Shown: positions 1-64,000 of the stretch, in pieces
How the letters are laid out: each line of letters opens with the position of its first letter
How positions within the stretch are numbered: the stretch's first letter is position 1
DNA from: Planctomycetota bacterium
GTDB taxonomy: Bacteria > Planctomycetota > UBA1135 > GCA-002686595
Direction: 5' to 3'
NCBI GenBank assembly: GCA_947484275.1
Contig: CANKOY010000003.1
Location: 62,001-126,000, forward strand
DNA: 64,000 nucleotides
Notes under the pieces: model-generated
What the model saw: only the letters and a program-made list of their open reading frames with translations
Databases searched by the model: none
What the model was told of the DNA's origin: nothing
Translations under genes and position numbers: made by a program

Positions 1-816
1 GCGCGCTCACTTGGGGTTGAACCGGGGCCGGTGCACGAACCCGAGGTTTCGAGCATCGCCGTTGAACGCCTGCAGGACGCGCGAAGGGAGATCGCGTGGC
101 GCATGGAACGCGAGCTGCTCCTCGCTGCTCAGAACGCTGACCTCGAAAACTCGCGCGGCGAGCTGACCAAGGAACTGGCGCGCGTCCAACTCGACGGCGA
201 TCGCGCGCGCGCGGCCCTGGATCAGGCCAGACGTACTCTCGATGCTCGCGAGAACGAGTTGCAGTTCGCCGCCAAGGCCCAGGCCGACGCGGCAAAGGCC
301 CAGGCAGCTGCGGCAAAGGCTCAGACAGTCGCAGCCAAGGCTCAGGCAGACGCGGCAGAGGCCCTAGAACTCGAACAGCGCGCCCACTCCACGGCGCGCT
401 CTGCACTCGCGGCAGCCACCGGCGCGCTGCAGACGGCGCTGGCGGATCGCGAAGTGTTGCGGGCCACGCTCAGCGAATTGTCACGCGTCAACGAGACCCT
501 GGCTGCGGAAGCGGTTGGGGCCGAAGGCGAGTTGCGCGTCCTCGCAGAGCAGGCGGCGGTTCTGAAGCAACACGCGAATTGGCTGGAGCACGAAGCCGCG
601 CAGCTCACTCGACGGTTCGGCGGCTCGAGCGAATCACTGAGAGATCCCCAGGAATTCCAGGCCGCCACGGCGCTCTTGGATCGCGTGGAGGCTGAGCTCC
701 AGTGGCGCCGGCGCGAGATGCATGCGCTGTGCGAATCCGGCGGCCGGATCATTCGGGCGCTTGTGGCGCGCAGCGCCCTCGGGCGGCGCATGGGCGCCTG
801 GGAGCGCAAGCCGTGA
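1..816 (+). CDS. Coiled-coil protein of a glycan gene cluster (5' end outside window)
   Basis: The reading frame is open from base 1, so the true start probably lies upstream; a GTG at 31 is the first in-window candidate but has no clear ribosome binding site. The visible 271 residues are almost wholly Ala/Glu/Arg/Gln-rich helix with heptad character, including four near-perfect 7-residue AKAQ-type units encoded at 271-354. The C-terminal 50 residues are basic and end in RMGAWERKP. The stop TGA overlaps the GTG of the following GT2 glycosyltransferase, so the two are translationally coupled. Long coiled coils of this type occur as tails of glycosyltransferases or chain-length/scaffold proteins in polysaccharide loci, so the missing N-terminus may hold a catalytic domain. 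The function cannot be assigned from this part alone. Confidence 0.75.
   Translation, partial: ARSLGVEPGPVHEPEVSSIAVERLQDARREIAWRMERELLLAAQNADLENSRGELTKELARVQLDGDRARAALDQARRTLDARENELQFAAKAQADAAKAQAAAAKAQTVAAKAQADAAEALELEQRAHSTARSALAAATGALQTALADREVLRATLSELSRVNETLAAEAVGAEGELRVLAEQAAVLKQHANWLEHEAAQLTRRFGGSSESLRDPQEFQAATALLDRVEAELQWRRREMHALCESGGRIIRALVARSALGRRMGAWERKP
271..354 (+). repeat. Four tandem 21-bp units inside the coiled-coil gene
   Basis: Four consecutive in-frame 21-bp units (271-291, 292-312, 313-333, 334-354) each encode a 7-residue AKAQ-containing heptad. They differ from each other at several bases. The unit length equals one coiled-coil heptad, so expansion or contraction would keep both frame and helix register. 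Confidence 0.8.
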
Positions 817-1784
817 AGCGGCCGGTTTCCATCGTCATTCCGGCCCTCGACGATCGGGCCCTGCTCGGTCGAGCCCTGGATACGCTGTGGTCTGCATTGA
901 AGGACCGCGGTGAGTCCGACGAGGTCATTGTGGTGGACGACTCGGGCGCCGGTCGACTCGCGGCCTGGCTGGCTGCCGATCATCCCCGCGCGCGCGCCGT
1001 AGTGAACGCCGAGAATCTGGGCTTCGCACGCGCGCTCAGCGCCGGCGTCGAGCGCGCGCATCACGCACTGGTGTTCGCCATGAACAGCGATGTGTGCCCG
1101 CGCCCTGGTTTCCTCGATCCGCTGGTGTCCGCAATGGGAGACCCGCGGGTCTTTGCAGCCGTGCCGCGCATTCTGCTCGGCGGTCGCGAGGACTCGATCG
1201 AATCGGTCGTCAGCGTCGAACTGGAGGGGGGAATTGCCCGCGGCGTGCAGTCGGCGTTGGAGCGTCCGCGCAAAGATCTGCTAGCACCGCCGTGGTGGAC
1301 GCGCGATGGGGTCACACCCTTTCCCATGGGAGGCGCGTTCCTTTTCCAGCGTGCGGTGTTTCTGGAACTGGGCGGATTCGACCGTGCCTTCGAGCCCTTC
1401 TATCTCGAAGACATGGATTTGGGTTGGCGCGCGTGGAAGGCGGGCTTCGAGTGTCGCTACGTGTACGACGCGGTGGTCGAGCACCACCATCGCGGCACCA
1501 TCGGCGCCGTCGTGCCGGAAGCCGTGGTTCGCGCGGCCATCGAGCGCAATCGACTGCTGTTCACCTGGAAGCACCTCGACGATCCCGCGGCTCTCGAGGA
1601 GCATGTGCGGACGCTGTCCCGAAGGGTGGTGGAAGCGCGCGTGCTCGAGGATCGCGCGTTCCTGACCGCGCTCTGCCTAGCCCTGGAGGACCGGGTGCGC
1701 GCCGGAGACGCGCGCGATCCGCTCGAGGGCGCTGCGACGTGGCAGCGAATCCAGGCCGCCAGCGCGGCCCGGCGCGATTTCTAG
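813..1784 (+). CDS. GT2-family glycosyltransferase
   Basis: A 323-residue GT-A fold glycosyltransferase, probably cytoplasmic and acting on a nucleotide sugar in surface-polysaccharide synthesis. The start chosen is GTG 813, which overlaps the upstream stop (GTGA) and gives the expected N-terminus VKRPVSIVIPALD. Family marks are the VVDD loop near residue 40, the NSD metal-binding triplet in FAMNSDVCPRP, an MGGAFLFQR segment, and LEDMDLGWRAW (the ED catalytic-base motif). This is the rhamnosyltransferase-like branch of GT2, but the donor sugar cannot be read from sequence. Its stop overlaps the stop of the convergent GT4 gene by 4 bases at a CTAG. Confidence 0.9.
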   Translation: MKRPVSIVIPALDDRALLGRALDTLWSALKDRGESDEVIVVDDSGAGRLAAWLAADHPRARAVVNAENLGFARALSAGVERAHHALVFAMNSDVCPRPGFLDPLVSAMGDPRVFAAVPRILLGGREDSIESVVSVELEGGIARGVQSALERPRKDLLAPPWWTRDGVTPFPMGGAFLFQRAVFLELGGFDRAFEPFYLEDMDLGWRAWKAGFECRYVYDAVVEHHHRGTIGAVVPEAVVRAAIERNRLLFTWKHLDDPAALEEHVRTLSRRVVEARVLEDRAFLTALCLALEDRVRAGDARDPLEGAATWQRIQAASAARRDF

Positions 1785-3055
1785 TGCGCGAAAGCGGTCG
1801 CGCTCACGCCCGCCGCGATTTCGAGCTGTGCCTCGATCCGCGACACGTGCAGGTTCGCACGAAACTCGGCCTCTGCCCGCTGGTGTCCGGCCTGGCCCAG
1901 GCGCGCGGCCAGTGCGCTATCGCCGCATAGCCGCGAGAGCGCTGCAGCGAACGCCGCCACGTCGCCACGCGGCACGCACAGGCCCGTACGATCGTGCTCG
2001 AGCCACTCCGACACGCCGCCGACGTCGAAGGCGACCACGGGTTTGCCGTGGGCCATGGCCTCGATGCCCACCAGGCCGAAGGGCTCCTTCCACGTCGAAG
2101 GAAAAGCAACCACCTGCGCGCGCGCGTAAAGCGTCTCGATCTGCCCCGCGGACTGCCAGCCGGCGAAGTGCACGCGATCTGCAAGGCCCTCGGCCTTGCA
2201 CCGGGCTTCGAGCCACACGCGGGCCGGCCCGTCCCCTGCGATGACAGCGCGCCATGGAGCTGCAGTTTGGGCCAGCGCTGCGAGCAGCACGTCGATGCCC
2301 TTGTCCGGCAACGCCAGGCGCGCGGGCGTGAAAATCAGGGGCGCGTCGTTTGTGGACAGGAATTCTCGAGTCGCTGAAGACAGCTGCGCGCGTGCGATCG
2401 CGGCCGAGTTCGAGCCGGTGAAGTAGGGGATGACTGCGATTCGATCCCGACTCTCACCTGCTTGCACCAATTCGCGCTGCATGTACGCCGAGGCGACCAG
2501 CAGGGCGCTGGCGCGGCGCAGCGAGTCGAACTCCAAGAGCTTCTTCTTGAATTCGCCAATGCCCTCGATCCACGGTCGCGCGCGGCCGGATTGGTGAAAG
2601 CACGAACAGCCGCTGCCGATGAAGTAGCGCTCGAGGCACGCGACGCCCAGGGGTCGCTGGCAGTTCTCGCCGTCGGCCTCGATCTTGTTGAGGCTGGGAC
2701 AGAACGGCGAGTGGTCCTGCACGAAGCGCACGATCGGCACCGGGGGAGTGAGCTCGAGCAGCGCCTCGAACGTGCGCCCTTGGAAGCAGGACAGAACCAG
2801 AAGCACATCTGCGTTGTGGGCGCGCGAGCGCTGGGTCATTTGCTCCAGGGCGCGCGCCGAGGCTGCGCCGTCGGAGTAGGCGGGCTCAATCCGCAGCGCG
2901 ACGCCCGCGGGCAATTCCATGGCCGGTTCGGCCGTGGCGCCGCACAGGAGTTCGATGCGATGTTCGCGCGCAGCCAGCGCGCGGACGATCTCGCCGGCGT
3001 AGCGCTCGCTTCCGCCGATCAGACCCCAGTTGTCGAGAGCAACTTGAATCCGCAT
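1781..3055 (-). CDS. GT4-family glycosyltransferase
   Basis: A 424-residue GT-B glycosyltransferase. The N-terminal half starts MRIQVALDNWGLIGGSERYAG, the usual glycine-rich acceptor loop of GT4. The C-terminal half carries DKGIDVLLAAL, VIAGDGPAR, HFAGW and the EX7E-type motif in EPFGLVGIEAMAHGKPVV. A cluster of five cysteines between about residues 118 and 156 (FCP, NCQ, ACL, GCSC) is an unusual insertion, as seen in some GT4 proteins with a probable structural metal or disulfide site. The ATG overlaps the rho stop by one base (TGATG), so it is translated with rho. The acceptor and donor are unknown. Confidence 0.9.
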   Translation of the reverse strand: MRIQVALDNWGLIGGSERYAGEIVRALAAREHRIELLCGATAEPAMELPAGVALRIEPAYSDGAASARALEQMTQRSRAHNADVLLVLSCFQGRTFEALLELTPPVPIVRFVQDHSPFCPSLNKIEADGENCQRPLGVACLERYFIGSGCSCFHQSGRARPWIEGIGEFKKKLLEFDSLRRASALLVASAYMQRELVQAGESRDRIAVIPYFTGSNSAAIARAQLSSATREFLSTNDAPLIFTPARLALPDKGIDVLLAALAQTAAPWRAVIAGDGPARVWLEARCKAEGLADRVHFAGWQSAGQIETLYARAQVVAFPSTWKEPFGLVGIEAMAHGKPVVAFDVGGVSEWLEHDRTGLCVPRGDVAAFAAALSRLCGDSALAARLGQAGHQRAEAEFRANLHVSRIEAQLEIAAGVSATAFAH

Positions 3056-4509
3056 CAGCCGATCGACATCAGGAACTCACCGTTGACGCGCGTCTTCTTC
3101 ATTTTCTGGATCAACATTTCCATCGCTTCGACGGGATCCATTTCGTTGAGGACCTTCCGCAGCATCCAGACGCGCTTGATCTCCTCCGGCGTGAACAGCA
3201 GTTCCTCCTTGCGCGTGCCCGAACGGTTGATGTCGATCGCGGGGAAAATGCGTCGATCCGAAAGCCGCCGCTCGAGGACCAGTTCCATGTTTCCCGTGCC
3301 TTTGAACTCTTCGAAGATCAACTCGTCCATCTTCGAGCCGGTCTCGATCAAGGCGGTGCCGAGAATCGTCAGCGATCCGCCGCCCTCCAGGTTGCGCGCG
3401 GCTCCGAAGAATTTCTTCGGGAACTGCAGCGCACCGGCCTCCAAACCGCCGGAAAGCAACTTGCCGTTGGCCGGAGCTTCGATGTTGCAGGCGCGGGCGA
3501 GACGCGTGATCGAATCCAGGAGGATCACGACGTCTTCGCCGGCCTCCACCAAGCTCTTGGCCTTTTTGATCACCATGTCGGCCACCTGGATGTGGCGCCA
3601 GGCGGGCTCGTCGAAGGTCGAGCTGACGACCTCGCGGTCGCCCTCGGGCAGCATGCGTTCGAAGTCGGTGACTTCCTCGGGGCGCTCGTCGATCAAGAGG
3701 ATGATCAAGTGCGCGTCGGGCGCGTTCTTGACGATCGACTTGGCCAACATCTGCAAGAGGATCGTCTTGCCCGTGCGCGGCGGCGCCACGATTAGACCGC
3801 GCTGTCCGCGACCGATCGGTGTGATCAGATCGACGATGCGCATCTCCAGCGGATTGTCCTCGGTGCCTTCGAGGATGATGCGCTCCTCGGGGTACAGCGG
3901 CGTCAGCTCCTTGAAAGGCGCGCGAATCGCAGCGTCCTCCGGCGGGTGGAAGTCGATTTCCTCGACTTCCACGAGCGCCAGGTAGCCCTCGCCCTCGCGC
4001 GCCGCGCGCAGGGATCCGCGCACGGTCATGCCCGGAGCCAGGGAAAATCTGCGCACCATGGAGGCCGGCACGAAGACGTCGTCGGCCACGGTCAGGTAGC
4101 CGTAGGCAGGCGAGCGCAGGAAGAAATGCCCGCTCTGAGCCACGTCGACCACGCCGGTGACTTCCACGGGCACACGGGCGCGCAGACGCGAGGCGGCGAT
4201 CTCGAAGATCACCTCTTCGCGCTTCTTGCCGATCAGGTTCTCCACCGATTCGGCCTCGGCGACCTCGTACAGCTCCGACAGGTTCATGGCCTGCAGCTCG
4301 CCGTACTTCGTGGCCTTGGGCTTGGTGCGCTTGGTGGACTTCGGCAGGCTCTCATCGAGCGCAGCCAATTCCTCAGGCGACAAGTCCCCAGGCAACTTCG
4401 CGAAATCGATCCACACCGGATCGGGATTCTTCGCCGCCGGCTTGTCGAAGGACTGCGGTGCGTGGGTCTTCTGGAACTTGTGGCGTTGACGTTTGTTTCT
4501 GAATTTCAT
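3055..4509 (-). CDS. rho: Transcription termination factor Rho
   Basis: A 484-residue hexameric RNA-dependent ATPase that terminates transcription. It has a basic, low-complexity N-terminal extension of about 70 residues; a Rho_N helical domain (about 72-110); a cold-shock-like RNA-binding domain (about 112-185); and a RecA-type ATPase core. The core has Walker A APPRTGKT at 242-249, Walker B DVVILLD at 326-332, and the Q/R-loop region with LEAGALQFPKKFF and GSLTILGTALIETGSKMDE. The length is longer than the 419 residues of E. coli because of the N-terminal extension, as is common outside Proteobacteria. It lies directly upstream of a GT4 gene with a 1-base overlap, an unusual partner for rho. 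Confidence 0.98.
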   Translation of the reverse strand: MKFRNKRQRHKFQKTHAPQSFDKPAAKNPDPVWIDFAKLPGDLSPEELAALDESLPKSTKRTKPKATKYGELQAMNLSELYEVAEAESVENLIGKKREEVIFEIAASRLRARVPVEVTGVVDVAQSGHFFLRSPAYGYLTVADDVFVPASMVRRFSLAPGMTVRGSLRAAREGEGYLALVEVEEIDFHPPEDAAIRAPFKELTPLYPEERIILEGTEDNPLEMRIVDLITPIGRGQRGLIVAPPRTGKTILLQMLAKSIVKNAPDAHLIILLIDERPEEVTDFERMLPEGDREVVSSTFDEPAWRHIQVADMVIKKAKSLVEAGEDVVILLDSITRLARACNIEAPANGKLLSGGLEAGALQFPKKFFGAARNLEGGGSLTILGTALIETGSKMDELIFEEFKGTGNMELVLERRLSDRRIFPAIDINRSGTRKEELLFTPEEIKRVWMLRKVLNEMDPVEAMEMLIQKMKKTRVNGEFLMSIG

Positions 4510-4587
4510 GTGTGCTTGGTGAGGGCTCCGGCCCCCCTGGCCCCTGGGGCCATAGGACCCTGTCAGGGCCGCGCGGTGGGGGCCGAG

Positions 4588-5256
4588 TCAGTGCTCGCGT
4601 GATTCAAGGGTGCGCAGCACGGTTTCAATCGCAGTTCGAAGCTGCGCCGCGTCACCGTCGTTGGTGACGACGTGGTGCGCGCGGGAGCGCTTGCGTGCCA
4701 GCGGCATCTGCAGCGCCTCGCGCCGCGCCACTTCGCCGCTCTCCCAGCCGCGCGACTGGACGGCCCGCAGGTCGCGCACGCGCGCCTGAGTGTCCACAAA
4801 GATGAGGGCATCGCACTCTTCAGGCAAGTGATGTTCGCTTTCGTTTTCCAAAAGCAGGGGCACATCGAGGACCACCCGGCCGATCCCGGCGTGCCGTGCG
4901 GCCTCCAGCCGGGTGCGCAACTCGCGGCGCACCGCAGGGTGGATCCAGCTCTCGAGCAACTTGCGCGCGGCTGGATCGTCGAAGACCACCCGCGCCAAAG
5001 CCGGGCGGTCGAGCCTGCCCGCGGAATCGAAAACGGCGGGTCCAAATGTCTCGCGGATCCTGCGCTGAAGTTCATCTTGCAGGTAGAGCTCGCCGACAAT
5101 TGCGTCGGCGTCGAGGACCAAGCCATCGACTCCCGCGAGCCCGCGAGCAACGGCGGACTTGCCCGAGGCGATGCCGCCGAGCACGCCGTAGACGCGTGTC
5201 CTGGGTTTCGAGCCACCGTTCCTCTGGGGAGTCGGCGGGGGGGTATCGCTGGCCAA
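4588..5256 (-). CDS. coaE: Dephospho-CoA kinase
   Basis: Catalyses the last step of CoA synthesis, ATP-dependent phosphorylation of the 3'-OH of dephospho-CoA. Visible motifs are the P-loop GGIASGKS, DADAIVGELY (substrate-binding DAD), FGPAVFDSAGRLDRPALARVV, the VPLLLE motif and a lid with arginines. The frame is open much further upstream (to 5643) but contains no ATG near the domain boundary. TTG at 5254-5256 gives 222 residues, close to the family size of about 200, and is the only conventional start within 40 codons of the P-loop. The start is therefore uncertain. It is divergent from the BRCT-like membrane protein gene, with 584 bases between them. Confidence 0.9.
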   Translation of the reverse strand: MASDTPPPTPQRNGGSKPRTRVYGVLGGIASGKSAVARGLAGVDGLVLDADAIVGELYLQDELQRRIRETFGPAVFDSAGRLDRPALARVVFDDPAARKLLESWIHPAVRRELRTRLEAARHAGIGRVVLDVPLLLENESEHHLPEECDALIFVDTQARVRDLRAVQSRGWESGEVARREALQMPLARKRSRAHHVVTNDGDAAQLRTAIETVLRTLESREH

Positions 5257-5840
5257 GTCGGGTCCTGGGTCGGTGTGAGTTGGGCTTGCCGGGCGGGGGC
5301 CTGCGATGGCGGCGCATGGAGGCAGCCCGGGCGCGGGTCCACCGAGAGGAAGCCGCGGGGTGGCTGGAACGCAAGTTCCTCCGCCCGAGGCCGAGCCCGT
5401 CCGTGCGCGCGGCAGCGTAACCTCCCGCAGCGCGGGGGTAGGCTCCTGCGTCGCCAGATACCCCGCCCCTGGCGGGCGGATTGCTTCGATGCCCTTCCGG
5501 AAAGCGCGCGAGCCTAGTCTGGCCGCACGACCCGTCAAGGGGCACGAATTCCCTTGCCGCTCCCGGACCGGTCGGGTATCACCTCGCGCTCCCCTTTCAG
5601 GCCCCGGCCCCCGCCGCAGGCTTGAATGGAGCGGTCTTTTCACCCCAAAAAAGTCCCACTCATCCCCACGCCCTGCCCCTCGGCCCCCTGCGGCGAGCTC
5701 CGAACTTCAATGGAGCGCATCGAAGGCCCGATGGAACGCGGCAACCGGCGAGGACCTGCGCGTTCGCGCGCGAGGCTCCCCCGTCCGGCGCCCGCGACTA
5801 CCTCTGCCCGATTCCCGACACGTCGGGGTCCCGAAAGCCC
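5257..5840. other. Intergenic region between coaE and the BRCT-like gene
   Basis: 584 bases between two divergent genes. Open frames exist on both strands but none resembles a protein family, and the composition is erratic with C- and G-runs. It presumably holds the promoters of both genes. A short A-run near 5645 is the only AT-rich patch. No RNA gene or repeat was recognised. Confidence 0.5.
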
Positions 5841-7112
5841 ATGAAGCGTACTCCGGTGTTCACCCAGAAGAGCACTTCCCAGCGTGGAGCTGCGAAGGTC
5901 AACGTCGTCTGGCTGATCGGCATGATCACACTGCTGATCTTCGCCTTGGTCTTTGCCTTCTCGGCGAACGCGGAGAAGGGCGACACCCAACTGCGCCTTG
6001 ACGCCGCCTTGCGCGAGCGCGCTGCCGCCTTCGAAAAGGAAGACGCGACCTCTAAGCTCATCTCCGATATCTCGCGCGCCATGGGTTTCTACGACCCCAA
6101 CGCCCCGATCCCGGTTGCGAGCATCGACTCCATCAAGGCAGCCCTTGAAGCCGGCAAGCTGACTTTCCCCACCGCGGGTGCCAGCGTCACCGACCTGGAG
6201 AAGCTCTTGCCCGTCGTCGAGCGCGAGTACAAGGCCCGCGTGCGCGAGATTCAGATGCTCAAGGACGGCGCGGCGACCTTGACCGCGGAGAAGGCCTCTA
6301 CCGAAACTGCACTGCGCCAGGCCAGCTCGGCCAAGGACGTGCAGATCGCTGGCGTGCAAAAGCAACTGGACGACGCCGTACAAGCTGCTTCGCGCACCCA
6401 GTCGGGCCTCGAAGCGCAGATCGCGGCGCTGAAGAGCACGAACTCCGACCTGGAAAACAGCCTCAAGGTCGCGCGCGGGGACATCGAGTCCGAGAAGCGC
6501 AACTTGGCCAACGCCACGATCGAGTACCGGTCGCGCTTCGAGGCCATGTCGAACAAGATCGCGTTCCTGAAGGAGCCCGAGACTTCCGACGGAAACCTGT
6601 TGGCCGTCTCCAAGGGCGCCCAGATCGGTTGGATCGACATTGGCGCCAACCACCGCGTCGCCGTGGGCATGCGCTTCCGCGTGGTTTCCGGAAAGCTTGG
6701 GACGAACGACACCAAGTGCGTGGCTGAGGTCACCAAGACCGAGTCCCATCGCGCAGAAGTGCTGTTCACACAAGTCGCGGATCAGTTCGACCCGCCGGTG
6801 GTGGGCGACAAGATCTTCAACCCGCTGCTGGATCCCAAGGGTCAGCGCAACGCCGTCATCGTCGGTCGCTTCACCGCGCCCAGCGAGAATGAAGTGCGCG
6901 GACTGCTCGCCAACCTCGGCATCACCCTGCAGACCAAGCTCGACAACACCACCGACTACTTGGTGGTTGGCAGCGAGATGTACGTCGACATGGACGGCAA
7001 CGCGCTCGAGACGCCGATGCAACCCTCGGAGACCGCGGTCTACAAGGAAGCCGAAGGCAAAGGCGTCGCGATCACGCCGTTGAAGGACCTGCGCTCCTAC
7101 TTCAAGTTCTAG
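5841..7112 (+). CDS. Membrane-anchored coiled-coil protein with C-terminal BRCT-like domain
   Basis: A 423-residue protein. The start ATG 5841 is chosen because it begins a plausible N-terminus: about 20 basic/polar residues, then one transmembrane helix (VVWLIGMITLLIFALVFAF, about 23-42). Residues about 45-240 are largely helical with coiled-coil stretches. A middle domain (about 255-330) contains ISKG-like and VVGDKIFNPL segments. The last 85 residues read as a BRCT-type fold: a VIVGRF strand, a helix in NEVRGLLANLG, TTDYLVVG, then KEAEGKGVAI and DLRSYF, matching the order of motifs in DNA-ligase BRCT domains. BRCT domains normally bind phosphopeptides or DNA in the cytoplasm, so the topology matters: a single N-terminal anchor would place the domain outside the membrane unless orientation is N-out. 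The function is unknown. Confidence 0.8.
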   Translation: MKRTPVFTQKSTSQRGAAKVNVVWLIGMITLLIFALVFAFSANAEKGDTQLRLDAALRERAAAFEKEDATSKLISDISRAMGFYDPNAPIPVASIDSIKAALEAGKLTFPTAGASVTDLEKLLPVVEREYKARVREIQMLKDGAATLTAEKASTETALRQASSAKDVQIAGVQKQLDDAVQAASRTQSGLEAQIAALKSTNSDLENSLKVARGDIESEKRNLANATIEYRSRFEAMSNKIAFLKEPETSDGNLLAVSKGAQIGWIDIGANHRVAVGMRFRVVSGKLGTNDTKCVAEVTKTESHRAEVLFTQVADQFDPPVVGDKIFNPLLDPKGQRNAVIVGRFTAPSENEVRGLLANLGITLQTKLDNTTDYLVVGSEMYVDMDGNALETPMQPSETAVYKEAEGKGVAITPLKDLRSYFKF

Positions 7113-7152
7113 GACAGTCCCCGGGCTCCGTGCCCGAGAGCTGAAACACTCG

Positions 7153-7188
7153 CCGCGGGCGGCTTCCGAGAAAGGGAGCCGCCCGCGG
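7153..7188 (+). terminator. Long hairpin after the BRCT-like gene, probable terminator
   Basis: A perfect 12-bp GC-rich inverted repeat (7153-7164 with 7177-7188), extended inward by three more pairs to a 6-nt loop. It lies 40 bases after the stop codon. There is no T-run after it, so termination may be Rho-assisted, or the hairpin may protect the 3' end. Confidence 0.6.
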
Positions 7189-7246
7189 TCGTTGAGGCAG
7201 CGTCTGGCACTGGGACGGCGCAATCAGGACACTACTGCCCGAGACC

Positions 7247-8149
7247 ATGGCCGATCGCGAACAAGAGGAGACTGTCGAGACCACGCGCATGTCGCTGGCC
7301 GAGCACCTGATCGAACTGCGCAAACGACTGTTTCGCGGGGTGCTCGCGGTCGTGATCGCCTTCATGGTCGGCTGGGGCTTCTACGAGCCCATCAGCAAGT
7401 TCGTGCTCCAACCCCTGTTCGACACCACCGCGGTAGTCAACGACGCGCAAGTGGCCAAGTACGAGGCGGAACTCGCGGCGGACCCGAGCATTCCGCGCAC
7501 GCGCTACTTCCGCACCGCCGATCCGGCGGACAAGCACCTATGGCCCGACCTCACGATCGAATTGCGTCCGATCGTGACAGCCATCGGCGAGGGCTTCTTC
7601 TTCTCGATGCGCGTGGCCTTTGCCTTCGCGCTCGCAGCTGGCGGGCCCGTGCTGCTCTACCAGTTGTGGAGGTTCATCGCTGCCGGCCTGTATGCCAAGG
7701 AACGGCGCATGGTGATGTCGTACTTCCCCATCAGCGTGCTGCTGTTCATTTCAGGAGTGGTCTTCGGCGCCGGCTTCCTGCTGCCATTCTGCATGGAGGT
7801 CATGGCCCAGGCGTACCCCACGGAACTCATCGGAGCCCAGTACAAGCTCGAGGATTACTGGGACTTCTACGCGACGCTGACCTTGGCCCTGGGCGGTGTT
7901 TTCCAACTGCCGATCGTGATGTTCGCCCTGGTTCATGTGGATCTAGTGCAGCGGAGCGGCTTCGCGCGCTATCGCGGACACTTCATCCTGTTTGCCTTCC
8001 TGTTCGCCGGCGTGATCACGCCGCCTGATCCGTGGAGTCAGTTCATGGTGGCTGTGCCGATGGTCTGCCTGTACGAGGTCGGCCTGCTCGCGACCCTGCC
8101 GATGGTGCGACGCCGCGAGCGCCTGGCCAAACTGCGCGACGGATCCTGA
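7247..8149 (+). CDS. tatC: Sec-independent protein translocase subunit TatC
   Basis: A 300-residue inner-membrane protein that binds twin-arginine signal peptides and forms the receptor core of the Tat translocase. The conserved N-terminal MSLAEHLIELRKRLF (with the key Glu) precedes the first of six transmembrane helices, and the family glutamate/proline loops and GAGFLLPF segment are present. An insertion of about 50 residues between TM1 and TM2 makes it longer than the E. coli protein (258). A Tat substrate candidate in this window is the epimerase at 53822-54976 (SRRDFL signal). The stop overlaps the cinA start (ATGA). tatA and tatB are not in the window. Confidence 0.97.
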   Translation: MADREQEETVETTRMSLAEHLIELRKRLFRGVLAVVIAFMVGWGFYEPISKFVLQPLFDTTAVVNDAQVAKYEAELAADPSIPRTRYFRTADPADKHLWPDLTIELRPIVTAIGEGFFFSMRVAFAFALAAGGPVLLYQLWRFIAAGLYAKERRMVMSYFPISVLLFISGVVFGAGFLLPFCMEVMAQAYPTELIGAQYKLEDYWDFYATLTLALGGVFQLPIVMFALVHVDLVQRSGFARYRGHFILFAFLFAGVITPPDPWSQFMVAVPMVCLYEVGLLATLPMVRRRERLAKLRDGS

Positions 8150-9423
8150 TGATCCACGACGTGCGCAGGGCGGCGACGATTGCGATCGGCAATGAACTGA
8201 TCGAGGGCTGCCACAGCGACACGAATTCAGGTGAAATTGCGGCGCGCCTGGCGGAGCTTGGCATCGAGGTCGCACAGTTCACAGTGCTCGGAGACGATCG
8301 CGATCGGCTCGTGCGCGCCTTTCGCGAACTGACCGCGGAATTCCAATTGGTGATCGCCACTGGCGGACTCGGGCCGACGCTCGACGACATCACCCGCGAG
8401 GCGGCGGCCGAGGCAGCTGGAGTTGCGCTCGAGATGGACCCTGCGGCCCTGGCGCACCTGCGCGAGCTGTGGGCCCAGCGCGGGCGCCCGATGCCGAAGA
8501 CCAACGAGCGCCAGGCCTGGATCCCCGCTACGGCGCAGTCGATGGAAAACTCCGCGGGCACGGCGCCGGGATTTCGCCTGTGGATCGACGGTGGCGTGCT
8601 GGCTGTGCTGCCCGGACCGCCACGGGAAATGCGCGCGATGCTGGAGGGCGCGCTTCTGCCGTGGGTGCGCGCGACCTGCGGCGTCGGCCCGGCGACCTGC
8701 GTCCGCTCCCTGTACCTGTGCGGTCTTCCGGAGAGTCAGTTCGCCGACGACGTGGGTCCGTGGATGGCGCGCGGCGAAAATCCGCGCGTGGACGTTACCG
8801 CCAAGTCGGGCGTGCTTTCCGTGCGCGTCGTCGGTCGCATGGCGAGCCAGGAGGAGGCCACGGCGATCACCGAAGCGCGCCTGAACGAACTGGCCAAGCG
8901 CTTCGAGCGCCATGTCTTCAGTTGCGAGGATCCGCGCCTGGAGGTCGCGCTGGTTCGGGCCCTTGGCGAGCGCCAGTGGCGCATCAGCTTTGCCGAATCG
9001 TGCACCGGCGGAGGCATGGCCCAGCGCCTGACCGACGTCTCCGGCTCCAGCGCGGTCTTCCGCGAGTCGTGGGTGACCTACGCGAACGAGTCCAAACAGT
9101 TGCGCCTGGGCGTCCCCGCCGCGCTCCTCGAGGCCCATGGCGCCGTTTCGCGGGAGGTGGCCGAAGCCATGGCCGTGGGTGCCCTGCGCGAGAGCGGCGC
9201 CGACCTCGCGCTCTCGGTCACTGGGATCGCCGGACCGGACGGCGGCACGCCAGCCAAGCCGGTGGGGCTGGTCTGGTTCGGTGTCGCCGAGCGCGATCGC
9301 GTGCGCAGCGAGGAACGCCGCTTCCTGCAACATGGCCGCGAGTCCATCCGCGCCTTCGCGGTTCATGCCGGGCTGGAACTTGCGTGGCGCACCGTTCGCG
9401 GACAGCCCTGGCCCAAGCGTTGA
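8149..9423 (+). CDS. cinA: CinA-type nicotinamide-nucleotide amidase / competence-damage protein
   Basis: A 424-residue two-domain CinA. The N-terminal MoaB/MogA-like (COG1058) domain starts AATIAIGNELIEG and holds ATGGLGPTLDDITREA. The C-terminal amidase domain has SFAESCTGGGMAQRLTDVSGSSAVF and SVTGIAGPDGGTPAKPVG, the motifs of NMN deamidase in pyridine-nucleotide salvage. Start ATG 8149 overlaps the tatC stop by ATGA and gives the expected N-terminus. Length agrees with the family (about 415). The TGA stop is itself part of the -35 box of the tRNA-Gln promoter. Confidence 0.96.
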   Translation: MIHDVRRAATIAIGNELIEGCHSDTNSGEIAARLAELGIEVAQFTVLGDDRDRLVRAFRELTAEFQLVIATGGLGPTLDDITREAAAEAAGVALEMDPAALAHLRELWAQRGRPMPKTNERQAWIPATAQSMENSAGTAPGFRLWIDGGVLAVLPGPPREMRAMLEGALLPWVRATCGVGPATCVRSLYLCGLPESQFADDVGPWMARGENPRVDVTAKSGVLSVRVVGRMASQEEATAITEARLNELAKRFERHVFSCEDPRLEVALVRALGERQWRISFAESCTGGGMAQRLTDVSGSSAVFRESWVTYANESKQLRLGVPAALLEAHGAVSREVAEAMAVGALRESGADLALSVTGIAGPDGGTPAKPVGLVWFGVAERDRVRSEERRFLQHGRESIRAFAVHAGLELAWRTVRGQPWPKR

Positions 9424-9448
9424 CCGCCCCGCGCGCGGCGGCTATCCT
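9420..9448 (+). promoter_or_regulatory. Promoter of tRNA-Gln
   Basis: TTGACC (9420-9425), a 17-bp spacer and TATCCT (9443-9448) give a near-consensus sigma-70-type promoter. The -35 box overlaps the cinA stop codon. Transcription would start near 9455, about 38 bases before the mature tRNA. Confidence 0.65.
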
Positions 9449-9455
9449 CCTCGCC

Positions 9456-9476
9456 CCCCGGGGTGCTACTCCGGGG
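9456..9476 (+). terminator. Short hairpin between cinA and tRNA-Gln
   Basis: A 6-bp CCCCGG/CCGGGG stem (9456-9461 and 9471-9476) with a 9-nt loop, followed by CTTTCTT. It could end cinA transcripts, but it would also lie in the 5' leader of the tRNA transcript. Confidence 0.4.
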
Positions 9477-9492
9477 CTTTCTTGCTGCCATC

Positions 9493-9567
9493 TACCCGGT
9501 GGTGTAATCGGTAACACAAGTGGTTTTGGTCCACTCATTCCAGGTTCGAGTCCTGGCCGGGTAACCA
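9493..9567 (+). tRNA. tRNA-Gln (anticodon TTG)
   Basis: A 75-base cloverleaf. The 7-bp acceptor stem TACCCGG/CCGGGTA is followed by discriminator A and an encoded CCA end. The D-arm contains GGTAACAC. The anticodon stem AGTGG/CCACT encloses loop TTTTGGT with anticodon TTG, decoding CAA/CAG. The T-arm CCAGG-TTCGAGT-CCTGG is canonical. The final A of CCA is immediately adjacent to the stop codon of the convergent sulfatase gene. Confidence 0.97.
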
Positions 9568-11127
9568 TCAATAGCCGAGGGCTTTGAGCTTCGACAGCGC
9601 GTCCGCGTCGGAGGCCTCCAAGGCAGCTCGGCGGCGGTTGAGCACACGCTCGAGTTCCTCAAAGGGCGCATCAGCGGCGCCGAATTCCAGAAGCGCAGCC
9701 CGCAGTTCGTCCAAGGGCGCGTCATCCGGCGGATCGCTCGCTAAATCCCGCAGTTCGAGCGGATCGGCCCCAAGGTCGTAGAGTTCTTCGCCCAGGAGCT
9801 TCAGGCGCTTCGTCTCGCCAGGTTCGCGGCCCGGGCCGTGGGCCCAGCGGCGGATCAACTTGAAGCGCCCCAGGCGCACGGCCTTGATTTGCACCGTGCC
9901 CAGTCGATCGGCGGCCTCGATTTTTTCGCTGAAGGTCGCGAATGGCCGCACGTCATCCGCCGCCAAGAGACTGGCGCGCGAGGCTCCGCCAAATCCCGCT
10001 GGGCCCCCTGACGCCGCGACGCGGAACGGAACGTCGATCCACTCCGCCAGAGTCGGCCCCAGATCCGCGAGGGACATGGCGCCCTGCCTGCGTCCCGGCG
10101 GAGGTCGGCCGAGCAAGTTGTCCGGTGGCCGCACGATCAGCGGAACGGCGCAAGTGGCCTCGCAGGCGTAGAAGCCGTGCTCGAACCAGTAGTCGTGCTC
10201 CCCCAGGCTCTCGCCGTGGTCAGAGCTGACCACGATCCAAGTGTTCTCGAGCGCACCTTGGGCGCGCAGGGAATCGAGCAGGCGGCCGATTTCTGCATCG
10301 GCGAAACGGATCTCGCCATCGTAGAGATCGATCACGGCATCGGCGTCGAAGTGCCCGCGCGCATCCCGTGCCTGGCTCGGGATGTTGTATTCGCTGACAC
10401 GCGTCTTGTGACTTCCGACGGCGCTGACCGACGGATCTACCCAACGCGGCGCTTCGCTTTGGAAGACGCGCTGCTCCGGCGGGGGATCGTAGGCGCCGTG
10501 CGGATCCATGTAGTGCAGCCACAAAAACCACGGGCGTTCGCGATCGAGCAACTGGCTCGCAGGTTCGAACGCCGCGCCGCCAGTGTCCTTCTCCGGCGCG
10601 CGCTCGAGTCCCAATGCCACTTGGGCGGCGCGCGTCATCGACGCGGCGGTTCGCTGCGGCACATCATTCGGCGGCACACCCTGGAGCGCGGGCAAGCTCT
10701 CGATGTAGTGCTCGAAGCCGCGCGCAAAGCCACAGTGGCGCTCCTGCAGCACGTAGTTGCCCACGATCGCCGCGCATTGGTAGCCCGCGCGGCGCAGAGC
10801 CTGAGCGAGAACTGGCACCTCCGGGTCCAGAGGCTGCAGCAACTCGCGCACGCCGTGCTCATGGGGATAGCTGCCCGTGAACAGGCTGGCCAATGCCGGC
10901 GAAGTCTTTGCGCGCGGCGTGGAGGCGTTGTCGAAGATCAGCCCCTCGGCCGCGAGCCGATCGAGGTTGGGCGTCGTCTCGCGACGGTAGCCGTAACTGG
11001 AGACGTGGTCGCGGCGCAGTGTGTCGATGGTGATGAGCAGCACGTTCGCGCGCGCGGGCTGCGGCTTCTCCGAGCAGCCCCCGAGGCCTGCGAGGGCAAG
11101 TCCCATGGCAAACAGCGCGCGCTTCAT
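9568..11127 (-). CDS. Sulfatase-superfamily lipoprotein lacking the formylglycine motif
   Basis: A 519-residue alkaline-phosphatase-superfamily hydrolase with a lipoprotein signal peptide (lipobox LAGLGGC, Cys18). Metal-site motifs are visible: LLITIDTLRRDHVSSYGY near the N-terminus, DHGESLGEHDYWFEHGF in the middle and DLGADPLELRDLASDP near the C-terminus. At the position of the sulfatase CxPxR motif it reads KTSPALASLFTGSYPHEHG, so there is no Cys or Ser-type formylglycine signature and no Arg. It is therefore unlikely to be a classical sulfatase; phosphodiester hydrolysis or phospho-group transfer with Thr/Ser as nucleophile is possible. It is the last gene of the minus-strand run from gcvT, and its ATG overlaps the lplA stop. 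Confidence 0.88.
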   Translation of the reverse strand: MKRALFAMGLALAGLGGCSEKPQPARANVLLITIDTLRRDHVSSYGYRRETTPNLDRLAAEGLIFDNASTPRAKTSPALASLFTGSYPHEHGVRELLQPLDPEVPVLAQALRRAGYQCAAIVGNYVLQERHCGFARGFEHYIESLPALQGVPPNDVPQRTAASMTRAAQVALGLERAPEKDTGGAAFEPASQLLDRERPWFLWLHYMDPHGAYDPPPEQRVFQSEAPRWVDPSVSAVGSHKTRVSEYNIPSQARDARGHFDADAVIDLYDGEIRFADAEIGRLLDSLRAQGALENTWIVVSSDHGESLGEHDYWFEHGFYACEATCAVPLIVRPPDNLLGRPPPGRRQGAMSLADLGPTLAEWIDVPFRVAASGGPAGFGGASRASLLAADDVRPFATFSEKIEAADRLGTVQIKAVRLGRFKLIRRWAHGPGREPGETKRLKLLGEELYDLGADPLELRDLASDPPDDAPLDELRAALLEFGAADAPFEELERVLNRRRAALEASDADALSKLKALGY

Positions 11128-11852
11128 CGCAGGTTCACGAATTCGCGCGCGGTGTAGCGCTGGCCCAGTTCGCGCGCCAGCTCGCGCTCGTCGCGCTCCG
11201 GCACGCTGGCTTCGAACTCCGCGCCGATTTCCGCGGCGAGAGCTTCGCGCAGGAACGGCGCCAGATCAGACGGGGCCACGGACTTGCGCCGCGATTCCAG
11301 GCTGGCGATATCTCCTTCAAGGGGCGATGTGCCCAGCTTGATCGAACCGTGGTGCAGAACTCTCCCGCCCTTGCGGCGCTGTGCGGAGCCGACTCCTTTG
11401 CGTCCGTCCCACGTCAGATCCAGGGCCGTGGAGTGGTGGAAGCACATGCCCGTGTTCGCGCGATCCGAGGCCAAACTCGCTTCGCCGCGCAGCTTGGCAT
11501 CCACGCCGAAATTGGCGAGCGCGCGCGCGATCGCGGCATGCACGCGCCCGTAGGAAGTCGCCAGTCCGCCCGCGTACAGATCGATAGACATGTCGGCGCT
11601 GATCGAGAAGGTCAGTTCGCGCACATGGTGGATCGCGCCGCCGCCGGTGATGCGTCGGACGAGGGCGCCGGCGCGCTCGGCCCCTGGGACTTCGCTCAGC
11701 TTTTGGAAGTACCCCAGGGACAGTGTGTCCGGCTTCCAGGAGTAGAAGCGCAGTGTGGGCGGCAGGCCCGGCGTGACCAGCAATGCCTCGTCGAGGCCCA
11801 TGTTGAACTCCGGCGCCGCACCCCAGGTCGTGATCAGGCGCCAAGTTCCCAT
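11124..11852 (-). CDS. lplA: Lipoate-protein ligase A family protein
   Basis: A 242-residue member of the biotin/lipoate A/B ligase fold, expected to attach lipoate (or octanoate) to apo-proteins such as GcvH. Motifs are WRLITTWGAAPEFNMGLDEALL, LGYFQ, the lipoyl-AMP loop RRITGGGAIHH and HHGSIKLG. It lacks the typical C-terminal accessory domain of full-length LplA, so it could instead be an octanoyltransferase of the LipM type. A -10-like TACACT lies 6 bases before the ATG, hinting at its own leaderless transcript. The close linkage with gcvH and gcvT supports the role. The stop overlaps the sulfatase start. Confidence 0.85.
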   Translation of the reverse strand: MGTWRLITTWGAAPEFNMGLDEALLVTPGLPPTLRFYSWKPDTLSLGYFQKLSEVPGAERAGALVRRITGGGAIHHVRELTFSISADMSIDLYAGGLATSYGRVHAAIARALANFGVDAKLRGEASLASDRANTGMCFHHSTALDLTWDGRKGVGSAQRRKGGRVLHHGSIKLGTSPLEGDIASLESRRKSVAPSDLAPFLREALAAEIGAEFEASVPERDERELARELGQRYTAREFVNLR

Positions 11853-11858
11853 GACCGC

Positions 11859-11864
11859 AGTGTA
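11859..11864 (-). promoter_or_regulatory. -10-like TACACT just before lplA
   Basis: TACACT ends 6 bases before the ATG, so transcription from it would begin at or within one or two bases of the start codon. No clear -35 box is visible and no Shine-Dalgarno sequence precedes the ATG. Confidence 0.35.
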
Positions 11865-11871
11865 CCGGCGC

Positions 11872-14079
11872 TCAGTTCGCGGGCTGCAGGCGCACCTCGC
11901 CGAGATCGAGTTCCGCTCCCGCGGGATCAGCGGCGCGAACATCGATGGGGCCGAGCACTGCGGGCGCGTAGCCCGGCGCGCGAATCGCGAAGGTCCAGGG
12001 GCCCGCGGACAATCCGTCCAGGGTCGCGCATCCGTCCGCGTCGCTGCTCCACGTGCGGCTTCGCCAAACCTCGATGCCCAGGGGGTCGCAGATGGGCCAG
12101 ACCTTGGCGCCGATGATGCCCGCGCCCGTGGCGTCGTCGAAAACGCAAACCACGGCGGTCAGCGGTTGCTCAACCGGCCGCGGATCGCGCCGATTCGCCG
12201 TGGCCCGCTGGCGCGCCTGGGAGGCGGACGCCGCCGTCAGGGCTGGGATTTCGACCGCGTATTCCTGAGTGCCTGGCTCGAATGGACCGAGCACGAGTTC
12301 CTCGCTGAGCGATCCGCGTGATGTGCGCACGGTGAGCCAGTAGGGGCCCGCCCCGTGCATCGGAATCGAAATTCGTCGTGCGCGCGCAGTCATGCGGAAG
12401 TACGCGCCCATTCCGAGGCCGCAGCAGGTCGGGTGCGGTCCCGGAGAGGCACGAACCACTTGCACGGGCTCCAGAGCGCAGACGCGAATCTGGACTTCCT
12501 GAGCTTCGCTGCCAGGCGGATCATCCAAATCTCCGCTGCGCTCGACCAGGAGTTCGAGCGCCCCGAGTCGTTCAAGTTGCTCGGAGCCCACCACGGAGGA
12601 CTGCCGCAGGCGACCGTTGCATTCGCGCACGCGCGGCTTGTACCCAGGCGCATGGATCGACAGTCGTTCGATCGCCGGCAGCGGTGTGGACAGGGAAAAG
12701 CAGAACACGCCTTCGCCGTCGGGCGCACACAGCGCGCGCACTTCGGATCCGTCCGTGAGTTCCGCACGCAGCTCGACCTTGGAGGCGCTCCAGCCGACCA
12801 TCAGTGGACCGGCGAGCGGCGCGATGCGCACGGAGTCTTCGTCGCCCCAGTTGGTCAACGGCACCGAATCCGGCGGCGCGCCAAGGATCGGGCGCCCCTC
12901 GCTGTCGAACAGCCGCATGCGCAAGAGCTCTCGTTCCTCCAGGTGCAGCTGGACATCATCGACCAAGGCTCCAGGTTCCCAGGCGCCGAGGGGGAATTCG
13001 TCGAGCCGCCCACTGGACTGCGCCACCAAGAAAATGGACCTCGGCGTGGCTCCGCGCACCGCAAAGCTGCCGTCCTCTGCGGTCAGTGCTTCGCCGTCCA
13101 AGAGTTGGAAGCGCGCGGATCCTGGCAACTCCGCGGCACCGCGCGCGATGGCCGCGGGGTCCACGACGTGCAGGTTGACCTCGTTCATTTTCTGGCGCGC
13201 GGGATTGACGCTGACCAGGGCGCCGGCGAGGGGACGGCGTGCGGAATCGTAGAGCGATCCGCGCCACTGCGGAGGTCGCAGGAGCACGAGGTCCGGGCAG
13301 ATCGCGTCACCGCACGTCAGCACGGGCTGGGCGGCGCGCGCGATTCCAGCGGGGCCGCGGGCCTCGACGATCACGTTGGACCATCCGGCGGCGAACCGCC
13401 CGCCAGGTCCCATGGAGATCAGACGCGGCAGATCCACGGCGCGCTCGATGCGATAGCGCCCGTCGCGGTCCGTGCGGCCCACCAATTGACTCGGCTCGGC
13501 GGGATCGGGCCAAGGCGTGTTGTCCGTCACGAGAATCTGCGCGTCAACTACGGGCGCACCGGTGTCGTCGACCACGCGTCCGAAGATCGTTCCACCCTGA
13601 CCCAGGCGCAGGAGGATGAAGCGTTCCGCGGTGGCGCTTCCCTCGGCGAGAGCAACAGCTGCTGCGAAATCCGGGCTGCGAGTCGCGCGTGCCATCGCTA
13701 TGGGGGCGAGAACGCCTTCGAAGCGCGCCATCCCAAGCGTGTCGCTCACGGCTTGGCCGAAACGTCGGCGCACGGGCTCCTCGCAAAACAGATCGACCTT
13801 GATGCCGGCCAGTGCCGAGCCATCGCGGGCGTCGACCACCTGCACGCGCACCACGCCGGGAGCTCCGTCGCCCGAGAGGCTGTCACCAGGCGCTTCGACG
13901 ATCTCCGACGGCGCCAGGTCCGGCGAATCGGGAAGGCTCAGGTCGCGCGGCAGGAAGATCGTGCGCGATGCCCACCATCCGGCGGCGACCAGGACACAGA
14001 CCAGGGCCACGATCGGCCAAACGATTTCACTTCGCGCCGAGGCGTCGGCCGCGCGATCCGTCGGTTCTTCGGGCGACAT
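11872..14079 (-). CDS. Membrane-anchored protein with carboxypeptidase-regulatory-like domains
   Basis: A 735-residue protein. Start ATG 14079 is chosen because it gives a short polar tail followed at once by one transmembrane helix (IVWPIVALVCVLVAAGWWA). The rest is predicted extracytoplasmic beta-sandwich. Several CarboxypepD_reg-like modules are recognisable by the pattern of G.V.D..G.P...A.V followed by T..DG.Y....: one early (RVQVVDARDGSALAGIKVDL), one at about residue 140 (FGRVVDDTGAPVVDAQILVT), one at about 245 and one near the C-terminus (DDATGAGIIGAKVWPI). Such modules are non-catalytic adhesion or carbohydrate-binding-like domains. It sits between gcvH and lplA with no obvious functional link to either. 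Confidence 0.82.
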   Translation of the reverse strand: MSPEEPTDRAADASARSEIVWPIVALVCVLVAAGWWASRTIFLPRDLSLPDSPDLAPSEIVEAPGDSLSGDGAPGVVRVQVVDARDGSALAGIKVDLFCEEPVRRRFGQAVSDTLGMARFEGVLAPIAMARATRSPDFAAAVALAEGSATAERFILLRLGQGGTIFGRVVDDTGAPVVDAQILVTDNTPWPDPAEPSQLVGRTDRDGRYRIERAVDLPRLISMGPGGRFAAGWSNVIVEARGPAGIARAAQPVLTCGDAICPDLVLLRPPQWRGSLYDSARRPLAGALVSVNPARQKMNEVNLHVVDPAAIARGAAELPGSARFQLLDGEALTAEDGSFAVRGATPRSIFLVAQSSGRLDEFPLGAWEPGALVDDVQLHLEERELLRMRLFDSEGRPILGAPPDSVPLTNWGDEDSVRIAPLAGPLMVGWSASKVELRAELTDGSEVRALCAPDGEGVFCFSLSTPLPAIERLSIHAPGYKPRVRECNGRLRQSSVVGSEQLERLGALELLVERSGDLDDPPGSEAQEVQIRVCALEPVQVVRASPGPHPTCCGLGMGAYFRMTARARRISIPMHGAGPYWLTVRTSRGSLSEELVLGPFEPGTQEYAVEIPALTAASASQARQRATANRRDPRPVEQPLTAVVCVFDDATGAGIIGAKVWPICDPLGIEVWRSRTWSSDADGCATLDGLSAGPWTFAIRAPGYAPAVLGPIDVRAADPAGAELDLGEVRLQPAN

Positions 14080-14144
14080 GTTCGGATTCCGCCCGCCATC
14101 GCACCCGCTTTCGCCGCCGCGCGCAAGCGGCGTCTGGCCACGGA

Positions 14145-14543
14145 TCAGTGCTTGCTGTCGGCGACGAACTTCTCGTAGGCGGCGGCGTCCATCAGACCGT
14201 CGACACTCTTGGAGCTGAGTTTCAGTTTCACCATCCAGCCCGTGGTCCAGGGGTCCTTGGCCAGCACTTCGAGGTGCTCCTCGATGGTGTGGTTGATCTC
14301 GACCACCTGGCCGGACACCGGTGAGTTGAGGTCCGAGACCGCCTTGACGGATTCGATCTCGCCAAAGGTCTGTCCGGCCTTCACCTCGCGACCCACCTCG
14401 GGCAGGTCGCAGTAGACCAGGTCCGACGTGTTGCCGTTGGACAACTCCTGAACGGCGAAGTCCGTGATGCCGAGCAGGGCGGTGTCGCCGTCGATTTTGA
14501 CCCACTCGTGAGTGGTGGTGTACTTGCGGTCGTCAGGGCGCAT
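14145..14543 (-). CDS. gcvH: Glycine cleavage system H protein
   Basis: A 132-residue lipoyl-carrier protein that shuttles the aminomethyl group between P, T and L proteins. It starts MRPDDRKYTTTHEWVKIDGD (ATG 14543); the lipoyl lysine is K67 in GEIESVKAVSDL, and NDPWL-like KDPWTTGWMVKLKL is near the end. Size is standard. It lies 22 bases after gcvT on the same strand and upstream of a lipoate ligase gene, the enzyme expected to modify K67. gcvP is not in the window. Confidence 0.98.
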   Translation of the reverse strand: MRPDDRKYTTTHEWVKIDGDTALLGITDFAVQELSNGNTSDLVYCDLPEVGREVKAGQTFGEIESVKAVSDLNSPVSGQVVEINHTIEEHLEVLAKDPWTTGWMVKLKLSSKSVDGLMDAAAYEKFVADSKH

Positions 14544-14565
14544 AAGTGGCTCGTGGGTAGCGGTG

Positions 14566-15663
14566 CTATTTGCGGGTGCGCGAGTAGAAGGGCAGTTCCT
14601 GCACGCGGCAGGGCTGACGTTTCCCGCGGAAATCCAATTCAAGCTCAGTGCCCGCCTGCGCAGCGTCGAGGGTGACGTACGCGGAGGCAATGTTCGTAGA
14701 GAGTGTTGGCGACGGCGCGCCCGAGCACACATGCCCGACCGCCGCAGTGCCGCGGTAGACCTCGGTCCCCTGGCGCGGAACTCGCGGCCCAGGCGTGGTC
14801 AGGCCCACCAACTTGCGGCGCGGCGCCGCGAGAACCCGCTCCAGGGCGTCGCGACCGAGCGTGCTCTTCTTTTCGGGCGCGAAGGACACGCCGAAGTTAA
14901 GTCCGGCTTCGATGGGGTTGTGCTCCGCGTCGATCTCGTGGCCGTAGAGCGGCATGCCCGCTTCCAGGCGCAGGATGTCCCTGGCCCCAAGCCCGATGGG
15001 CGCCACGCCTTCGGCAGTCCCGAGTTCGGCGAGGGCGCGCCAGACCCGCGGACCCTCCTGCGTCGGCAGGTAGAGCTCATAGCCCAATTCGCCGGTGTAT
15101 CCGGTGCGGCTGATGCGCGTGCGCTCCAGGCCGCAGACCGTGGCGAAGTCAAACTTGTAGTAGCCGAGCTTGTCCAAGTCGAAGCCCGTCACCGCGCGCT
15201 GCAGGATGTCCCTCGAGAGGGGCCCCTGGATCGCGATCATCGCCGTGGCATCGGTCTGATCGTCGATCGTGACCCGGAAACCGGTCGCGTGCTCGCGCAT
15301 CCAGGCCAGGTCGGCGGCGGTGTTCGAGGCGTTGACCACGATGTAGACGCTCTCCGGCTCGCGGTAGAGCAGCACGTCGTCGATCGGATTGCCGTCGGGC
15401 CGGCAGAACAGTGAATAGCGGATCGACTGGACCGGGATCTTGGCGCAGTAGTTGGTTGCGATCCGATCGACAAAGGCCAGGGCGTCGGGGCCGCTGACAT
15501 GCACCCGCCCCATGTGGCCCAGGTCGAACAGGCCGGCACGATTGCGCACGCAGACCACCTCGTCGAGGATCGCGCCGTACTGCACGGGCATGTGCCAACC
15601 CCCGAAGTCGATCAACTTGGCACCCAGGGCCGAGTGGATGCTGTGGAGGGAAGTCGTTTTCAT
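14566..15663 (-). CDS. gcvT: Aminomethyltransferase (glycine cleavage T protein)
   Basis: A 365-residue tetrahydrofolate-dependent aminomethyltransferase. Start ATG 15663 gives the usual N-terminus with LHSIHSALGAKLIDFGGWHMP and QYGAILDE. Further family motifs are GLFDLGHMGRVHVSG, ALAFVDRI, GYTGELGYELY and RLEAGMPLYGHEID. Length is normal. The frame runs open further upstream, but that part has no family similarity. It leads the probable unit gcvT-gcvH-(regulatory-domain protein)-lplA-(sulfatase-like). I searched by eye for a glycine riboswitch upstream and found none that is convincing. Confidence 0.97.
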   Translation of the reverse strand: MKTTSLHSIHSALGAKLIDFGGWHMPVQYGAILDEVVCVRNRAGLFDLGHMGRVHVSGPDALAFVDRIATNYCAKIPVQSIRYSLFCRPDGNPIDDVLLYREPESVYIVVNASNTAADLAWMREHATGFRVTIDDQTDATAMIAIQGPLSRDILQRAVTGFDLDKLGYYKFDFATVCGLERTRISRTGYTGELGYELYLPTQEGPRVWRALAELGTAEGVAPIGLGARDILRLEAGMPLYGHEIDAEHNPIEAGLNFGVSFAPEKKSTLGRDALERVLAAPRRKLVGLTTPGPRVPRQGTEVYRGTAAVGHVCSGAPSPTLSTNIASAYVTLDAAQAGTELELDFRGKRQPCRVQELPFYSRTRK

Positions 15664-15932
15664 GGGCTCTGGAGGGGGTCCGGCCGCCGCGGGACGCGCA
15701 GCATTAGGGCGGGGGATGCTAGAGGATCTGGCTCTGTGCGCAAAGGGGATATTGGCCCCCCTGGCAGCGGCAATCGCCCCTGCAATCGGCCGTCGGGCGT
15801 GTTCCGAGCGGACCTGGTCCAGCCATGGGGGGGCAGTACGGGAGCACGGCGACCGAGCCGCGCGGGGCGGGGTAGGTTTCAACACCGGAAGGGACGCGGG
15901 CGCGGCAGGATCCGACGTTTCACCGGCACTCC

Positions 15933-17537
15933 ATGCTGATATCTGCGAGCGTTCGCTGCGTTGGATTCGTGCTTGGCGCCCTGGCCCTAGCTGGCGGCAG
16001 CGCGGCGGGGGCACAGGGCCAGGATCCTTTCGCGCCCGGCGTGCGCTGGAGCGCTGCGCCAACGGCCGGCGTGCCCTGGATTCCGACCAGCGTCGAGTTT
16101 GCCGCCGGTGGTGAGTTGGTGTTTGCAGCGGGGGCCCTGGGCTCGCCGCGGTGGATGGTGTTCTCCAGCGCCGAAAACTCGTCGGCCCCCGGCGCGGCCA
16201 CGCCCTGGCTCAGCGCGAGCGCCGCCCCCGCAACACTCTCCAACATGATTGTGCGCGCCGGTGACGACGGCGACGAACTGTTCGGGCTGTGCCAGGTGCC
16301 CGATCCGGACACATCACACCGCAGAACAGAGATCGCGCGCTTCGACGTCCTGGATCCAAGCGGAATGAGCCGTCTTTGGACCCACGATATGGGTTGGCGC
16401 GTCAACGGCGCCGCGAAGCTCGCTGTGTCTGCCGATGGCACGCGGGCCATGGCGGTCGTCCACGACGCCACCTCTCAGGCCCTGCGCATCGAGTGGCTCG
16501 ACGGGGCGAGCGGCAGCGTATCGCGCAGGATCGATCTGCCCGCCGGGACGTTGCGTCAGATTGCAAGCAGCGCAGATGTCGGCGTCCTCGCGCTGGTGGC
16601 GGGACTGGAGTTGTGGGTTTTCGATTCGAACGGAGCAACGCGCCACTTCGAGGTGCTTGGCGCCGCGACCCAGGCCTTGGCACTCTCCGGTGATGGCTCG
16701 ACGCTGCTCATCGGCGCGCCGGGACTGCTGCGCGTGCTGCACTGGAACTCCACGTCCTTCGTTGAGCGCGCGCGCGAAACTGCACCCGTGAACGAGGTCC
16801 CCGTGCGCTGTGCACTCTCAAGCGACGGTCTGACCTGGGGCGCGGGATGGTGGAATTCGACCACGGGTCGCGAAGTCAGGCTCGAACTGCGCGGAGCTCC
16901 CGGGGACTCGCTGCTGTGGCAGGAACTCCAGAGCGCGCCTTCGACCGCACCTCAGAATTACCCCGAGGCCCTGTGCCTATCCGCTGACGGCGGCCGCGCC
17001 GCCTTCGGGCTCTGGGGCAGTCAAGACCCACAGGCGGAGGTCCTCCTCGTGGACCGTGCGCAGGGCGCCGTCATCGCGAGCCTGGATCTTCCGGGGTCCG
17101 TGCTCTCCCTGGCATTGGACCCGAGCGCCACGCGATTGGCGGTCGGAATGAAACACGTCCACGCGAACCAATTCGGCAACACTGGAGAAGTGCGTTTGTT
17201 CGACACGGGCGAGCGCGACCTCCAGGCCTTGGCACCGGCGCGACTGGGGGGGGCGCTCAGCGTCACGGCGCGCAGGCCCCAAGCGCGCTCGGTTTGGTTC
17301 CTGTACGGCCCGCGCGCCGTTCAACCGACTGTCCTGGCGGGAGTCAGCGGCGTGCTATGGCTTGGGCGGGCCCGAATGCGGGCGGTACGTGTGTCTGCCG
17401 ATGCGATGGGTCGGGCCGACGCCAACCTGCCCCTGCCGCCCCTGGTGCCCGGAGTGCCCTACTCAGTCCAGGCCCTGTTCCGCTCCTCCGCCGGCAGCAG
17501 CCTGTCCCAGCAGGTCCTCGACCCGCTCGCACTGTAG
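15933..17537 (+). CDS. Secreted beta-propeller-like protein
   Basis: A 534-residue protein with a signal peptide (FVLGALALAGGSAAGAQG). The body has repeated blades of about 45-60 residues with the pattern ALSxDGxxL/VSADGTRA and D..G, as in WD40/YVTN-like propellers: AVSADGTRAMAVV, ALSGDGSTLLIGA, CLSADGGRAAFGL, ALDPSATRLAVGM. The C-terminal 70 residues differ, end in SLSQQVLDPLAL and look like a small beta-domain, perhaps for surface retention. No catalytic motif is visible. It is divergent from gcvT and precedes the large repeat lipoprotein. Confidence 0.8.
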   Translation: MLISASVRCVGFVLGALALAGGSAAGAQGQDPFAPGVRWSAAPTAGVPWIPTSVEFAAGGELVFAAGALGSPRWMVFSSAENSSAPGAATPWLSASAAPATLSNMIVRAGDDGDELFGLCQVPDPDTSHRRTEIARFDVLDPSGMSRLWTHDMGWRVNGAAKLAVSADGTRAMAVVHDATSQALRIEWLDGASGSVSRRIDLPAGTLRQIASSADVGVLALVAGLELWVFDSNGATRHFEVLGAATQALALSGDGSTLLIGAPGLLRVLHWNSTSFVERARETAPVNEVPVRCALSSDGLTWGAGWWNSTTGREVRLELRGAPGDSLLWQELQSAPSTAPQNYPEALCLSADGGRAAFGLWGSQDPQAEVLLVDRAQGAVIASLDLPGSVLSLALDPSATRLAVGMKHVHANQFGNTGEVRLFDTGERDLQALAPARLGGALSVTARRPQARSVWFLYGPRAVQPTVLAGVSGVLWLGRARMRAVRVSADAMGRADANLPLPPLVPGVPYSVQALFRSSAGSSLSQQVLDPLAL

Positions 17538-17734
17538 GTGCTCGGGGCCCCGCGCCCTGGATTGGGGACAGCCCCCGGGCTGGCCTCAAGACACGCGGGC
17601 GCCTGACCCGATAGCTCGCCGTGATCCCCATCCCCATGTGGGGTCTGGCGTCCATCCCCAGCGTGGGGCCGGCGTCGAACCGCGCCATCCCAGGACGCGG
17701 ACCCAGGTCGGGGAGCGACAGGAACACATCAGAA

Positions 17735-20700
17735 ATGCACAGCGGAAGAATCCTCGGCGTTGCGTCCATCCTCTTGGCTCTTGCCGGCGTCTCATGCGGC
17801 GGGGGCGGCGGCGGCGGAGGCTCGAACTCGGTCGTCTCAGTCGTGCAGGACTTGACCGTGGATCCCACCGGTCAGACCACGGTGATCACCTTCGCCACGG
17901 ATCCAGGCGTATTGGACGTCACCAACTTCGACACCAACGGTGTCCAGGTGGCGCAAACCGTGACTCAGGCCGGGCCTGAATTCACTGTGGCATGGAACAG
18001 CCGCGTGACCCCCGCGACTCAAGTGCGGCCCTTGGCGGTTCCTGATGTGAGCAGCGCCTTCATCGCCGTCACCTCCAGCAATACCGCGGCGCCGACTTTT
18101 GCGATCACTGCGGCCACTCAAGTCGTCGGACTGGGCTCCGACACGATCAGCGTGCAGTTCAGTGGCCCGCGCGTGATCGAGAGCGAAGCGGAGAATGCGA
18201 ACAACTGGACCATGAAGATTGGCTCGACCACCCTGCCCCTGACGGGCTCGGTGTTCACCCTGGACAACCTGACCCAGGTGCTGTCGATCACCACCGGTCT
18301 GCAGGCCAACCTGCATGCGAACTTCACGCTGGCGGCAAAGGCCAGCCTGCACTCGGTCTCCGACATCTCGCTCGCGACCACGGACATCGCCGGTGTCGCC
18401 ACTGGCGACGCGGTGGTGCCGACTTTGACCAGCGTCGAGCAGAACCTGTCCGAGGATGAATTCGGGCGCGTCATCGACCTGACCTTCAGCGAGGCCATGG
18501 ACCCCTTGTTCTGCGCGGTCCTCTCAAACTTCGGCGGTACGAACCCGGATGTTGCGACGACCTTCGCGCAGCCCTCGGAAGATGTCCTGCGCGTGACGTT
18601 CAACAACCCGATTCTTCCGGGCGTCAACACGATCGACCTCGAGAACATCGTCGATGCCCACGGGAACGCGTTTGTGGATCAGAATGTCGCCGTGGTGGCC
18701 GGATCCACCGTGGCGAACTCGTTCAGCTCGCCCCCGACCGTCACCACCGTCGAGGGACAGGGCGGCGACCTGCTCGAGGTCGAGTTCGTGCAGTCGATCG
18801 ATCCCGACGACGCCTCAAACCCGGCGAAGTGGACGCTCGAAATCCCCACCGGCAATCCGCTGAACCTGGCGAATTGCCTGTTCACGTACGACATGCCCAG
18901 CAAGACCCTGAGCATCGAACTCGATGTGGATGTGTCGAACGGCGCGACCTTCACCTTCGAGCCGACCCTGGGCGACGAGCCCCTTGACGTTGACGGTGAG
19001 ACTTTCACCGACTCGCTCGCGGGCCTGGTCAGCGGCGAACTCAGCCTGCCGACGGTCGTCACCGCACGTCAAAATCGATCCTTCGATCCCACGGGCAAGA
19101 CCCTGGATGTGACTTTCTCGGAGGCGCTCGACCAGGCTAGCGCGGAGACAATGCCCAATTGGAGCATTGCCGGCCACGTGGTTCAGTCCGCCACACTGTT
19201 GCCCTCGCTCACCGTCGTGCGCGTGGCATTCGACGTATTCGTTCTTCCGGGAACCGACACGCTCGACGTCTCAGCCATCGAAGACCTGGCTGGCAACACC
19301 ATGGTGGCGCTCGTGGCTCAGGCGGTGACCAGCACGGACATCACGGCGCCCAGCGCCACGACTCTCACGGCTCATGCCGTCGAAGGCGCTCAAAACGACA
19401 TCGTGCGCGTGACCTTCAACGACAACCTGCTCGAGAGCGAAATCGAAAACGTCGCCAACTGGACGCTCGAATCCCCCGTGGGCGTTTCGCAGTCCACGGT
19501 CGGTGCGACGGTCGACTGGAATGACGCCGGTCGTTTGGCCACGGTTACGCTGGCCAACAACACGAACCTCGTCGGCGGTCAGACCGTGCGCGCGACTTTC
19601 GCCAACGTGCACGACATCGCCAACAACACGATCAGTTCAACTGCCGTCAGCTCGGCAGCCACGACCGAGGTCAACGTGCCGATGGTCGACAGCGTGTGGG
19701 TCAAGAGCGCCCTGACCAATCGCGTGGTCGTGCGTTTCACCGAGCCCTGTGCCCTGATGGAGGACATCGGCAGCTTGACGCACTACACGGTGCGCAACTC
19801 TGGCGGGATTCTGAAGGGCACGCCGACCACTGCCACCGCAGATGTGGATCAGATGGGCGTGGAGTTGATCTTCGGCTTCGCCGTCCTGAGTGGCTCGGAC
19901 ACCCTGGATGTTTCGGGTGTGGTCGACCTGGCCGGCAACAGCATGTTCCCGGTCAGCGCCCACGCGGTGGCCGTTGAGAATGCCGCCGCAGTGACGTTTG
20001 ACGCGGGCTCGTCGTCGATGACAACCGTCAGCGGCGAAGCCAACGACGTGGTGACGATCGTATTCAACACGCCGCCGTCGCGTTGGAAACTGCTCGAGAC
20101 CTCGAACTTCGCGATCTCGAGGCTAGCCGTGCCGCTGGATTTGAGCAGTGCGCGCATCAGCTATGACGGCAACGTCAGCGTGACGATCGTGCTCGAGGGG
20201 GCCAGCGCGCCGAACCTCCAGACCGGTCTCGCCTACGATGTGGACATGCCGGCGCTGCTCAGCGCTCAGGGAATCGCTGGCGCCGTCATGGGCAACAGCC
20301 TCTTGTGCGGTGGCGAGTCCACGGCGCCCACGTTGCCGCTGAACCTGACGCGCATCGATTCCGCTAACCCGGTGGACTCCGTGCTGATCCAATTCAGCGA
20401 AGCCGTGGATCTGACCTCGGCCCAGGACGTCAACAACTACGACCTCAACGGCGGCGCGCACCCTGACAGCGTCACGCGCGTGGGTCTTACGACTGTGCGC
20501 GCTACCTGGAATGGCGGCGTCATCGTCACCGACACGGTCAACGCCACAGTGGCGGACCTGGCAGGCAACATCGGCGTGCTCTCTCGCGCCGTGACCAGCG
20601 CGGACCTTCAGGGGCCGCTGGTGGTTGCGGTGGACGGTGTCAGCGTCGTCAACTCCGGCAAGGACGTGGTCAATGTGCAGTTCGACAAGCCCCTGGATTC

Positions 20701-21223
20701 GACCACGGGGTTGAACCCGGCCAACTACGGCGTGACCAACGGATCCGCGCTGGTGCTCTCCGGAGCGAACTTGCGCTTCAACAGCACGAACAACACTGTC
20801 ACGATCTACCTGCCCGCGGGCGTGGAACTCAACCCGGCCCAAGGCATCACCGTGCACGTCGAGAACGTCGAGGACCACGCCGGTCTGGCCCTGAGTCCCG
20901 CGGCGAACGTCGGTGGCCCGATGACCGGTGATATCGTGCCGCCGGCCCTCAACGCGGCGTTCGTGAACTACCGCGCGGACGCGGGTGGACTGGCGATCGA
21001 CGTGCTCTTCTCCGAAGACGTGCCGGCGAGCTTTGCCATGGATGGCCTGAACTGGACCGTGTCCGGTGGGCAGACCGTCGACACGGCCGTGGCGTTGACC
21101 CCGTCCCACTATCGCCTGACCCTCTCGGCGCCGCTGACCGCGGGGCAGACCCTGAGTTCCATCGTCGTGCCCGACATGGCCGGCAATCACTCTGGCGCGA
21201 TTTCGATCGCTCCGACCCTCTGA
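17735..21223 (+). CDS. Large repeat lipoprotein with Ig-like/SwmB-type domains and Gly8 linker
   Basis: A 1162-residue protein. ATG 17735 is preferred to the frame's earlier starts because it directly begins a lipoprotein signal peptide (lipobox AGVSC, Cys21). Cys21 is followed by eight glycines, then about eleven repeats of around 95-105 residues. Each repeat has the outline T.V........D.V.V.F.E.......N...NW.......V..A.......V.........GTDTLDVS...DLAGN; the DLAGN-like end recurs (EDLAGNTM, VDLAGNSM, ADLAGNIG, PDMAGNHS). This resembles SwmB/Big-type beta-sandwich repeats of cell-surface adhesins or cell-wall proteins. No catalytic site is seen. It is followed by a strong terminator, so it is probably transcribed alone. 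Confidence 0.88.
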   Translation: MHSGRILGVASILLALAGVSCGGGGGGGGSNSVVSVVQDLTVDPTGQTTVITFATDPGVLDVTNFDTNGVQVAQTVTQAGPEFTVAWNSRVTPATQVRPLAVPDVSSAFIAVTSSNTAAPTFAITAATQVVGLGSDTISVQFSGPRVIESEAENANNWTMKIGSTTLPLTGSVFTLDNLTQVLSITTGLQANLHANFTLAAKASLHSVSDISLATTDIAGVATGDAVVPTLTSVEQNLSEDEFGRVIDLTFSEAMDPLFCAVLSNFGGTNPDVATTFAQPSEDVLRVTFNNPILPGVNTIDLENIVDAHGNAFVDQNVAVVAGSTVANSFSSPPTVTTVEGQGGDLLEVEFVQSIDPDDASNPAKWTLEIPTGNPLNLANCLFTYDMPSKTLSIELDVDVSNGATFTFEPTLGDEPLDVDGETFTDSLAGLVSGELSLPTVVTARQNRSFDPTGKTLDVTFSEALDQASAETMPNWSIAGHVVQSATLLPSLTVVRVAFDVFVLPGTDTLDVSAIEDLAGNTMVALVAQAVTSTDITAPSATTLTAHAVEGAQNDIVRVTFNDNLLESEIENVANWTLESPVGVSQSTVGATVDWNDAGRLATVTLANNTNLVGGQTVRATFANVHDIANNTISSTAVSSAATTEVNVPMVDSVWVKSALTNRVVVRFTEPCALMEDIGSLTHYTVRNSGGILKGTPTTATADVDQMGVELIFGFAVLSGSDTLDVSGVVDLAGNSMFPVSAHAVAVENAAAVTFDAGSSSMTTVSGEANDVVTIVFNTPPSRWKLLETSNFAISRLAVPLDLSSARISYDGNVSVTIVLEGASAPNLQTGLAYDVDMPALLSAQGIAGAVMGNSLLCGGESTAPTLPLNLTRIDSANPVDSVLIQFSEAVDLTSAQDVNNYDLNGGAHPDSVTRVGLTTVRATWNGGVIVTDTVNATVADLAGNIGVLSRAVTSADLQGPLVVAVDGVSVVNSGKDVVNVQFDKPLDSTTGLNPANYGVTNGSALVLSGANLRFNSTNNTVTIYLPAGVELNPAQGITVHVENVEDHAGLALSPAANVGGPMTGDIVPPALNAAFVNYRADAGGLAIDVLFSEDVPASFAMDGLNWTVSGGQTVDTAVALTPSHYRLTLSAPLTAGQTLSSIVVPDMAGNHSGAISIAPTL

Positions 21224-21255
21224 GTCCTTCCGGCGGCCCCAGGGCCCTGGAATTG

Positions 21256-21290
21256 AGCGCCCCGCGGGTGATCCCGCGGGGCGCTTTGCT
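21256..21290 (+). terminator. Rho-independent terminator after the repeat lipoprotein
   Basis: A perfect 13-bp stem (21256-21268 with 21273-21285) with loop TGAT, followed by TTGCT after the last stem T. It lies 33 bases after the stop codon and separates the lipoprotein gene from the roadblock/GTPase cluster. Confidence 0.8.
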
Positions 21291-21436
21291 TGGAGCCCGA
21301 ATCCGTAGCCCAAGACCCGGGGCTTTCCCTTCAAGAACGCCCCCGCGCGGTCCCGATAGGGGAGCCGATGCACCCGCTGGGCACTGGCCCCTCGGCCCCC
21401 GTCGTGCCCCCGCAAGTACGCCACAGGAATCTTCGC

Positions 21437-22537
21437 GTGAACCAAACCACACCTGAGATCGGGAGCTCCGTCGCGGAGCTGGTCGAAGCCTTGCTGGAGA
21501 GTTCCGGCGAGCTCGCAGGCGTCGCTGACCTCGAGGCCCAAGTGGCGCGCGCCGCCGCGGAAATCGACGCGCGCGCTGCCCTGTCGCATTGCCAGCGGCT
21601 TCGTTCGCAGCTGGACCAGGAGGCACATGGCGCTGAGGAACTCGAGGCGCTGCTGATCCTAGGCCTCGCGCATCCGGCCGCCCTCGAAGCCCAGGGCTTC
21701 GCGCTGGCACAGGAAGGCAAACGCCTGGCTCTGCGACTGGAGCAGGACGGCAAGCCCGAGCGCGCCCAGGCGATCTTGGAGTTGATCGCAGCGCGCTTGC
21801 CCGGGGATCGCCTGATCGACCACGAGTTGGCCTCGATGATGCGCCGCACCGGCAACGCCGATCGCTTGATTGACCGCTACATGCGTCGCGCCGAGGAGTG
21901 CGTCTCCTCTGGCAGCAGCAAGGAAGCGATCAGCTGGCTGCAGGAGATCCTGCTCGTCGATAGCTCACGCCGCGACGTGGCGCGCATGATTCGCGACTTG
22001 CGCTGGGGCGATCAGGAGAAGCGCAATCGCTGGCGCAGTCGTACGCGCGCGGCGATCATCCTGTTGGGGATCGTCGCCGTGGCGGCGCTTGGTGTTCAGC
22101 GCGAACTGTCCGTGGCAGAGCGTTTCGACGCCGTTCCCGCCGCCATTCCTGGGGATCTAAATTCCCTGCGCCAGCGCCTTGAGCGCATCGACCAACTGCA
22201 GCAGGAGGTCGTTTTCAGCCTGCGCCAGTTCGATGCCAGCCAGGAGAAAGCGATGCTGACCGCAGACATCACGCGCCTGGAAGCCAAAGCCGCCCAGGCC
22301 CAGGTCACGCGCCGCAGCCAGCGCGAGGCCTCTGTCGCGATCGCGGAATCCGCGCGCAAGCAGGCGCGCCTGTATGCCCAGCAGAATCGCTTCGAGGATG
22401 CCATCACACAGTTCGAACGCGCGCTCGCCGAAGGCCCGAACGACTGGGACCAGCGCAAACAAGTGATGATCGACGTAGCCGCGATTCGCGAGTGGATGGC
22501 CGTCAACGGCGACAAGCCGATCGGGAGCCGCGAATGA
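21437..22537 (+). CDS. TPR-like membrane protein, first gene of the roadblock/MglA cluster
   Basis: A 366-residue protein. GTG 21437 is chosen because CAGGAAT lies 7 bases upstream and the preceding part of the frame is Pro-rich and unlike a protein. Residues 1-195 are all-helical with TPR/solenoid character (AQAILELIAARLPGDRLIDHELA, KEAISWLQEILLVD). One transmembrane helix follows (AAIILLGIVAVAALGV, about 198-215). The C-terminal part has a coiled coil (about 235-305) and a final TPR (ARLYAQQNRFEDAITQFERAL). The stop overlaps the next start (ATGA). It probably acts as a membrane scaffold for the downstream GTPase system; this role is inferred from position only. Confidence 0.82.
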   Translation: MNQTTPEIGSSVAELVEALLESSGELAGVADLEAQVARAAAEIDARAALSHCQRLRSQLDQEAHGAEELEALLILGLAHPAALEAQGFALAQEGKRLALRLEQDGKPERAQAILELIAARLPGDRLIDHELASMMRRTGNADRLIDRYMRRAEECVSSGSSKEAISWLQEILLVDSSRRDVARMIRDLRWGDQEKRNRWRSRTRAAIILLGIVAVAALGVQRELSVAERFDAVPAAIPGDLNSLRQRLERIDQLQQEVVFSLRQFDASQEKAMLTADITRLEAKAAQAQVTRRSQREASVAIAESARKQARLYAQQNRFEDAITQFERALAEGPNDWDQRKQVMIDVAAIREWMAVNGDKPIGSRE

Positions 22538-23622
22538 GCTTCGTACGCCGCATTCTCTCGGGCTCGCGCCTGCGGCCGCTGCGCCGCGCCCTGGTCGATT
22601 CACCGTCGCCTCGCTCCTACGCGGCCTTGGCCGCGGAGCATGTGCGCATGGGCGAAATGGAGGACGCTGAGCGCGTGGCGCGCGAGGGCCTGGGACTTTT
22701 TCCGGCCAGCGTCGAACTCGCGCGGCTCGCGGATCGTTCGCGGGCCATGGAGGCCGAGGGCCGCACGCGCGAGTTGTACCGCGAATTGCGCGACGCTCCG
22801 CGTGCCGCCGTCTGGCGCGAGCTGTGCGGGATCCTGCTGGACTCCGGCCGTATCGCGCGCGCCGAGGAGTGCGCCCAGGACTGGTTCAATGCAACCGGCG
22901 ATGGCAATGCTCAATTGGCTCGCGGTCAGGCGCGCTGTGAGCGCTTTTTCACCGACCGTCGCCGCGATGACGCGCGCCTGGCTCTGGAACTGATCGACTC
23001 GGCCGAGAAGCTCCTGCCGCGCGATGCGCGCCCCCTGCGCTTGCGAATGTCCCTGTACTTGCGCGTCGGAGCTATGGCGGACGCGCGCAAAGTGATCGGC
23101 CAACTGCTCGAACTGGAGCCGGGCGACAGTCTGCTCGAAGCGCGATTCCGCAGCTTGGGCACCCTTGTCGATCCGTCACCTACTCTGGACCAGGCCCTGC
23201 GCCAGGTGGAGAAAACAGGTCGGCTCGTGGACGAGGATGCCGTGGAGAAGGAGGGTCAGGCCTCCGCCAGTGATATCCGTCCCGTGCTCAAGGACATGTG
23301 CAACGAGCCCGGAGTGCGCGGCGCAGTCTACGTGCGCGGCGCAACGGCGCTGGTTCAGGGGCCGCGCGGTGCCACCGCGGAGCGCACGGCGCGCGCGGTG
23401 CGCGAAGTCGTGCAGAAGAGCCGCACGGCTGCCCGCCGCCTCGGACTCGGGCAGGCGCTTGAAGTGACTCTTGAAGGCGACTTCGGTCACTTGCTCGTGT
23501 GCTCCGGTGAAATGGGCGCCTCAGCGCTCTGGTCCACGCGACAGCCGACAGCGCGCGTGCGACAGAAAGTCGTGGAGTTGTCTGCCTTGACCGGAACCAG
23601 CACTGAGGAGTCTGAAGCGTGA
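22534..23622 (+). CDS. TPR protein with C-terminal roadblock-like domain
   Basis: A 362-residue cytoplasmic protein. Residues 1-215 are TPR-like helices (YAALAAEHVRMGEMEDAERVAREGL, then LYLRVGAMADARKVIGQLLELEPGD). Residues about 245-350 look like a divergent roadblock/LC7 domain: PVLKDMCNEPGVRGAVYVRGATALV, a long helix, then EVTLEGDFGHLLVCSG. Start ATG 22534 overlaps the previous stop, and its own stop overlaps the next start (GTGA), so the three proteins should be made in equal amounts. Roadblock domains dimerise and regulate Ras-like GTPases; here the partner would be the MglA-type protein two genes downstream. Confidence 0.78.
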   Translation: MSFVRRILSGSRLRPLRRALVDSPSPRSYAALAAEHVRMGEMEDAERVAREGLGLFPASVELARLADRSRAMEAEGRTRELYRELRDAPRAAVWRELCGILLDSGRIARAEECAQDWFNATGDGNAQLARGQARCERFFTDRRRDDARLALELIDSAEKLLPRDARPLRLRMSLYLRVGAMADARKVIGQLLELEPGDSLLEARFRSLGTLVDPSPTLDQALRQVEKTGRLVDEDAVEKEGQASASDIRPVLKDMCNEPGVRGAVYVRGATALVQGPRGATAERTARAVREVVQKSRTAARRLGLGQALEVTLEGDFGHLLVCSGEMGASALWSTRQPTARVRQKVVELSALTGTSTEESEA

Positions 23623-24122
23623 AGAAAATCCTCGAACCTCTGGCGCAGACCCCCGGCGTGCGGATGGCCTTGCTCGTGGCCCACGACGGTGTGCCCGTGG
23701 TGGTCCAAAATGCTTCGGACAAGGCGCCCGATGGTTCGCCGGAGGCGAGCCTCGCAGGTGAGACCGCGGATTCACTTGCCGCACTTGCCGCGGGCTGGCT
23801 CAGCGAACTCGAGCGCTCCATCGGACCGCTCTCCTGGGGCTCGCCTCGGCGCGTCGTGCTGCGCGCTGCGCGCGGGTCCATTGTGATGACCCACGCCCCA
23901 GGCGCTTTGCTCCTGACCATCATCGACGAGCGCGTTTCGCCCGATGAAATGCGCTTGCCGATGGAGGCTGCCGTGGCGCGCATGGAGCGCCTGCTGCGAC
24001 CGCGGCAGGAACTCGAGGACGTCGCCGCTCCCGTCGATCACGCATCCTCCATTCACGCCGCATTGCCGGCGCAAGCCTTGCACAACGGTTCAGCACAGTC
24101 GCGTGCCGATACTCGCTCCTAG
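23619..24122 (+). CDS. Roadblock/LC7 domain protein
   Basis: A 167-residue protein. The opening MKKILEPLAQTPGVRMALLVAHDGVPVVVQ has the typical roadblock start (helix, then a strand with D-G). GETADSLAALAAGWLSELERSIGPL is the central helix, and VVLRAARGSIVMTHAPGALLLTIID the two strands. A tail of about 40 residues is unstructured. GTG 23619 overlaps the upstream stop (GTGA). Together with the gene at 25390 it gives the cluster two separate single-domain roadblock proteins, which could form heterodimers on the GTPase. Confidence 0.85.
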   Translation: MKKILEPLAQTPGVRMALLVAHDGVPVVVQNASDKAPDGSPEASLAGETADSLAALAAGWLSELERSIGPLSWGSPRRVVLRAARGSIVMTHAPGALLLTIIDERVSPDEMRLPMEAAVARMERLLRPRQELEDVAAPVDHASSIHAALPAQALHNGSAQSRADTRS

Positions 24123-24155
24123 TTCTCTCACCCCTGCGTCATCGGAAATAGCTCC

Positions 24156-25376
24156 ATGGTCCAAATCAACTTCGCGCAGAAGCAAGTCAATGCCAAGGTC
24201 GTCTACTACGGGCCCGGAATGTCGGGCAAGACGACCAATCTCGAGATCGTGCATCAGCGCGCGCCCGATCAGAACAAAGGTGACCTGACATCGATCTCGA
24301 CGGACGGCGATCGCACGCTGTTTTTCGATTTCATGCCGTTGGACCTGGGCACGGTCGCGGGCATGCGTACCTGCTTCCAGATCTACACCGTCCCCGGACA
24401 GGTCTACTACAACTCGACACGCAAGTTGGTGCTCCAGGGTGTTGACGGCGTGGTCTTCGTCGCCGATTCCTCGGCAGCGATGCGGGAGGAAAACTTCGAA
24501 TCGCTGCGCAACCTCGAGGAGAACCTGAACGAGTACGGCAAAAGCCTCGCGACGATGCCGCACGTAATTCAGTTCAACAAGCGCGACCTGCCCGACGCCC
24601 TGCCCGTGGAGGAACTGAACGCGCTCTACAACCTGCACAACGCTCCGGTGTTCGAAGCGGTGGCCAAGTCTGGCCAGGGAGTTTTTCCGACCCTGAAGGC
24701 CCTCGCAGCGAGCGTTCTGGAGTCGATCCACTCGAACAACAACGCCGGCGGACGCTCCGGCGCACCGGCGCCGAGTCGCGCACCGGCACCTGCCCGCGCG
24801 CCCGGCGCTGCTCTGCCGCGCCCGGCCGCGGAGGTCAACTCGCACGCTCCGGTGGCGATGTCCGCCGCTGCAACCGGCGGCGCACAGGCTGCTGCCGCTT
24901 CACTGCCGAGCCTCGCGACGCGCCCCATGATGGCGCCCCCGGCCATGGCTCCCAATCCGCAACCGAGTCACGGTGGCGGTAGCTACGGGGGCATGAACCA
25001 ACCCGCGATGAATCAGGCGGGGTTGCTCACCCAGACGGGATTCCACGCTGCGCCTCTCGGCGGACCGCCTTCGCAGGCGGCTCCCGGCGGACTGCACATG
25101 TCCCAGCGTGGCCAAGCGGCGCCCGCCCGGCCTACCAATGTGGTCCAGCGACCGCCCGCGCGTCCGAAGAGCACTGCGCCTCGGCAGCCGAGCAGCGGCG
25201 CTGGCACGCCGCTGGAGGGCACGCGCTTTCGTCCGCGCAACCAGACGGCACAGCGCAATCAGCCCCGCGCGACGCCCGCCCGAAAGCACAACGCCAAGGA
25301 ATTCAATTGGATGCTCGCGGGCCTAGGGGCCGTCGTTGTCGGGGTGCTTGGCTGGGTTGTCGTCACCTTCTTCTAA
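24156..25376 (+). CDS. MglA-type Ras-like GTPase with C-terminal membrane anchor
   Basis: A 406-residue protein. Residues 1-192 are a complete MglA-like small GTPase: P-loop GPGMSGKT (19-26), PLDLG in the switch I region, TVPGQ (78-82) in place of the Ras DxxGQ, and NKRD (141-144). Ordinary MglA is about 195 residues. Here the domain is followed by about 185 residues of Ala/Pro/Gly/Gln-rich linker and a final transmembrane helix (NWMLAGLGAVVVGVLGWVVVTFF) that ends the protein, so it is a tail-anchored GTPase. MglA sets cell polarity and drives gliding or pilus switching in Myxococcus, with MglB roadblock proteins as its GAP. The next gene is such a roadblock protein. Which process is controlled here is unknown. 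Confidence 0.92.
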   Translation: MVQINFAQKQVNAKVVYYGPGMSGKTTNLEIVHQRAPDQNKGDLTSISTDGDRTLFFDFMPLDLGTVAGMRTCFQIYTVPGQVYYNSTRKLVLQGVDGVVFVADSSAAMREENFESLRNLEENLNEYGKSLATMPHVIQFNKRDLPDALPVEELNALYNLHNAPVFEAVAKSGQGVFPTLKALAASVLESIHSNNNAGGRSGAPAPSRAPAPARAPGAALPRPAAEVNSHAPVAMSAAATGGAQAAAASLPSLATRPMMAPPAMAPNPQPSHGGGSYGGMNQPAMNQAGLLTQTGFHAAPLGGPPSQAAPGGLHMSQRGQAAPARPTNVVQRPPARPKSTAPRQPSSGAGTPLEGTRFRPRNQTAQRNQPRATPARKHNAKEFNWMLAGLGAVVVGVLGWVVVTFF

Positions 25377-25389
25377 CTCGGAGAATTCC

Positions 25390-25893
25390 ATGCAGATTCA
25401 CGACAACAAGCTCCGCGCCGATCGCCTCGTGTTCTACGCACAGGACGTGGACCGACTGGACAGCGAACTGGATTCGTTCCTTGAATTGTGCGGCGCGCGC
25501 TGCGCGCTGCTGATCGACAAGGAAGGTCACCTGGTCACGCGCCGCGGCGAGGCGATCAACAACTCAATCGAGTCCATTTCCGCGCTGATCGCCGGTTCCT
25601 TCGCTGCAACGAAAGAGATGGCGCACCAACTTGGCGAGGACGAGTTCACCATCCTGTTCCACCAGGGCGCGCGGGACTCGATCCAACTGCAATTGGTGGG
25701 GGAGCGCACGCTTCTAGCGGTGCTCTTCGATCAGCGCACGAACCTCGGACTTGTGCGCTTCTACGCCCAGGAACTGGGACGCCAACTCGCGGTCGTGTTC
25801 AGCGATATGGCGGCGCGCCCGGAGGCCGAGGGCAGCGGACTGTCCGCGGACTTCACCCAGGACGCTACCGCCGCCCTCGACAAGCTGTTCTAG
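25390..25893 (+). CDS. MglB-like roadblock protein
   Basis: A 167-residue protein beginning 13 bases after the GTPase gene (ATG 25390, with GGAG at 25380-25383 as ribosome binding site). The roadblock fold is clear: helix DRLDSELDSFLELCG, strand ARCALLIDKEGHLVTRRG, helix SIESISALIAGSFAATKEMA, strands EFTILFHQ and SIQLQLVGERTLLAVLFD. The position directly after MglA matches mglAB and related arrangements, so a GTPase-activating or localising role on the tail-anchored GTPase is the best inference. Confidence 0.9.
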   Translation: MQIHDNKLRADRLVFYAQDVDRLDSELDSFLELCGARCALLIDKEGHLVTRRGEAINNSIESISALIAGSFAATKEMAHQLGEDEFTILFHQGARDSIQLQLVGERTLLAVLFDQRTNLGLVRFYAQELGRQLAVVFSDMAARPEAEGSGLSADFTQDATAALDKLF

Positions 25894-25904
25894 GGACCGT
25901 CGGA

Positions 25905-25920
25905 GGGGGCTTCGGCCCCC
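25905..25920 (+). terminator. GC hairpin with TTCG loop after the roadblock cluster
   Basis: A 6-bp GGGGGC/GCCCCC stem with the stable TTCG tetraloop, 12 bases after the stop codon. No T-run follows, so it is either a Rho-assisted terminator or a 3' stabiliser. Confidence 0.45.
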
Positions 25921-26022
25921 GGGCGCGACCTCGGTGGTGGTGTGAAGGACACGGCGGACGGCCCAGATCGGGCGAGAATCGAGTACTTCGCCCAGAATCC
26001 CGCGCGGGAGCGGAAGGTGGCA

Positions 26023-26051
26023 TTGCCATGCCTGGAGCAGACAGCTAGACT
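26023..26051 (+). promoter_or_regulatory. Promoter of rpmB
   Basis: TTGCCA (26023-26028), exactly 17 bases, then TAGACT (26046-26051). The predicted start is near 26058, leaving a leader of about 48 bases with GAGGAA before the ATG. Confidence 0.55.
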
Positions 26052-26105
26052 TTTTGCCCCAAACCGCCCGCGAATCCGCGGCGGTATCCAACTGAGGAAC
26101 ATTCC

Positions 26106-26360
26106 ATGGCACGGGTCTGCGATTTTTGTGACAGAGGTACGGAAAGCGGCGCGCAAGTCGCCCGTCGCGGTTTGCCCAAGAAACAGGGCGGCATCGGTTT
26201 GCGTATCACCGGGCGCACGAAGCGCAAATTCAAGGTGAACATCCAGCGCGTGACCGGGCTTGTCCAGGGTCAGCGCAAGCGCGTCAAGGTATGCGGGCGT
26301 TGCCTCAAGGCTGGCAAGTTGATCCGACCGAAGGTGCGCAAGGCCGCGGGCGCCGCTTGA
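26106..26360 (+). CDS. rpmB: Large ribosomal subunit protein bL28
   Basis: An 84-residue bL28. It starts MARVCDFCDRG and keeps all four zinc-ribbon cysteines (CDFC near the N-terminus, CGRC near residue 60), so it is the zinc-binding form of bL28. GKRVKVCGRCL-like and KLIRPKVRKA segments complete the family pattern. GAGGAA lies 7 bases before the ATG. It is monocistronic, with its own promoter upstream and a textbook terminator downstream. Confidence 0.96.
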   Translation: MARVCDFCDRGTESGAQVARRGLPKKQGGIGLRITGRTKRKFKVNIQRVTGLVQGQRKRVKVCGRCLKAGKLIRPKVRKAAGAA

Positions 26361-26410
26361 ACTGACAGCGCCGACCGCGCGCATTCCATCGCGGTCAACA
26401 CTGACGATCA

Positions 26411-26444
26411 TCCGCTGCGGCCTGTCCGCGGCGGATTTTTTTTT
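26411..26444 (+). terminator. Rho-independent terminator of rpmB
   Basis: A 10-bp stem with one G-T pair (26411-26420 with 26426-26435), loop CCTGT, then nine T residues. Confidence 0.92.
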
Positions 26445-26877
26445 CCCGCGAAGTGTTGAGCGCGCGCAGAGAAAGATCCCTGCGCGCTGTGCGCGTGCTG
26501 CTCGGGCACTCGCCGCGTTCGTGCACGGGGACCGAAGGCGAAAATTCGCGCGATCGACGGCGCCCAGAAATTCGCGATCCGCAGGCCAAGGTCCGCTGGA
26601 TCAAGGAGTTACGGCATCACGTGCGACGCCATAGCCGCTGCGCGATGGCGTCGCCAGTCGCGGTCCGGGCGGCCGCATACTCCGCACGCTGAGCCGACTG
26701 CCGGCGGCACAGCGCGGACCGGGATCTGCGCCCCGGAGCATTCCTCGGCGGAGTTCACCGGAAAAATATGGGCAAGAAAAAGGAGACCCATGCCGATGGT
26801 TCAGGTGATGTCGCGAGCGTGGCGTCCGCAAGGGCGCCTTTGCTCCACTCCCCCCACACCTTAGGAGAATAGATTTC
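26445..26877. other. Intergenic region before the basic micro-protein gene
   Basis: 433 bases without a recognisable protein gene. Two hairpins are visible: an 8-bp GCGCGCAG/CTGCGCGC stem near 26460-26490, and a perfect 10-bp inverted repeat (26623-26632 with 26645-26654) with a 12-nt loop. A 34-codon frame MGKKKETHADG... runs 26768-26872 and ends inside the ribosome binding site of the next gene; it may be a leader peptide but has only weak support. No known RNA family (SRP, RNase P, tmRNA) could be recognised. Confidence 0.45.
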
Positions 26878-26970
26878 ATGGCCAAGAAGAAAGCCACGCG
26901 CAAGAAGGCAACTCGCAAAGCCGCAGCTCGCAAGGGCAAGAAGAAGGGCAAGCGCGCCAAGAAGGCCTAG
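26878..26970 (+). CDS. 30-residue Lys/Arg-rich histone-like micro-protein
   Basis: ATG 26878 follows an AGGAG at 26863-26867, 10 bases upstream. The 30 residues contain only Lys, Arg, Ala, Thr, Gly and Met, with 11 Lys and 5 Arg and tandem KKATRK-like units, ending KRAKKA. This matches the basic tails of chlamydial/planctomycete H1-like histones (Hc1) but stands alone without a globular part. It is 16 bases upstream of the HU gene on the same strand, so both would be expressed together as nucleoid proteins. DNA or RNA charge neutralisation is the likely role. It is too short for most gene finders. Confidence 0.72.
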   Translation: MAKKKATRKKATRKAAARKGKKKGKRAKKA

Positions 26971-26986
26971 GACGTCTAGCTTCGCG

Positions 26987-27256
26987 GTGAACAAGAGCCA
27001 GCTGGTCGCCCTCGTGGCTACAGAGCTCCGGACCTCACGGCTCGGAGCAGCGCGTCTAGTAGACGCGGTCCTCGGAGGCGTCGAGCGTGGCCTGCGCGAA
27101 GACAAGAACGTCACGATCGCCGGATTCGGCACTTTCGAGGTGAAGGACCGCAAGGCCCGCACCGGACGAAACCCCCACACGGGGGAGCCAATCCAGATCG
27201 GAGCCGGTAGGCGAGTTGGGTTTCGCATGGGGAAAGCCCTTCGCGAATCCGTCTGA
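26987..27256 (+). CDS. HU-family nucleoid DNA-binding protein
   Basis: An 89-residue HU/IHF-family protein that bends DNA as a dimer. It starts at GTG 26987 (VNKSQLVALVATE). Family motifs are VLGGVERGLREDKNVTIAGFGTFEVKD, then the DNA-binding arm with KARTGRNPHTGEPIQI and the final GFRMGKALRESV. Lengths of arm and body are standard. It is probably co-transcribed with the basic micro-protein and is closed by a strong terminator. Confidence 0.96.
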   Translation: MNKSQLVALVATELRTSRLGAARLVDAVLGGVERGLREDKNVTIAGFGTFEVKDRKARTGRNPHTGEPIQIGAGRRVGFRMGKALRESV

Positions 27257-27286
27257 CAGGCTCGGAATAAATCGAGCCCGAATTAC

Positions 27287-27322
27287 AGCCGGCATCCCGT
27301 TCGCGGGGTGCCGGCTTTTTTT
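27287..27322 (+). terminator. Rho-independent terminator of the HU gene
   Basis: A 13-bp stem with one G-T pair (27287-27299 with 27304-27316) closed by the TTCG tetraloop and followed by six further T residues. Confidence 0.94.
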
Positions 27323-27372
27323 ATGCGGCGTCTTGGACGTGGGTCTGGACTGAGCTCGGCACCGTCAATACG

Positions 27373-27500
27373 GAGCCAGGCACCGTTCAGAACTTCTGCG
27401 TCGGATCAACGGCGCTGTGCGGCATAACGCCGGGTCGAGGTCAGGCGGAAACGGCGCTGTGGGAGGTATGGCGGCAGAAGTTCAGGACGGTGCCAGGCTC
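27373..27500. repeat. REPIN-like imperfect inverted repeat
   Basis: A 27-bp arm at 27373-27399 (GAGCCAGGCACCGTTCAG...) matches the reverse complement of 27474-27500 at 24 of 27 positions. The 74-bp centre contains the direct repeat ACGGCGCTGTG twice. The arms carry the GGCACC/GGTGCC core seen in REP sequences linked to RAYT transposases. A third, partial core (TCGGCACCGTC) lies at 27356-27366. No transposase is nearby, so this would be a non-autonomous copy. Confidence 0.6.
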
Positions 27501-27523
27501 CTGCTCCTGCGGTTCGTTGATCT

Positions 27524-29239
27524 CTAGGCGGGGGGGGTGTGGCGGGCGTTTAGGGTGGCGATTTCGGTTTGGACTTGGGCGTCGTCGAGTTTGGCGAAGA
27601 GGCCTTCAACGGTGCCGAGTTCTTGGCCGGTCTCCAGGCGGCGCCAGGTGCTGCGCTCAGGCAGGCCGCACCAGCCGAGGGAGTCAACCTTGCCGGAGTT
27701 GCCGAGCATGGCCCAGAGTTTCTGGGCCTTGCCCGGCATGAAGGGCGTGCTCCAGCGCGCGACCCAGCCGATCCACTCGCAACAGGTGTTCAGGACGCTG
27801 GCGCAGCGCACGGGGTCGGTCTTCCGCAGGCTCCAGGGAGCGAGTCGGTCGATGAAGACGTTGGCGACGCGCGCGTTCTCGATCAGTTGCTCGCTGGCGC
27901 GACGAAAGCGGAAGGCCAAAATGGACTCCGAAGGATCTGTGAAGGCGCCGCAGTCCTCGAAGAGCAATCTGTCGAGTTCCTCGCGGTGTCCCGGCTCGAG
28001 CGCCGGGATTTTTCCGTCGAAATTCTTCTCGATGAACTTCAACACGCGCGTGGCGAGGTTGCCGATCGTGTCGGCGAGCTGCGTGTTGACGACGCGCTGA
28101 TAATCGCCCCAGTTCCACTCGCTGTCGGCGGTCTCCGGCGCGCTCGAGAGCAGGTAAAAGCGTGTGGCCTCCGCGTCGTAGCGCGCGAAGAAGTCGTCGA
28201 GGTCGATCGACCAGCCAGCGGAAGTCGAAAACTTGCGCCCCTGCAGGTTGTAGAACTCGTTCGCCGGCACGGCCCAGGGCAGCACGTACTCTTGGCGCAC
28301 GCCGTAGAGCATCGAGGGGAACACGAGGCAGTGGAACGGGATGTTGTCCTTGCCGATGAAGTGCACCAGGCGCGTGTCGGGCGAGCGCCACCAGTCCTTC
28401 CACGCTTCCGGTCGGCCTTGGGCCGCGGCCCACTCCGCGGTGAACGAGACGTAGCCGATCGGCGCGTCGAACCAAACGTAGAGCACCTTGCCCACTTCGC
28501 CATGGGCCAGATCCTCGGGCAGCGGCACGCCCCAGGACATGTCGCGCGTGATCGGTCGCGGCTCGACTTCCTTGAGCTGGTTTCCGATGAACGCCTGCAC
28601 GTTGGGCTTCCAGTCGTGCCCTTCGAACCACTTGCCGATGTACTCGTTGCGCAACTTGGGCAGGTCGAGGTACCAGTGGCGCGTTCTGCGCCGCTCGGGT
28701 CGCGTGCCGCAAATTTTGCACGACGGATCGATCAGGTTCAGGGGATCGAGCCACTTGCCGCAGCGCGGGCATTCGTCGCCGCGGGCGGGGCTGAAGGTGC
28801 AGAAGGGGCAAGTGCCTGTGACGTAGCGGTCCGCCAGGAACTTCGTGTCCTTGGGGCAGAACAACTGCTCGGTCTCGCGCTCCTGGAGGTATCCGCCCTG
28901 GCCGAGGCGGCGGAAGAAATCCTGGGAGAGCTCCGCGTGGGGCGGCGAGATGCTCGTGCCCGACCAGATGTCGAAGTGGAGACCGATCGCGTCGAACGTG
29001 GACTTGATCGAGGCGCGCCAGCGCGCGACGTACTCGGCGTAGGGCACGCCCTCCTTCTCGGCGCCGATCGTGATCGCCACGCCGTGCTCGTCGGTGCCGC
29101 AGACGTAGAGCACCTCTTCGCCCATCAGGCGCAAAGTGCGCGTGTAGACGTCGGCCGGCAGGTAGGCGCCGATCACGTGTCCAAAGTGAATCGGACCGTT
29201 GGCGTAGGGCAGGGCGCTGGTGACGAGGTAGCGGGTCAT
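27524..29239 (-). CDS. metG: Methionyl-tRNA synthetase
   Basis: A 571-residue class I synthetase that charges tRNA-Met. The HIGH motif appears as HFGH in PYANGPIHFGHVIGAYLP, and the KMSKS loop as KFSTS in GRKFSTSAGW. Two zinc knuckles are visible in the connective domain (CPKDTKF...CPFC and CPRCGKW...CKICG), as in the four-knuckle MetRS type. The anticodon-binding helical domain fills residues about 390-560, and the C-terminal tRNA-binding EMAP-like domain is absent. A TAGGAT lies 7 bases before the ATG, suggesting a leaderless or very short-leader transcript. Confidence 0.97.
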   Translation of the reverse strand: MTRYLVTSALPYANGPIHFGHVIGAYLPADVYTRTLRLMGEEVLYVCGTDEHGVAITIGAEKEGVPYAEYVARWRASIKSTFDAIGLHFDIWSGTSISPPHAELSQDFFRRLGQGGYLQERETEQLFCPKDTKFLADRYVTGTCPFCTFSPARGDECPRCGKWLDPLNLIDPSCKICGTRPERRRTRHWYLDLPKLRNEYIGKWFEGHDWKPNVQAFIGNQLKEVEPRPITRDMSWGVPLPEDLAHGEVGKVLYVWFDAPIGYVSFTAEWAAAQGRPEAWKDWWRSPDTRLVHFIGKDNIPFHCLVFPSMLYGVRQEYVLPWAVPANEFYNLQGRKFSTSAGWSIDLDDFFARYDAEATRFYLLSSAPETADSEWNWGDYQRVVNTQLADTIGNLATRVLKFIEKNFDGKIPALEPGHREELDRLLFEDCGAFTDPSESILAFRFRRASEQLIENARVANVFIDRLAPWSLRKTDPVRCASVLNTCCEWIGWVARWSTPFMPGKAQKLWAMLGNSGKVDSLGWCGLPERSTWRRLETGQELGTVEGLFAKLDDAQVQTEIATLNARHTPPA

Positions 29240-29246
29240 TGGGCTG

Positions 29247-29252
29247 ATCCTA
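29247..29252 (-). promoter_or_regulatory. -10-like TAGGAT just before metG
   Basis: TAGGAT ends 7 bases before the metG ATG on the minus strand, which would start the transcript about one base before the start codon. No Shine-Dalgarno is seen. Confidence 0.4.
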
Positions 29253-29287
29253 GCTCAGCCCCGGCCCACAAACGCGCGCGCGTTGGG

Positions 29288-30445
29288 TCAGTTCCGTGCC
29301 GATTCGCTTGCGGGTCGCGCCGGAATCGTCGCAGCGCCCGAGCGCCCAGCGCTGCGGCGGCGAAGCTTCGACTTGTCGAGGCGCACCACGAGCCACAACC
29401 CGCCGATTGATGCCGCCGGGACCATCAGGATCGGGCCCGCGAATGGGATCAGGAACACCAGGCTCGCCACGCTGCCGAAGGCGATCAGCGCTCCGAGGTT
29501 CTCGATCAAGAAGCTCAGGCGCTGGCCGAGGCTCCAACCGCGCCGCGAGAAGGGGATGTCCAGTAAACTGATCGCCGTAGCGAAGCCAGCGATCGCGGCG
29601 AAGATCACAGGTCCGACGAACGGCACGAATTTCAGCGGTAGGCAAAGGACCAGGAGCAGCAGCGCCAGAAAACTGGTGCGCACGCTGGTCCACAGGGTCG
29701 AGGTTTCCACGCGCACGGCCCACCACAGCCAGCGGCCGTAGTCGCGGTTCCAGATCGACAGCCCGACGAAGGGCAGCGCCAGTGCGGGCGCGAGAACCCA
29801 CCAGCGCCACGGGCCCGAGAACTGCCAGGCTGCGAACATCGCGAGCGCGGCGAGCGCAGCCCCGAGGGCGCTGAACATCGCGCAGCGTCCCGGCGCCATG
29901 GCCGTGGGGCGCTGGATCGAATTGCGTGGATCGACGCCAAACCAGCGCCGCTCGATCCGGCCCTGGACCTCATCTAGGAACGGGCCTGAGATCGCTTCGT
30001 AGAAAAGCGAGAAGGCGTACATTGCCGCGAAGAAGCCGACCACGAGGAACAACAGTCCGCCGGTGAGCTTTGCGATCACCAGGAACGCGGTGGATTCCAG
30101 GGCGCGATCCAAGGCCATGCTCCACCAGCCCGAGTCCGCAAGCTCGACGCGCTCCGCGGCCGACTGCGCGTAGGACACCAGGCGCTCGAAGCCCCTCCAC
30201 GCCCAGAGAAACAGCGCGCCAAAGGCGATCGTGGTCATGACGAACGGCGGCACCAACCAACGCTTTGTCCCGCGCGTGCTCGAGAGGTAGCCGAGACCGC
30301 GCGGCAAAGCCACGAGCCCGGCGTGGATCGAATGGAACCTCCCGCGCGGCGCCCCAAACGTCGGATCGGCGCTCGCTCCGCCGCAATGGGCGCAGTCCTC
30401 GGCCGGCGCGTGGTAGCCGCACAGCGCACAGGGGATCACTTGCAT
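29288..30445 (-). CDS. EI24/CysZ-like integral membrane protein with N-terminal zinc ribbon
   Basis: A 385-residue protein. Start ATG 30445 gives MQVIPCALCGYHAPAEDCAHCG, a small CxxC...CxxC zinc ribbon. Six or more hydrophobic helices follow: FVMTTIAFGALFLWAW, LLFLVVGFFAAMYAFSLFYE, AALAALAMFAAW, LALLLLVLCLPLKFVPFVGPVIF and LIAFGSVASLVFLIPFAGPI. The AMYAFSLFYEAISGPFLDEVQGRIE segment is characteristic of EI24/CysZ-type proteins. CysZ is a sulfate channel in E. coli, but most EI24 members have no known substrate, so no transport role is asserted. The zinc ribbon is an unusual addition. Confidence 0.82.
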   Translation of the reverse strand: MQVIPCALCGYHAPAEDCAHCGGASADPTFGAPRGRFHSIHAGLVALPRGLGYLSSTRGTKRWLVPPFVMTTIAFGALFLWAWRGFERLVSYAQSAAERVELADSGWWSMALDRALESTAFLVIAKLTGGLLFLVVGFFAAMYAFSLFYEAISGPFLDEVQGRIERRWFGVDPRNSIQRPTAMAPGRCAMFSALGAALAALAMFAAWQFSGPWRWWVLAPALALPFVGLSIWNRDYGRWLWWAVRVETSTLWTSVRTSFLALLLLVLCLPLKFVPFVGPVIFAAIAGFATAISLLDIPFSRRGWSLGQRLSFLIENLGALIAFGSVASLVFLIPFAGPILMVPAASIGGLWLVVRLDKSKLRRRSAGRSGAATIPARPASESARN

Positions 30446-30573
30446 GGGGTTGGGGTCTGGGCCATTCGCAACGCCTGAACGCGTTTCACCGCGGCGCGCT
30501 CGAGCGTTACCATACCCGTTCGCCCCCCAGGTTCCGCAGCTCCCACCGACCCCCGCCGGCCCGCACAATTTCG

Positions 30574-31740
30574 ATGGTTTTTCAGCAACTCGATTACTTT
30601 CAACTCGACGATCAGTTCACCGAAGACGAGCGCATGGTGCGCGACACCGTGCGTGCGTGGGTCACAGAGCGCTATTTGCCTCTGGCGATGGAGCACTTCG
30701 AAGCAGGGACGTTTCCTAGCGAGTTGACCCCGGAATTGGCGGAGCTCGGCGTCTTCGGGCCGACGGTGCCTCAAGAGTACGGCGGTGCGGGCCTGAACAG
30801 CGTCGCCTACGGTTTGATCTGTCAGGAATTGGAGCGCGGCGACTCGGGTCTGCGCTCGTTCGTGTCGGTCCAGGGCTCGCTGGTCATGTATCCGATCTTC
30901 GCCTACGGAAGCGAGGCCCAGAAAAGGCATTGGTTGCCGCGGCTTGCGGGCGGGAAGGCGATCGGTTGCTTCGGACTGACCGAGCCCGACTTCGGCTCGA
31001 ATCCCAGCGGGATGCTGACCACCGCCAAGGCCACGAAAGACGGCTTCGTGCTCAACGGCCGCAAGATGTGGATCACCAACGGCACGAACTCCGACGTCGC
31101 CGTGGTCTGGGCGCGGGCCGAGGACGGCATCCGCGGATTCCTGGTGGAGCGCGGGACCAAGGGCTTTTCCGCGCCGGAGCAGAAGCACAAGTTCTCACTG
31201 CGCGCGTCGATCACCTCTGAGTTGGTGTTGGAAGACGTGCATGTTTCCAAGGATGCGATGCTGCCGGGCGTCAAGGGGCTCAAGGGGCCCCTGGGTTGCC
31301 TGAATCAGGCGCGCTACGGGATTGCCTGGGGGGGACTCGGCGCGGCCTTCGCATGTTTCGACGAAGCGCTGCAGTACGCGAAGTCGCGGGTGGTGTTCGA
31401 CAAGGCCCTCGCGGGGTTTCAGTTGCCGCAGAAAAAGTTCGCCGACATGGCGACCCAGATCACCATGGCCCAGATGCTCGCCCTGCGCCTGGGCCGCCTG
31501 AAGGAAGCCGGCAAGGTCACGCCCGCCCAGGTCTCCATGGCCAAGCGCAACAACGTGATGCTGGGCCTCGATGTCGCCCGCACCTGCCGCGACATCCTCG
31601 GCGCCAACGGCATCAGCCTCGAGTATCAGGTGGGCCGCCACCTGTGCAACCTCGAGTCCGTCGTGACCTACGAGGGCACCCATGACATCCACACCCTCGC
31701 CATCGGCCACGAACTGACCGGCATGCCGGCCTATCGCTGA
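30574..31740 (+). CDS. gcdH: Acyl-CoA dehydrogenase, glutaryl-CoA dehydrogenase type
   Basis: A 388-residue FAD enzyme. The GCDH-type signatures are RSFVSVQGSLVMYPI (substrate-binding loop), FGLTEPDFGSNPSGM (FAD/substrate), WITNGT, and the catalytic Glu in TYEGTHDIHTL near the C-terminus. It would oxidise and decarboxylate glutaryl-CoA to crotonyl-CoA in lysine/tryptophan breakdown. Length fits (about 390). Start ATG 30574 gives the usual short N-terminus. No other lysine-degradation gene is nearby, and the electron acceptor ETF is not in the window. Confidence 0.9.
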   Translation: MVFQQLDYFQLDDQFTEDERMVRDTVRAWVTERYLPLAMEHFEAGTFPSELTPELAELGVFGPTVPQEYGGAGLNSVAYGLICQELERGDSGLRSFVSVQGSLVMYPIFAYGSEAQKRHWLPRLAGGKAIGCFGLTEPDFGSNPSGMLTTAKATKDGFVLNGRKMWITNGTNSDVAVVWARAEDGIRGFLVERGTKGFSAPEQKHKFSLRASITSELVLEDVHVSKDAMLPGVKGLKGPLGCLNQARYGIAWGGLGAAFACFDEALQYAKSRVVFDKALAGFQLPQKKFADMATQITMAQMLALRLGRLKEAGKVTPAQVSMAKRNNVMLGLDVARTCRDILGANGISLEYQVGRHLCNLESVVTYEGTHDIHTLAIGHELTGMPAYR

Positions 31741-31953
31741 AGCAGAGGTACGAGGTTCGACTTCGCCCCCGAACGCTCGCCACGCCGTGTCCGCGACCGT
31801 CGCAGGAAGCACAGGATTGGCATCGACGTACCGCTCACGACAGCGCCTCAGTTGGTGCCTGTGAGGGGATTTTTTCCGACGGAGCAAGCAATCAAGCCAA
31901 CTCGGCCGGCGTGCACAGTGTCGCTGTCGAACCTTGCACTGTTCCGACAGCGG
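31741..31953. other. Intergenic region after the acyl-CoA dehydrogenase gene
   Basis: 213 bases between convergent genes without a gene. A weak hairpin CCTCA/TGAGG (31846-31850 with 31862-31866) is followed by six T residues (31870-31875) and may terminate the dehydrogenase transcript. Confidence 0.35.
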
Positions 31954-32835
31954 CTACGACGTGGTGCGAGTCCGGCGTGGCCAGCGCGGTAGCGGCACGC
32001 TGAACAGGCCCAGGTCGAGGATCGCCACCGATTCACCGCCAGCGTCGAGTACGCGGGCGAGACCGATGTGGCCGCGTCCGTGAAAGCGCGGGTCGGCAAG
32101 CAAGCGATCAAAGCCCTGCCGGGGGATGGGCCGATCGTCCGCCAGCAGGATCTCGTTGAAGTTGAAAATTATCCCCAGGTAGCTCCACGCGACCCCCCAG
32201 GGTGCCACAGGCACGACGCAGTGGCCCACCAGTCCCATCAGGCCACTGGTGAACCAGGCCTGCGCGTAGGCCGGCCAGTGCCGCAGCAAGAATGGCAGAC
32301 TGCGCTGCAGCGCAAAGGCGGATCGATAGCGGCCGCTGCGCGAGACTTCGAGGAAACCAGCGGGCACGATGAAGACCAGCAGTCCGTAGCCCGCAAAAAA
32401 CAGCACGGCCTCGTTCGGCGTGAGTAACGCGGGCTCGCCGAGTGCGAAGAGCAGCAGCGCAATCGGCAGCGAAAGCGTCGAGAAAATCGGATAGGCCACA
32501 AAGAAGATCGTCAGGTACAGGCTCAGGCCTCCCGGTTGCCAGCCGCGCGATCCGACCAGCGCGAACAGCAGCAGATAGAGCGGCGCGAGATAGCTGAAGA
32601 TCACGCCGATTGCGCGCAGGCCGTCAAGCGCGCAGGCCCAGAAGGCGTGGCGCGTCTCGGGCAGGGCGCTAGGCCGTGCTCCAAGCAACTGGCGCACGAA
32701 ATGCGTGCGATAGCCGAGTGCCGCCGCCCAGCCGACGAACGGCACGAACAGCCACAGCCCCACTGTCCAGAGTTTACGGCGCCACTCCGGGTCGGCCAGC
32801 GGGCACAGGCCGGCTACATGGGAGTGCAGGACCAT
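31954..32835 (-). CDS. Multi-pass membrane protein (DUF4013-like)
   Basis: A 293-residue protein with about six hydrophobic helices (for example LWTVGLWLFVPFVGWAAALGY, GVIFSYLAPLYLLLFALVG, AVLFFAGYGLLVFIVPAGF, GLMGLVGHCVVPV). Two features, GYRTHFVRQLLGARPSALPE after the first helix and the GRYRSAFALQRSLPFL helix after AGFLEVS, resemble DUF4013 proteins, which have no assigned function. It ends in a soluble tail of about 65 residues. It starts 4 bases after the upstream membrane-protein gene, so the two form an operon. Confidence 0.75.
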   Translation of the reverse strand: MVLHSHVAGLCPLADPEWRRKLWTVGLWLFVPFVGWAAALGYRTHFVRQLLGARPSALPETRHAFWACALDGLRAIGVIFSYLAPLYLLLFALVGSRGWQPGGLSLYLTIFFVAYPIFSTLSLPIALLLFALGEPALLTPNEAVLFFAGYGLLVFIVPAGFLEVSRSGRYRSAFALQRSLPFLLRHWPAYAQAWFTSGLMGLVGHCVVPVAPWGVAWSYLGIIFNFNEILLADDRPIPRQGFDRLLADPRFHGRGHIGLARVLDAGGESVAILDLGLFSVPLPRWPRRTRTTS

Positions 32836-32839
32836 CGTC

Positions 32840-33364
32840 TCAGGCCGTCTTGCGTCCCAGCCGAATCACGGCAGCGAGGTCGCGCAATGCTGTCCAGAGC
32901 ACCGCGGGGGCCATCAACGCGAGCAGGCCCCTGAGAACCGGCGGCGCGCCGGAGTCTATCCACCGCAGGGCGGTTGGCGCAGCGCGACCTGGGCCCGCTT
33001 CGTTCCAGATCGAGAGCAGCAGGGCTCCAAATCCCGCGGCGATCGCCACGTGCAACAGATATTCGCCGCGCGGAAGCCCTCCCAGGTCGCGGCGGCTTTC
33101 GGGCTCCAACCAGAAATCCGCGACGGAGATGGCAGCGTCGAAGACCAGCAGCGCCACAAGCGCCCAAAACCAAGCTCCTTCGAAGGAGAAGTTGGGTACA
33201 CCCAGGAACAACAGCGCGTAGGTCGGTCCGCGCAAGCAATGGGTGACTAATTCCGCGCGCGCCGGCCGATGGCGGTGCAGCTGCTGGGCCAGCGTGTGGA
33301 AGAACAGGATGTCAGCGCCACCCAGCAAGCCGATTGCGAGAAGCAGGTAGGTGGGCAGGACCAT
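32840..33364 (-). CDS. Small multi-pass membrane protein of unknown function
   Basis: A 174-residue protein; ATG 33364 is chosen because it begins directly with a hydrophobic helix (VLPTYLLLAIGLLGGADILFF). Four to five helices follow. Conserved-looking histidines occur in FFHTLAQQLHRH, ELVTHCLRG and EYLLHVAIA, one near each membrane edge, which might hint at metal or heme binding, but nothing proves this. It is translationally close (4 bases) to the downstream DUF4013-like gene. I do not recognise the family. Confidence 0.7.
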   Translation of the reverse strand: MVLPTYLLLAIGLLGGADILFFHTLAQQLHRHRPARAELVTHCLRGPTYALLFLGVPNFSFEGAWFWALVALLVFDAAISVADFWLEPESRRDLGGLPRGEYLLHVAIAAGFGALLLSIWNEAGPGRAAPTALRWIDSGAPPVLRGLLALMAPAVLWTALRDLAAVIRLGRKTA

Positions 33365-33467
33365 GGGATGTGCCTGCGCGGAGCATAGCACCGTCAACGC
33401 TTGCGGATCGGCCAGTCCCGGCGGCCGTCCATTTCGCAACTCCGCCGTGAGAAAAGGAGGTGGCTTG

Positions 33468-33506
33468 GTGTCGAAGTCGAATCTGGAACCGGTTCTTCAC
33501 TCGTGA
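33468..33506 (+). CDS. 12-codon leader ORF with perfect Shine-Dalgarno upstream of the S1-domain gene
   Basis: AAAAGGAGGT (33452-33461) is the strongest ribosome binding site in the window and sits 6 bases before GTG 33468. The frame encodes 12 residues (MSKSNLEPVLHS, reading GTG as Met) and stops at TGA 33504-33506. That TGA is in the same frame as the S1 gene, whose ATG 33513 has no ribosome binding site of its own. Either this is a leader peptide with re-initiation, or the true start of the S1 protein is GTG 33468 and the TGA is a mutation, an error or recoded. Confidence 0.55.
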   Translation: MSKSNLEPVLHS

Positions 33507-33512
33507 TACTCC

Positions 33513-34658
33513 ATGGGCATGGGACGCGAGCCGGATTCGCTGTCGGCGGGTAGGGATCACGGGTCCCACACCCTCAAGGTTTACTCCGGCACCGTCGTCG
33601 GGTTGTTCGGGAAGGACGTGTTCGTTGAGCTCGGCGTGCGCATGCAAGGCGTGATCGAGCTCGATCACTTTCAGTCGCCGCCGGCTGTCGGGGATGTGTT
33701 CGAGTTCACGTTGCGCGGGCAAGAGGACGGACTCTGGGCTCTTTCTTTGCGCGAGGAGGAGGTGCTCTCCACCTGGGAAAACCTCGAACTCGGCAGTTGG
33801 GTCCAGGCGCGCGCGGTGCGCAGTGCGTTCGGTGGGTTGGAGATGAAAATCGGGCCGTTGCACGGTTTTCTGCCGAAGTCGCACACCGGGCTCGCGCGCG
33901 ACGAGAAGCTGGATGTCCTCGTGGGCAAGCACTTCACCTGCGAAGTGATCGAGATCGAGCGCGAACGCCAGCGCGTCTTGCTCTCGCGGAAATTCGTCGT
34001 GCAGCACGAGCGCACTCATCCTCACCAGCGCGAACTCGGATCCCTGCGTGTCGGCGAGAAAGTGCACGGCACCGTGACGCGCCTCGAGGAGTACGGCGTG
34101 TTCGTTCATTTCGGACAGGGCCTCGAGGGCCTGGTGCACGTCTCGGACATCGCCTACGAGCGCGTCGGCCATCCGGCGGACAGCTTGCGCGTGGGCCAGG
34201 CCGTGGAGGCGCGCGTGCTCGCGATTCGCGCCGGCGGGCGGCGCATCGCCCTGGGCCTGAAGCAACTGACGCCCAATCCATGGGAGCGCGTGGGCGAGCA
34301 ATTGGCCCCCGGCGATCTGGTCGAGGGTCGAATCACGCGCGTGCGCGACTTCGGCGCGTTCCTGTCGATCGCCCGCGGCATCGAGGGGCTCTTGCCCGCC
34401 GGCGAGTGCGGACTGCGCCCGGGAGAACCGATCACTGCCGCCCTCCGTCCGGGCGAAACGGTCTCCGCGCGCGTGCTCGAACTCGACGCGCCCCGGGAGC
34501 GCATCGCTTTTTCCCTGTGCCACTCGAGCGGCGCGCGCATCGAGCGGGCGGAAGCTGCCAACCGCGCCCTGTGGCTCGAAAATTCCAAGGGTGCGCCAAG
34601 TCAGCTCGCGGAGTCTCTGAAAGACAAGCTTGCCGCGGCCCTGCGGCGCTCGGGTTGA
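33513..34658 (+). CDS. S1-domain RNA-binding protein (four S1 repeats)
   Basis: A 381-residue protein with four S1 OB-fold domains. The first is at about 22-90 (KVYSGTVVGLFGKDVFVELG), the second at about 90-165 (GSWVQARAV...FLPKSH), and the third at about 175-250 (GEKVHGTVTRLEEYGVFVHFGQGLEGLVHVSDI), the most canonical. The fourth is at about 262-335 (GDLVEGRITRVRDFGAFLSIARGIEGLLPAGE). It is shorter than ribosomal protein bS1 (six domains) and probably a paralogue that binds RNA in translation or RNA turnover. It starts at ATG 33513 or 33519, without a ribosome binding site, just after a short leader ORF in the same frame. Confidence 0.9.
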   Translation: MGMGREPDSLSAGRDHGSHTLKVYSGTVVGLFGKDVFVELGVRMQGVIELDHFQSPPAVGDVFEFTLRGQEDGLWALSLREEEVLSTWENLELGSWVQARAVRSAFGGLEMKIGPLHGFLPKSHTGLARDEKLDVLVGKHFTCEVIEIERERQRVLLSRKFVVQHERTHPHQRELGSLRVGEKVHGTVTRLEEYGVFVHFGQGLEGLVHVSDIAYERVGHPADSLRVGQAVEARVLAIRAGGRRIALGLKQLTPNPWERVGEQLAPGDLVEGRITRVRDFGAFLSIARGIEGLLPAGECGLRPGEPITAALRPGETVSARVLELDAPRERIAFSLCHSSGARIERAEAANRALWLENSKGAPSQLAESLKDKLAAALRRSG

Positions 34659-34666
34659 GGCGCGGG

Positions 34667-35101
34667 CTACTTCGCCGCCTCCATCATCTTCGCCACCCGC
34701 GCCTGGATCAGGGCGAAGCGCTGGCGGCCCACCTCGCACTGCGTCGCGATCCACTCCGCGTTGCGAAACGCCGTGGGCGCCACTTCCGAGCGAAAACGCG
34801 CCAGGTGCGGATGCACCTTGGCGAACAGGAACAGGCCCTCGCCGCTGTTCTCGATCAAAAAGTCCGCGTTGACCGCTCCGTTGCGCGCGAAGGAATAGGC
34901 CATCTCCCAGTAGCTCGACACCTGGCGCCAGGCAGCGTTGTTCGGATGGGTGAGGGCCACGACGGCAGCGAGTTCGTCCCAGTTCCTGGGCATAAAGCGC
35001 ATCATCGTGTCCCGCGACTGGCGCATCACCGCTTCGCGGCGCAGCTCATACAGCCTCAGGATCAGTTCCGCGTCGTGATGGTCGGCAATTTCTTTCGTCA
35101 T
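34667..35101 (-). CDS. Conserved hypothetical protein, cytoplasmic
   Basis: A 144-residue protein of mixed helical content without signal peptide or membrane helix. It begins MTKEIADHHDAELILRLYELRREAVM; tryptophans in NWDELAAVV, AWRQVSSYWEMA and NAEWIATQ are regularly spaced, and KVHPHLARFRSE is basic. I do not recognise a family. TAGAAT lies 9 bases before the ATG on the minus strand, so the message probably has a leader of only about 3 bases. It converges on the S1 gene with 8 bases between the two stops. Confidence 0.72.
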   Translation of the reverse strand: MTKEIADHHDAELILRLYELRREAVMRQSRDTMMRFMPRNWDELAAVVALTHPNNAAWRQVSSYWEMAYSFARNGAVNADFLIENSGEGLFLFAKVHPHLARFRSEVAPTAFRNAEWIATQCEVGRQRFALIQARVAKMMEAAK

Positions 35102-35110
35102 GGTGGCGGG

Positions 35111-35116
35111 ATTCTA
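35111..35116 (-). promoter_or_regulatory. -10 box TAGAAT before the 144-residue hypothetical gene
   Basis: TAGAAT on the minus strand, ending 9 bases before the ATG at 35101. The start site predicted from it leaves almost no leader. Confidence 0.4.
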
Positions 35117-35166
35117 GCGCGGTCCGCGATCTCCATGGGCCTTCACTCGAAGTGGCTGTCGCCGGA

Positions 35167-35172
35167 TAGAAT
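35167..35172 (+). promoter_or_regulatory. -10 box TAGAAT before the CGTU selenoprotein gene
   Basis: TAGAAT ends 6 bases before ATG 35179, so the expected transcription start is the A of the ATG (leaderless message). No -35 of consensus type is clear. Confidence 0.4.
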
Positions 35173-35178
35173 CCTGCG

Positions 35179-35532
35179 ATGGAAGAGCAGCCGAAGCCGG
35201 GCGCCGTCGTCGCCCAAGGTGCCCTGGACTACGTCAAGGAACTGCAGTCCGCGCTGATTCGCGGCGGACTGGACGCACAGATCGTGCGCCCGCCCAAGGA
35301 ACACTGCGGGACCTGAGGCACCAATCTTTGGCTCGCGGTCGCGTGCCAGGATCAAGGGCGGGCGGCGCAGTTGCTGGAGCAACACTGGCAATCGCAGTTC
35401 GCTCCCGACGGAGTCGAGTCGGGATCCGCTGGCTTCGATCTCGATGCCGACGAACTCGAGTGTCCCGCCTGCGGGCGGAAATTTGCCAACGGGCCCACGC
35501 GTTGCCCGGGCTGCGGCCTGCGCTTCGGCTGA
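35179..35532 (+). CDS. Probable selenoprotein: DUF2007-like domain with CxxU motif plus C-terminal zinc ribbon
   Basis: One frame of 118 codons runs from ATG 35179 to TGA 35530-35532, broken only by TGA 35314-35316 at codon 46. Read as Sec, the protein has 117 residues with the motif C43-G-T-U46 in KEHCGTUGTNLWLAVA. The sequence on both sides of the TGA is protein-like: before it, GALDYVKELQSALIRGGLDAQIV resembles the alpha/beta start of DUF2007-type domains. After it come NLWLAVACQDQGRAAQLLEQHW and a C-terminal zinc ribbon (CPACG...CPGCG). A bSECIS-type hairpin with loop GGTC lies at 35329-35348, 20 bases after the TGA. The function is not known; CxxU suggests a thiol/selenol redox site. Without recoding, a 45-residue fragment would result. 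Confidence 0.78.
35329..35348 (+). promoter_or_regulatory. bSECIS hairpin of the CGTU selenoprotein gene
   Basis: Outer stem TGGC/GCCA (35329-35332 with 35345-35348), a T-T mismatch (35333 and 35344), inner stem CGC/GCG (35334-35336 with 35341-35343), and apical loop GGTC (35337-35340). In the E. coli fdhF SECIS a bulged U also lies three pairs below a GGUC loop, and the loop is 18 bases after the UGA (20 here). Confidence 0.75.
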
Positions 35533-35541
35533 GGGCCTCCC

Positions 35542-36858
35542 TCAGGCCTTCGCGGGCGGCAAGAGTCGCCAGAGAAGGGTCAGCCCGAGCAAGGCCGCCA
35601 GAGCCGATGCCGCGAGCACACCGACTTTTGCGTACTGCAGGGGCGCGCCTTCGAGTGAGAGCCCCGCGATGAACAGCGCCATCGTGAAGCCGATGCCCGC
35701 TAGGCACGCGCCAGCGCTCAGGATTGGCCAGGTCACGCCCTGCGGCAGGCTGGCCAACTTCAAGCGCACGGCGAGGAAACAAAACAGCACGATTCCCAGG
35801 GGTTTTCCGAGCACCAGACCGGCGCTCACAGCCAGCGCCACCGGTTGAGTCAGGTCGGAAACGTGGAACGCGACCCCCGCGTTCGCCAGGGCGAAGATCG
35901 GCATGATCGCGAAGCCCACCCAGGGGTGCATCACGCTCTCGATGTACTCCACCGGTGAGACAACGTCGCGCGCCGCGGATTGGACCTGGCGCAAGTGACC
36001 GACGCGCGCGCCGCGGTTTTTCCAGCCGTCGCCGGCCATGATCGCGGCGGCGCGCTCCATGCGTTGGCGGAAACCGCCGGTGCTGATCAGATTTCGGGCT
36101 GGCGTGAGCAACCCCAGCGCAACGCCCGAAATCGTTGCGTGCACGCCCGAAGCATGGAAGGCCAGCCACACCAGTCCGCCGACGATGATGTAGACCCCAA
36201 TGCTGCGCATACCCAGGCGCGCCAGGAGGAACACCAGTGCCAACCCGCCCAGTCCCAGCCCCAGGGCCGTGGCGTTGATTCCCTGCGTGTAGCCGACCGC
36301 AATCACGAGAATGGCCCCGATGTCGTCCGCGATCGCTAGCGACAAGAGCAGCACGCGCAGGGAACTCGGTACGCGAGTTGAGAGCAGCGTCAAACAACCG
36401 ACCACGAAAGCGATGTCCGTAGCCATGGGAATGCCCCAGCCGCTCGCGGCTTCGCCGTCACCCTGCAGCGCCACGTAGCACAGGGCTGGCACCACCATGC
36501 CGCCGATCGCCGCGACCACCGGCAAGGTCGCGCGTCGAAGCGTGCGCAATTCGCCGAGCACCAGTTCACGTTTCACTTCCAGGCCGATGACGAAGAAGAA
36601 CACGGTCATCAGGCCGTCGTTGATCCAGTGCTGCAGCGAATGGCTCATCTGCCACGGGCCGAGCCCAAACGTCAGCTTCGTCTGCCAGAACGCGAGGTAC
36701 TGCTCCTGCAGCGGCGTGTTCGCCAGGATCAGGGCCGCGAGCGTGCACAGGAGCAGCACCACGCCCCCAGCCGCTTCGATGTGAATGAAGCGCTCGAAGG
36801 GCTCGGTCAGTGCGTCGATGGGCCGACGCTCTTGGTCCTCGGACGGGGTGGCGATCAG
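35542..36858 (-). CDS. nhaA: Na+/H+ antiporter NhaA
   Basis: An integral membrane antiporter, about 438 residues, that exports Na+ in exchange for H+. Conserved residues are visible: MATDIAF (Asp equivalent to D133), LAIADDIGAI (the DD pair of helix V equivalent to D163/D164), GKPLGI (Lys equivalent to K300) and HPWVGFAIMPIFALANAG. The N-terminus PFERFIHIEAAGGVVLL is typical. No ATG, GTG or TTG exists between the end of the upstream gene and this segment. CTG 36858, which overlaps the upstream TGA as CTGA, is the most plausible start. Translation would be coupled to the SRPBCC gene. Confidence 0.93.
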   Translation of the reverse strand: MIATPSEDQERRPIDALTEPFERFIHIEAAGGVVLLLCTLAALILANTPLQEQYLAFWQTKLTFGLGPWQMSHSLQHWINDGLMTVFFFVIGLEVKRELVLGELRTLRRATLPVVAAIGGMVVPALCYVALQGDGEAASGWGIPMATDIAFVVGCLTLLSTRVPSSLRVLLLSLAIADDIGAILVIAVGYTQGINATALGLGLGGLALVFLLARLGMRSIGVYIIVGGLVWLAFHASGVHATISGVALGLLTPARNLISTGGFRQRMERAAAIMAGDGWKNRGARVGHLRQVQSAARDVVSPVEYIESVMHPWVGFAIMPIFALANAGVAFHVSDLTQPVALAVSAGLVLGKPLGIVLFCFLAVRLKLASLPQGVTWPILSAGACLAGIGFTMALFIAGLSLEGAPLQYAKVGVLAASALAALLGLTLLWRLLPPAKA

Positions 36859-37292
36859 GCCTCGCAGAACTTCTTCACGGCGTCCATGTCCGCCTCGACC
36901 GCCTTCCGAATCATGCCAGCGATCAGCGGGTTGATCACTCGCGCGAAGAAGTTCCGCGGCGTGGCATCCATCACCAGCGTCAGCTCCACCCTGTCCGGGG
37001 CAACTTGCTTCACGCGGAACAGCGTATCCCAGCATGTTCCGCCGGCCTCGGACACGAGCCGCACGTGTTGGTTGGCGGCGTATTCAGTGACCTCGAGCTC
37101 TACCGTGGCCCTGCGCTTGCCCATCAGGCGGGTCTCCCGAAAGCGCGCGCCCACGCCCCGGCGCGTGTCGGAGAGGAACTCGACCTCGACGATGTGGGGA
37201 ATGGCCTTGCGGAAGTTCTCGATGTGCGCGATCACGTCGAACACTCGAGCAAGCGGGGCGCGAATCTCGCGCGTGACGGTGGTGCGGCCCAT
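36855..37292 (-). CDS. SRPBCC-family (polyketide cyclase/START-like) protein
   Basis: A 145-residue helix-grip protein: REIRAPLARVFDVIAHIENFRKAIPHI at the N-terminus, RFRETRLMGKRRATVELEVTEY in the middle and the long C-terminal helix NFFARVINPLIAGMIRKAVEADMDAVKKFCE. ATG 37292 is chosen as it starts the first strand. Such proteins bind hydrophobic ligands or lipids, and the ligand here is unknown. TATTCT ends 10 bases before the ATG, pointing to a very short leader. It overlaps nhaA by four bases at the CTGA. Confidence 0.88.
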   Translation of the reverse strand: MGRTTVTREIRAPLARVFDVIAHIENFRKAIPHIVEVEFLSDTRRGVGARFRETRLMGKRRATVELEVTEYAANQHVRLVSEAGGTCWDTLFRVKQVAPDRVELTLVMDATPRNFFARVINPLIAGMIRKAVEADMDAVKKFCEA

Positions 37293-37302
37293 GGGGACGG
37301 CC

Positions 37303-37308
37303 AGAATA
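37303..37308 (-). promoter_or_regulatory. -10-like TATTCT before the SRPBCC-nhaA pair
   Basis: TATTCT on the minus strand ends 10 bases before the start codon, predicting a leader of about 4 bases. Confidence 0.35.
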
Positions 37309-37418
37309 CCGTAGGGGGGCTGGTATCTCCTTCCCGGTTCGTGTCGCAGCCGAACCTGTACCGGATCGACACGAACCGAGGGGTTGCCGGAGTGCCAGCG
37401 CGGGTACAACTTGGGGCC

Positions 37419-40400
37419 ATGCATCGCCCTCTGTTCACATCCCTCCGTTCCCTGCTCATCGGGCTGGGTTGCTCAATCCTCTGGCTGGGTCCCATCGGCG
37501 CCCAAGAACCCCAGAGCGGCGGCTTTCAGCAGGCGATGACCTCCGCGGGCCGCGCGATGGAGGCGGGCAACTTGCCCCAGGCCCGCGAGTGGATCGAGCG
37601 CGCACTGGAGCGCGATCCGCGCTCCGTCGACGCCTGGCGCCTGCGCGTGCGCTGGGCCGCGGCCGTGGCCGACAGCGATGAGCTCGTCTACGCCCTGCAC
37701 CAGGCCTTGCGCAATGCGCGGGCCCAGAAACTCCCTAGCGCGAACATTGACGAAATTCGCACGGCGGTGTTTGCCGAGGATCCGATCGCCAAGGACCTGC
37801 TGTCGCTCGACGTCACGTTCTCGAAGAAGCTGATCGACCTTGCTGCGCGCTACGAGAAGGAACTGCGGCCCCACGCGGCGATCACAGTGCTCAAGACCGT
37901 GTTGGCCCTCGATCCGCTGCATGAAGCGGCGCAGGCGTCTATCGAGCGCATCGCCTCGCGACCGGATCCGTCGCTCGCCGCCGACGCCAAACCCAAGGAC
38001 CTGTTCGCGGACGTGTCGCGGGAGTGGATCATCGAGCACGACAAGGCTCACTCCACCTGGGAGACGCGCGCAGAGCTCGAGCGCGAGAACTACACCACCT
38101 ACACCGATGCCGGCTACGAAGTCCTGGTTCGCGCCGCCGAGGCCATGGAGCAGATGAACGCTTTCTACAGGCGTTTTTTCCGCTACGGCACCGAGGAGGA
38201 CGGTCGAACCGTCCCGCGCATCGCGCTGCACATTTTCAAGGACCGCGACGAGTACCTGAAGCTCGGCAAGGGTCCGCCCGTGGAATGGTCGGGCGGCCAT
38301 TTCACCGGCGACTCGGTGGAGACTTACATTTCAGGCAGTTTCGACGGCACCACGGGCACGCTGTTCCATGAAGCCGCGCACCAATTCGTTTCCCTGGCGA
38401 CTTCGGCGGCAGGCTGGTTGAACGAGGGCCTGGCTTCGTTCTTCGAGGGCACGCGCATGTTGGCCAACGGCACGGTGCTGATGAACCTGCCGGCGAACCA
38501 CCGCCTGTTCCCCCTCGCCACGCGCATGGAGAAGGGTTGGATGAGCGGTCCCACCGACGGAATTTCCGCCGACGGAACGGGCGAGCCCGAGCGCGCGCCG
38601 ACTTTCGCCACGGTGCTGGAGAACAAGTACGCCTGGGGCCCGCCGTGGTATGCGCCGACCTGGGGCGTGGTGTTCTTCCTCTACAACTACCAGGATCCCG
38701 TGGACGGCCGCTTCGTGTACCGCAGGGCCTTCGGCGATTTCGTCAACGCTTCTGGCGGCCGCGAGGGCTCAGGCGCCGTGGAGAACTTCGAGAAAGTGGT
38801 GCTCGCCAATCCAATGCCGCCGATCAAGGGCTTTGAACGGCCCAAGGGTTCGGCGGACGTGGCCTTGCCGAAGACCACCGCCGAACTCGACAGCGTCTGG
38901 AAGAACTGGATGCTGGAGTTGCGCGACGAGCAGCAGGGCAAGCTCGAACGCGTGCGCCCCTTTCTTTCGTGGGGACGCGCGGCGATCCTGGCCGGGGATC
39001 TCGAATCGGCCCAGGAACACTTCGAAAAGGGTGTCGTCGCCGCGCCTGACGATTTTTCGGTGCGCCTGGAATTCGCGGCGATGTTGGCGGACAGGCTCAA
39101 GAACCCCGATCGAGCAGCGAAGCTCGTGGAATCCGCTCTGGTGATCCTCGAAAACGCGAAGACGCCCGACACGCGCGCGATCGCGGCGGCGGAACGCGCG
39201 CTGTCGAAGTACGACCCCAAACGCGAGACCTTGGAGACCCTGCGCCGCGAGATGGCCGCGGCATCGGGCGCCTTGGTTGAGCGCTACCTGGCGGCGAATC
39301 GCCCCCTGATGGTCATGGACGTGTCCTGGCGCCTGGGCTCGGATCTCGGCGTCCCGGAGCTGTTCGCCTTCTACGAGCGCGCTGCCCGCTCAAGCAGCAA
39401 GTCCCTGCGCATCTGGGAACTGGCCTACAACGAAAGGGACCTCGCGGGCTGGGTCGCGGCTGGAACGGGCTCGCCGTTCACGCCCGCGGGCATGTTCCTC
39501 GATGCGAAGTACTCGACTTTTGATCCGACGCAGTTCGACTACCAGGCCCTGACCCTGGACCGCGCCACGAACGGCGATTTCTCCATGGACGCCGAGGTGC
39601 TGGCCGAGCGCGGAAAAGTGAACTTCGCCGGTTTCGTCTTCGGCCGCAAAGATGCTTCCAGTTTCCACGGACTCTTCTTCTTCCCCGGCAAGGAACTGAA
39701 AGAGGGTCTCGCCGCGCCAGGCTACGTTGACCTGTTGTCCAGTTTCGGAAGCGGGACGATCAAGACTTGGCGCCACGTTCCCGTGGACACGACGGTCGCA
39801 GCCGGATCCTCGAGCGCTGGCGCCTGGCACAAGTTGCGCGTGGACGTAGCAGGCCGATTCGTCGATCTGTGGTTCGACGGCGAACTCCTCGCGACCCAAG
39901 AATATCCGAGCATCGATGTGTTGCGCGGCAGCTTTGGCCTGATGGTGGGCCGCGGGGAAGCGCGCTTTCGAAACGTGCGTTTCCTGGCCAGCGATTCGCG
40001 CGATCCGGTTGCGGGCATCGAGCGCGAAATGCGCCTGGCGAAATTGTCCGGCCGCGGCGCGCGCGAGACCGGCAGCTACCTCGGCAGCGTTCCGCCCTGG
40101 CCCAAGGTCTCGAAGTGGATCCAGGGCGAGCGCAAGGACTGGGACGAAGCCGGCCGAGTGCCACAGCTCTTGGTGTTCTTTTCGATCCAGCAGAACGACA
40201 CCGTGCGCCTGGACACCTGGCTCACTTCGTTCGAGGCCGACGCCCGTCGATACGGACTCAAAGTGGTCGCGATCGCTTCACCAAACGATGAAAAGGCCCT
40301 GGCGGAATACCTGGAGAAGTGGCCGATGCCCGGCGCGATCGGAATCGACTACCGCGCGCCAAAGGCCAGCGGCATCGGCGACAGCTTCGAGACGTTTTTC

Positions 40401-41138
40401 ATCCGACGCTTCAATCTGCCGCGGCTTCTGCTGCTCGACGTGGACGGCCGCGTGGTGTGGGAAGGGGATCCGGGCCTCGTGGCCGGGCCGGCTTGGAAGC
40501 CCGGCGAGGGCTCGTTCCTCGACGCGCCGTTCGAGGACCTGGTGGCGCGCCACAAGCTCGCCCGCCTGCCGGAATTCCAAAGTCAGTGGGCCACGACTGC
40601 GGTGCCGGCAATGGCCGCGGGCAACCTGGGCGCCGCGCTCGCGATCCTGCGTTCTTCGCGTGACTTCGAAGCCGAGTTCTACCCCGAGGTTGCCCTGGCC
40701 CAGACGCGTCTCGGCGCGCTCGAAGCGGCGCTGAAGGACCCTGTGGCCACTGCGCGTACCCTGGCGGAGGAGCGCGCGGATCCGGCGCTCTCCGTCCTTC
40801 TGGAGTGGCACAAGCTCCTGGAATTGGAGCTGACGCCGAAACTCGCCCGCGATCTGAAGGCGTTCCACGAGAGCAAGGTGAACAAGGACTGGATCGCCGT
40901 CGAGCGCGCTTGCACGCGCTGGAAGAATCTGATGGGGCGCAAGGATGCTGACGCCGCGGCCGCGTCCAGCGAGTTGCTCGCGACCCTGGCGGGACTCGAC
41001 GGCGTGCTGCCGCGGGAACTCACCGCAGAATTGAAGGCTGCAAAGGAAGCGCAGGACGCGGCACAATTCGAGTCCCTGGTCAACTCCCAGGGCGAGCGTC
41101 CCAGGAGTTGGTTGGCGAAGACTTACTTCGGCTGGTAG
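37419..41138 (+). CDS. Secreted multidomain protein: TPR, HExxH metallopeptidase, LamG-like and thioredoxin-like domains
   Basis: A 1239-residue exported protein with a signal peptide (LIGLGCSILWLGPIGAQ). Residues 30-190 are TPR repeats. A gluzincin-type peptidase domain follows: H317-E-A-A-H321 in TLFHEAAHQF, and the third ligand E336 in GWLNEGLASFFEG, as in DUF1570 and related M1-like peptidases. TPRs recur at about 510-640. Residues about 690-865 form a beta-sandwich like DUF1080/laminin-G domains (GFVFGRKDASSFHGLFFF, WHKLRVDVAGRFVDLWFDGELL). Residues about 905-1020 are thioredoxin-like (LLVFFSIQQNDT, FFIRRFNLPRLLLLDVDGRVVWEGDP) but lack a CxxC, so redox activity is unlikely. The C-terminus is helical. 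Substrate and role are unknown. Confidence 0.85.
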   Translation: MHRPLFTSLRSLLIGLGCSILWLGPIGAQEPQSGGFQQAMTSAGRAMEAGNLPQAREWIERALERDPRSVDAWRLRVRWAAAVADSDELVYALHQALRNARAQKLPSANIDEIRTAVFAEDPIAKDLLSLDVTFSKKLIDLAARYEKELRPHAAITVLKTVLALDPLHEAAQASIERIASRPDPSLAADAKPKDLFADVSREWIIEHDKAHSTWETRAELERENYTTYTDAGYEVLVRAAEAMEQMNAFYRRFFRYGTEEDGRTVPRIALHIFKDRDEYLKLGKGPPVEWSGGHFTGDSVETYISGSFDGTTGTLFHEAAHQFVSLATSAAGWLNEGLASFFEGTRMLANGTVLMNLPANHRLFPLATRMEKGWMSGPTDGISADGTGEPERAPTFATVLENKYAWGPPWYAPTWGVVFFLYNYQDPVDGRFVYRRAFGDFVNASGGREGSGAVENFEKVVLANPMPPIKGFERPKGSADVALPKTTAELDSVWKNWMLELRDEQQGKLERVRPFLSWGRAAILAGDLESAQEHFEKGVVAAPDDFSVRLEFAAMLADRLKNPDRAAKLVESALVILENAKTPDTRAIAAAERALSKYDPKRETLETLRREMAAASGALVERYLAANRPLMVMDVSWRLGSDLGVPELFAFYERAARSSSKSLRIWELAYNERDLAGWVAAGTGSPFTPAGMFLDAKYSTFDPTQFDYQALTLDRATNGDFSMDAEVLAERGKVNFAGFVFGRKDASSFHGLFFFPGKELKEGLAAPGYVDLLSSFGSGTIKTWRHVPVDTTVAAGSSSAGAWHKLRVDVAGRFVDLWFDGELLATQEYPSIDVLRGSFGLMVGRGEARFRNVRFLASDSRDPVAGIEREMRLAKLSGRGARETGSYLGSVPPWPKVSKWIQGERKDWDEAGRVPQLLVFFSIQQNDTVRLDTWLTSFEADARRYGLKVVAIASPNDEKALAEYLEKWPMPGAIGIDYRAPKASGIGDSFETFFIRRFNLPRLLLLDVDGRVVWEGDPGLVAGPAWKPGEGSFLDAPFEDLVARHKLARLPEFQSQWATTAVPAMAAGNLGAALAILRSSRDFEAEFYPEVALAQTRLGALEAALKDPVATARTLAEERADPALSVLLEWHKLLELELTPKLARDLKAFHESKVNKDWIAVERACTRWKNLMGRKDADAAAASSELLATLAGLDGVLPRELTAELKAAKEAQDAAQFESLVNSQGERPRSWLAKTYFGW

Positions 41139-41141
41139 GCG

Positions 41142-41168
41142 GGTCCTGCGGAATTCGGAGTCAGGACC
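41142..41168. terminator. Hairpin between convergent genes, possible bidirectional terminator
   Basis: A 7-bp GGTCCTG/CAGGACC stem (41142-41148 with 41162-41168) with a 13-nt loop, located between the stop codons of the 1239-residue protein gene and pyrG. No T-run on either side. Confidence 0.35.
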
Positions 41169-41186
41169 AGCGGCCCGCGAACAGCC

Positions 41187-43668
<2,482 letters not shown>

Positions 43669-43747
43669 GTGCCGCTGCGCCCCGTGCTCGCGCCGGGCGA
43701 TGCCCCGCAGTTGCTGCGAATCTGGCCGGGCTGGGGCACGGCCGCGA

Positions 43748-44320
43748 CTAGCGCCCGCCCTTTTTGGGCGGCGGCATGTCCGGTGTCTTGAAGGGCAGGC
43801 CTTGGACCTTCACGGCCTGGAGTCCCAAAGTTGCGTTGAACGTGTCGAGGAAGGCCTTCTGCATCGTGCGCAGACGCGTGCGCTGTGAGCCCTTGGCGTC
43901 CATGGGTTCGGCGATGTAGCTCGTGCCCTTGGGCCCGGTCATTTCCAACGACCAGCGCAGGACACCCTGGGCCAACTTCGGCGCGGTGCCGCTCTGCACT
44001 TCCTCGGACCACCCCTGGTCCTCGAAAAACTCCAGCAGGCCGGCCATCCATTCTTCGCTGGTGACCTTGCGCCCCGCATCGGCGCGGACCTTCGAGTACT
44101 GATCGATGGCCGTCGTGTGAGCAGGATTGACCAGCTCCATCTTGGCGCCGGACTTGTAGTCCACCATGCGCAGCAAATAGGCCGGGCCGGTGGGCTTGGG
44201 AGGCGTGCCCGCCTCCGTGGACTCAACCGCGGAATTGGAACCCTCCGCGGTGTCACTCGACTTGCAAGAGCCGGCGAAAACCGAGAGCGCGAACAACAGG
44301 CAGTACAGGGCGAACTTCAT
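43748..44320 (-). CDS. Small lipoprotein of unknown function
   Basis: A 190-residue protein with a lipoprotein signal (SVFAGSC, Cys19) and a Ser/Thr/Glu-rich linker of about 25 residues. The single domain contains YLLRMVDYKSGAKMELVNP, EEWMAGLLEFFEDQGWSE, VLRWSLEMTGPKG and a basic MQKAFLDTFNATLGLQAVKVQ helix; it ends PPPKKGGR. No family is recognised. Its gene is 79 bases upstream of kdsB on the same strand, so joint transcription is possible. Confidence 0.78.
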   Translation of the reverse strand: MKFALYCLLFALSVFAGSCKSSDTAEGSNSAVESTEAGTPPKPTGPAYLLRMVDYKSGAKMELVNPAHTTAIDQYSKVRADAGRKVTSEEWMAGLLEFFEDQGWSEEVQSGTAPKLAQGVLRWSLEMTGPKGTSYIAEPMDAKGSQRTRLRTMQKAFLDTFNATLGLQAVKVQGLPFKTPDMPPPKKGGR

Positions 44321-44425
44321 AGGTCCTCGTTCGTCCCGCGGCCGACAGCGACCCTCAGGACCGGCAGAGCATAGCGGCAGCGTGCTCGCCCGCCAAGGCG
44401 TGGCCCAGGGAGAGTTCCGGTCCGC

Positions 44426-46864
44426 CTAGCGGCGTTCAGCGAGGGCCACCGGTTGGCCATCGTCGGGGAGGCGCGCCGCAGGGTGCACCGGCAGGAACAG
44501 CGATGCCGCGCGGGTCATGCCGTCCTTGATGGTCGTCGCTCCGCTAGGCGTGAATCGATTTTGGGTCGGGGCCACTTCCGTAACCAGCTGGCGCGTGATC
44601 GGGTCGATCGCTGGAAGGCGGTCACTGCGCTCGCCGCGCTGATCGTCGAAACGCACCACGTCCATCCACAGCGTCACGGGCAAGAGGTCGCCGCGGCGGT
44701 AGCTGCCGCCCATGGGGTGATAGACCGTATCGGGTTGGAACGGGTCCTTTTCGGCAACCACCAGGTAGCTCTCGCGCAGCGTCGTGTTCGCGACCCAAGC
44801 CGAAGTGGGCGCCATGCCGTAGGCCGGCCGGTGGTTGTTCTGCCAGGAGTTTTCGAAGTCGGGCGCCGTCAATCGATCGAAGAAGCGCCAGTCGGGCGCG
44901 GCGAGCGGACCGCCGTGCCAGGTGTAGGTGATCCAACCGTGGCCGTCGCCCGCCAAGGGCGTGTAGCGCGCGTCCATCAACGCAAGATTCTGGAGCCCCT
45001 CGTCCTGATCGCGCTCGAACTCGAGCAGCGGGCCGTGGGTGAGGCGCGCCGAGAGATCCGCGCGAGACAGGCCCTCCTCGCGCTCGAAAAAGCGCAGGCC
45101 GCCGCCGTGGGTTGCGCGCCGCTCAAGGACGTAAATCGGCCCTAGGGTCTCGTAGACGACACGGTCGTAGAAGGCGCCGACGACCGCGAAGTCGCGGTTG
45201 ATCACTTCGAACAAGTCGGTGTTCTGCGTAAGCACCGGCAAGTGCGTGATGAACGCGTCCAGGGTTGCGATCGTCTCGAAATCCTCCGCGCGCCACGCCG
45301 CGTCGTATTGAGCCCAGGCGTCGAGATGGTGGGGCAGCTTGATCAACTGTACGTCGCGGGACTCGCGCAGGAACATCGACCAGTGGTAGGCCGCAGACAG
45401 CCGCAATTTGGCCGGTGGTTCGGCAGGCGAGTCGGGAGCGTTGGTTCCTTTGAGACTCGAGGCCGCGCGCCTTGCCCCTGCGCGTTCGTTGACCAATTCG
45501 ATTGCGCGCCAGAAGCCGCCGAACTTGCGCGTGTTCGTGTGCAGGTATTCCGCCGCAGCGAGGACCGCCGTCGCCGCGATCGTCGCGAGGCCGGCGAAGC
45601 GCAGCAGGCGCCCGCGCAGGAAAATTGCGCTGAATCCGATGCCTCCGAGCACGCTGATCAGCGGAAGGAACGGCAGCCACAGACGGAAATCCTTGGAGCC
45701 CTTCATGCTCATCACGAGCACGTTCGTGAGCACCACGAACCACAGGACCGAAGTCTTGCGAAACGCACCTCCTAGGCAACGCACGAGGCCCAGGCCCACG
45801 AGAATTGCAGAGGGCAGCACGAGGCAGCGCCCCAGGTTCGAGAAGTACCAGGCCTTGGGTTGGCCCTGGTGGATCGCCTGATCACCGGCCACGACTTGGT
45901 CTTGATAGACGTGGGTCGTTGCGCTCGGTTCGAAGGCCAAGTTGTAGAGCCACTCTGCGGCGTCGTAGAAGTACGGGCCCACCAGGGGCAGCTTGCCGCA
46001 CGCGTGCAGCAACCGCGCCGCGTTGGATCCAAAGTTCTCGATCAAGTACGTCGAGACGCTGATGCCGAAGGCGCCGTAGTACCAGCTGTCGAGCGCGCAC
46101 TGCAGCAGCATGATCAGCGTCAATCCGCCGAGCACGCTCAGTGGGAATCGAATGCAGCGGCGCCCGTCGCGGACGAGAATCGCGAGCCACACCGCGCCGA
46201 CCACCGGTGTCGCCTGATAGGCCATCAAGAACGCCAAACCGAGCCAAGTGCCGACAATCCAGCCGTCGCGCGCGGTTTGCGGAACGTGGTGCGCCGGTGC
46301 AGCGTCTTGCGCCGCGCTCGAAAGGGCACTGGATCGCGTTGACAGTGCGCGCGACACCGCCAACGTCAGGAACAACGCAGCGGCGATGCCCGACACCGGT
46401 TCGACGCCCCAGCGCAGCACGATCGGATTGAAGCCCAACAACGCGCCCGCGGCCAATCCGCCCGCGCGGCCGACGAAGCGTGCGCCCAGTCGCGCGGTTG
46501 CGAACACCAATGCGAGTGTCAGCAACACTTGCAGCAGTTGCGCCGCTTGCATGATGCGCACGGGCTCCTGCAATCCGAGCCCGTCGTAGATCCAGAACAG
46601 CGGCACGAGCAAACCGGAAAAGCCGAAGCTGCGAATCGCTTCGCTGTCGATCAACGCGTTGCCGTAAGCGATGCCCTGAGCGCGCTCGAGGTACTCGACG
46701 CTATCGGCGATCTGGTATCCGCTTTGGCGAAACCACGACCAGGAGAGCAGCGCGGCGCAGATCGCGATCAGGCCCCAGAGCGCGGGATCCCTGTTGGCCA
46801 GCCGGTCGTGCTCGCCCTCGAGCGAAACGCTGGATCGAATCGAGGCGGGAGAGGTGGCGGACAC
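44426..46864 (-). CDS. GT-C-type membrane glycosyltransferase
   Basis: An 812-residue protein with about ten transmembrane helices in its first 500 residues, and a C-terminal extracytoplasmic domain of about 270 residues. The first loop holds the acidic motif IADSVEYLERA, the place of the catalytic Asp in GT-C (GT39/GT83-like) lipid-phosphate-sugar transferases, and GFSGLLVPLFWIYDGLG and LGFNPIVLRWGVEPVSG follow in family order. It would transfer a lipid-linked sugar on the outer face of the membrane. GTG 46864 is chosen as the nearest start to the first helix; GTG 46948 is an alternative. The acceptor is unknown. Confidence 0.8.
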   Translation of the reverse strand: MSATSPASIRSSVSLEGEHDRLANRDPALWGLIAICAALLSWSWFRQSGYQIADSVEYLERAQGIAYGNALIDSEAIRSFGFSGLLVPLFWIYDGLGLQEPVRIMQAAQLLQVLLTLALVFATARLGARFVGRAGGLAAGALLGFNPIVLRWGVEPVSGIAAALFLTLAVSRALSTRSSALSSAAQDAAPAHHVPQTARDGWIVGTWLGLAFLMAYQATPVVGAVWLAILVRDGRRCIRFPLSVLGGLTLIMLLQCALDSWYYGAFGISVSTYLIENFGSNAARLLHACGKLPLVGPYFYDAAEWLYNLAFEPSATTHVYQDQVVAGDQAIHQGQPKAWYFSNLGRCLVLPSAILVGLGLVRCLGGAFRKTSVLWFVVLTNVLVMSMKGSKDFRLWLPFLPLISVLGGIGFSAIFLRGRLLRFAGLATIAATAVLAAAEYLHTNTRKFGGFWRAIELVNERAGARRAASSLKGTNAPDSPAEPPAKLRLSAAYHWSMFLRESRDVQLIKLPHHLDAWAQYDAAWRAEDFETIATLDAFITHLPVLTQNTDLFEVINRDFAVVGAFYDRVVYETLGPIYVLERRATHGGGLRFFEREEGLSRADLSARLTHGPLLEFERDQDEGLQNLALMDARYTPLAGDGHGWITYTWHGGPLAAPDWRFFDRLTAPDFENSWQNNHRPAYGMAPTSAWVANTTLRESYLVVAEKDPFQPDTVYHPMGGSYRRGDLLPVTLWMDVVRFDDQRGERSDRLPAIDPITRQLVTEVAPTQNRFTPSGATTIKDGMTRAASLFLPVHPAARLPDDGQPVALAERR

Positions 46865-47249
46865 GGTCGAGGGCGAGCCTACCTGTCCCCGAGGGACAGC
46901 GACAGTGGCGCCGACCGACGTCGGAGACGGTGGGCCTCGCCCAATCACTGTGCGACTTCGCCCACCTCGGGACCCTCCAGGATGCTGCGTGAGACCTTGG
47001 TCAGCACACTCCAGGTGGTAGAAATCAGTTTCAGATTTATTTCTTTCCCTTTGACTTGGCCGCGGCATGTGCGGAAAACAACGCACGGTTCAAACAGGTG
47101 CGGCCCGCTCTCGCCCGCGACGTGCAAGTCGCGCCTGCCACTGGGCTTACGCGAGCGTTCGCCGGCACGCCGCGCAGCACCCTCCAGCTCCTGTCCGCGC
47201 ACTTTCCGAATCCTCTCCCCGGGAGGCTGACCGCCGGGGCCCGATCACC
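46865..47249. other. Divergent promoter region between the GT-C gene and the LysM gene
   Basis: 385 bases. It contains the most AT-rich patch of the window (47020-47055, with TTTATTTCTTTCCC) and a TTGACT at 47051-47056. A 7-bp palindromic hairpin CTGTCCC/GGGACAG lies near 46882-46898. No gene is seen; promoters for both flanking genes are expected here. Confidence 0.45.
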
Positions 47250-47987
47250 ATGGGTAGGCTCGAAAAAATCGTCGTCCTGACTGTTCTCTTCCTTGTGGCC
47301 GTGGTTCTGGGCGTGGCCCTAACTCCAACTGGAGAAGGCACTTCGCGCGACGGTGGTCGCAGCGACAGGTCCGCGCCCGATGACCTTGTTGGACCGGCTG
47401 AGAATCTCGACCCGGATGCCAAGCCCCCGGGTTTGCTCACCGCTGAGACCAACTTCGGTCAGCCCAAGCAGATTGTGGAGCCCAAGGCCACGGGACCGCA
47501 GGGCGCGGTTCCGGAGCCGGTTGTGACTCCTCCGCCGCTTCCTACCCCGACCCCGGTGCCGCAGCCGATCCCCACCCCGCCGCCGGCCAAGTTCCTATTG
47601 ACGACCGAAGGGCTCGAGCCCTCCGGCGGGCCGGACGCGATGCTCTATACGTGGAAGCAGGGCGACACCCTCGCCGCCCTCGCCCAGCGCTACTACGGAT
47701 CGCCCGACAAGGTCGGCCGGCTGCAGAAGGCCAACGAGGGCCGTTCAGACTCCAACTTGCGCGTCGACGATCGGCTTTGGGTTCCGGTGGAGGACAAATC
47801 TCCCGCCGCGTCCGCCTTGGGCGACGATCGCGTCTATGTGGTCAAGAAGGGCGACGTGCTCGGCACCATCTCTCAGCACTACTACGGCACCTCGAAGAAG
47901 TGGCAGAAGATCCTCGACGCCAATCGCGACACACTTTCCGGTCCGGAACGGCTCCGGCCGGGGATGCGCCTGCGCATTCCGGAGTGA
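47250..47987 (+). CDS. Membrane-anchored LysM-domain protein
   Basis: A 245-residue protein: one N-terminal transmembrane helix (IVVLTVLFLVAVVLGVAL), a Pro/Thr-rich linker of about 95 residues, then two LysM peptidoglycan-binding motifs. The first begins YTWKQGDTLAALAQRYYGSPDKVGRL. The second begins YVVKKGDVLGTISQHYYGTSKKW and ends RPGMRLRIPE. ATG 47250 is chosen because it starts directly before the helix. It probably binds periplasmic peptidoglycan and could support envelope structure. No catalytic domain is present. Confidence 0.9.
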   Translation: MGRLEKIVVLTVLFLVAVVLGVALTPTGEGTSRDGGRSDRSAPDDLVGPAENLDPDAKPPGLLTAETNFGQPKQIVEPKATGPQGAVPEPVVTPPPLPTPTPVPQPIPTPPPAKFLLTTEGLEPSGGPDAMLYTWKQGDTLAALAQRYYGSPDKVGRLQKANEGRSDSNLRVDDRLWVPVEDKSPAASALGDDRVYVVKKGDVLGTISQHYYGTSKKWQKILDANRDTLSGPERLRPGMRLRIPE

Positions 47988-48000
47988 CGATCTGAAGTCG

Positions 48001-48033
48001 GGTGATTTCGTCCGAGCCCCGGACGGAATCACC
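48001..48033. terminator. Inverted repeat between LysM and NtrC genes, candidate bidirectional terminator
   Basis: A 13-bp stem with one G-T pair (48001-48013 with 48021-48033) and a 7-nt loop, placed 13 bases after the LysM stop codon and 13 bases before the NtrC stop on the other strand. No T-run on either side. Confidence 0.55.
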
Positions 48034-48046
48034 TGACAGAGCACGG

Positions 48047-49462
48047 TCAGCGCAGGCCGTAGCGATCGAGCTTCTTGTACAGGTGGCTGCGCTGCATGCC
48101 GAGTTCCTCGGCCGTGCGTTTGACGTTCCCCTCGTTCCGGGCGAGGCGCAACTGAATGAAGAGCGCTTCGCTCTTGTCTTTGAACTCCTCGAACGTCGCG
48201 GCCTCGAAGGGATCGTCCTGTGCGTCCACTCCCGCGGTCGGGCGCGCGAATCTTCCGGCGCCGTTGCCGACGATGGCCTCGAGATCCGCCCGTGAAATCG
48301 TCGTGCCTGCCGCCAGAGCGCAGCCACCCTCGATCAGATTGCGCAGTTGGCGCACATTGCCGGGAAAGTCGAGGGTACCCAGGAAATCGAGCGCCTCTGC
48401 GGAAAGCTCCTGGGTCGCGCGACCCTGTCGCGAGGCGAGATCTGCGAGGAAATGCTCGGCCAAGAGCGGCAGGTCCTCAATGTGCTCGCGCAGCGGCGGC
48501 ACGCGCAAGGGCACGACGTTCAGGCGGTAGAACAGGTCCATGCGGAACGTCTTGGCTTCGATCGCCGCGGCGAGGTCCGTGTTCGTGGCCGCGATCACGC
48601 GCAGGTCGATGGCGCTCGACTGATTGCCGCCGACGCGCGTGATCTCGCGCGTTTCCAGCGCGCGCAGGACCTTGGCTTGGGCAGCCAGCGGCATGTCGCC
48701 GATCTCGTCGAGGAACAAAGTTCCGCCGTGTGCAGCCTCGAAGTGGCCCACGCGCCGTTCGTGCGCGCCGGTGAAACTGCCTTTCTCGTGGCCGAACAAC
48801 TCGGACTCAATCAGTTCCGCCGGAATCGCGGCGCAATTCACGGTTACGAAAGCCCCGCCCGCCCGCGGACTGGAAAGTTGCACGGAGCGCGCGACGACTT
48901 CCTTGCCCGTGCCATTCTCGCCGCTGATCAGAATCGACGCATCGGAGCTGGCGACGCGCGCGATCTGCTCGCGCAGCGCCACGATCGCGGAGCTCTTGCC
49001 CACCAGTTGCCAGCGCAGGCCCAGTTGTTTGCGCAGGGCGGTGTTCTCGCTCGCCAAGCGTCGCACGCGCAGCGCGTTGTCGATGCTGACCAGCAGGCGA
49101 TTGGTGTCGAGCGGTTTCTCCAGGAAGTCCGCTGCGCCGCGTTTGACCGCGTCCACGGCCACGGAGATTTCGGAATGGCCGGAGATCATGATCAGCGGTG
49201 GCCGCGACGGACGTTTCTCCAGCGCCGCCTGAAATTCCAGGCCGGTCATGCGCGGCATCTTGACGTCGCACAGCACTACGCCGACCCGCCGGCCAGCGGC
49301 TTCCTCGCGCTCCAGCCGCGCCAGGCCCTCGAGGCCATCCTTGGCGGTCCAGACCTCGTAACCCTCGTACTTGAGCATCAGCTCCAGGGTTTGACGGATA
49401 TCGCCCTCGTCGTCGATGACCAGGATGTGGGTGCGGGATTCTCCGGCGCTGTCGGTCGGCAT
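48047..49462 (-). CDS. NtrC-family sigma-54-dependent response regulator
   Basis: A 471-residue activator. The receiver domain (about 10-130) holds DDEGD, phospho-acceptor Asp66 in VVLCDVKMP, and the conserved Lys in FLEKPLD. The AAA+ domain has Walker A GENGTGKE, ESELFGHEKGSFTGA (GAFTGA loop with Ser in place of Ala), LFLDEIGD and the FRMDLFYRLNVVPLRVPPLRE sensor segment. The C-terminal Fis-type helix-turn-helix ends RTAEELGMQRSHLYKKLDRYGL. It needs sigma-54 and a histidine kinase, neither of which is in the window. Start ATG 49462 gives a standard N-terminus. Confidence 0.96.
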   Translation of the reverse strand: MPTDSAGESRTHILVIDDEGDIRQTLELMLKYEGYEVWTAKDGLEGLARLEREEAAGRRVGVVLCDVKMPRMTGLEFQAALEKRPSRPPLIMISGHSEISVAVDAVKRGAADFLEKPLDTNRLLVSIDNALRVRRLASENTALRKQLGLRWQLVGKSSAIVALREQIARVASSDASILISGENGTGKEVVARSVQLSSPRAGGAFVTVNCAAIPAELIESELFGHEKGSFTGAHERRVGHFEAAHGGTLFLDEIGDMPLAAQAKVLRALETREITRVGGNQSSAIDLRVIAATNTDLAAAIEAKTFRMDLFYRLNVVPLRVPPLREHIEDLPLLAEHFLADLASRQGRATQELSAEALDFLGTLDFPGNVRQLRNLIEGGCALAAGTTISRADLEAIVGNGAGRFARPTAGVDAQDDPFEAATFEEFKDKSEALFIQLRLARNEGNVKRTAEELGMQRSHLYKKLDRYGLR

Positions 49463-49495
49463 CGACGCATCGTGCCAGTCTCGCCCGCGGTCTGC

Positions 49496-49501
49496 TAGCC
49501 T
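49496..49501 (+). promoter_or_regulatory. -10-like TAGCCT before anmK
   Basis: TAGCCT ends 8 bases before ATG 49510, predicting a transcript start about 2 bases before the start codon. Confidence 0.3.
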
Positions 49502-49509
49502 CGCCCCGA

Positions 49510-50688
49510 ATGCAACACATCGCGCAGCGCCTGCTCGACCGCGAGGCCGTCGTCGCCGGAGTCTTGTCCGGCACTTCCGGTGATGGCATGGACGTCGGCT
49601 TGGCCCAGTTCCCCGCCGCGACAGCAGAATCGCTCGGCGCGCCGCGCCTGATCGCGTTTGCCACCTTGCCGTTTCCTCTGGAACTCGCGCCGCGCGTACG
49701 CGCCGTGCTCGACGGCGCATCCACGGGGTTGGCGGAGAGCGCTTTGCTCTCGCGCGATCTTGGCCGCGCCTTTGGCCGCGCCGCGCGCGAAATAGCCGAA
49801 AGGCACAACGTGGAACTGGACCTTGTGGCGAGCCACGGCCAAACGGTCTGGCACCACGACGGCGCCACTCCCTCGGGCGCGGCGACTTTGCAACTGGGCG
49901 ACGGCGACTTCGTCGCCGAAGAAAGTCGGGCCGCTGTGGTCAGCGATTTTCGTCAGCGCGACATTGCCGCGGGCGGCGAGGGCGCGCCGATCTCGGCCCT
50001 TGCGGACGACGCTGTCTTCGCGGAGCTGCCGCGACCCGCGGCGATCCTGAACCTCGGCGGCATGGCCAACCTGACAGTGTTGCGCGCCTCGGGCGAGGTG
50101 GAGAGTTTTGACACCGGTCCGGCGAACAGCCTTCTCGACGGACTTGCACGTCGCTTTCTTGGCCGCAGCTTCGACCAGGACGGTGCACAGGCCGCGGCAG
50201 GCGTTCCCAGCGAGAAACTGGTGCGCGAACTTCTGGCCCATCCGTTTCTGCAGCGCTCAGCGCCAAAGAGCACCGGTCGCGACACCTTCGGCGAGGACTA
50301 CGTGTCGCAAGTGGTGAATCGCGCGCGCGAACTAGGCGTGCTCTCCGACGAGCGCGCGCCCCAGGATCTCCTGGCGAGCGCCGCCTTGTTCATCGCGCGC
50401 AGCGTGGTCGAAGCCCTCGAACGTCTGTCGGCACCAGTGAACTGGCTCGTCGTGGCTGGCGGCGGCGTGCACCACGGGCCCTTGATCGATGGCCTCGCCC
50501 TACACGGGCGCGCGCCGGTAGCTTCAAGCGCGGATTTTGGCGTGGATCCCGATGCTCGCGAAGCCTTGGTTTTCGCAGTTCTTGGCGCGCGTTTCGTGCT
50601 CGGCCATCCGGTGACTCGCCCAGGCGCCACCGGGGCCAAGGTCGGCCGCGTGCTCGGGAAATTTTCGCCGGCTCCGCCGCGGGACTGA
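49510..50688 (+). CDS. anmK: Anhydro-N-acetylmuramic acid kinase
   Basis: A 392-residue ASKHA-fold kinase that converts recycled 1,6-anhydro-MurNAc to MurNAc-6-phosphate. Motifs are GVLSGTSGDGMDVGLAQF, DLVASHGQTVWHH, VVSDFRQRDIAAGGEGAP, ILNLGGMANLTVL, FDTGPANSLLDGLARR and VVAGGGVHHGPLI. Length is standard (about 370-390). It implies peptidoglycan recycling, so the cell wall contains peptidoglycan, in agreement with the LysM protein upstream. Start ATG 49510 is divergent from the NtrC gene with 47 bases between. Confidence 0.96.
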   Translation: MQHIAQRLLDREAVVAGVLSGTSGDGMDVGLAQFPAATAESLGAPRLIAFATLPFPLELAPRVRAVLDGASTGLAESALLSRDLGRAFGRAAREIAERHNVELDLVASHGQTVWHHDGATPSGAATLQLGDGDFVAEESRAAVVSDFRQRDIAAGGEGAPISALADDAVFAELPRPAAILNLGGMANLTVLRASGEVESFDTGPANSLLDGLARRFLGRSFDQDGAQAAAGVPSEKLVRELLAHPFLQRSAPKSTGRDTFGEDYVSQVVNRARELGVLSDERAPQDLLASAALFIARSVVEALERLSAPVNWLVVAGGGVHHGPLIDGLALHGRAPVASSADFGVDPDAREALVFAVLGARFVLGHPVTRPGATGAKVGRVLGKFSPAPPRD

Positions 50689-50750
50689 GCGCCTTGCGCT
50701 CGCGCGCGATCAGGCCCGTGCCGCGGGATCGTTCATCGCTGCCGCGCCGA

Positions 50751-52355
50751 TCAAGGTCGCCAGATGCATCCGTCGAGACACAGGAACTCGTCCTTGAATG
50801 CGCCACTGAGCTCCGTGCCGCCGTAGCCAAGGGCCCGGAGCCGCATGCTGTCCTCGGGGCTGACCGTCGTGCCCGGCAGGGCGCGTTGTGGCGCGAGCTC
50901 GCGCAAGAGCCGCAGTTTCTTGCGCTCCACCTCCAACATCGATAGCAAGGCCGGGGACGTGGGGTGCGACGCGTCGATCCATTCCGGAGGCCCAAGCTCG
51001 CGCGGATCGACGCGCAGGTCATAGCGTTCGGCGCTCCAGTCCGCGGTCCCGGGGCGGCGGATGATCGTGTGCTGGTGTTGTTCCACCAGGGATTCGAGCC
51101 ACAGGGGCTGGTCCACGCCGCGGCGAATGGTGACCTGACCGAGAAGGACGCTTTCAGCAGGTGGCCTTTCCTTGTTCGCCGCAAGGCTCAGCATGTCGAG
51201 GCCGGGCAGCAGGCGGTCAGGCTCCAGGCCCGCGGCAGCGCGCAGCGTGGGCGCGATGTCGACCAGGCCAACGTTTTCTTTGCTGCGCCCTCCCGCCGGA
51301 ATGTGTCCGGGCCATTTCACGATCATCGGCACCTGCAGCGCCTCGCGGTACAGCGTGCTGCCGTGCAACTTGCCACCGTGCTCGAAGAATTCTTCGCCGT
51401 GGTCTGAGGTCAGAACGATCAGTGTGTTTTCCAGGGCGCCGAGGCGGCCGAGTTCGCCCAGCAATCGCCCGAGTTCCTGATCCACTGCGGCAATTTCACC
51501 GTCGTAGAGTGCGACCACGTGCTCCAGGTCGCGCGGATCCATGCCCGCATGCACGGGAGAGTCCTTGCCGCCCAAATTCCGGCCATCGATAGTGCCCGTG
51601 TAGTCGGGATCAAAGCGCCGATCGAAGGGCGCCGGCGGCGTGTAGGGCGTGTGCGCGTCGTACACGTGCAGGGACAGGAAGTACGGATCGCGGTCGTCGC
51701 CGCGCGCCGCGATCCATTTCAGTGCGCCATCCACCGCCACCGGCGTCGTGCGCACTTCCTCGTCGAACAATTCGGGGTGTTCCTTGTGGATCGCGCGCAT
51801 GGTGTCCACATCGTTCGCCGCGCGGGCGATCTCCCAACGCTCGGCCACGCCCGGTTCGCTCTTGAACGAGTGCTAAGCGCGCTCCCAAACTTCGAACTTC
51901 GCTCCAAAGCCGAACTTGGGCTCCAGATAGATGCAGGAATAAAAGCCGGCGTTGTCATACCCGTGGCGCGCCAGGGCATCGCTGACAAAGGCGCCGCGCG
52001 GCAAGTGCGTCGCGACACTGTTCGTGGCGGTCAAATCGAAGTCGCACTGGCAGTGGGCGCTGACCGGCAGACCGGTGAACATCGACACGTGGGCGGGCAG
52101 GGTCCAACTGCTGGTGGACCAGGCGTTCTCGAACAGCGTGCCCTCGCGCGCTAGGGCATCGATCGTCGGCGAAGTGTCGCGCGAGTAGCCGTAGCAACCC
52201 AGGTGATCGGCGCGCAGTGTGTCGACGCTGATCAAAAGGACGTTGGGCGGGGCTGAGGGCTTCGAGCAGGCGCCGAGCAGCAGCGCGCAGGCGCCAAGCA
52301 ACACGGGCGGAGCTCGCCTGGAGCTGCACCCATCGAAATTTCGCGACAGCACCAT
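50751..52355 (-). pseudogene. Sulfatase-superfamily lipoprotein gene interrupted by TAG
   Basis: One frame of 535 codons from ATG 52355 is broken only by TAG at 51873-51875 (codon 161), after KFEVWERA and before HSFKSEPG. Both sides are well-preserved family sequence: lipobox LLLGAC (Cys30), VLLISVDTLRADHLGCYGYSRD, SSWTLPAHVSMFTGL before the stop, then DAHTPYTPP, VVALYDGEIAAVD, LTSDHGEEFFEHGGKLHG and a complete C-terminus. The CxPxR formylglycine motif is again missing (WTLPAH). A CAG-to-TAG or TGG-to-TAG change would explain the stop; a sequencing error is equally possible. Related to the intact gene at 9568-11127. Confidence 0.82.
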
Positions 52356-52542
52356 CGAGCCTGAAGGTAGCACCCTGGGTGACGGCCAAGAAGCTCCGAT
52401 TCGCCGCCCAGCTTCCCCTGGCCGCCAATGTCCGACCCGCACCTCTGGCGAGTTTCGTGGGCAGCGCAACGGCACTACCCACTACACTGGACGCCCCGCA
52501 CGCGCGCGACTTGCGCAGCGCAACCTCGGAAGACATTCAACG

Positions 52543-53805
52543 ATGATCCTCTACACCTTGGTCGGCCTCGTGTTCGCCGTGACGCTCCAAGTCCCCGAGC
52601 CCAGCGCCGAGAACTTCGCGCAGTGGCGCGATCACATTCGGCCCAAGGCCTCGGAGCTCGCGTTCGAAGATTGCAGCTGGAAGCCGACGTTTTGGGAGGC
52701 CGTGGTCGAAGGCCAAGCCCGGGCCAAGCCGATTTTGCTCTGGGCCATGAACGGCCACCCCATGGCGTGCACATGAAACAACGGAGTCATCGCCAGACGG
52801 TCGGTCTGGTCGGATCCTGAAGTTCAAGGGTTGCTGGCCCATTTCGTTCCCTGCGCCGACGAGGTGCACCGCCTGCAGTCGGGCAGCGATCCAGAATGCC
52901 GACTGGCACAGACGGTGTTCGAGCAAGGTCACTACGCCGGACGCACTCAGCCGAGCAACACGCGCCAGGGAATCTACGCCGCTGCGCCGAGCGGCGTGAT
53001 GCTCGCCAGCATCAACACCAACGATCCCAGGAAAATGGCTGCGATGCTGCAGCGTGCCCTGGAGCGCTGGAGTTCATTGTCGGAGGCCGAGCGCATGCTG
53101 TCCGGCGAGCCGAACGACGAGACGGCGAAGATCGACCGCCCCGAGCGGCGCTATCCGAGCGATGGGCTCGTGCTGCGAGTGTTCTCCCGCGATTTGCCGC
53201 GGGATCCCGCCCCGAATTCTGCGCGCGACACCGAGGGGCGCGACTGGCGAGCCAAGGCCTGGAATCAAGATTACGCTTGGTTCCGCCGCGAGGAAGCACG
53301 TTCGCTCTTGCCGGCGATGATCGAAGCGGGCCAGATGTCGCGCGCTCCCGACGGGCTGCTTCGGCGGCTGGCGAAGTTCAACTTCATCGACAATGTGCGT
53401 GGTCAGACCGGCGCCTACGCCAACGGCGATATTCTCGCGGCGAACCTCGATGCCGAGGTGCTCCGGGTCGTCGATGGAATTGCGCAAGTTCGTCTGGTGG
53501 GCGAAACCCATGCCGCGCGCGAGGGCACTTGGCCCATCGAAGGCTTCAAAGACAAGCAGGCACCAGCGAAGCACAAAGTCGGCGTCCAGTTGAAGCTCTT
53601 TGGCAGCGCTGAGTTCGACGTGGCCCAGGGCAAGTTCGTCGCGTTCGAACTGCTCGCCCTGGGCACGCGTTTTGGCGCGACCCAATACAACGGTCGCCAC
53701 GACGACGCGGATCCCGCGCCGATCGGCTACTTCCTCACGTTGACCGGTGACAGCCCCGCGGAGCGCGTGGCGCCCTCGTTTTACCGGAGCTACGGCTGGA
53801 AGTAA
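52543..53805 (+). CDS. Probable selenoprotein with CxU motif, exported or membrane-associated
   Basis: One frame of 421 codons from ATG 52543 to TAA 53803-53805, broken only by TGA 52774-52776 at codon 78. Read as Sec, the motif is C76-T-U78 in AMNGHPMACTUNNGV, preceded by a thioredoxin-like strand (KPILLWAMNGHP). An N-terminal hydrophobic segment (LYTLVGLVFAVTLQV) suggests a signal peptide. Downstream, SDPEVQGLLAHFVPCADEV and GIYAAAPSGVMLASINTNDPRKM continue a thioredoxin-like pattern, and a C-terminal domain of about 220 residues follows. A bSECIS hairpin with GGTC in its loop lies at 52792-52810. CxU is a known redox arrangement, and a thiol oxidoreductase role is inferred. Without recoding, only 77 residues would be made. 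Confidence 0.8.
52792..52810 (+). promoter_or_regulatory. bSECIS hairpin of the CTU selenoprotein gene
   Basis: A 6-bp stem CCAGAC/GTCTGG (52793-52798 with 52804-52809), extended by a G-T pair, with apical loop GGTCG (52799-52803). The loop begins 23 bases after the TGA. The GGTC is shared with the other candidate SECIS in this window and with E. coli fdhF. Confidence 0.75.
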
Positions 53806-53821
53806 GCGCGTACCCTCGCGC

Positions 53822-54976
53822 TCAGCGCCCGTGCCAGGCGCGCAGCACCTCGGCTTCCTTCTCCGCGCTGATTCCCGCGCGCAATTTTTGCAGCTGCTCC
53901 GGGCGTCCGTGGTGGAACGCAAGCGTTGAGGAAGTCGTGTCCGCCAAGGTGCGAAAGGTCAATCCCGCGGCCACTTCGCGCGACAGGTCAAAGCGCGCAA
54001 AGCCCTCGAAGCCCGGCGTCGGCGGGCGCCACACCGGCAGTTCTTGGTACGGGCGCAACTTGTGCTGCTCCAGGAATTCCCGCGATACCCACGTCCAGGT
54101 CAGGGGCGCGGAAGTCACTGCGGCGATGCCATAGAGCAACTCGGCCATGGAGCGACCGTTCTCGGGCCCGATGGCCATGAACGTGCCGCTGGTTCGAGCC
54201 TCGCACAGGCGTACGGCCCACTCGCACAGGTCGCGAACATCGATCACTTGCACGCGATCCAGGACGGGATCCCCTGGTGCGAGAATCTCTCCGCCGCGTT
54301 CTATTCGCACGGGCCAGTAGGTGAAGCGATCCGTTTCGTCGCCAGGGCCAACGATGAGCCCGGGGCGCACAATCGTCGCGCGCTCGCCGAAGGCGAGTGT
54401 CGCCTGTTCTTCGGCGAGGGCTTTCGCGAGGCCGTAGGGATAGGGCTTGTCCGCCGTCCAGTTGGGCGTGTTCTCGCGCGTGAGGAGTGGAGCATTGACC
54501 GACGCGGGGACCGCGCTCAGATCGGCGAACACCGAGCGCGTGGAGATGAACAGGTATTGGCCCGCCGACTCGCGCAGCAACTCCGCTGAATTCTTGACCC
54601 AAGTGGGCGCATCGGAACGCGAAGCGGAATTGTCGATGACCGCGTCCCACTGGCGGCCCTTGAGCGCTTCGAGTTGGTTCGCCGCGCGATCGCCGATCAG
54701 TTCCTCGACGCCATCGAACATCCCCGGGGCACTGCGGCCGCGGTTGAAGATCGTGACCGCGTGACCGCGCGCGAGGGCGTAGCGCACCTGATGCGGGCCG
54801 ATGAAGCCCGTGCCGCCGAGGATCAGGAGTTTGAGTTTGCGGCCAGGCTCGATCTGAGCAGCCGTGGACGACTGCGCGGAAAGTCTGCGCTCACTCGAGC
54901 TGTCAGCGCGCGCCCCCAAGGCCAGTGCGCCGCCGGCAGCGGCGGTCGTGAGCAGGAAATCGCGACGGGATGACAT
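53822..54976 (-). CDS. Tat-exported NAD-dependent epimerase/dehydratase-family protein
   Basis: A 384-residue SDR-fold protein with a twin-arginine signal (SRRDFLLTTAAAGGALALGARA). The Rossmann start is LLILGGTGFIGPHQVRYALARGHAV (GxxGxxG type), followed by TIFNRGRS, YLFISTRSVFADLS, YPYGLAKALAEEQA (YxxxK active site) and IVRPGLIVGPGDETDRFTYWPVR. It resembles Tat-exported NAD-binding epimerase/isoflavone-reductase-like proteins. An NAD(P)-fold protein outside the cytoplasm implies that cofactor is loaded before Tat export. ATG 54976 is chosen as it starts the signal. Substrate is unknown. Confidence 0.88.
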   Translation of the reverse strand: MSSRRDFLLTTAAAGGALALGARADSSSERRLSAQSSTAAQIEPGRKLKLLILGGTGFIGPHQVRYALARGHAVTIFNRGRSAPGMFDGVEELIGDRAANQLEALKGRQWDAVIDNSASRSDAPTWVKNSAELLRESAGQYLFISTRSVFADLSAVPASVNAPLLTRENTPNWTADKPYPYGLAKALAEEQATLAFGERATIVRPGLIVGPGDETDRFTYWPVRIERGGEILAPGDPVLDRVQVIDVRDLCEWAVRLCEARTSGTFMAIGPENGRSMAELLYGIAAVTSAPLTWTWVSREFLEQHKLRPYQELPVWRPPTPGFEGFARFDLSREVAAGLTFRTLADTTSSTLAFHHGRPEQLQKLRAGISAEKEAEVLRAWHGR

Positions 54977-55050
54977 GGGACCTCGGTGCGTGGAATGGTG
55001 GATCGGTTCGGCCCGCGCCGTTCCTGATTGCGCGCGGGACTCCGCGGAGC

Positions 55051-55491
55051 TCAGGACAGTGTGTTCACAACGGACAGCAGCGCAAGACCGACCCACAACA
55101 GTGCCCAGAATGAGGTGAGGATTGCAAGCAGCGCGCCCCTGGCCTTGTGGCGCAAGAACTTCCACGCCGCGAGCGTCAGCACTCCTAGGGCGACTGCCGC
55201 GATCGACCAGCCGGGCAGTGCGCTCGCCATCGTGCACTCGCTGTGTCCAATGGCGAGCCCCGCCCAGGGACCGAGCAGCGGTGCCGCCAACGATCCGATG
55301 CGAGGCTGCACCAGGAAGCACAGGGTCCAACCGACCGCCGTCAGCGCCAGCGGCACAGCCCCCGGGCGACGCCAGATCGGAATTTGCGGCGCTGAACCCG
55401 TGGTGTCCACGCTGCGCAATCCTCGCGGCGACTCAGCTTCGCCCCCGGACCCGACCTGTGCCCCCTGCGGAAGTTTTGGTTCGTCGTTCAC
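55051..55491 (-). CDS. Small four-helix membrane protein
   Basis: A 146-residue protein with a soluble N-terminal tail of about 40 residues and four hydrophobic helices (VPLALTAVGWTLCFLV, IGSLAAPLLGPWAGLAIG, GWSIAAVALGVLTLAAW, LLAILTSFWALLWVGLALL). GTG 55491 overlaps the stop of a short, apparently frameshifted frame just upstream (GTGA), so translation would be coupled. No family is recognised. Confidence 0.7.
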   Translation of the reverse strand: MNDEPKLPQGAQVGSGGEAESPRGLRSVDTTGSAPQIPIWRRPGAVPLALTAVGWTLCFLVQPRIGSLAAPLLGPWAGLAIGHSECTMASALPGWSIAAVALGVLTLAAWKFLRHKARGALLAILTSFWALLWVGLALLSVVNTLS

Positions 55492-55642
55492 AAATCGACC
55501 TCAGACGGATCCCCGATGGCGCGCTCTTCGTCGCGCTGGGTCAAGAGTTGCTCAAGTGCGCTCAGGGGCAGCTGCCGATCACCAATAAATCCTACAGACC
55601 ATCTCTCTGGAACTCGAAATCGTCCTCGTCATCTGTGGGCAC
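55488..55642 (-). pseudogene. Small acidic ORF with apparent frameshift, coupled to the membrane-protein gene
   Basis: From GTG 55642, one base after the upstream radical-SAM stop, the frame reads VPTDDEDDFEFQRDGL and then TAG. One base back in frame, the sequence continues VGFIGDRQLPLSALEQLL... with natural protein character to a TGA at 55488-55490 that overlaps the next GTG. The two parts together would make an intact small acidic protein of about 50 residues filling an otherwise empty space in an operon. An indel near 55595 (mutation or sequencing error) is the simplest explanation. No slippery site was seen. Confidence 0.45.
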
Positions 55643-55643
55643 T

Positions 55644-56738
55644 CTAAGGAAAAAGCAAGCCCTGGCTCGGCCCGCGACCCGAAGTGAGCTTCGGCTCCGG
55701 TGATAGCGGCCGGATCGCATCGGCGGCTTGCGCTTCGCCGCCTGCGAGCAACCCAAGGCGCGCGCATTGGATTTCGAACAGACGCTTGATCGCATCCCAA
55801 CGCGGACCGCTGCCGGACATGCGCTCGCCAAAGCGCGAGTTGTTCGCGACTCCACCGCGCATCTCGCGCAGGGCGTGGAGGATTTTGTCGGCGCGATCGG
55901 GGAACTGCGCACGCACGCGCTCTTCGAAAACCGGCCGCACTTCTGCGGCAAGGCGCAGGAGCACCATGAACGCGTGTCTTGCGCCGGCGGCGTGGGCGCG
56001 CTCCAGGATCGTCGCGATGTCAGCGTCGTTGAGCCCCGGAATCAGGGGCGCGATTGCCACGCCGGTTTCGATTCCCGCGTCCGTCAAGGCGCGCAGCGTC
56101 GCAAAGCGCATCGACGGCGCGCTGCCCCAGGGTTCCATGGCCCGACCGTTGGCGTCAGTTGCGAAGGGAATCGAAAGGAACACGCGCACGGGGGCTTTCT
56201 TCGACAGGCGCGCGAGCACGTCGATGTCGCGGCGCACCAGTGCGCCCTTGGTGATCAGCCCGATCGGTTGCGCGAACTCGGCACACACCTCAAGACAGGC
56301 GCGCGTGATCCCGTAGGACGCTTCGAGGGGCTGATAGCAATCGGTCGCGCCCGAAAACACGATCGGCTCTCGCTTCCATCCTCGGGCGGACAGGGTCGCG
56401 CGCAGACGCTCCGCGGCGTTGATCTTGACCACGATGCGCGTGTCGAAGTCCGTGCCGGCGCCGTAGCCGAGGTACTGGTGCGTCGTGCGCGCGTAGCAGT
56501 AGGCGCAGGCGTGCTGGCAGCCGCGGTAGGGGTTGAGCGACCAGCGAAAGGGCACATCCGGCGAGTCGTTCTCGCTCAGGATCGACTTCGCATGTTCCTC
56601 GTAAACACTGAGTTGCGCGCTCGGCGGCTCGCCCAACCAATCGACGTGAGAGGAACTCCAGGGATTTGGCGGATTGGAGACGGGGCGCTGCACGGGCTTT
56701 CGACTGGCGTCGGCGATCCCTATCCTACCGGGCCCCAT
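55644..56738 (-). CDS. Radical SAM protein, PA0069/SplB-like family
   Basis: A 364-residue radical SAM protein. The 4Fe-4S cluster motif is CQHACAYCYAR (CxxxCxxC), preceded by SLNPYRG, as in the PA0069 family. Further marks are FSGATDCYQPLE, GLITKGALVRRDIDVL and VAIAPLIPGLND. It resembles spore photoproduct lyase-type and DNA-repair-associated radical SAM proteins, but the reaction is unknown. ATG 56738 is preferred; the earlier ATG 56756 would overlap the divergent peptidase start. Confidence 0.88.
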   Translation of the reverse strand: MGPGRIGIADASRKPVQRPVSNPPNPWSSSHVDWLGEPPSAQLSVYEEHAKSILSENDSPDVPFRWSLNPYRGCQHACAYCYARTTHQYLGYGAGTDFDTRIVVKINAAERLRATLSARGWKREPIVFSGATDCYQPLEASYGITRACLEVCAEFAQPIGLITKGALVRRDIDVLARLSKKAPVRVFLSIPFATDANGRAMEPWGSAPSMRFATLRALTDAGIETGVAIAPLIPGLNDADIATILERAHAAGARHAFMVLLRLAAEVRPVFEERVRAQFPDRADKILHALREMRGGVANNSRFGERMSGSGPRWDAIKRLFEIQCARLGLLAGGEAQAADAIRPLSPEPKLTSGRGPSQGLLFP

Positions 56739-56754
56739 CACAAGGACACTGCGC

Positions 56755-58788
56755 ATGAAACTTCAGCTCACCTGCTTCGCCCTCTCGATCTTCGCTCCCG
56801 CGTCCCTGGCCCAGGAGAAGCACAACTTCTCGATCGACGACATGCTCGCCATGGAGCGCATCTCGGATCCGCAAATGAGCCCCGACGGCAAGCAGGTGGC
56901 CTTCAATTTGCGCACTACCGACATGGCGGCGAACAAGGGCCGCACCGATGTGTGGATCGCGGGCCTCGACGGTTCAGCGCCGCGGCGCATGACCTTTCAC
57001 GACGCCGCTGACGTCAACGCGCGCTGGATGCCGGATGGCAAGAGCCTCGTGTTCCTGTCGAGCCGCTCAGGTTCCATGCAGGTCTGGCGTCTGCATGTCG
57101 ACGGTGGCGAGCCGGAGCAGCTGACGAAATTCCCGCTGGACGTGGGGAACCTGGTGGTCTTCCCCGACGGCGAGCGGCTGTTGTTCACCATCGAAGTCGA
57201 TCCCAAGCTGAAGACGCTGGAGGAAAACAAGAAGGCCAACGATGAGCGCGCTGCGAGAAAATCTAGCGGTCTGCTCTACGAGCAGTTGATGGTGCGCCAT
57301 TGGGACACCTGGGCCGATCACAAGCGCAGCCACGTCTTCGCCTGGAAGATCGGCAGCGACGCGCCGGTCGACCTGATGGCCGGCATGGACGTGGACTCGC
57401 CGATCATGCCCTTCGGTGGCACAGAGGACCTCACCATCAGCGCCGACTCGAAGTGGGTCGTGTTTTCTGCCAAGGACGCCGGCCGCGAAGCCGCTTGGTC
57501 CACCAACAATGATGTGTGGGCCGTCCCCGCCGACGGTTCCGCTGCGCCGAAGTGCCTGACGGGCGCGAACAAGGCCCAGGACGGCGCGCCGTCCTTTTCG
57601 CCCGACGGCAAGCGCCTGGCGTGGCTAGCCATGGCGCGGCCGGGATTCGAGGCCGACAAGCAAGTGATCCACGTCATGGACTGGCCCGCGGGCACGCCGC
57701 GCGCATTGACCGCGAACTGGGATCGCTCCGCCGGCGAGATCTCCTGGTCGAAGGACAGCGCCACGATTTACACCAGCGCCGCCGACCTCGGGAACCAGTC
57801 GCTGTTCTCGATCTCAGTGGCCGACGGCAAGGTGACACGGCTCGTCGCAGACGGCACCAATGCGTCGCCCCTGCGCGCAGGCGAGCGGCTCTTGTTCGCC
57901 AAGGACACACTGCTCGCGCCGGTGGAATTGTTCACTTGCAAGCTCGACGGATCCGACGCGCGCGCGCTGACGCATTTCAACGACGCGCGCGTAGCTTTGG
58001 CTGCCATGGGGGAGTTCGAGCAATTCACTTTCCCCGGATGGAACAATGAAACCGTGCACGGCTTTGTGCTCAAGCCCGCGAACTTCGTCGCTGGCGTGAA
58101 GTACCCGGTGGCGTTTCTGATCCACGGCGGGCCCCAGGGTTCCTTTGGCAATCATTTCCACTACCGCTGGAATCCCCAGGCCTATGCCGGAGCGGGTTTC
58201 GCTGCGGTGTTCATCGACTTCCACGGATCCACCGGTTACGGACAGGCGTTCACGGACTCGATCTCGGGCGACTGGGGCGGGAAGCCCTACGAGGACCTGA
58301 TGAAGGGGCTGGATTTCGCGCTGTCGAAGTACGACTTCCTCCACAAGGACAAGCTCGTGGCCCTAGGTGCGTCCTACGGCGGGTACATGATCAACTGGAT
58401 CGCCGGGCAGGCGCCGGGGCGCTTCAAGGCCCTGGTCAACCACGACGGAAATCTCGACGAGCGCATGGCCTACTACGACACCGAGGAACTGTGGTTCCCC
58501 GAGTGGGAGCACGGCGGCGCGCCCTGGGAGGCTGGGTCGGGCTATGGCAAACACAACCCGATCGATCACGTCGCCAAGTGGACCACGCCGATGCTCGTGA
58601 TCCACGGCGCCCTGGATTACCGCGTCGTGGACACCCAGGGTATTTCGACCTTCACTGCCCTGCAGCGGCGTGGGATCCCCTCGCAGTTCCTCTACTTCCC
58701 CGACGAGAACCACTGGGTGCTCAAGCCTGCGAATTCGAAGCAATGGCACGCCACCGTGCTCGCCTGGATCGAGCGCTGGACGAAGTGA
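56755..58788 (+). CDS. S9-family prolyl oligopeptidase, exported
   Basis: A 677-residue peptidase with a signal peptide (CFALSIFAPASLAQ). Residues 20-420 form a beta-propeller with repeated SPDGK-type blades (QMSPDGKQVAF, WMPDGKSLVFLSSR, SFSPDGKRLAWL). The C-terminal alpha/beta-hydrolase domain has the catalytic triad Ser540 in GASYGG, Asp621 in GALDYRV and His653 in ENHWV. IHGGPQGSFGNHFHYRWN marks the oxyanion region. It is of the acylaminoacyl-peptidase/DPP type, probably periplasmic, degrading short peptides. Start ATG 56755 is divergent from the radical SAM gene with 16 bases between starts. Confidence 0.94.
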   Translation: MKLQLTCFALSIFAPASLAQEKHNFSIDDMLAMERISDPQMSPDGKQVAFNLRTTDMAANKGRTDVWIAGLDGSAPRRMTFHDAADVNARWMPDGKSLVFLSSRSGSMQVWRLHVDGGEPEQLTKFPLDVGNLVVFPDGERLLFTIEVDPKLKTLEENKKANDERAARKSSGLLYEQLMVRHWDTWADHKRSHVFAWKIGSDAPVDLMAGMDVDSPIMPFGGTEDLTISADSKWVVFSAKDAGREAAWSTNNDVWAVPADGSAAPKCLTGANKAQDGAPSFSPDGKRLAWLAMARPGFEADKQVIHVMDWPAGTPRALTANWDRSAGEISWSKDSATIYTSAADLGNQSLFSISVADGKVTRLVADGTNASPLRAGERLLFAKDTLLAPVELFTCKLDGSDARALTHFNDARVALAAMGEFEQFTFPGWNNETVHGFVLKPANFVAGVKYPVAFLIHGGPQGSFGNHFHYRWNPQAYAGAGFAAVFIDFHGSTGYGQAFTDSISGDWGGKPYEDLMKGLDFALSKYDFLHKDKLVALGASYGGYMINWIAGQAPGRFKALVNHDGNLDERMAYYDTEELWFPEWEHGGAPWEAGSGYGKHNPIDHVAKWTTPMLVIHGALDYRVVDTQGISTFTALQRRGIPSQFLYFPDENHWVLKPANSKQWHATVLAWIERWTK

Positions 58789-58895
58789 GCGGCCTTGAGG
58801 GTCGATGGGGCGCAGGCCCCTGAGATTGGCGGGGGGCGATGGTTGCTCTCGGGCATCGCGCGAGCGATCCTGAGGGCACTCCAGAGGAGACCCCT

Positions 58896-61853
58896 ATGAA
58901 TAAGCTCGCTTGCGCATTCACGTCCCTGGCCCCGGTCCTGTGCCTCGCGCTTTTCAGCTGCGGTGGCGGCGGCGGCGGGGGAGGCGGAGGCAATGCGTCG
59001 ATCTCGGGCTTGATCACAGTGCCTTCCTCGGGTGGTTCGATCCTCGAGGCTGAACCCAACGGCACGGTCAGTCAGGCCCACGCCCTGGGAAACATCGCCG
59101 CGGGTCAGACACTGCAGGTGATCGGCAATGTGTCGCCCGCGGACAGTGTCGACGGATTCAAGATCATCGCGCCTTCGCGCGTGAAGGTCACAGCGACGCT
59201 GACCTTCGACGACACTACGGGCAACATCTTCGACATCGGGATATTCGACCCGGTCGCCGGCGACTTCGTCGAGGTCTTCCTTGGCAACACCTCGCCAGCC
59301 AGCGGCGTCTTCCACACCCAGGGCACTTGCTTTCCGGTCGTGGCGCAATTCGCCGGCACGGGGAACTACACACTGACCCTAGCCGTGGAGGCTGCCGCCG
59401 ACCCGATCGTCGAGCGCGAGTCCAACAACGTCTCCGGCGAGGGGCAGTACCTCGGGACGATCGATGCCGGCCAGCAGGTGCGCGTTTCTGGGAGTGCGAA
59501 TTCTGGACCGGATGCGAACGACAAGTTCCTGCTCGTCGTGCCCGAGGACATCGACCTCGCCGCGAGCCTCGCGTTTCCCGTGGCCGGCGATTTCGACGTC
59601 GTCTATGCCGACGCGACACCGGACCTGCTCGCGCCGGTGGAATTCGCGCGCTTCGAGTCGCCCACGAACAACCCCGAAGTCGGAACGGCCCCGGTTTCCG
59701 CATTGACGATCGTCGAGGTGACGGTGTTCGCCTTCGCCGGTTCGGGGAATTACACGCTTACTTTGAACGCCACCGCGGCGGATGATTTCGGCGACGGCCC
59801 GCGCCCCTGGCGCATGGCCTCGACTTCCAACGAGTTGCGCCAGCGCTTCGCGCGACTTTCGGGGCCGCGTTTTGCCACTCCGGTGTTCGAGTCGATGCCG
59901 GGTGAGTTGCTCGTGATGCCGCGCGCCGGTCGCGACATGGCGGCGGAACTCGCACGCCGCGGGCTCAGAGTGGAAATGCAGACGCCGGACGGCGTGCTGA
60001 AGTGTGTTGAGCCCGTGCCCGAGGGCGCGTCCGACGAACTTTCGCGGCGCCGGACCCTGGCGCTGGTGGCAAGCTTGAGCACCTGCGACAGCGTCGAGTA
60101 CGTCGAGCCCAACTTCATTTGTCGGCCGTACTTCGACCAGACGCCGAACGACACGTTCTTCAATCTGCAATGGCACTACGCGCAGATCCAATTGCCCGCG
60201 GCCTGGGACATCACCCTTGGCGACGATGCAGTGCGCGTCGGAGTCATCGACACCGGCGAGACCGCGCACCCTGACCTCGCGGGCCGCCAGATTCCGGGCT
60301 TCGATTTCATTTCCTCGGCAACGGTTGGAGGCGACTTCAACGGCGTGGACAGCGATCCCACGGACGTGGGCGACGGTGTCGGCAGCCAGCCCTCGAGTTT
60401 CCACGGCACCCACGTCGCCGGCACGATCGGCGCGGCCACCGACAACAATCTAGGCGTGGCCGGGGTCACCTGGTTTGGCAAGGTCATGCACCTGCGCGTG
60501 CTCGGGAAGGGCGGCGGATCGGTGCTCGATATTTCCCAGGCGGTGCGCTACTCGGCCGGGCTTTCCAGCACGAATCCCACGCCCCTGGCCCAGCCGCTCG
60601 ACGTGATCAATATGAGCCTCGGGGGACCGGGCGATTCCGTGACGTTCCGGGCCGCGTGCACGGCGGCCCACAACGCCGGCGTCGTGATCTTTGCGGCAGC
60701 GGGCAACGAGAACTCGACCCAGCCGTCCTTTCCCGCCGCATTTGACGACGTGATTTCCGTGGCAGCTGTGGACTTCAACGCAGCGCGTGCGCCGTATTCC
60801 AATCGCCACCCGACCGTGGACCTCGCTGCTCCCGGCGGCGACATGACCCGCGACCTCAACGGAGATGGGTTCAGCGACGGCGTACTCTCCACGCGCAGGG
60901 ACGACAGCGTCAATCCGGCGGCGTTCGTGTTCGAGTTCCAGCAGGGAACTTCCATGGCGAGCCCCCACGCAGCGGGCGTCGCGGCGCTGATCATCGCTGC
61001 ACGGAAGGCGATCGTTCCGCCCGAGCCTCCTCTGACGCCCGCGGAGATCGAGTCGATCATGACCGGCACGGCCACGGACCTTGGGGTTGCGGGTCACGAC
61101 ACTTCCTTCGGATTCGGACTCGTCAACGCATTCCAGGCGGTGCTTGCAGCGAGCACCGTGGGACCGCCGATTCCGACTCCTCCAGTCCTTGGACTTTCGA
61201 CACAAAGCCTCTCGTTTGGGCCCGGCGCCACCTCCATCAACGTTCTGGTCACGAACGTCGGCGGTGGTGTCTTGCTGGTCGGCAACCCCGTGGCGGCGAC
61301 GACTCCGCCGTTCAACGGCTGGCTCGCTGCCAATCGCGTGGCCATCGGAGTTCCCGTGAGCAGCGACACGAGTGCCATCGCGATCACGGTTGATCGCACG
61401 GGCCTGGCCGACGGCACGTACACCGGTTCAGTTACTGTGCCCTCGAATGGCTCCGACGGCGCGGGCGGTTCGCTCGTGATTCAGGTGTTCCTGCAGGTGG
61501 GCGGAGCTCCCCCCGCGGAAAACGTGGACATTTTCGTCGTGGCCGTCGATTCGACCACCGGCGACGGCGTTCGACAGGACATCGTCAACCCCACGGGCAC
61601 CCTTGCCTATGCCGTGGCCACGCTGCCTGCGGGGTCGTACTTCATCGTCGCCGGTTCCGACGACGACGACGACGGTTTCATCTGCGGCCCGGGAGATCGC
61701 TTTTGCGGCGCTTTCCCGACCCTGAGTCAGCTGGTGGAGATCACTGTGGGCTCGGGGGAGGCGCTGCCTGCGATCGATTTCGCGGTGGAGATCAGCTTCC
61801 AGGGGGCGAGCGCGGGCACGGGCGTTCCGCCGCGGGGCTTCCGGATTCGATAG
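58896..61853 (+). CDS. Subtilisin-family (S8) lipoprotein protease with Gly10 linker and pre-peptidase domains
   Basis: A 985-residue protein. ATG 58896 has GAGGAGA 5 bases upstream. The lipobox is LALFSC (Cys22), directly followed by ten glycines. Two PPC-type beta-domains follow (EAEPNGTVSQAHALG, then ERESNNVSGEGQYLG), then an inhibitor-like propeptide segment with VEYVEPNF. The S8 catalytic domain has Asp452 in GVIDTG, His503 in HGTHVAGTIGA and Ser686 in GTSMASPHAAGVAAL. The C-terminal 230 residues are beta-rich domains with an acidic DDDDDG loop. It is a surface- or outer-membrane-tethered protease. Its Gly run is shared with the repeat lipoprotein at 17735-21223. Confidence 0.94.
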   Translation: MNKLACAFTSLAPVLCLALFSCGGGGGGGGGGNASISGLITVPSSGGSILEAEPNGTVSQAHALGNIAAGQTLQVIGNVSPADSVDGFKIIAPSRVKVTATLTFDDTTGNIFDIGIFDPVAGDFVEVFLGNTSPASGVFHTQGTCFPVVAQFAGTGNYTLTLAVEAAADPIVERESNNVSGEGQYLGTIDAGQQVRVSGSANSGPDANDKFLLVVPEDIDLAASLAFPVAGDFDVVYADATPDLLAPVEFARFESPTNNPEVGTAPVSALTIVEVTVFAFAGSGNYTLTLNATAADDFGDGPRPWRMASTSNELRQRFARLSGPRFATPVFESMPGELLVMPRAGRDMAAELARRGLRVEMQTPDGVLKCVEPVPEGASDELSRRRTLALVASLSTCDSVEYVEPNFICRPYFDQTPNDTFFNLQWHYAQIQLPAAWDITLGDDAVRVGVIDTGETAHPDLAGRQIPGFDFISSATVGGDFNGVDSDPTDVGDGVGSQPSSFHGTHVAGTIGAATDNNLGVAGVTWFGKVMHLRVLGKGGGSVLDISQAVRYSAGLSSTNPTPLAQPLDVINMSLGGPGDSVTFRAACTAAHNAGVVIFAAAGNENSTQPSFPAAFDDVISVAAVDFNAARAPYSNRHPTVDLAAPGGDMTRDLNGDGFSDGVLSTRRDDSVNPAAFVFEFQQGTSMASPHAAGVAALIIAARKAIVPPEPPLTPAEIESIMTGTATDLGVAGHDTSFGFGLVNAFQAVLAASTVGPPIPTPPVLGLSTQSLSFGPGATSINVLVTNVGGGVLLVGNPVAATTPPFNGWLAANRVAIGVPVSSDTSAIAITVDRTGLADGTYTGSVTVPSNGSDGAGGSLVIQVFLQVGGAPPAENVDIFVVAVDSTTGDGVRQDIVNPTGTLAYAVATLPAGSYFIVAGSDDDDDGFICGPGDRFCGAFPTLSQLVEITVGSGEALPAIDFAVEISFQGASAGTGVPPRGFRIR

Positions 61854-61919
61854 TGGCCCCGATCGGGCGCGGGCACACGTAGCGCCTCCGTGGCCGGCAG
61901 TAGCCGCGCCGCGGATGCG

Positions 61920-62360
61920 CTACTCCACCGTGAACGAGACGCGGCCGTCGAAGCGCGGCGTGCGCACGCAATCGAAGGGCGACGTGACAATCGTCGCCTG
62001 AAGACTTCCGGGGGCGGGGCGTGTCTCCCGCGCGCGCACGATCCAGTGGGAGCCCTGACGCGTCACGGAGTCAATTGCCACGCCGTATCCGCCGCTCGGG
62101 CGCTCGCCGAGCCCCACGACGATCAACATCGAGTTCGACCAGTCGACCTTCAAGGTCGGCGGTTCCATGCCCGGCGAGTTCAGCTTGCAGATCTCGCGCC
62201 ATTCCTCGTCGCTGCGGATCACCGCGTTTTTCGGTTGCATCGAGAAGCCCACTTGGCTGGACATGACGCGCTCGAACGCAATTTCAGGCTGCTCGGAGGT
62301 GGAGCGGCACGCCGTGGCGACGAGCAGCGCTGGGAAGATGAAATTGCGTACGAAGTGCAT
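61920..62360 (-). CDS. PrcB-domain lipoprotein
   Basis: A 146-residue protein with lipobox LLVATAC (Cys18). The single domain matches PrcB_C-type proteins: EEWREICKLN, LIVVGLGERPSGGYGVAIDSVTR, and TSPFDCVRTPRFDGRVSF. In oral spirochaetes PrcB is part of the dentilisin (PrtP) subtilisin complex, so the position next to an S8 protease gene (convergent, 66 bases apart) is suggestive of an inhibitor or assembly partner. This functional link is inference. ATG 62360 is chosen since it starts the signal peptide. Confidence 0.82.
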   Translation of the reverse strand: MHFVRNFIFPALLVATACRSTSEQPEIAFERVMSSQVGFSMQPKNAVIRSDEEWREICKLNSPGMEPPTLKVDWSNSMLIVVGLGERPSGGYGVAIDSVTRQGSHWIVRARETRPAPGSLQATIVTSPFDCVRTPRFDGRVSFTVE

Positions 62361-62520
62361 GTGGGGACCTCTTGAGGGAAGGAAAGTAGGCATCCGGGCC
62401 CAACTTGCCAACTCCAGGGCCCGTAGATTCGCTTCGAAGCGGCCGAAAGTACATCCTAAGCGGGCAAGCAGGCGCCGCCACACGCGCGCAGCTGCATTGG
62501 TTTCTTCCGAGGACACTCCC

Positions 62521-63261
62521 ATGACGACTCAACGATGGACTCTTGCGCTGTGCTGCATCGCGCTTTCCGTACCTCAGGGGCTTGCGTCCCAGCGTCCCAA
62601 ACCTCCGCCGCCCGCACCGGTTCCCGCGCCCGCTGAAACGGACGCTCAGGCCGCCGAGCGTGCGCGCGAGAGGGAGAGCGCCAAGCTCGCACGGCAGGCC
62701 GAAGCTCTGCGCCAGGAACAGCAGAAGCAAGAGGCCGAGCGAATCCGCAAGGCCCGCGATGAGGCCGAGGCTCTCAAGAATCAGGAACGCGAAGCTGAAC
62801 GTGTCAAACGCGCCCGCGAGGAGGCTGCTGGTCAGCCGACACCGGAGGACCCCACGGGCGCTGTCCGCGGCGAGTTGCGCGAGACCGCGCGCGACATGTT
62901 TCGCATCGAAGACGTGCACCGCGATCGACTGGCGCGTCTGGAGCGACTGCTGGAGGTTTATCGCGAGTCAGGCGATCAGGAAAAGGTCGCCGAGGTCGAG
63001 AAGCTGCGCGCTAAGGAGAACAAGCGCTACCTGCTGATCATGGGACAGTTCAAGGAGCGGCTCGGCGGCGCCTACACGCAATTCGAATCGCGTTTGCTAG
63101 CGGGGCAGATGCGCGAACGCGGACCGAAGAAGCCGGGGAGCTCTGTCGAATCTGAGAAGCCCGCGGAAGTGCGCAAGCCCGCGGAGGGCGAGAAGTTTTC
63201 CGTGCCGCGCCGCGCGCCCAAGGCGCCCGTCAAGGACGAATCAAAGGGAGGTGGCCGGTGA
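62521..63261 (+). CDS. Secreted charged coiled-coil protein
   Basis: A 246-residue protein with a signal peptide (ALCCIALSVPQGLAS). A Pro-rich stretch is followed by an uninterrupted highly charged helix with AERARERESAKLARQAEALRQ-like heptads (about residues 43-105), a second helix (RIEDVHRDRLARLERLLEVY) and a basic Lys/Pro tail ending SKGGGR. It starts at ATG 62521, the first base after an Asp-rich leader with GAGGA 11 bases upstream. Its stop overlaps the next start (GTGA). The function is unknown; a periplasmic spacer or envelope-linking role is possible. Confidence 0.78.
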   Translation: MTTQRWTLALCCIALSVPQGLASQRPKPPPPAPVPAPAETDAQAAERARERESAKLARQAEALRQEQQKQEAERIRKARDEAEALKNQEREAERVKRAREEAAGQPTPEDPTGAVRGELRETARDMFRIEDVHRDRLARLERLLEVYRESGDQEKVAEVEKLRAKENKRYLLIMGQFKERLGGAYTQFESRLLAGQMRERGPKKPGSSVESEKPAEVRKPAEGEKFSVPRRAPKAPVKDESKGGGR

Positions 63262-63539
63262 TCAGCGCGCGTTTCTTGCTTGCGATTCCGCTTTGCCTAG
63301 CCGCCTGCACGACCCAGGAACCTCCGGCCGCTCCGAGCCCTGCGCCTCTAGCTCCTGGGGCTCCTGGGGCCGTAACACCTGTCACCGCCCCTGAACCCGC
63401 ACCGGCCCCCGCTCCCGACGCGTTTCCCGCGCTGAGGTCCCAGGACGAGGCGGACGCTGCGGCCCGGGCGGCCATCAGCAAGCAGAACGCCGACGCCGAA
63501 CTCGAGAAACTGAAGCAGGAACTCTCGGGCGGCAAGTAG
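63258..63539 (+). CDS. Small Pro/Ala-rich lipoprotein
   Basis: A 93-residue protein. GTG 63258 overlaps the upstream stop (GTGA). The lipobox is CLAAC (Cys17). The mature part is an Ala/Pro linker of about 40 residues followed by a short charged helix (DEADAAARAAISKQNADAELEKLKQEL), which could form a coiled coil with the upstream secreted protein. A Lpp-like linking function is conceivable but unproven. No family is recognised. Confidence 0.75.
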   Translation: MISARFLLAIPLCLAACTTQEPPAAPSPAPLAPGAPGAVTPVTAPEPAPAPAPDAFPALRSQDEADAAARAAISKQNADAELEKLKQELSGGK

Positions 63540-63594
63540 ACTCTTCGCCCACCAACGGATCGAAGCGGCGGTTCGCCCCGATCCCAAGGACCCT

Positions 63595-64000
63595 ATGCAA
63601 AATCCGAAGCACGACCGCGGCCCTGACCAGGGTGCCCCTTTTCTTCCGCGGACCCGCGAGCAAATGCGCGCGCGCGGCTGGCACGAGCTCGACATCGTGC
63701 TGGTCACCGGCGATGCCTACGTTGACCACCCGTCCTTCGGCGTTGCGGCCATCGGACGGCTACTCGAGGCCAAGGGCTACCGCGTCGGGATCTTGGATGT
63801 GCCCGAACTCGACGATCCCGGCCATCCGGGATCCGGCTGGCAGCGCCTGCCCAAGCCGCGGCTCTTCGTCGGCGTGAGCGCGGGCACGATCGACTCGATG
63901 GTGACCAACTACACCGCGTCGAAAAAGTTGCGCCACGTCGATGTGTACCGCCCCGGCGGAAAAACCGGCCGGCCCAACCGCGCGACGATCGCCTACACCG
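63595..64000 (+). CDS. YgiQ-family radical SAM protein (3' end outside window)
   Basis: The first 135 residues of a UPF0313/YgiQ protein. CAAGGA lies 5 bases before ATG 63595. The N-terminus RGWHELDIVLVTGDAYVDHPSFGVAAIGRLLEAKGYRVGI is characteristic of the family, as are LFVGVSAGTIDSMVTNYTASKK and YRPGGKTGRPNRATIAYT. The radical SAM cluster motif lies beyond the window edge. The biochemical role of YgiQ proteins is not established. Confidence 0.93.
   Translation, partial: MQNPKHDRGPDQGAPFLPRTREQMRARGWHELDIVLVTGDAYVDHPSFGVAAIGRLLEAKGYRVGILDVPELDDPGHPGSGWQRLPKPRLFVGVSAGTIDSMVTNYTASKKLRHVDVYRPGGKTGRPNRATIAYT

What the first reader, a model, noticed from the sequence alone, without database searches (positions are those of the whole stretch)
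52543..53805. Second selenoprotein: C-T-U motif in a 420-residue thioredoxin-like exported protein
Seen: 77 codons, a TGA, then 342 further codons in the same frame, with no other start signal for the second part. The TGA follows the context WAMNGHPMACT, where a second Cys would complete a CxC redox pair, and a perfect 6-bp hairpin with GGTC in the loop begins 16 bases after the TGA. Known: CxU and CxxU are typical Sec positions in redox proteins. Inferred: an oxidoreductase-like selenoprotein that gene finders would split into two hypothetical fragments.
Basis: partly seen in the sequence, partly recalled or inferred. Interest (0 to 1): 0.88.

Follow-up and report, generated by a model that had tools for sequence, protein, structure and literature searches.

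The report
New selenocysteine protein family in planctomycetes
A TGA codon that looks like a stop in the middle of a bacterial gene almost certainly encodes selenocysteine. The gene belongs to a large, uncatalogued family of thioredoxin-like selenoproteins, found in roughly a quarter of the sampled species of two phyla, in which an ordinary cysteine version is almost never seen.

Summary
In detail: one open frame (52543-53805) is broken only by TGA at 52774-52776 (residue 78). The selenocysteine (Sec) reading is strongly supported. The genome has tRNA-Sec, SelA, SelB and SelD, and SelD itself carries an in-frame TGA at its usual Sec site. All six named relatives carry TGA at the same codon. 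Among 92 distinct full-length homologues from Planctomycetota and Armatimonadota the residue there is Sec 84, Ser 5, Asp 2, Cys 1. The non-Sec forms are one uninterrupted frame, which excludes two separate genes, and 5 of 6 genomes holding only such forms lack SelA. The downstream hairpin fits the bacterial SECIS (Sec insertion) model and is constrained across the family beyond what the protein requires. AlphaFold gives a confident model: an N-terminal thioredoxin fold (top PDB match human AGR3) with Sec at the attacking-cysteine position, plus a C-terminal beta-rich domain without a convincing PDB match. No Pfam or NCBIfam model, and no entry in a 2026 catalogue of 119 prokaryotic selenoprotein families, fits it. 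Most likely role: an exported selenol oxidoreductase. Its substrate is unknown, and Sec incorporation is untested experimentally.

The parts
52543..53805 (+). Selenoprotein gene, 420 residues with Sec at position 78, stop TAA
   Evidence: Open frame with TGA read as Sec; identity to full-length homologues along the whole length, highest 63%
52543..52602 (+). Hydrophobic N-terminus, probable signal peptide (some members have a classic K/R + hydrophobic start)
   Evidence: Sequence inspection; low model confidence there; no signal-peptide predictor was run
52660..53076 (+). Thioredoxin-fold domain (residues about 40-178), Thioredoxin_7/AGR-like
   Evidence: 11 of 49 family members hit PF13899 weakly; AlphaFold2 model pLDDT 94; Foldseek top match human AGR3, probability 1.00, E 2.7e-3
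52768..52770 (+). Cys76, two residues before Sec (CxU motif); present in 81 of 90 Sec members
52774..52776 (+). TGA codon for selenocysteine (residue 78), at the position of the attacking Cys of CxxC
   Evidence: TGA at this codon in 84 of 92 distinct full-length homologues; position by profile alignment to 3f9u and helix start at residue 79 in the model
52782..52819 (+). bSECIS-like stem-loop; core hairpin 52793-52809, loop GGTCG starting 22 nt after the TGA
   Evidence: Folds; covariation; unusual Arg codon use
52969..52971 (+). Gly143, at the cis-proline position of the thioredoxin fold; Gly in 92 of 92 full-length homologues
   Evidence: Alignment to 3f9u; conservation count
53116..53802 (+). 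C-terminal beta-rich domain (residues about 192-420) of unknown fold class
   Evidence: AlphaFold2 pLDDT 94 alone; no sequence match in PDB; best Foldseek match probability 0.47

Best explanation
The gene encodes a 420-residue selenoprotein. Shown by sequence: the TGA at codon 78 is conserved, it lies in a genome with complete Sec machinery, it is followed by a SECIS-type hairpin that is constrained across the family, and both flanks are one protein. Inferred: SelB carrying Sec-tRNA binds the hairpin and inserts Sec. The protein is exported through its N-terminal signal. Sec78 sits at the N-terminus of a helix in a thioredoxin-fold domain, in place of the attacking cysteine, and acts as a selenol nucleophile on an oxidised substrate (a disulfide or a peroxide). 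The selenium intermediate is resolved by Cys76 or by an external thiol, since Cys76 is missing in some members. The C-terminal beta domain probably selects the substrate or partner. Confidence is about 0.97 for Sec incorporation and about 0.5 for the exported selenol-oxidoreductase role; the single figure given is weighted to the first.
For: tRNA-Sec 70.1 bits; SelA E 1e-124; SelB E 3e-92; SelD E 8e-88 with its own in-frame TGA at CAG-U-AGK. A DsbD-like UxxC gene lies in the same genome. Six named relatives share the TGA codon and all six of their genomes have tRNA-Sec. Full-length tally Sec 84, Ser 5, Asp 2, Cys 1. In Planctomycetota 79 of 86 family-bearing genomes have SelA against 114 of 208 others, Fisher P 9e-11. 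In Armatimonadota 12 of 12 tested Sec-form genomes have SelA, 1 of 4 with only non-Sec forms; the two Planctomycetota genomes with only Ser forms also lack SelA. Hairpin evidence. Fold evidence. Several homologues end this same gene with a TGA stop (L004, L028, L029, L045, L052), so TGA is not reassigned wholesale in those relatives.
Against: No protein or ribosome-profiling evidence. Four family-bearing genomes with a TGA form have no full SelA hit (G164, G214, G264, G280), most simply explained as draft-genome gaps. G406 has SelA but only an Asp form. The invariant Gly at the cis-proline position and Gly instead of the second Cys are unlike classic dithiol oxidoreductases, so the chemistry is uncertain. 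The window hairpin is not exceptional taken alone.
Confidence: 0.85

Rival explanations
1. Two separate genes or a pseudogene: the TGA is a real stop and the 3' part is an independent ORF starting at TTG 52831 or GTG 52864.
For: In-frame TTG and GTG starts exist downstream.
Against: The TGA is at the same codon in 84 distinct full-length homologues with protein conservation on both sides. Ser, Asp and Cys homologues are single uninterrupted frames. The modelled thioredoxin domain spans the TGA.
Confidence: 0.02
2. TGA is read as another amino acid (general code change or programmed readthrough), not Sec.
For: Readthrough itself cannot be told from Sec insertion by DNA alone.
Against: tRNA-Sec, SelA, SelB and SelD are present. 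Several homologues use TGA as the terminal stop of the same gene. Genomes with only non-Sec forms mostly lack SelA. The hairpin fits the bSECIS model.
Confidence: 0.02
3. A Sec protein, but peroxidase-like or metal(loid)-binding rather than a disulfide oxidoreductase: the Gly at the cis-proline position and the CxU pair would favour peroxide reduction or Hg/Cu/As binding.
For: Gly143 invariant, 92 of 92. Gly replaces the second CxxC cysteine in 88 of 90. The closest fold, AGR3, lacks a full CxxC (own knowledge). A redoxin-family gene lies two genes upstream in L002.
Against: No conserved neighbour points to metals or peroxides. The cis-proline argument rests on recalled literature. Cys76 is not strictly conserved.
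Confidence: 0.4
4. Chance in-frame TGA from a sequencing or assembly error.
For: The genome is a draft in 101 contigs.
Against: The same TGA recurs in many separately assembled genomes from two phyla.
Confidence: 0.005

Closest known systems
Thioredoxin_7 (PF13899) / DUF255 (PF03190) thioredoxin-fold proteins
   Same: Weak matches for 11 and 2 of 49 members; weak profile match to 3f9u, a putative exported cytochrome-c-biogenesis protein, with the same spacing from the attacking Cys to the V-W-x-D-P-x-V motif
   Different: The window protein itself has no hit at E up to 10; Sec instead of Cys1, Gly instead of Cys2, Gly at the cis-proline position, extra C-terminal domain
Anterior gradient proteins (human AGR3)
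   Same: Best Foldseek match, probability 1.00, over about 150 residues; also a thioredoxin fold without a complete CxxC (own knowledge)
   Different: 12% identity in the Foldseek alignment; no Sec; no C-terminal domain; eukaryotic ER proteins
Thiol:disulfide interchange selenoprotein (DsbD-like, UxxC; PF13098 entry in PMC13188914 Table 1)
   Same: Sec at the attacking-Cys position; a DsbD-like UxxC gene occurs in this genome, L166
   Different: UxxC keeps the resolving Cys; here UNNG with the only nearby Cys at -2
Known CxU selenoproteins (thioredoxin-like Sec.1, rhodanese form 3, UshA-like, ferredoxin-thioredoxin reductase; PMC13188914 Table 1)
   Same: Cys two residues before Sec
   Different: NCBIfam, which holds models for several of them, gives no match for the window protein and none of these families among members
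VPGUxxT thioredoxin-like selenoproteins (NF041382/NF041383)
   Same: Marginal NCBIfam hits for two members, E 0.009 at best
   Different: Motif absent; hits far from reliable

Membership tests
Bacterial selenoproteins (Sec decoded at UGA) | In-frame UGA with protein conservation on both sides in homologues | tested here: met
Bacterial selenoproteins (Sec decoded at UGA) | Host has selA, selB, selC, selD | tested here: met
Bacterial selenoproteins (Sec decoded at UGA) | bSECIS: loop 3-9 nt, G in first two loop bases, 16-37 nt from UGA, stem of 4-16 bp, MFE at or below -7.5 kcal/mol (PMC13188914) | tested here: met
   Window: loop GGTCG at 22 nt, 6-7 bp, -15.7 kcal/mol for the 45 nt after the TGA; family-wide stem excess P 4e-12, rows not independent
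Bacterial selenoproteins (Sec decoded at UGA) | Cys homologues aligned with Sec (the usual supporting criterion, not a requirement of being one) | tested here: not met
   1 Cys among 92 full-length homologues; more distant Cys relatives L118-L122 match only over about 65-102 columns
Bacterial selenoproteins (Sec decoded at UGA) | Selenium shown in the protein | not testable with these tools
   Needs 75Se labelling or mass spectrometry
Thioredoxin fold | Predicted thioredoxin-fold domain around the active site | tested here: met
Thioredoxin_7 (PF13899) | Score above Pfam cut-off | tested here: not met
   Window protein no hit; members reach at best E 5e-4
Classic CxxC thiol-disulfide oxidoreductases | Two redox residues spaced CxxC and a cis-proline | tested here: not met
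   UNNG; Gly at the cis-Pro position
Any of the named selenoprotein families in NCBIfam release 20 | Reliable HMM match | tested here: not met
Exported protein | Signal peptide | tested here: inconclusive
   Hydrophobic N-termini by inspection; L003 seems to lack one; no predictor available

The most novel reading that the evidence does not exclude
A selenocysteine-obligate protein family: its chemistry cannot be done by cysteine, so when a lineage loses Sec decoding the active residue becomes Ser or Asp and the function changes or is lost, instead of the usual Sec-to-Cys exchange. Its C-terminal domain may be a new fold.
Probability: 0.45. Interest if true: 0.75.

Novelty: new variant of a known kind. 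Interest (0 to 1): 0.66.

Why it matters
Nearly all known selenoproteins have more numerous cysteine counterparts, and the cysteine-pair search methods depend on that (PMC13188914, PMC12013277). A family present in 86 of 294 Planctomycetota and 71 of 291 Armatimonadota genomes with almost no Cys form would be missed by those methods, and no model for it was found in Pfam or NCBIfam. It may explain some Sec-decoding genomes without known selenoproteins (a gap noted in PMC5029168). It also offers a natural system for asking what selenium can do that sulfur cannot: Sec and Ser or Asp versions of one protein exist side by side, in two cases on the same contig (G161, G110).

Tried and rejected
Pfam and NCBIfam on the window protein: no hit. 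In-frame TAG in some Armatimonadota homologues turned out to be the ordinary terminal stop followed by alignment overrun, not a second recoding. Gene neighbourhood: window neighbours are a sulfatase, an epimerase, a radical SAM protein and an S9 peptidase; neighbours in named relatives differ and most are unannotated, so there is no operon argument. Pairwise MAFFT with the DsbD-like protein aligned Cys76 with its second Cys; rejected in favour of the profile alignment, the spacing to the V-W-x-D-P-x-V motif and the helix start in the model. A codon-usage scan for other TGA readthrough genes in the window gave no convincing second candidate. Sequence and fold searches of the C-terminal domain in PDB: nothing reliable. 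Literature searches for the motif and for selenoproteins in these phyla: nothing on this family in the held library.

Full report
OBSERVATION. The window carries one frame from ATG 52543 to TAA 53803-53805, broken only by TGA 52774-52776. The translation is 420 residues with WAMNGHPMACT-U-NNGVIARR at the junction. TTG and GTG codons follow the TGA in frame, so a gene finder could call a second ORF.

GENOME. In the genome of the window, tRNA-Sec scores 70 bits and ARAGORN calls a tRNA-SeC with anticodon TCA. SelA, SelB and SelD are all present. SelD itself contains an in-frame TGA in the context YAACAG-U-AGKM, the UxxK site listed for selenophosphate synthetase in PMC13188914. A DsbD-like protein with FTADW-U-LTC is also encoded. 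So this organism very probably decodes Sec. The organism is a planctomycete: a search of the phylum of a Phycisphaerales genome (L004) returned the same contigs and near-identical coordinates as a search of the window's own phylum.

HOMOLOGUES. A collection scan found six named relatives, all with TGA at the same codon, and all six genomes have tRNA-Sec. Their titles are Armatimonadota (L001-L003), Planctomycetota (L004, L005) and Methanoregulaceae (L006); the last groups with the Fimbriimonadaceae and is probably mislabelled. Wider searches found the family in 86 of 294 Planctomycetota and 71 of 291 Armatimonadota genomes. Both counts include weak matches.

RESIDUE AT THE SITE. Among 92 distinct full-length sequences in hand it is Sec 84, Ser 5, Asp 2, Cys 1. 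The profiles were built with C in place of U, so cysteine forms were favoured by the search, not hidden. Cys two residues earlier is present in 81 of 90 Sec rows (full and partial); Gly at +3 in 88 of 90. In some rows Cys76 is replaced (for example by His or Ala) while Sec is kept. The single Cys form (L115) is a divergent sequence. Five more distant Cys relatives (L118-L122) match over only about 65-102 columns. In a quick maximum-likelihood tree the non-Sec rows need 4 or 5 changes of state. Some non-Sec rows have long branches, so that number is approximate. Two non-Sec copies lie on the same contig as a Sec copy (G161, G110), which suggests change after duplication.

LINK TO THE SEC MACHINERY. 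In Planctomycetota 79 of 86 family-bearing genomes have SelA against 114 of 208 others (Fisher P 9e-11; relatedness not corrected). Of the seven exceptions, two (G097, G174) carry only Ser forms and one (G082) only a fragment without the site. Four (G164, G214, G264, G280) carry TGA forms and have no full SelA hit; draft gaps are the likeliest reason, but this was not shown. In Armatimonadota 12 of 12 tested genomes with Sec forms have SelA, while three of four genomes with only Ser or Asp forms lack it; the exception is G406.

SECIS. The hairpin meets the published bSECIS constraints (PMC13188914). Against synonymous shuffles it is not exceptional in the window alone (p 0.20; z -0.33). Across the family the folding energy is lower (Wilcoxon P 7e-9) and the compliant stem longer (P 4e-12). 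AGA/AGG codons are used 25 times against 7.2 expected from the same genes. In 37 sequences of the window's hairpin type one closing pair swaps between A-U (16) and G-C (10) in step with Gln/Arg and the synonymous third base of the next codon. The sequences are related, so these P values overstate independence. In one Armatimonadota group the predicted hairpin loop lies at about 31 nt instead of 22.

STRUCTURE. AlphaFold2 with 49 family sequences gives pLDDT 94 and pTM 0.91. Residues about 40-178 form a thioredoxin fold; the top Foldseek match is human AGR3 (probability 1.00, E 2.7e-3). The profile alignment to 3f9u places Sec on the first Cys of CVNC, Gly81 on the second, and Gly143 on the proline that precedes FYVL, taken to be the cis-proline. 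That PDB hit is itself weak (E 0.16); the helix starting at residue 79 and the conserved distance to VWSDPEV support the same register. Gly143 is Gly in 92 of 92. The C-terminal domain folds confidently alone (pLDDT 94) and has no PDB sequence match and no reliable fold match.

HOW IT LIKELY WORKS. Shown: the gene arrangement, conservation, family-wide hairpin constraint and genome context. Inferred: SelB-directed Sec insertion; export; a selenol at the attacking position of a thioredoxin fold that reduces or exchanges an oxidised substrate, with Cys76 or an outside thiol completing the cycle; a substrate-binding role for the C-terminal domain. The missing second Cys and cis-proline leave peroxide reduction or metal binding open.

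NOVELTY. The motif fits no entry of the 119-family catalogue of 2026, and neither Pfam nor NCBIfam has a model that catches the window protein; other members reach only weak Thioredoxin_7 or marginal hits. Papers not held in the library, and GenBank annotations, could not be checked. It is a new family of a known kind, unusual for being almost purely Sec.

Noticed in passing
window 50751-52475 (-): A sulfatase gene next door is interrupted by an in-frame TAG at 51873-51875; both halves match the sulfatase domain. Nonsense mutation, assembly error or recoding not resolved.
   Followed up: partly
L166 (G000:C7:16576-16836, -): Another selenoprotein candidate in the same genome: DsbD-like protein with UxxC motif FTADWULTCK.
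   Followed up: partly
L132 (G000:C12:49124-50077): SelD of this genome contains a Sec-type TGA in YAACAGUAGKM.
   Followed up: yes
L057 (G000:C65:16428-16616, -): A degenerate N-terminal fragment of a second family copy with two in-frame TGA codons and loss of similarity right after the TGA at the Sec site; probably a pseudogene.
   Followed up: partly
L006: Record titled Methanoregulaceae archaeon carries a gene very close to that of a Fimbriimonadaceae genome, and its genome is listed in the phylum of the Armatimonadetes genome; probably mislabelled.
   Followed up: partly
L118-L122: A group of Armatimonadota proteins with a cysteine at the Sec position (PCANARTLRATLF), similar only in the thioredoxin-like part; possible distant Cys relatives.
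   Followed up: no
L063 / L058 (G161:C321): Two copies on one contig, one with Sec (motif HPLAAGUDNV, Cys lost) and one with Asp (HPLGTGDENA).
   Followed up: no
L002 3602-5004: In the Fimbriimonadaceae relative a redoxin-family gene and an unannotated gene lie directly upstream on the same strand.
   Followed up: no
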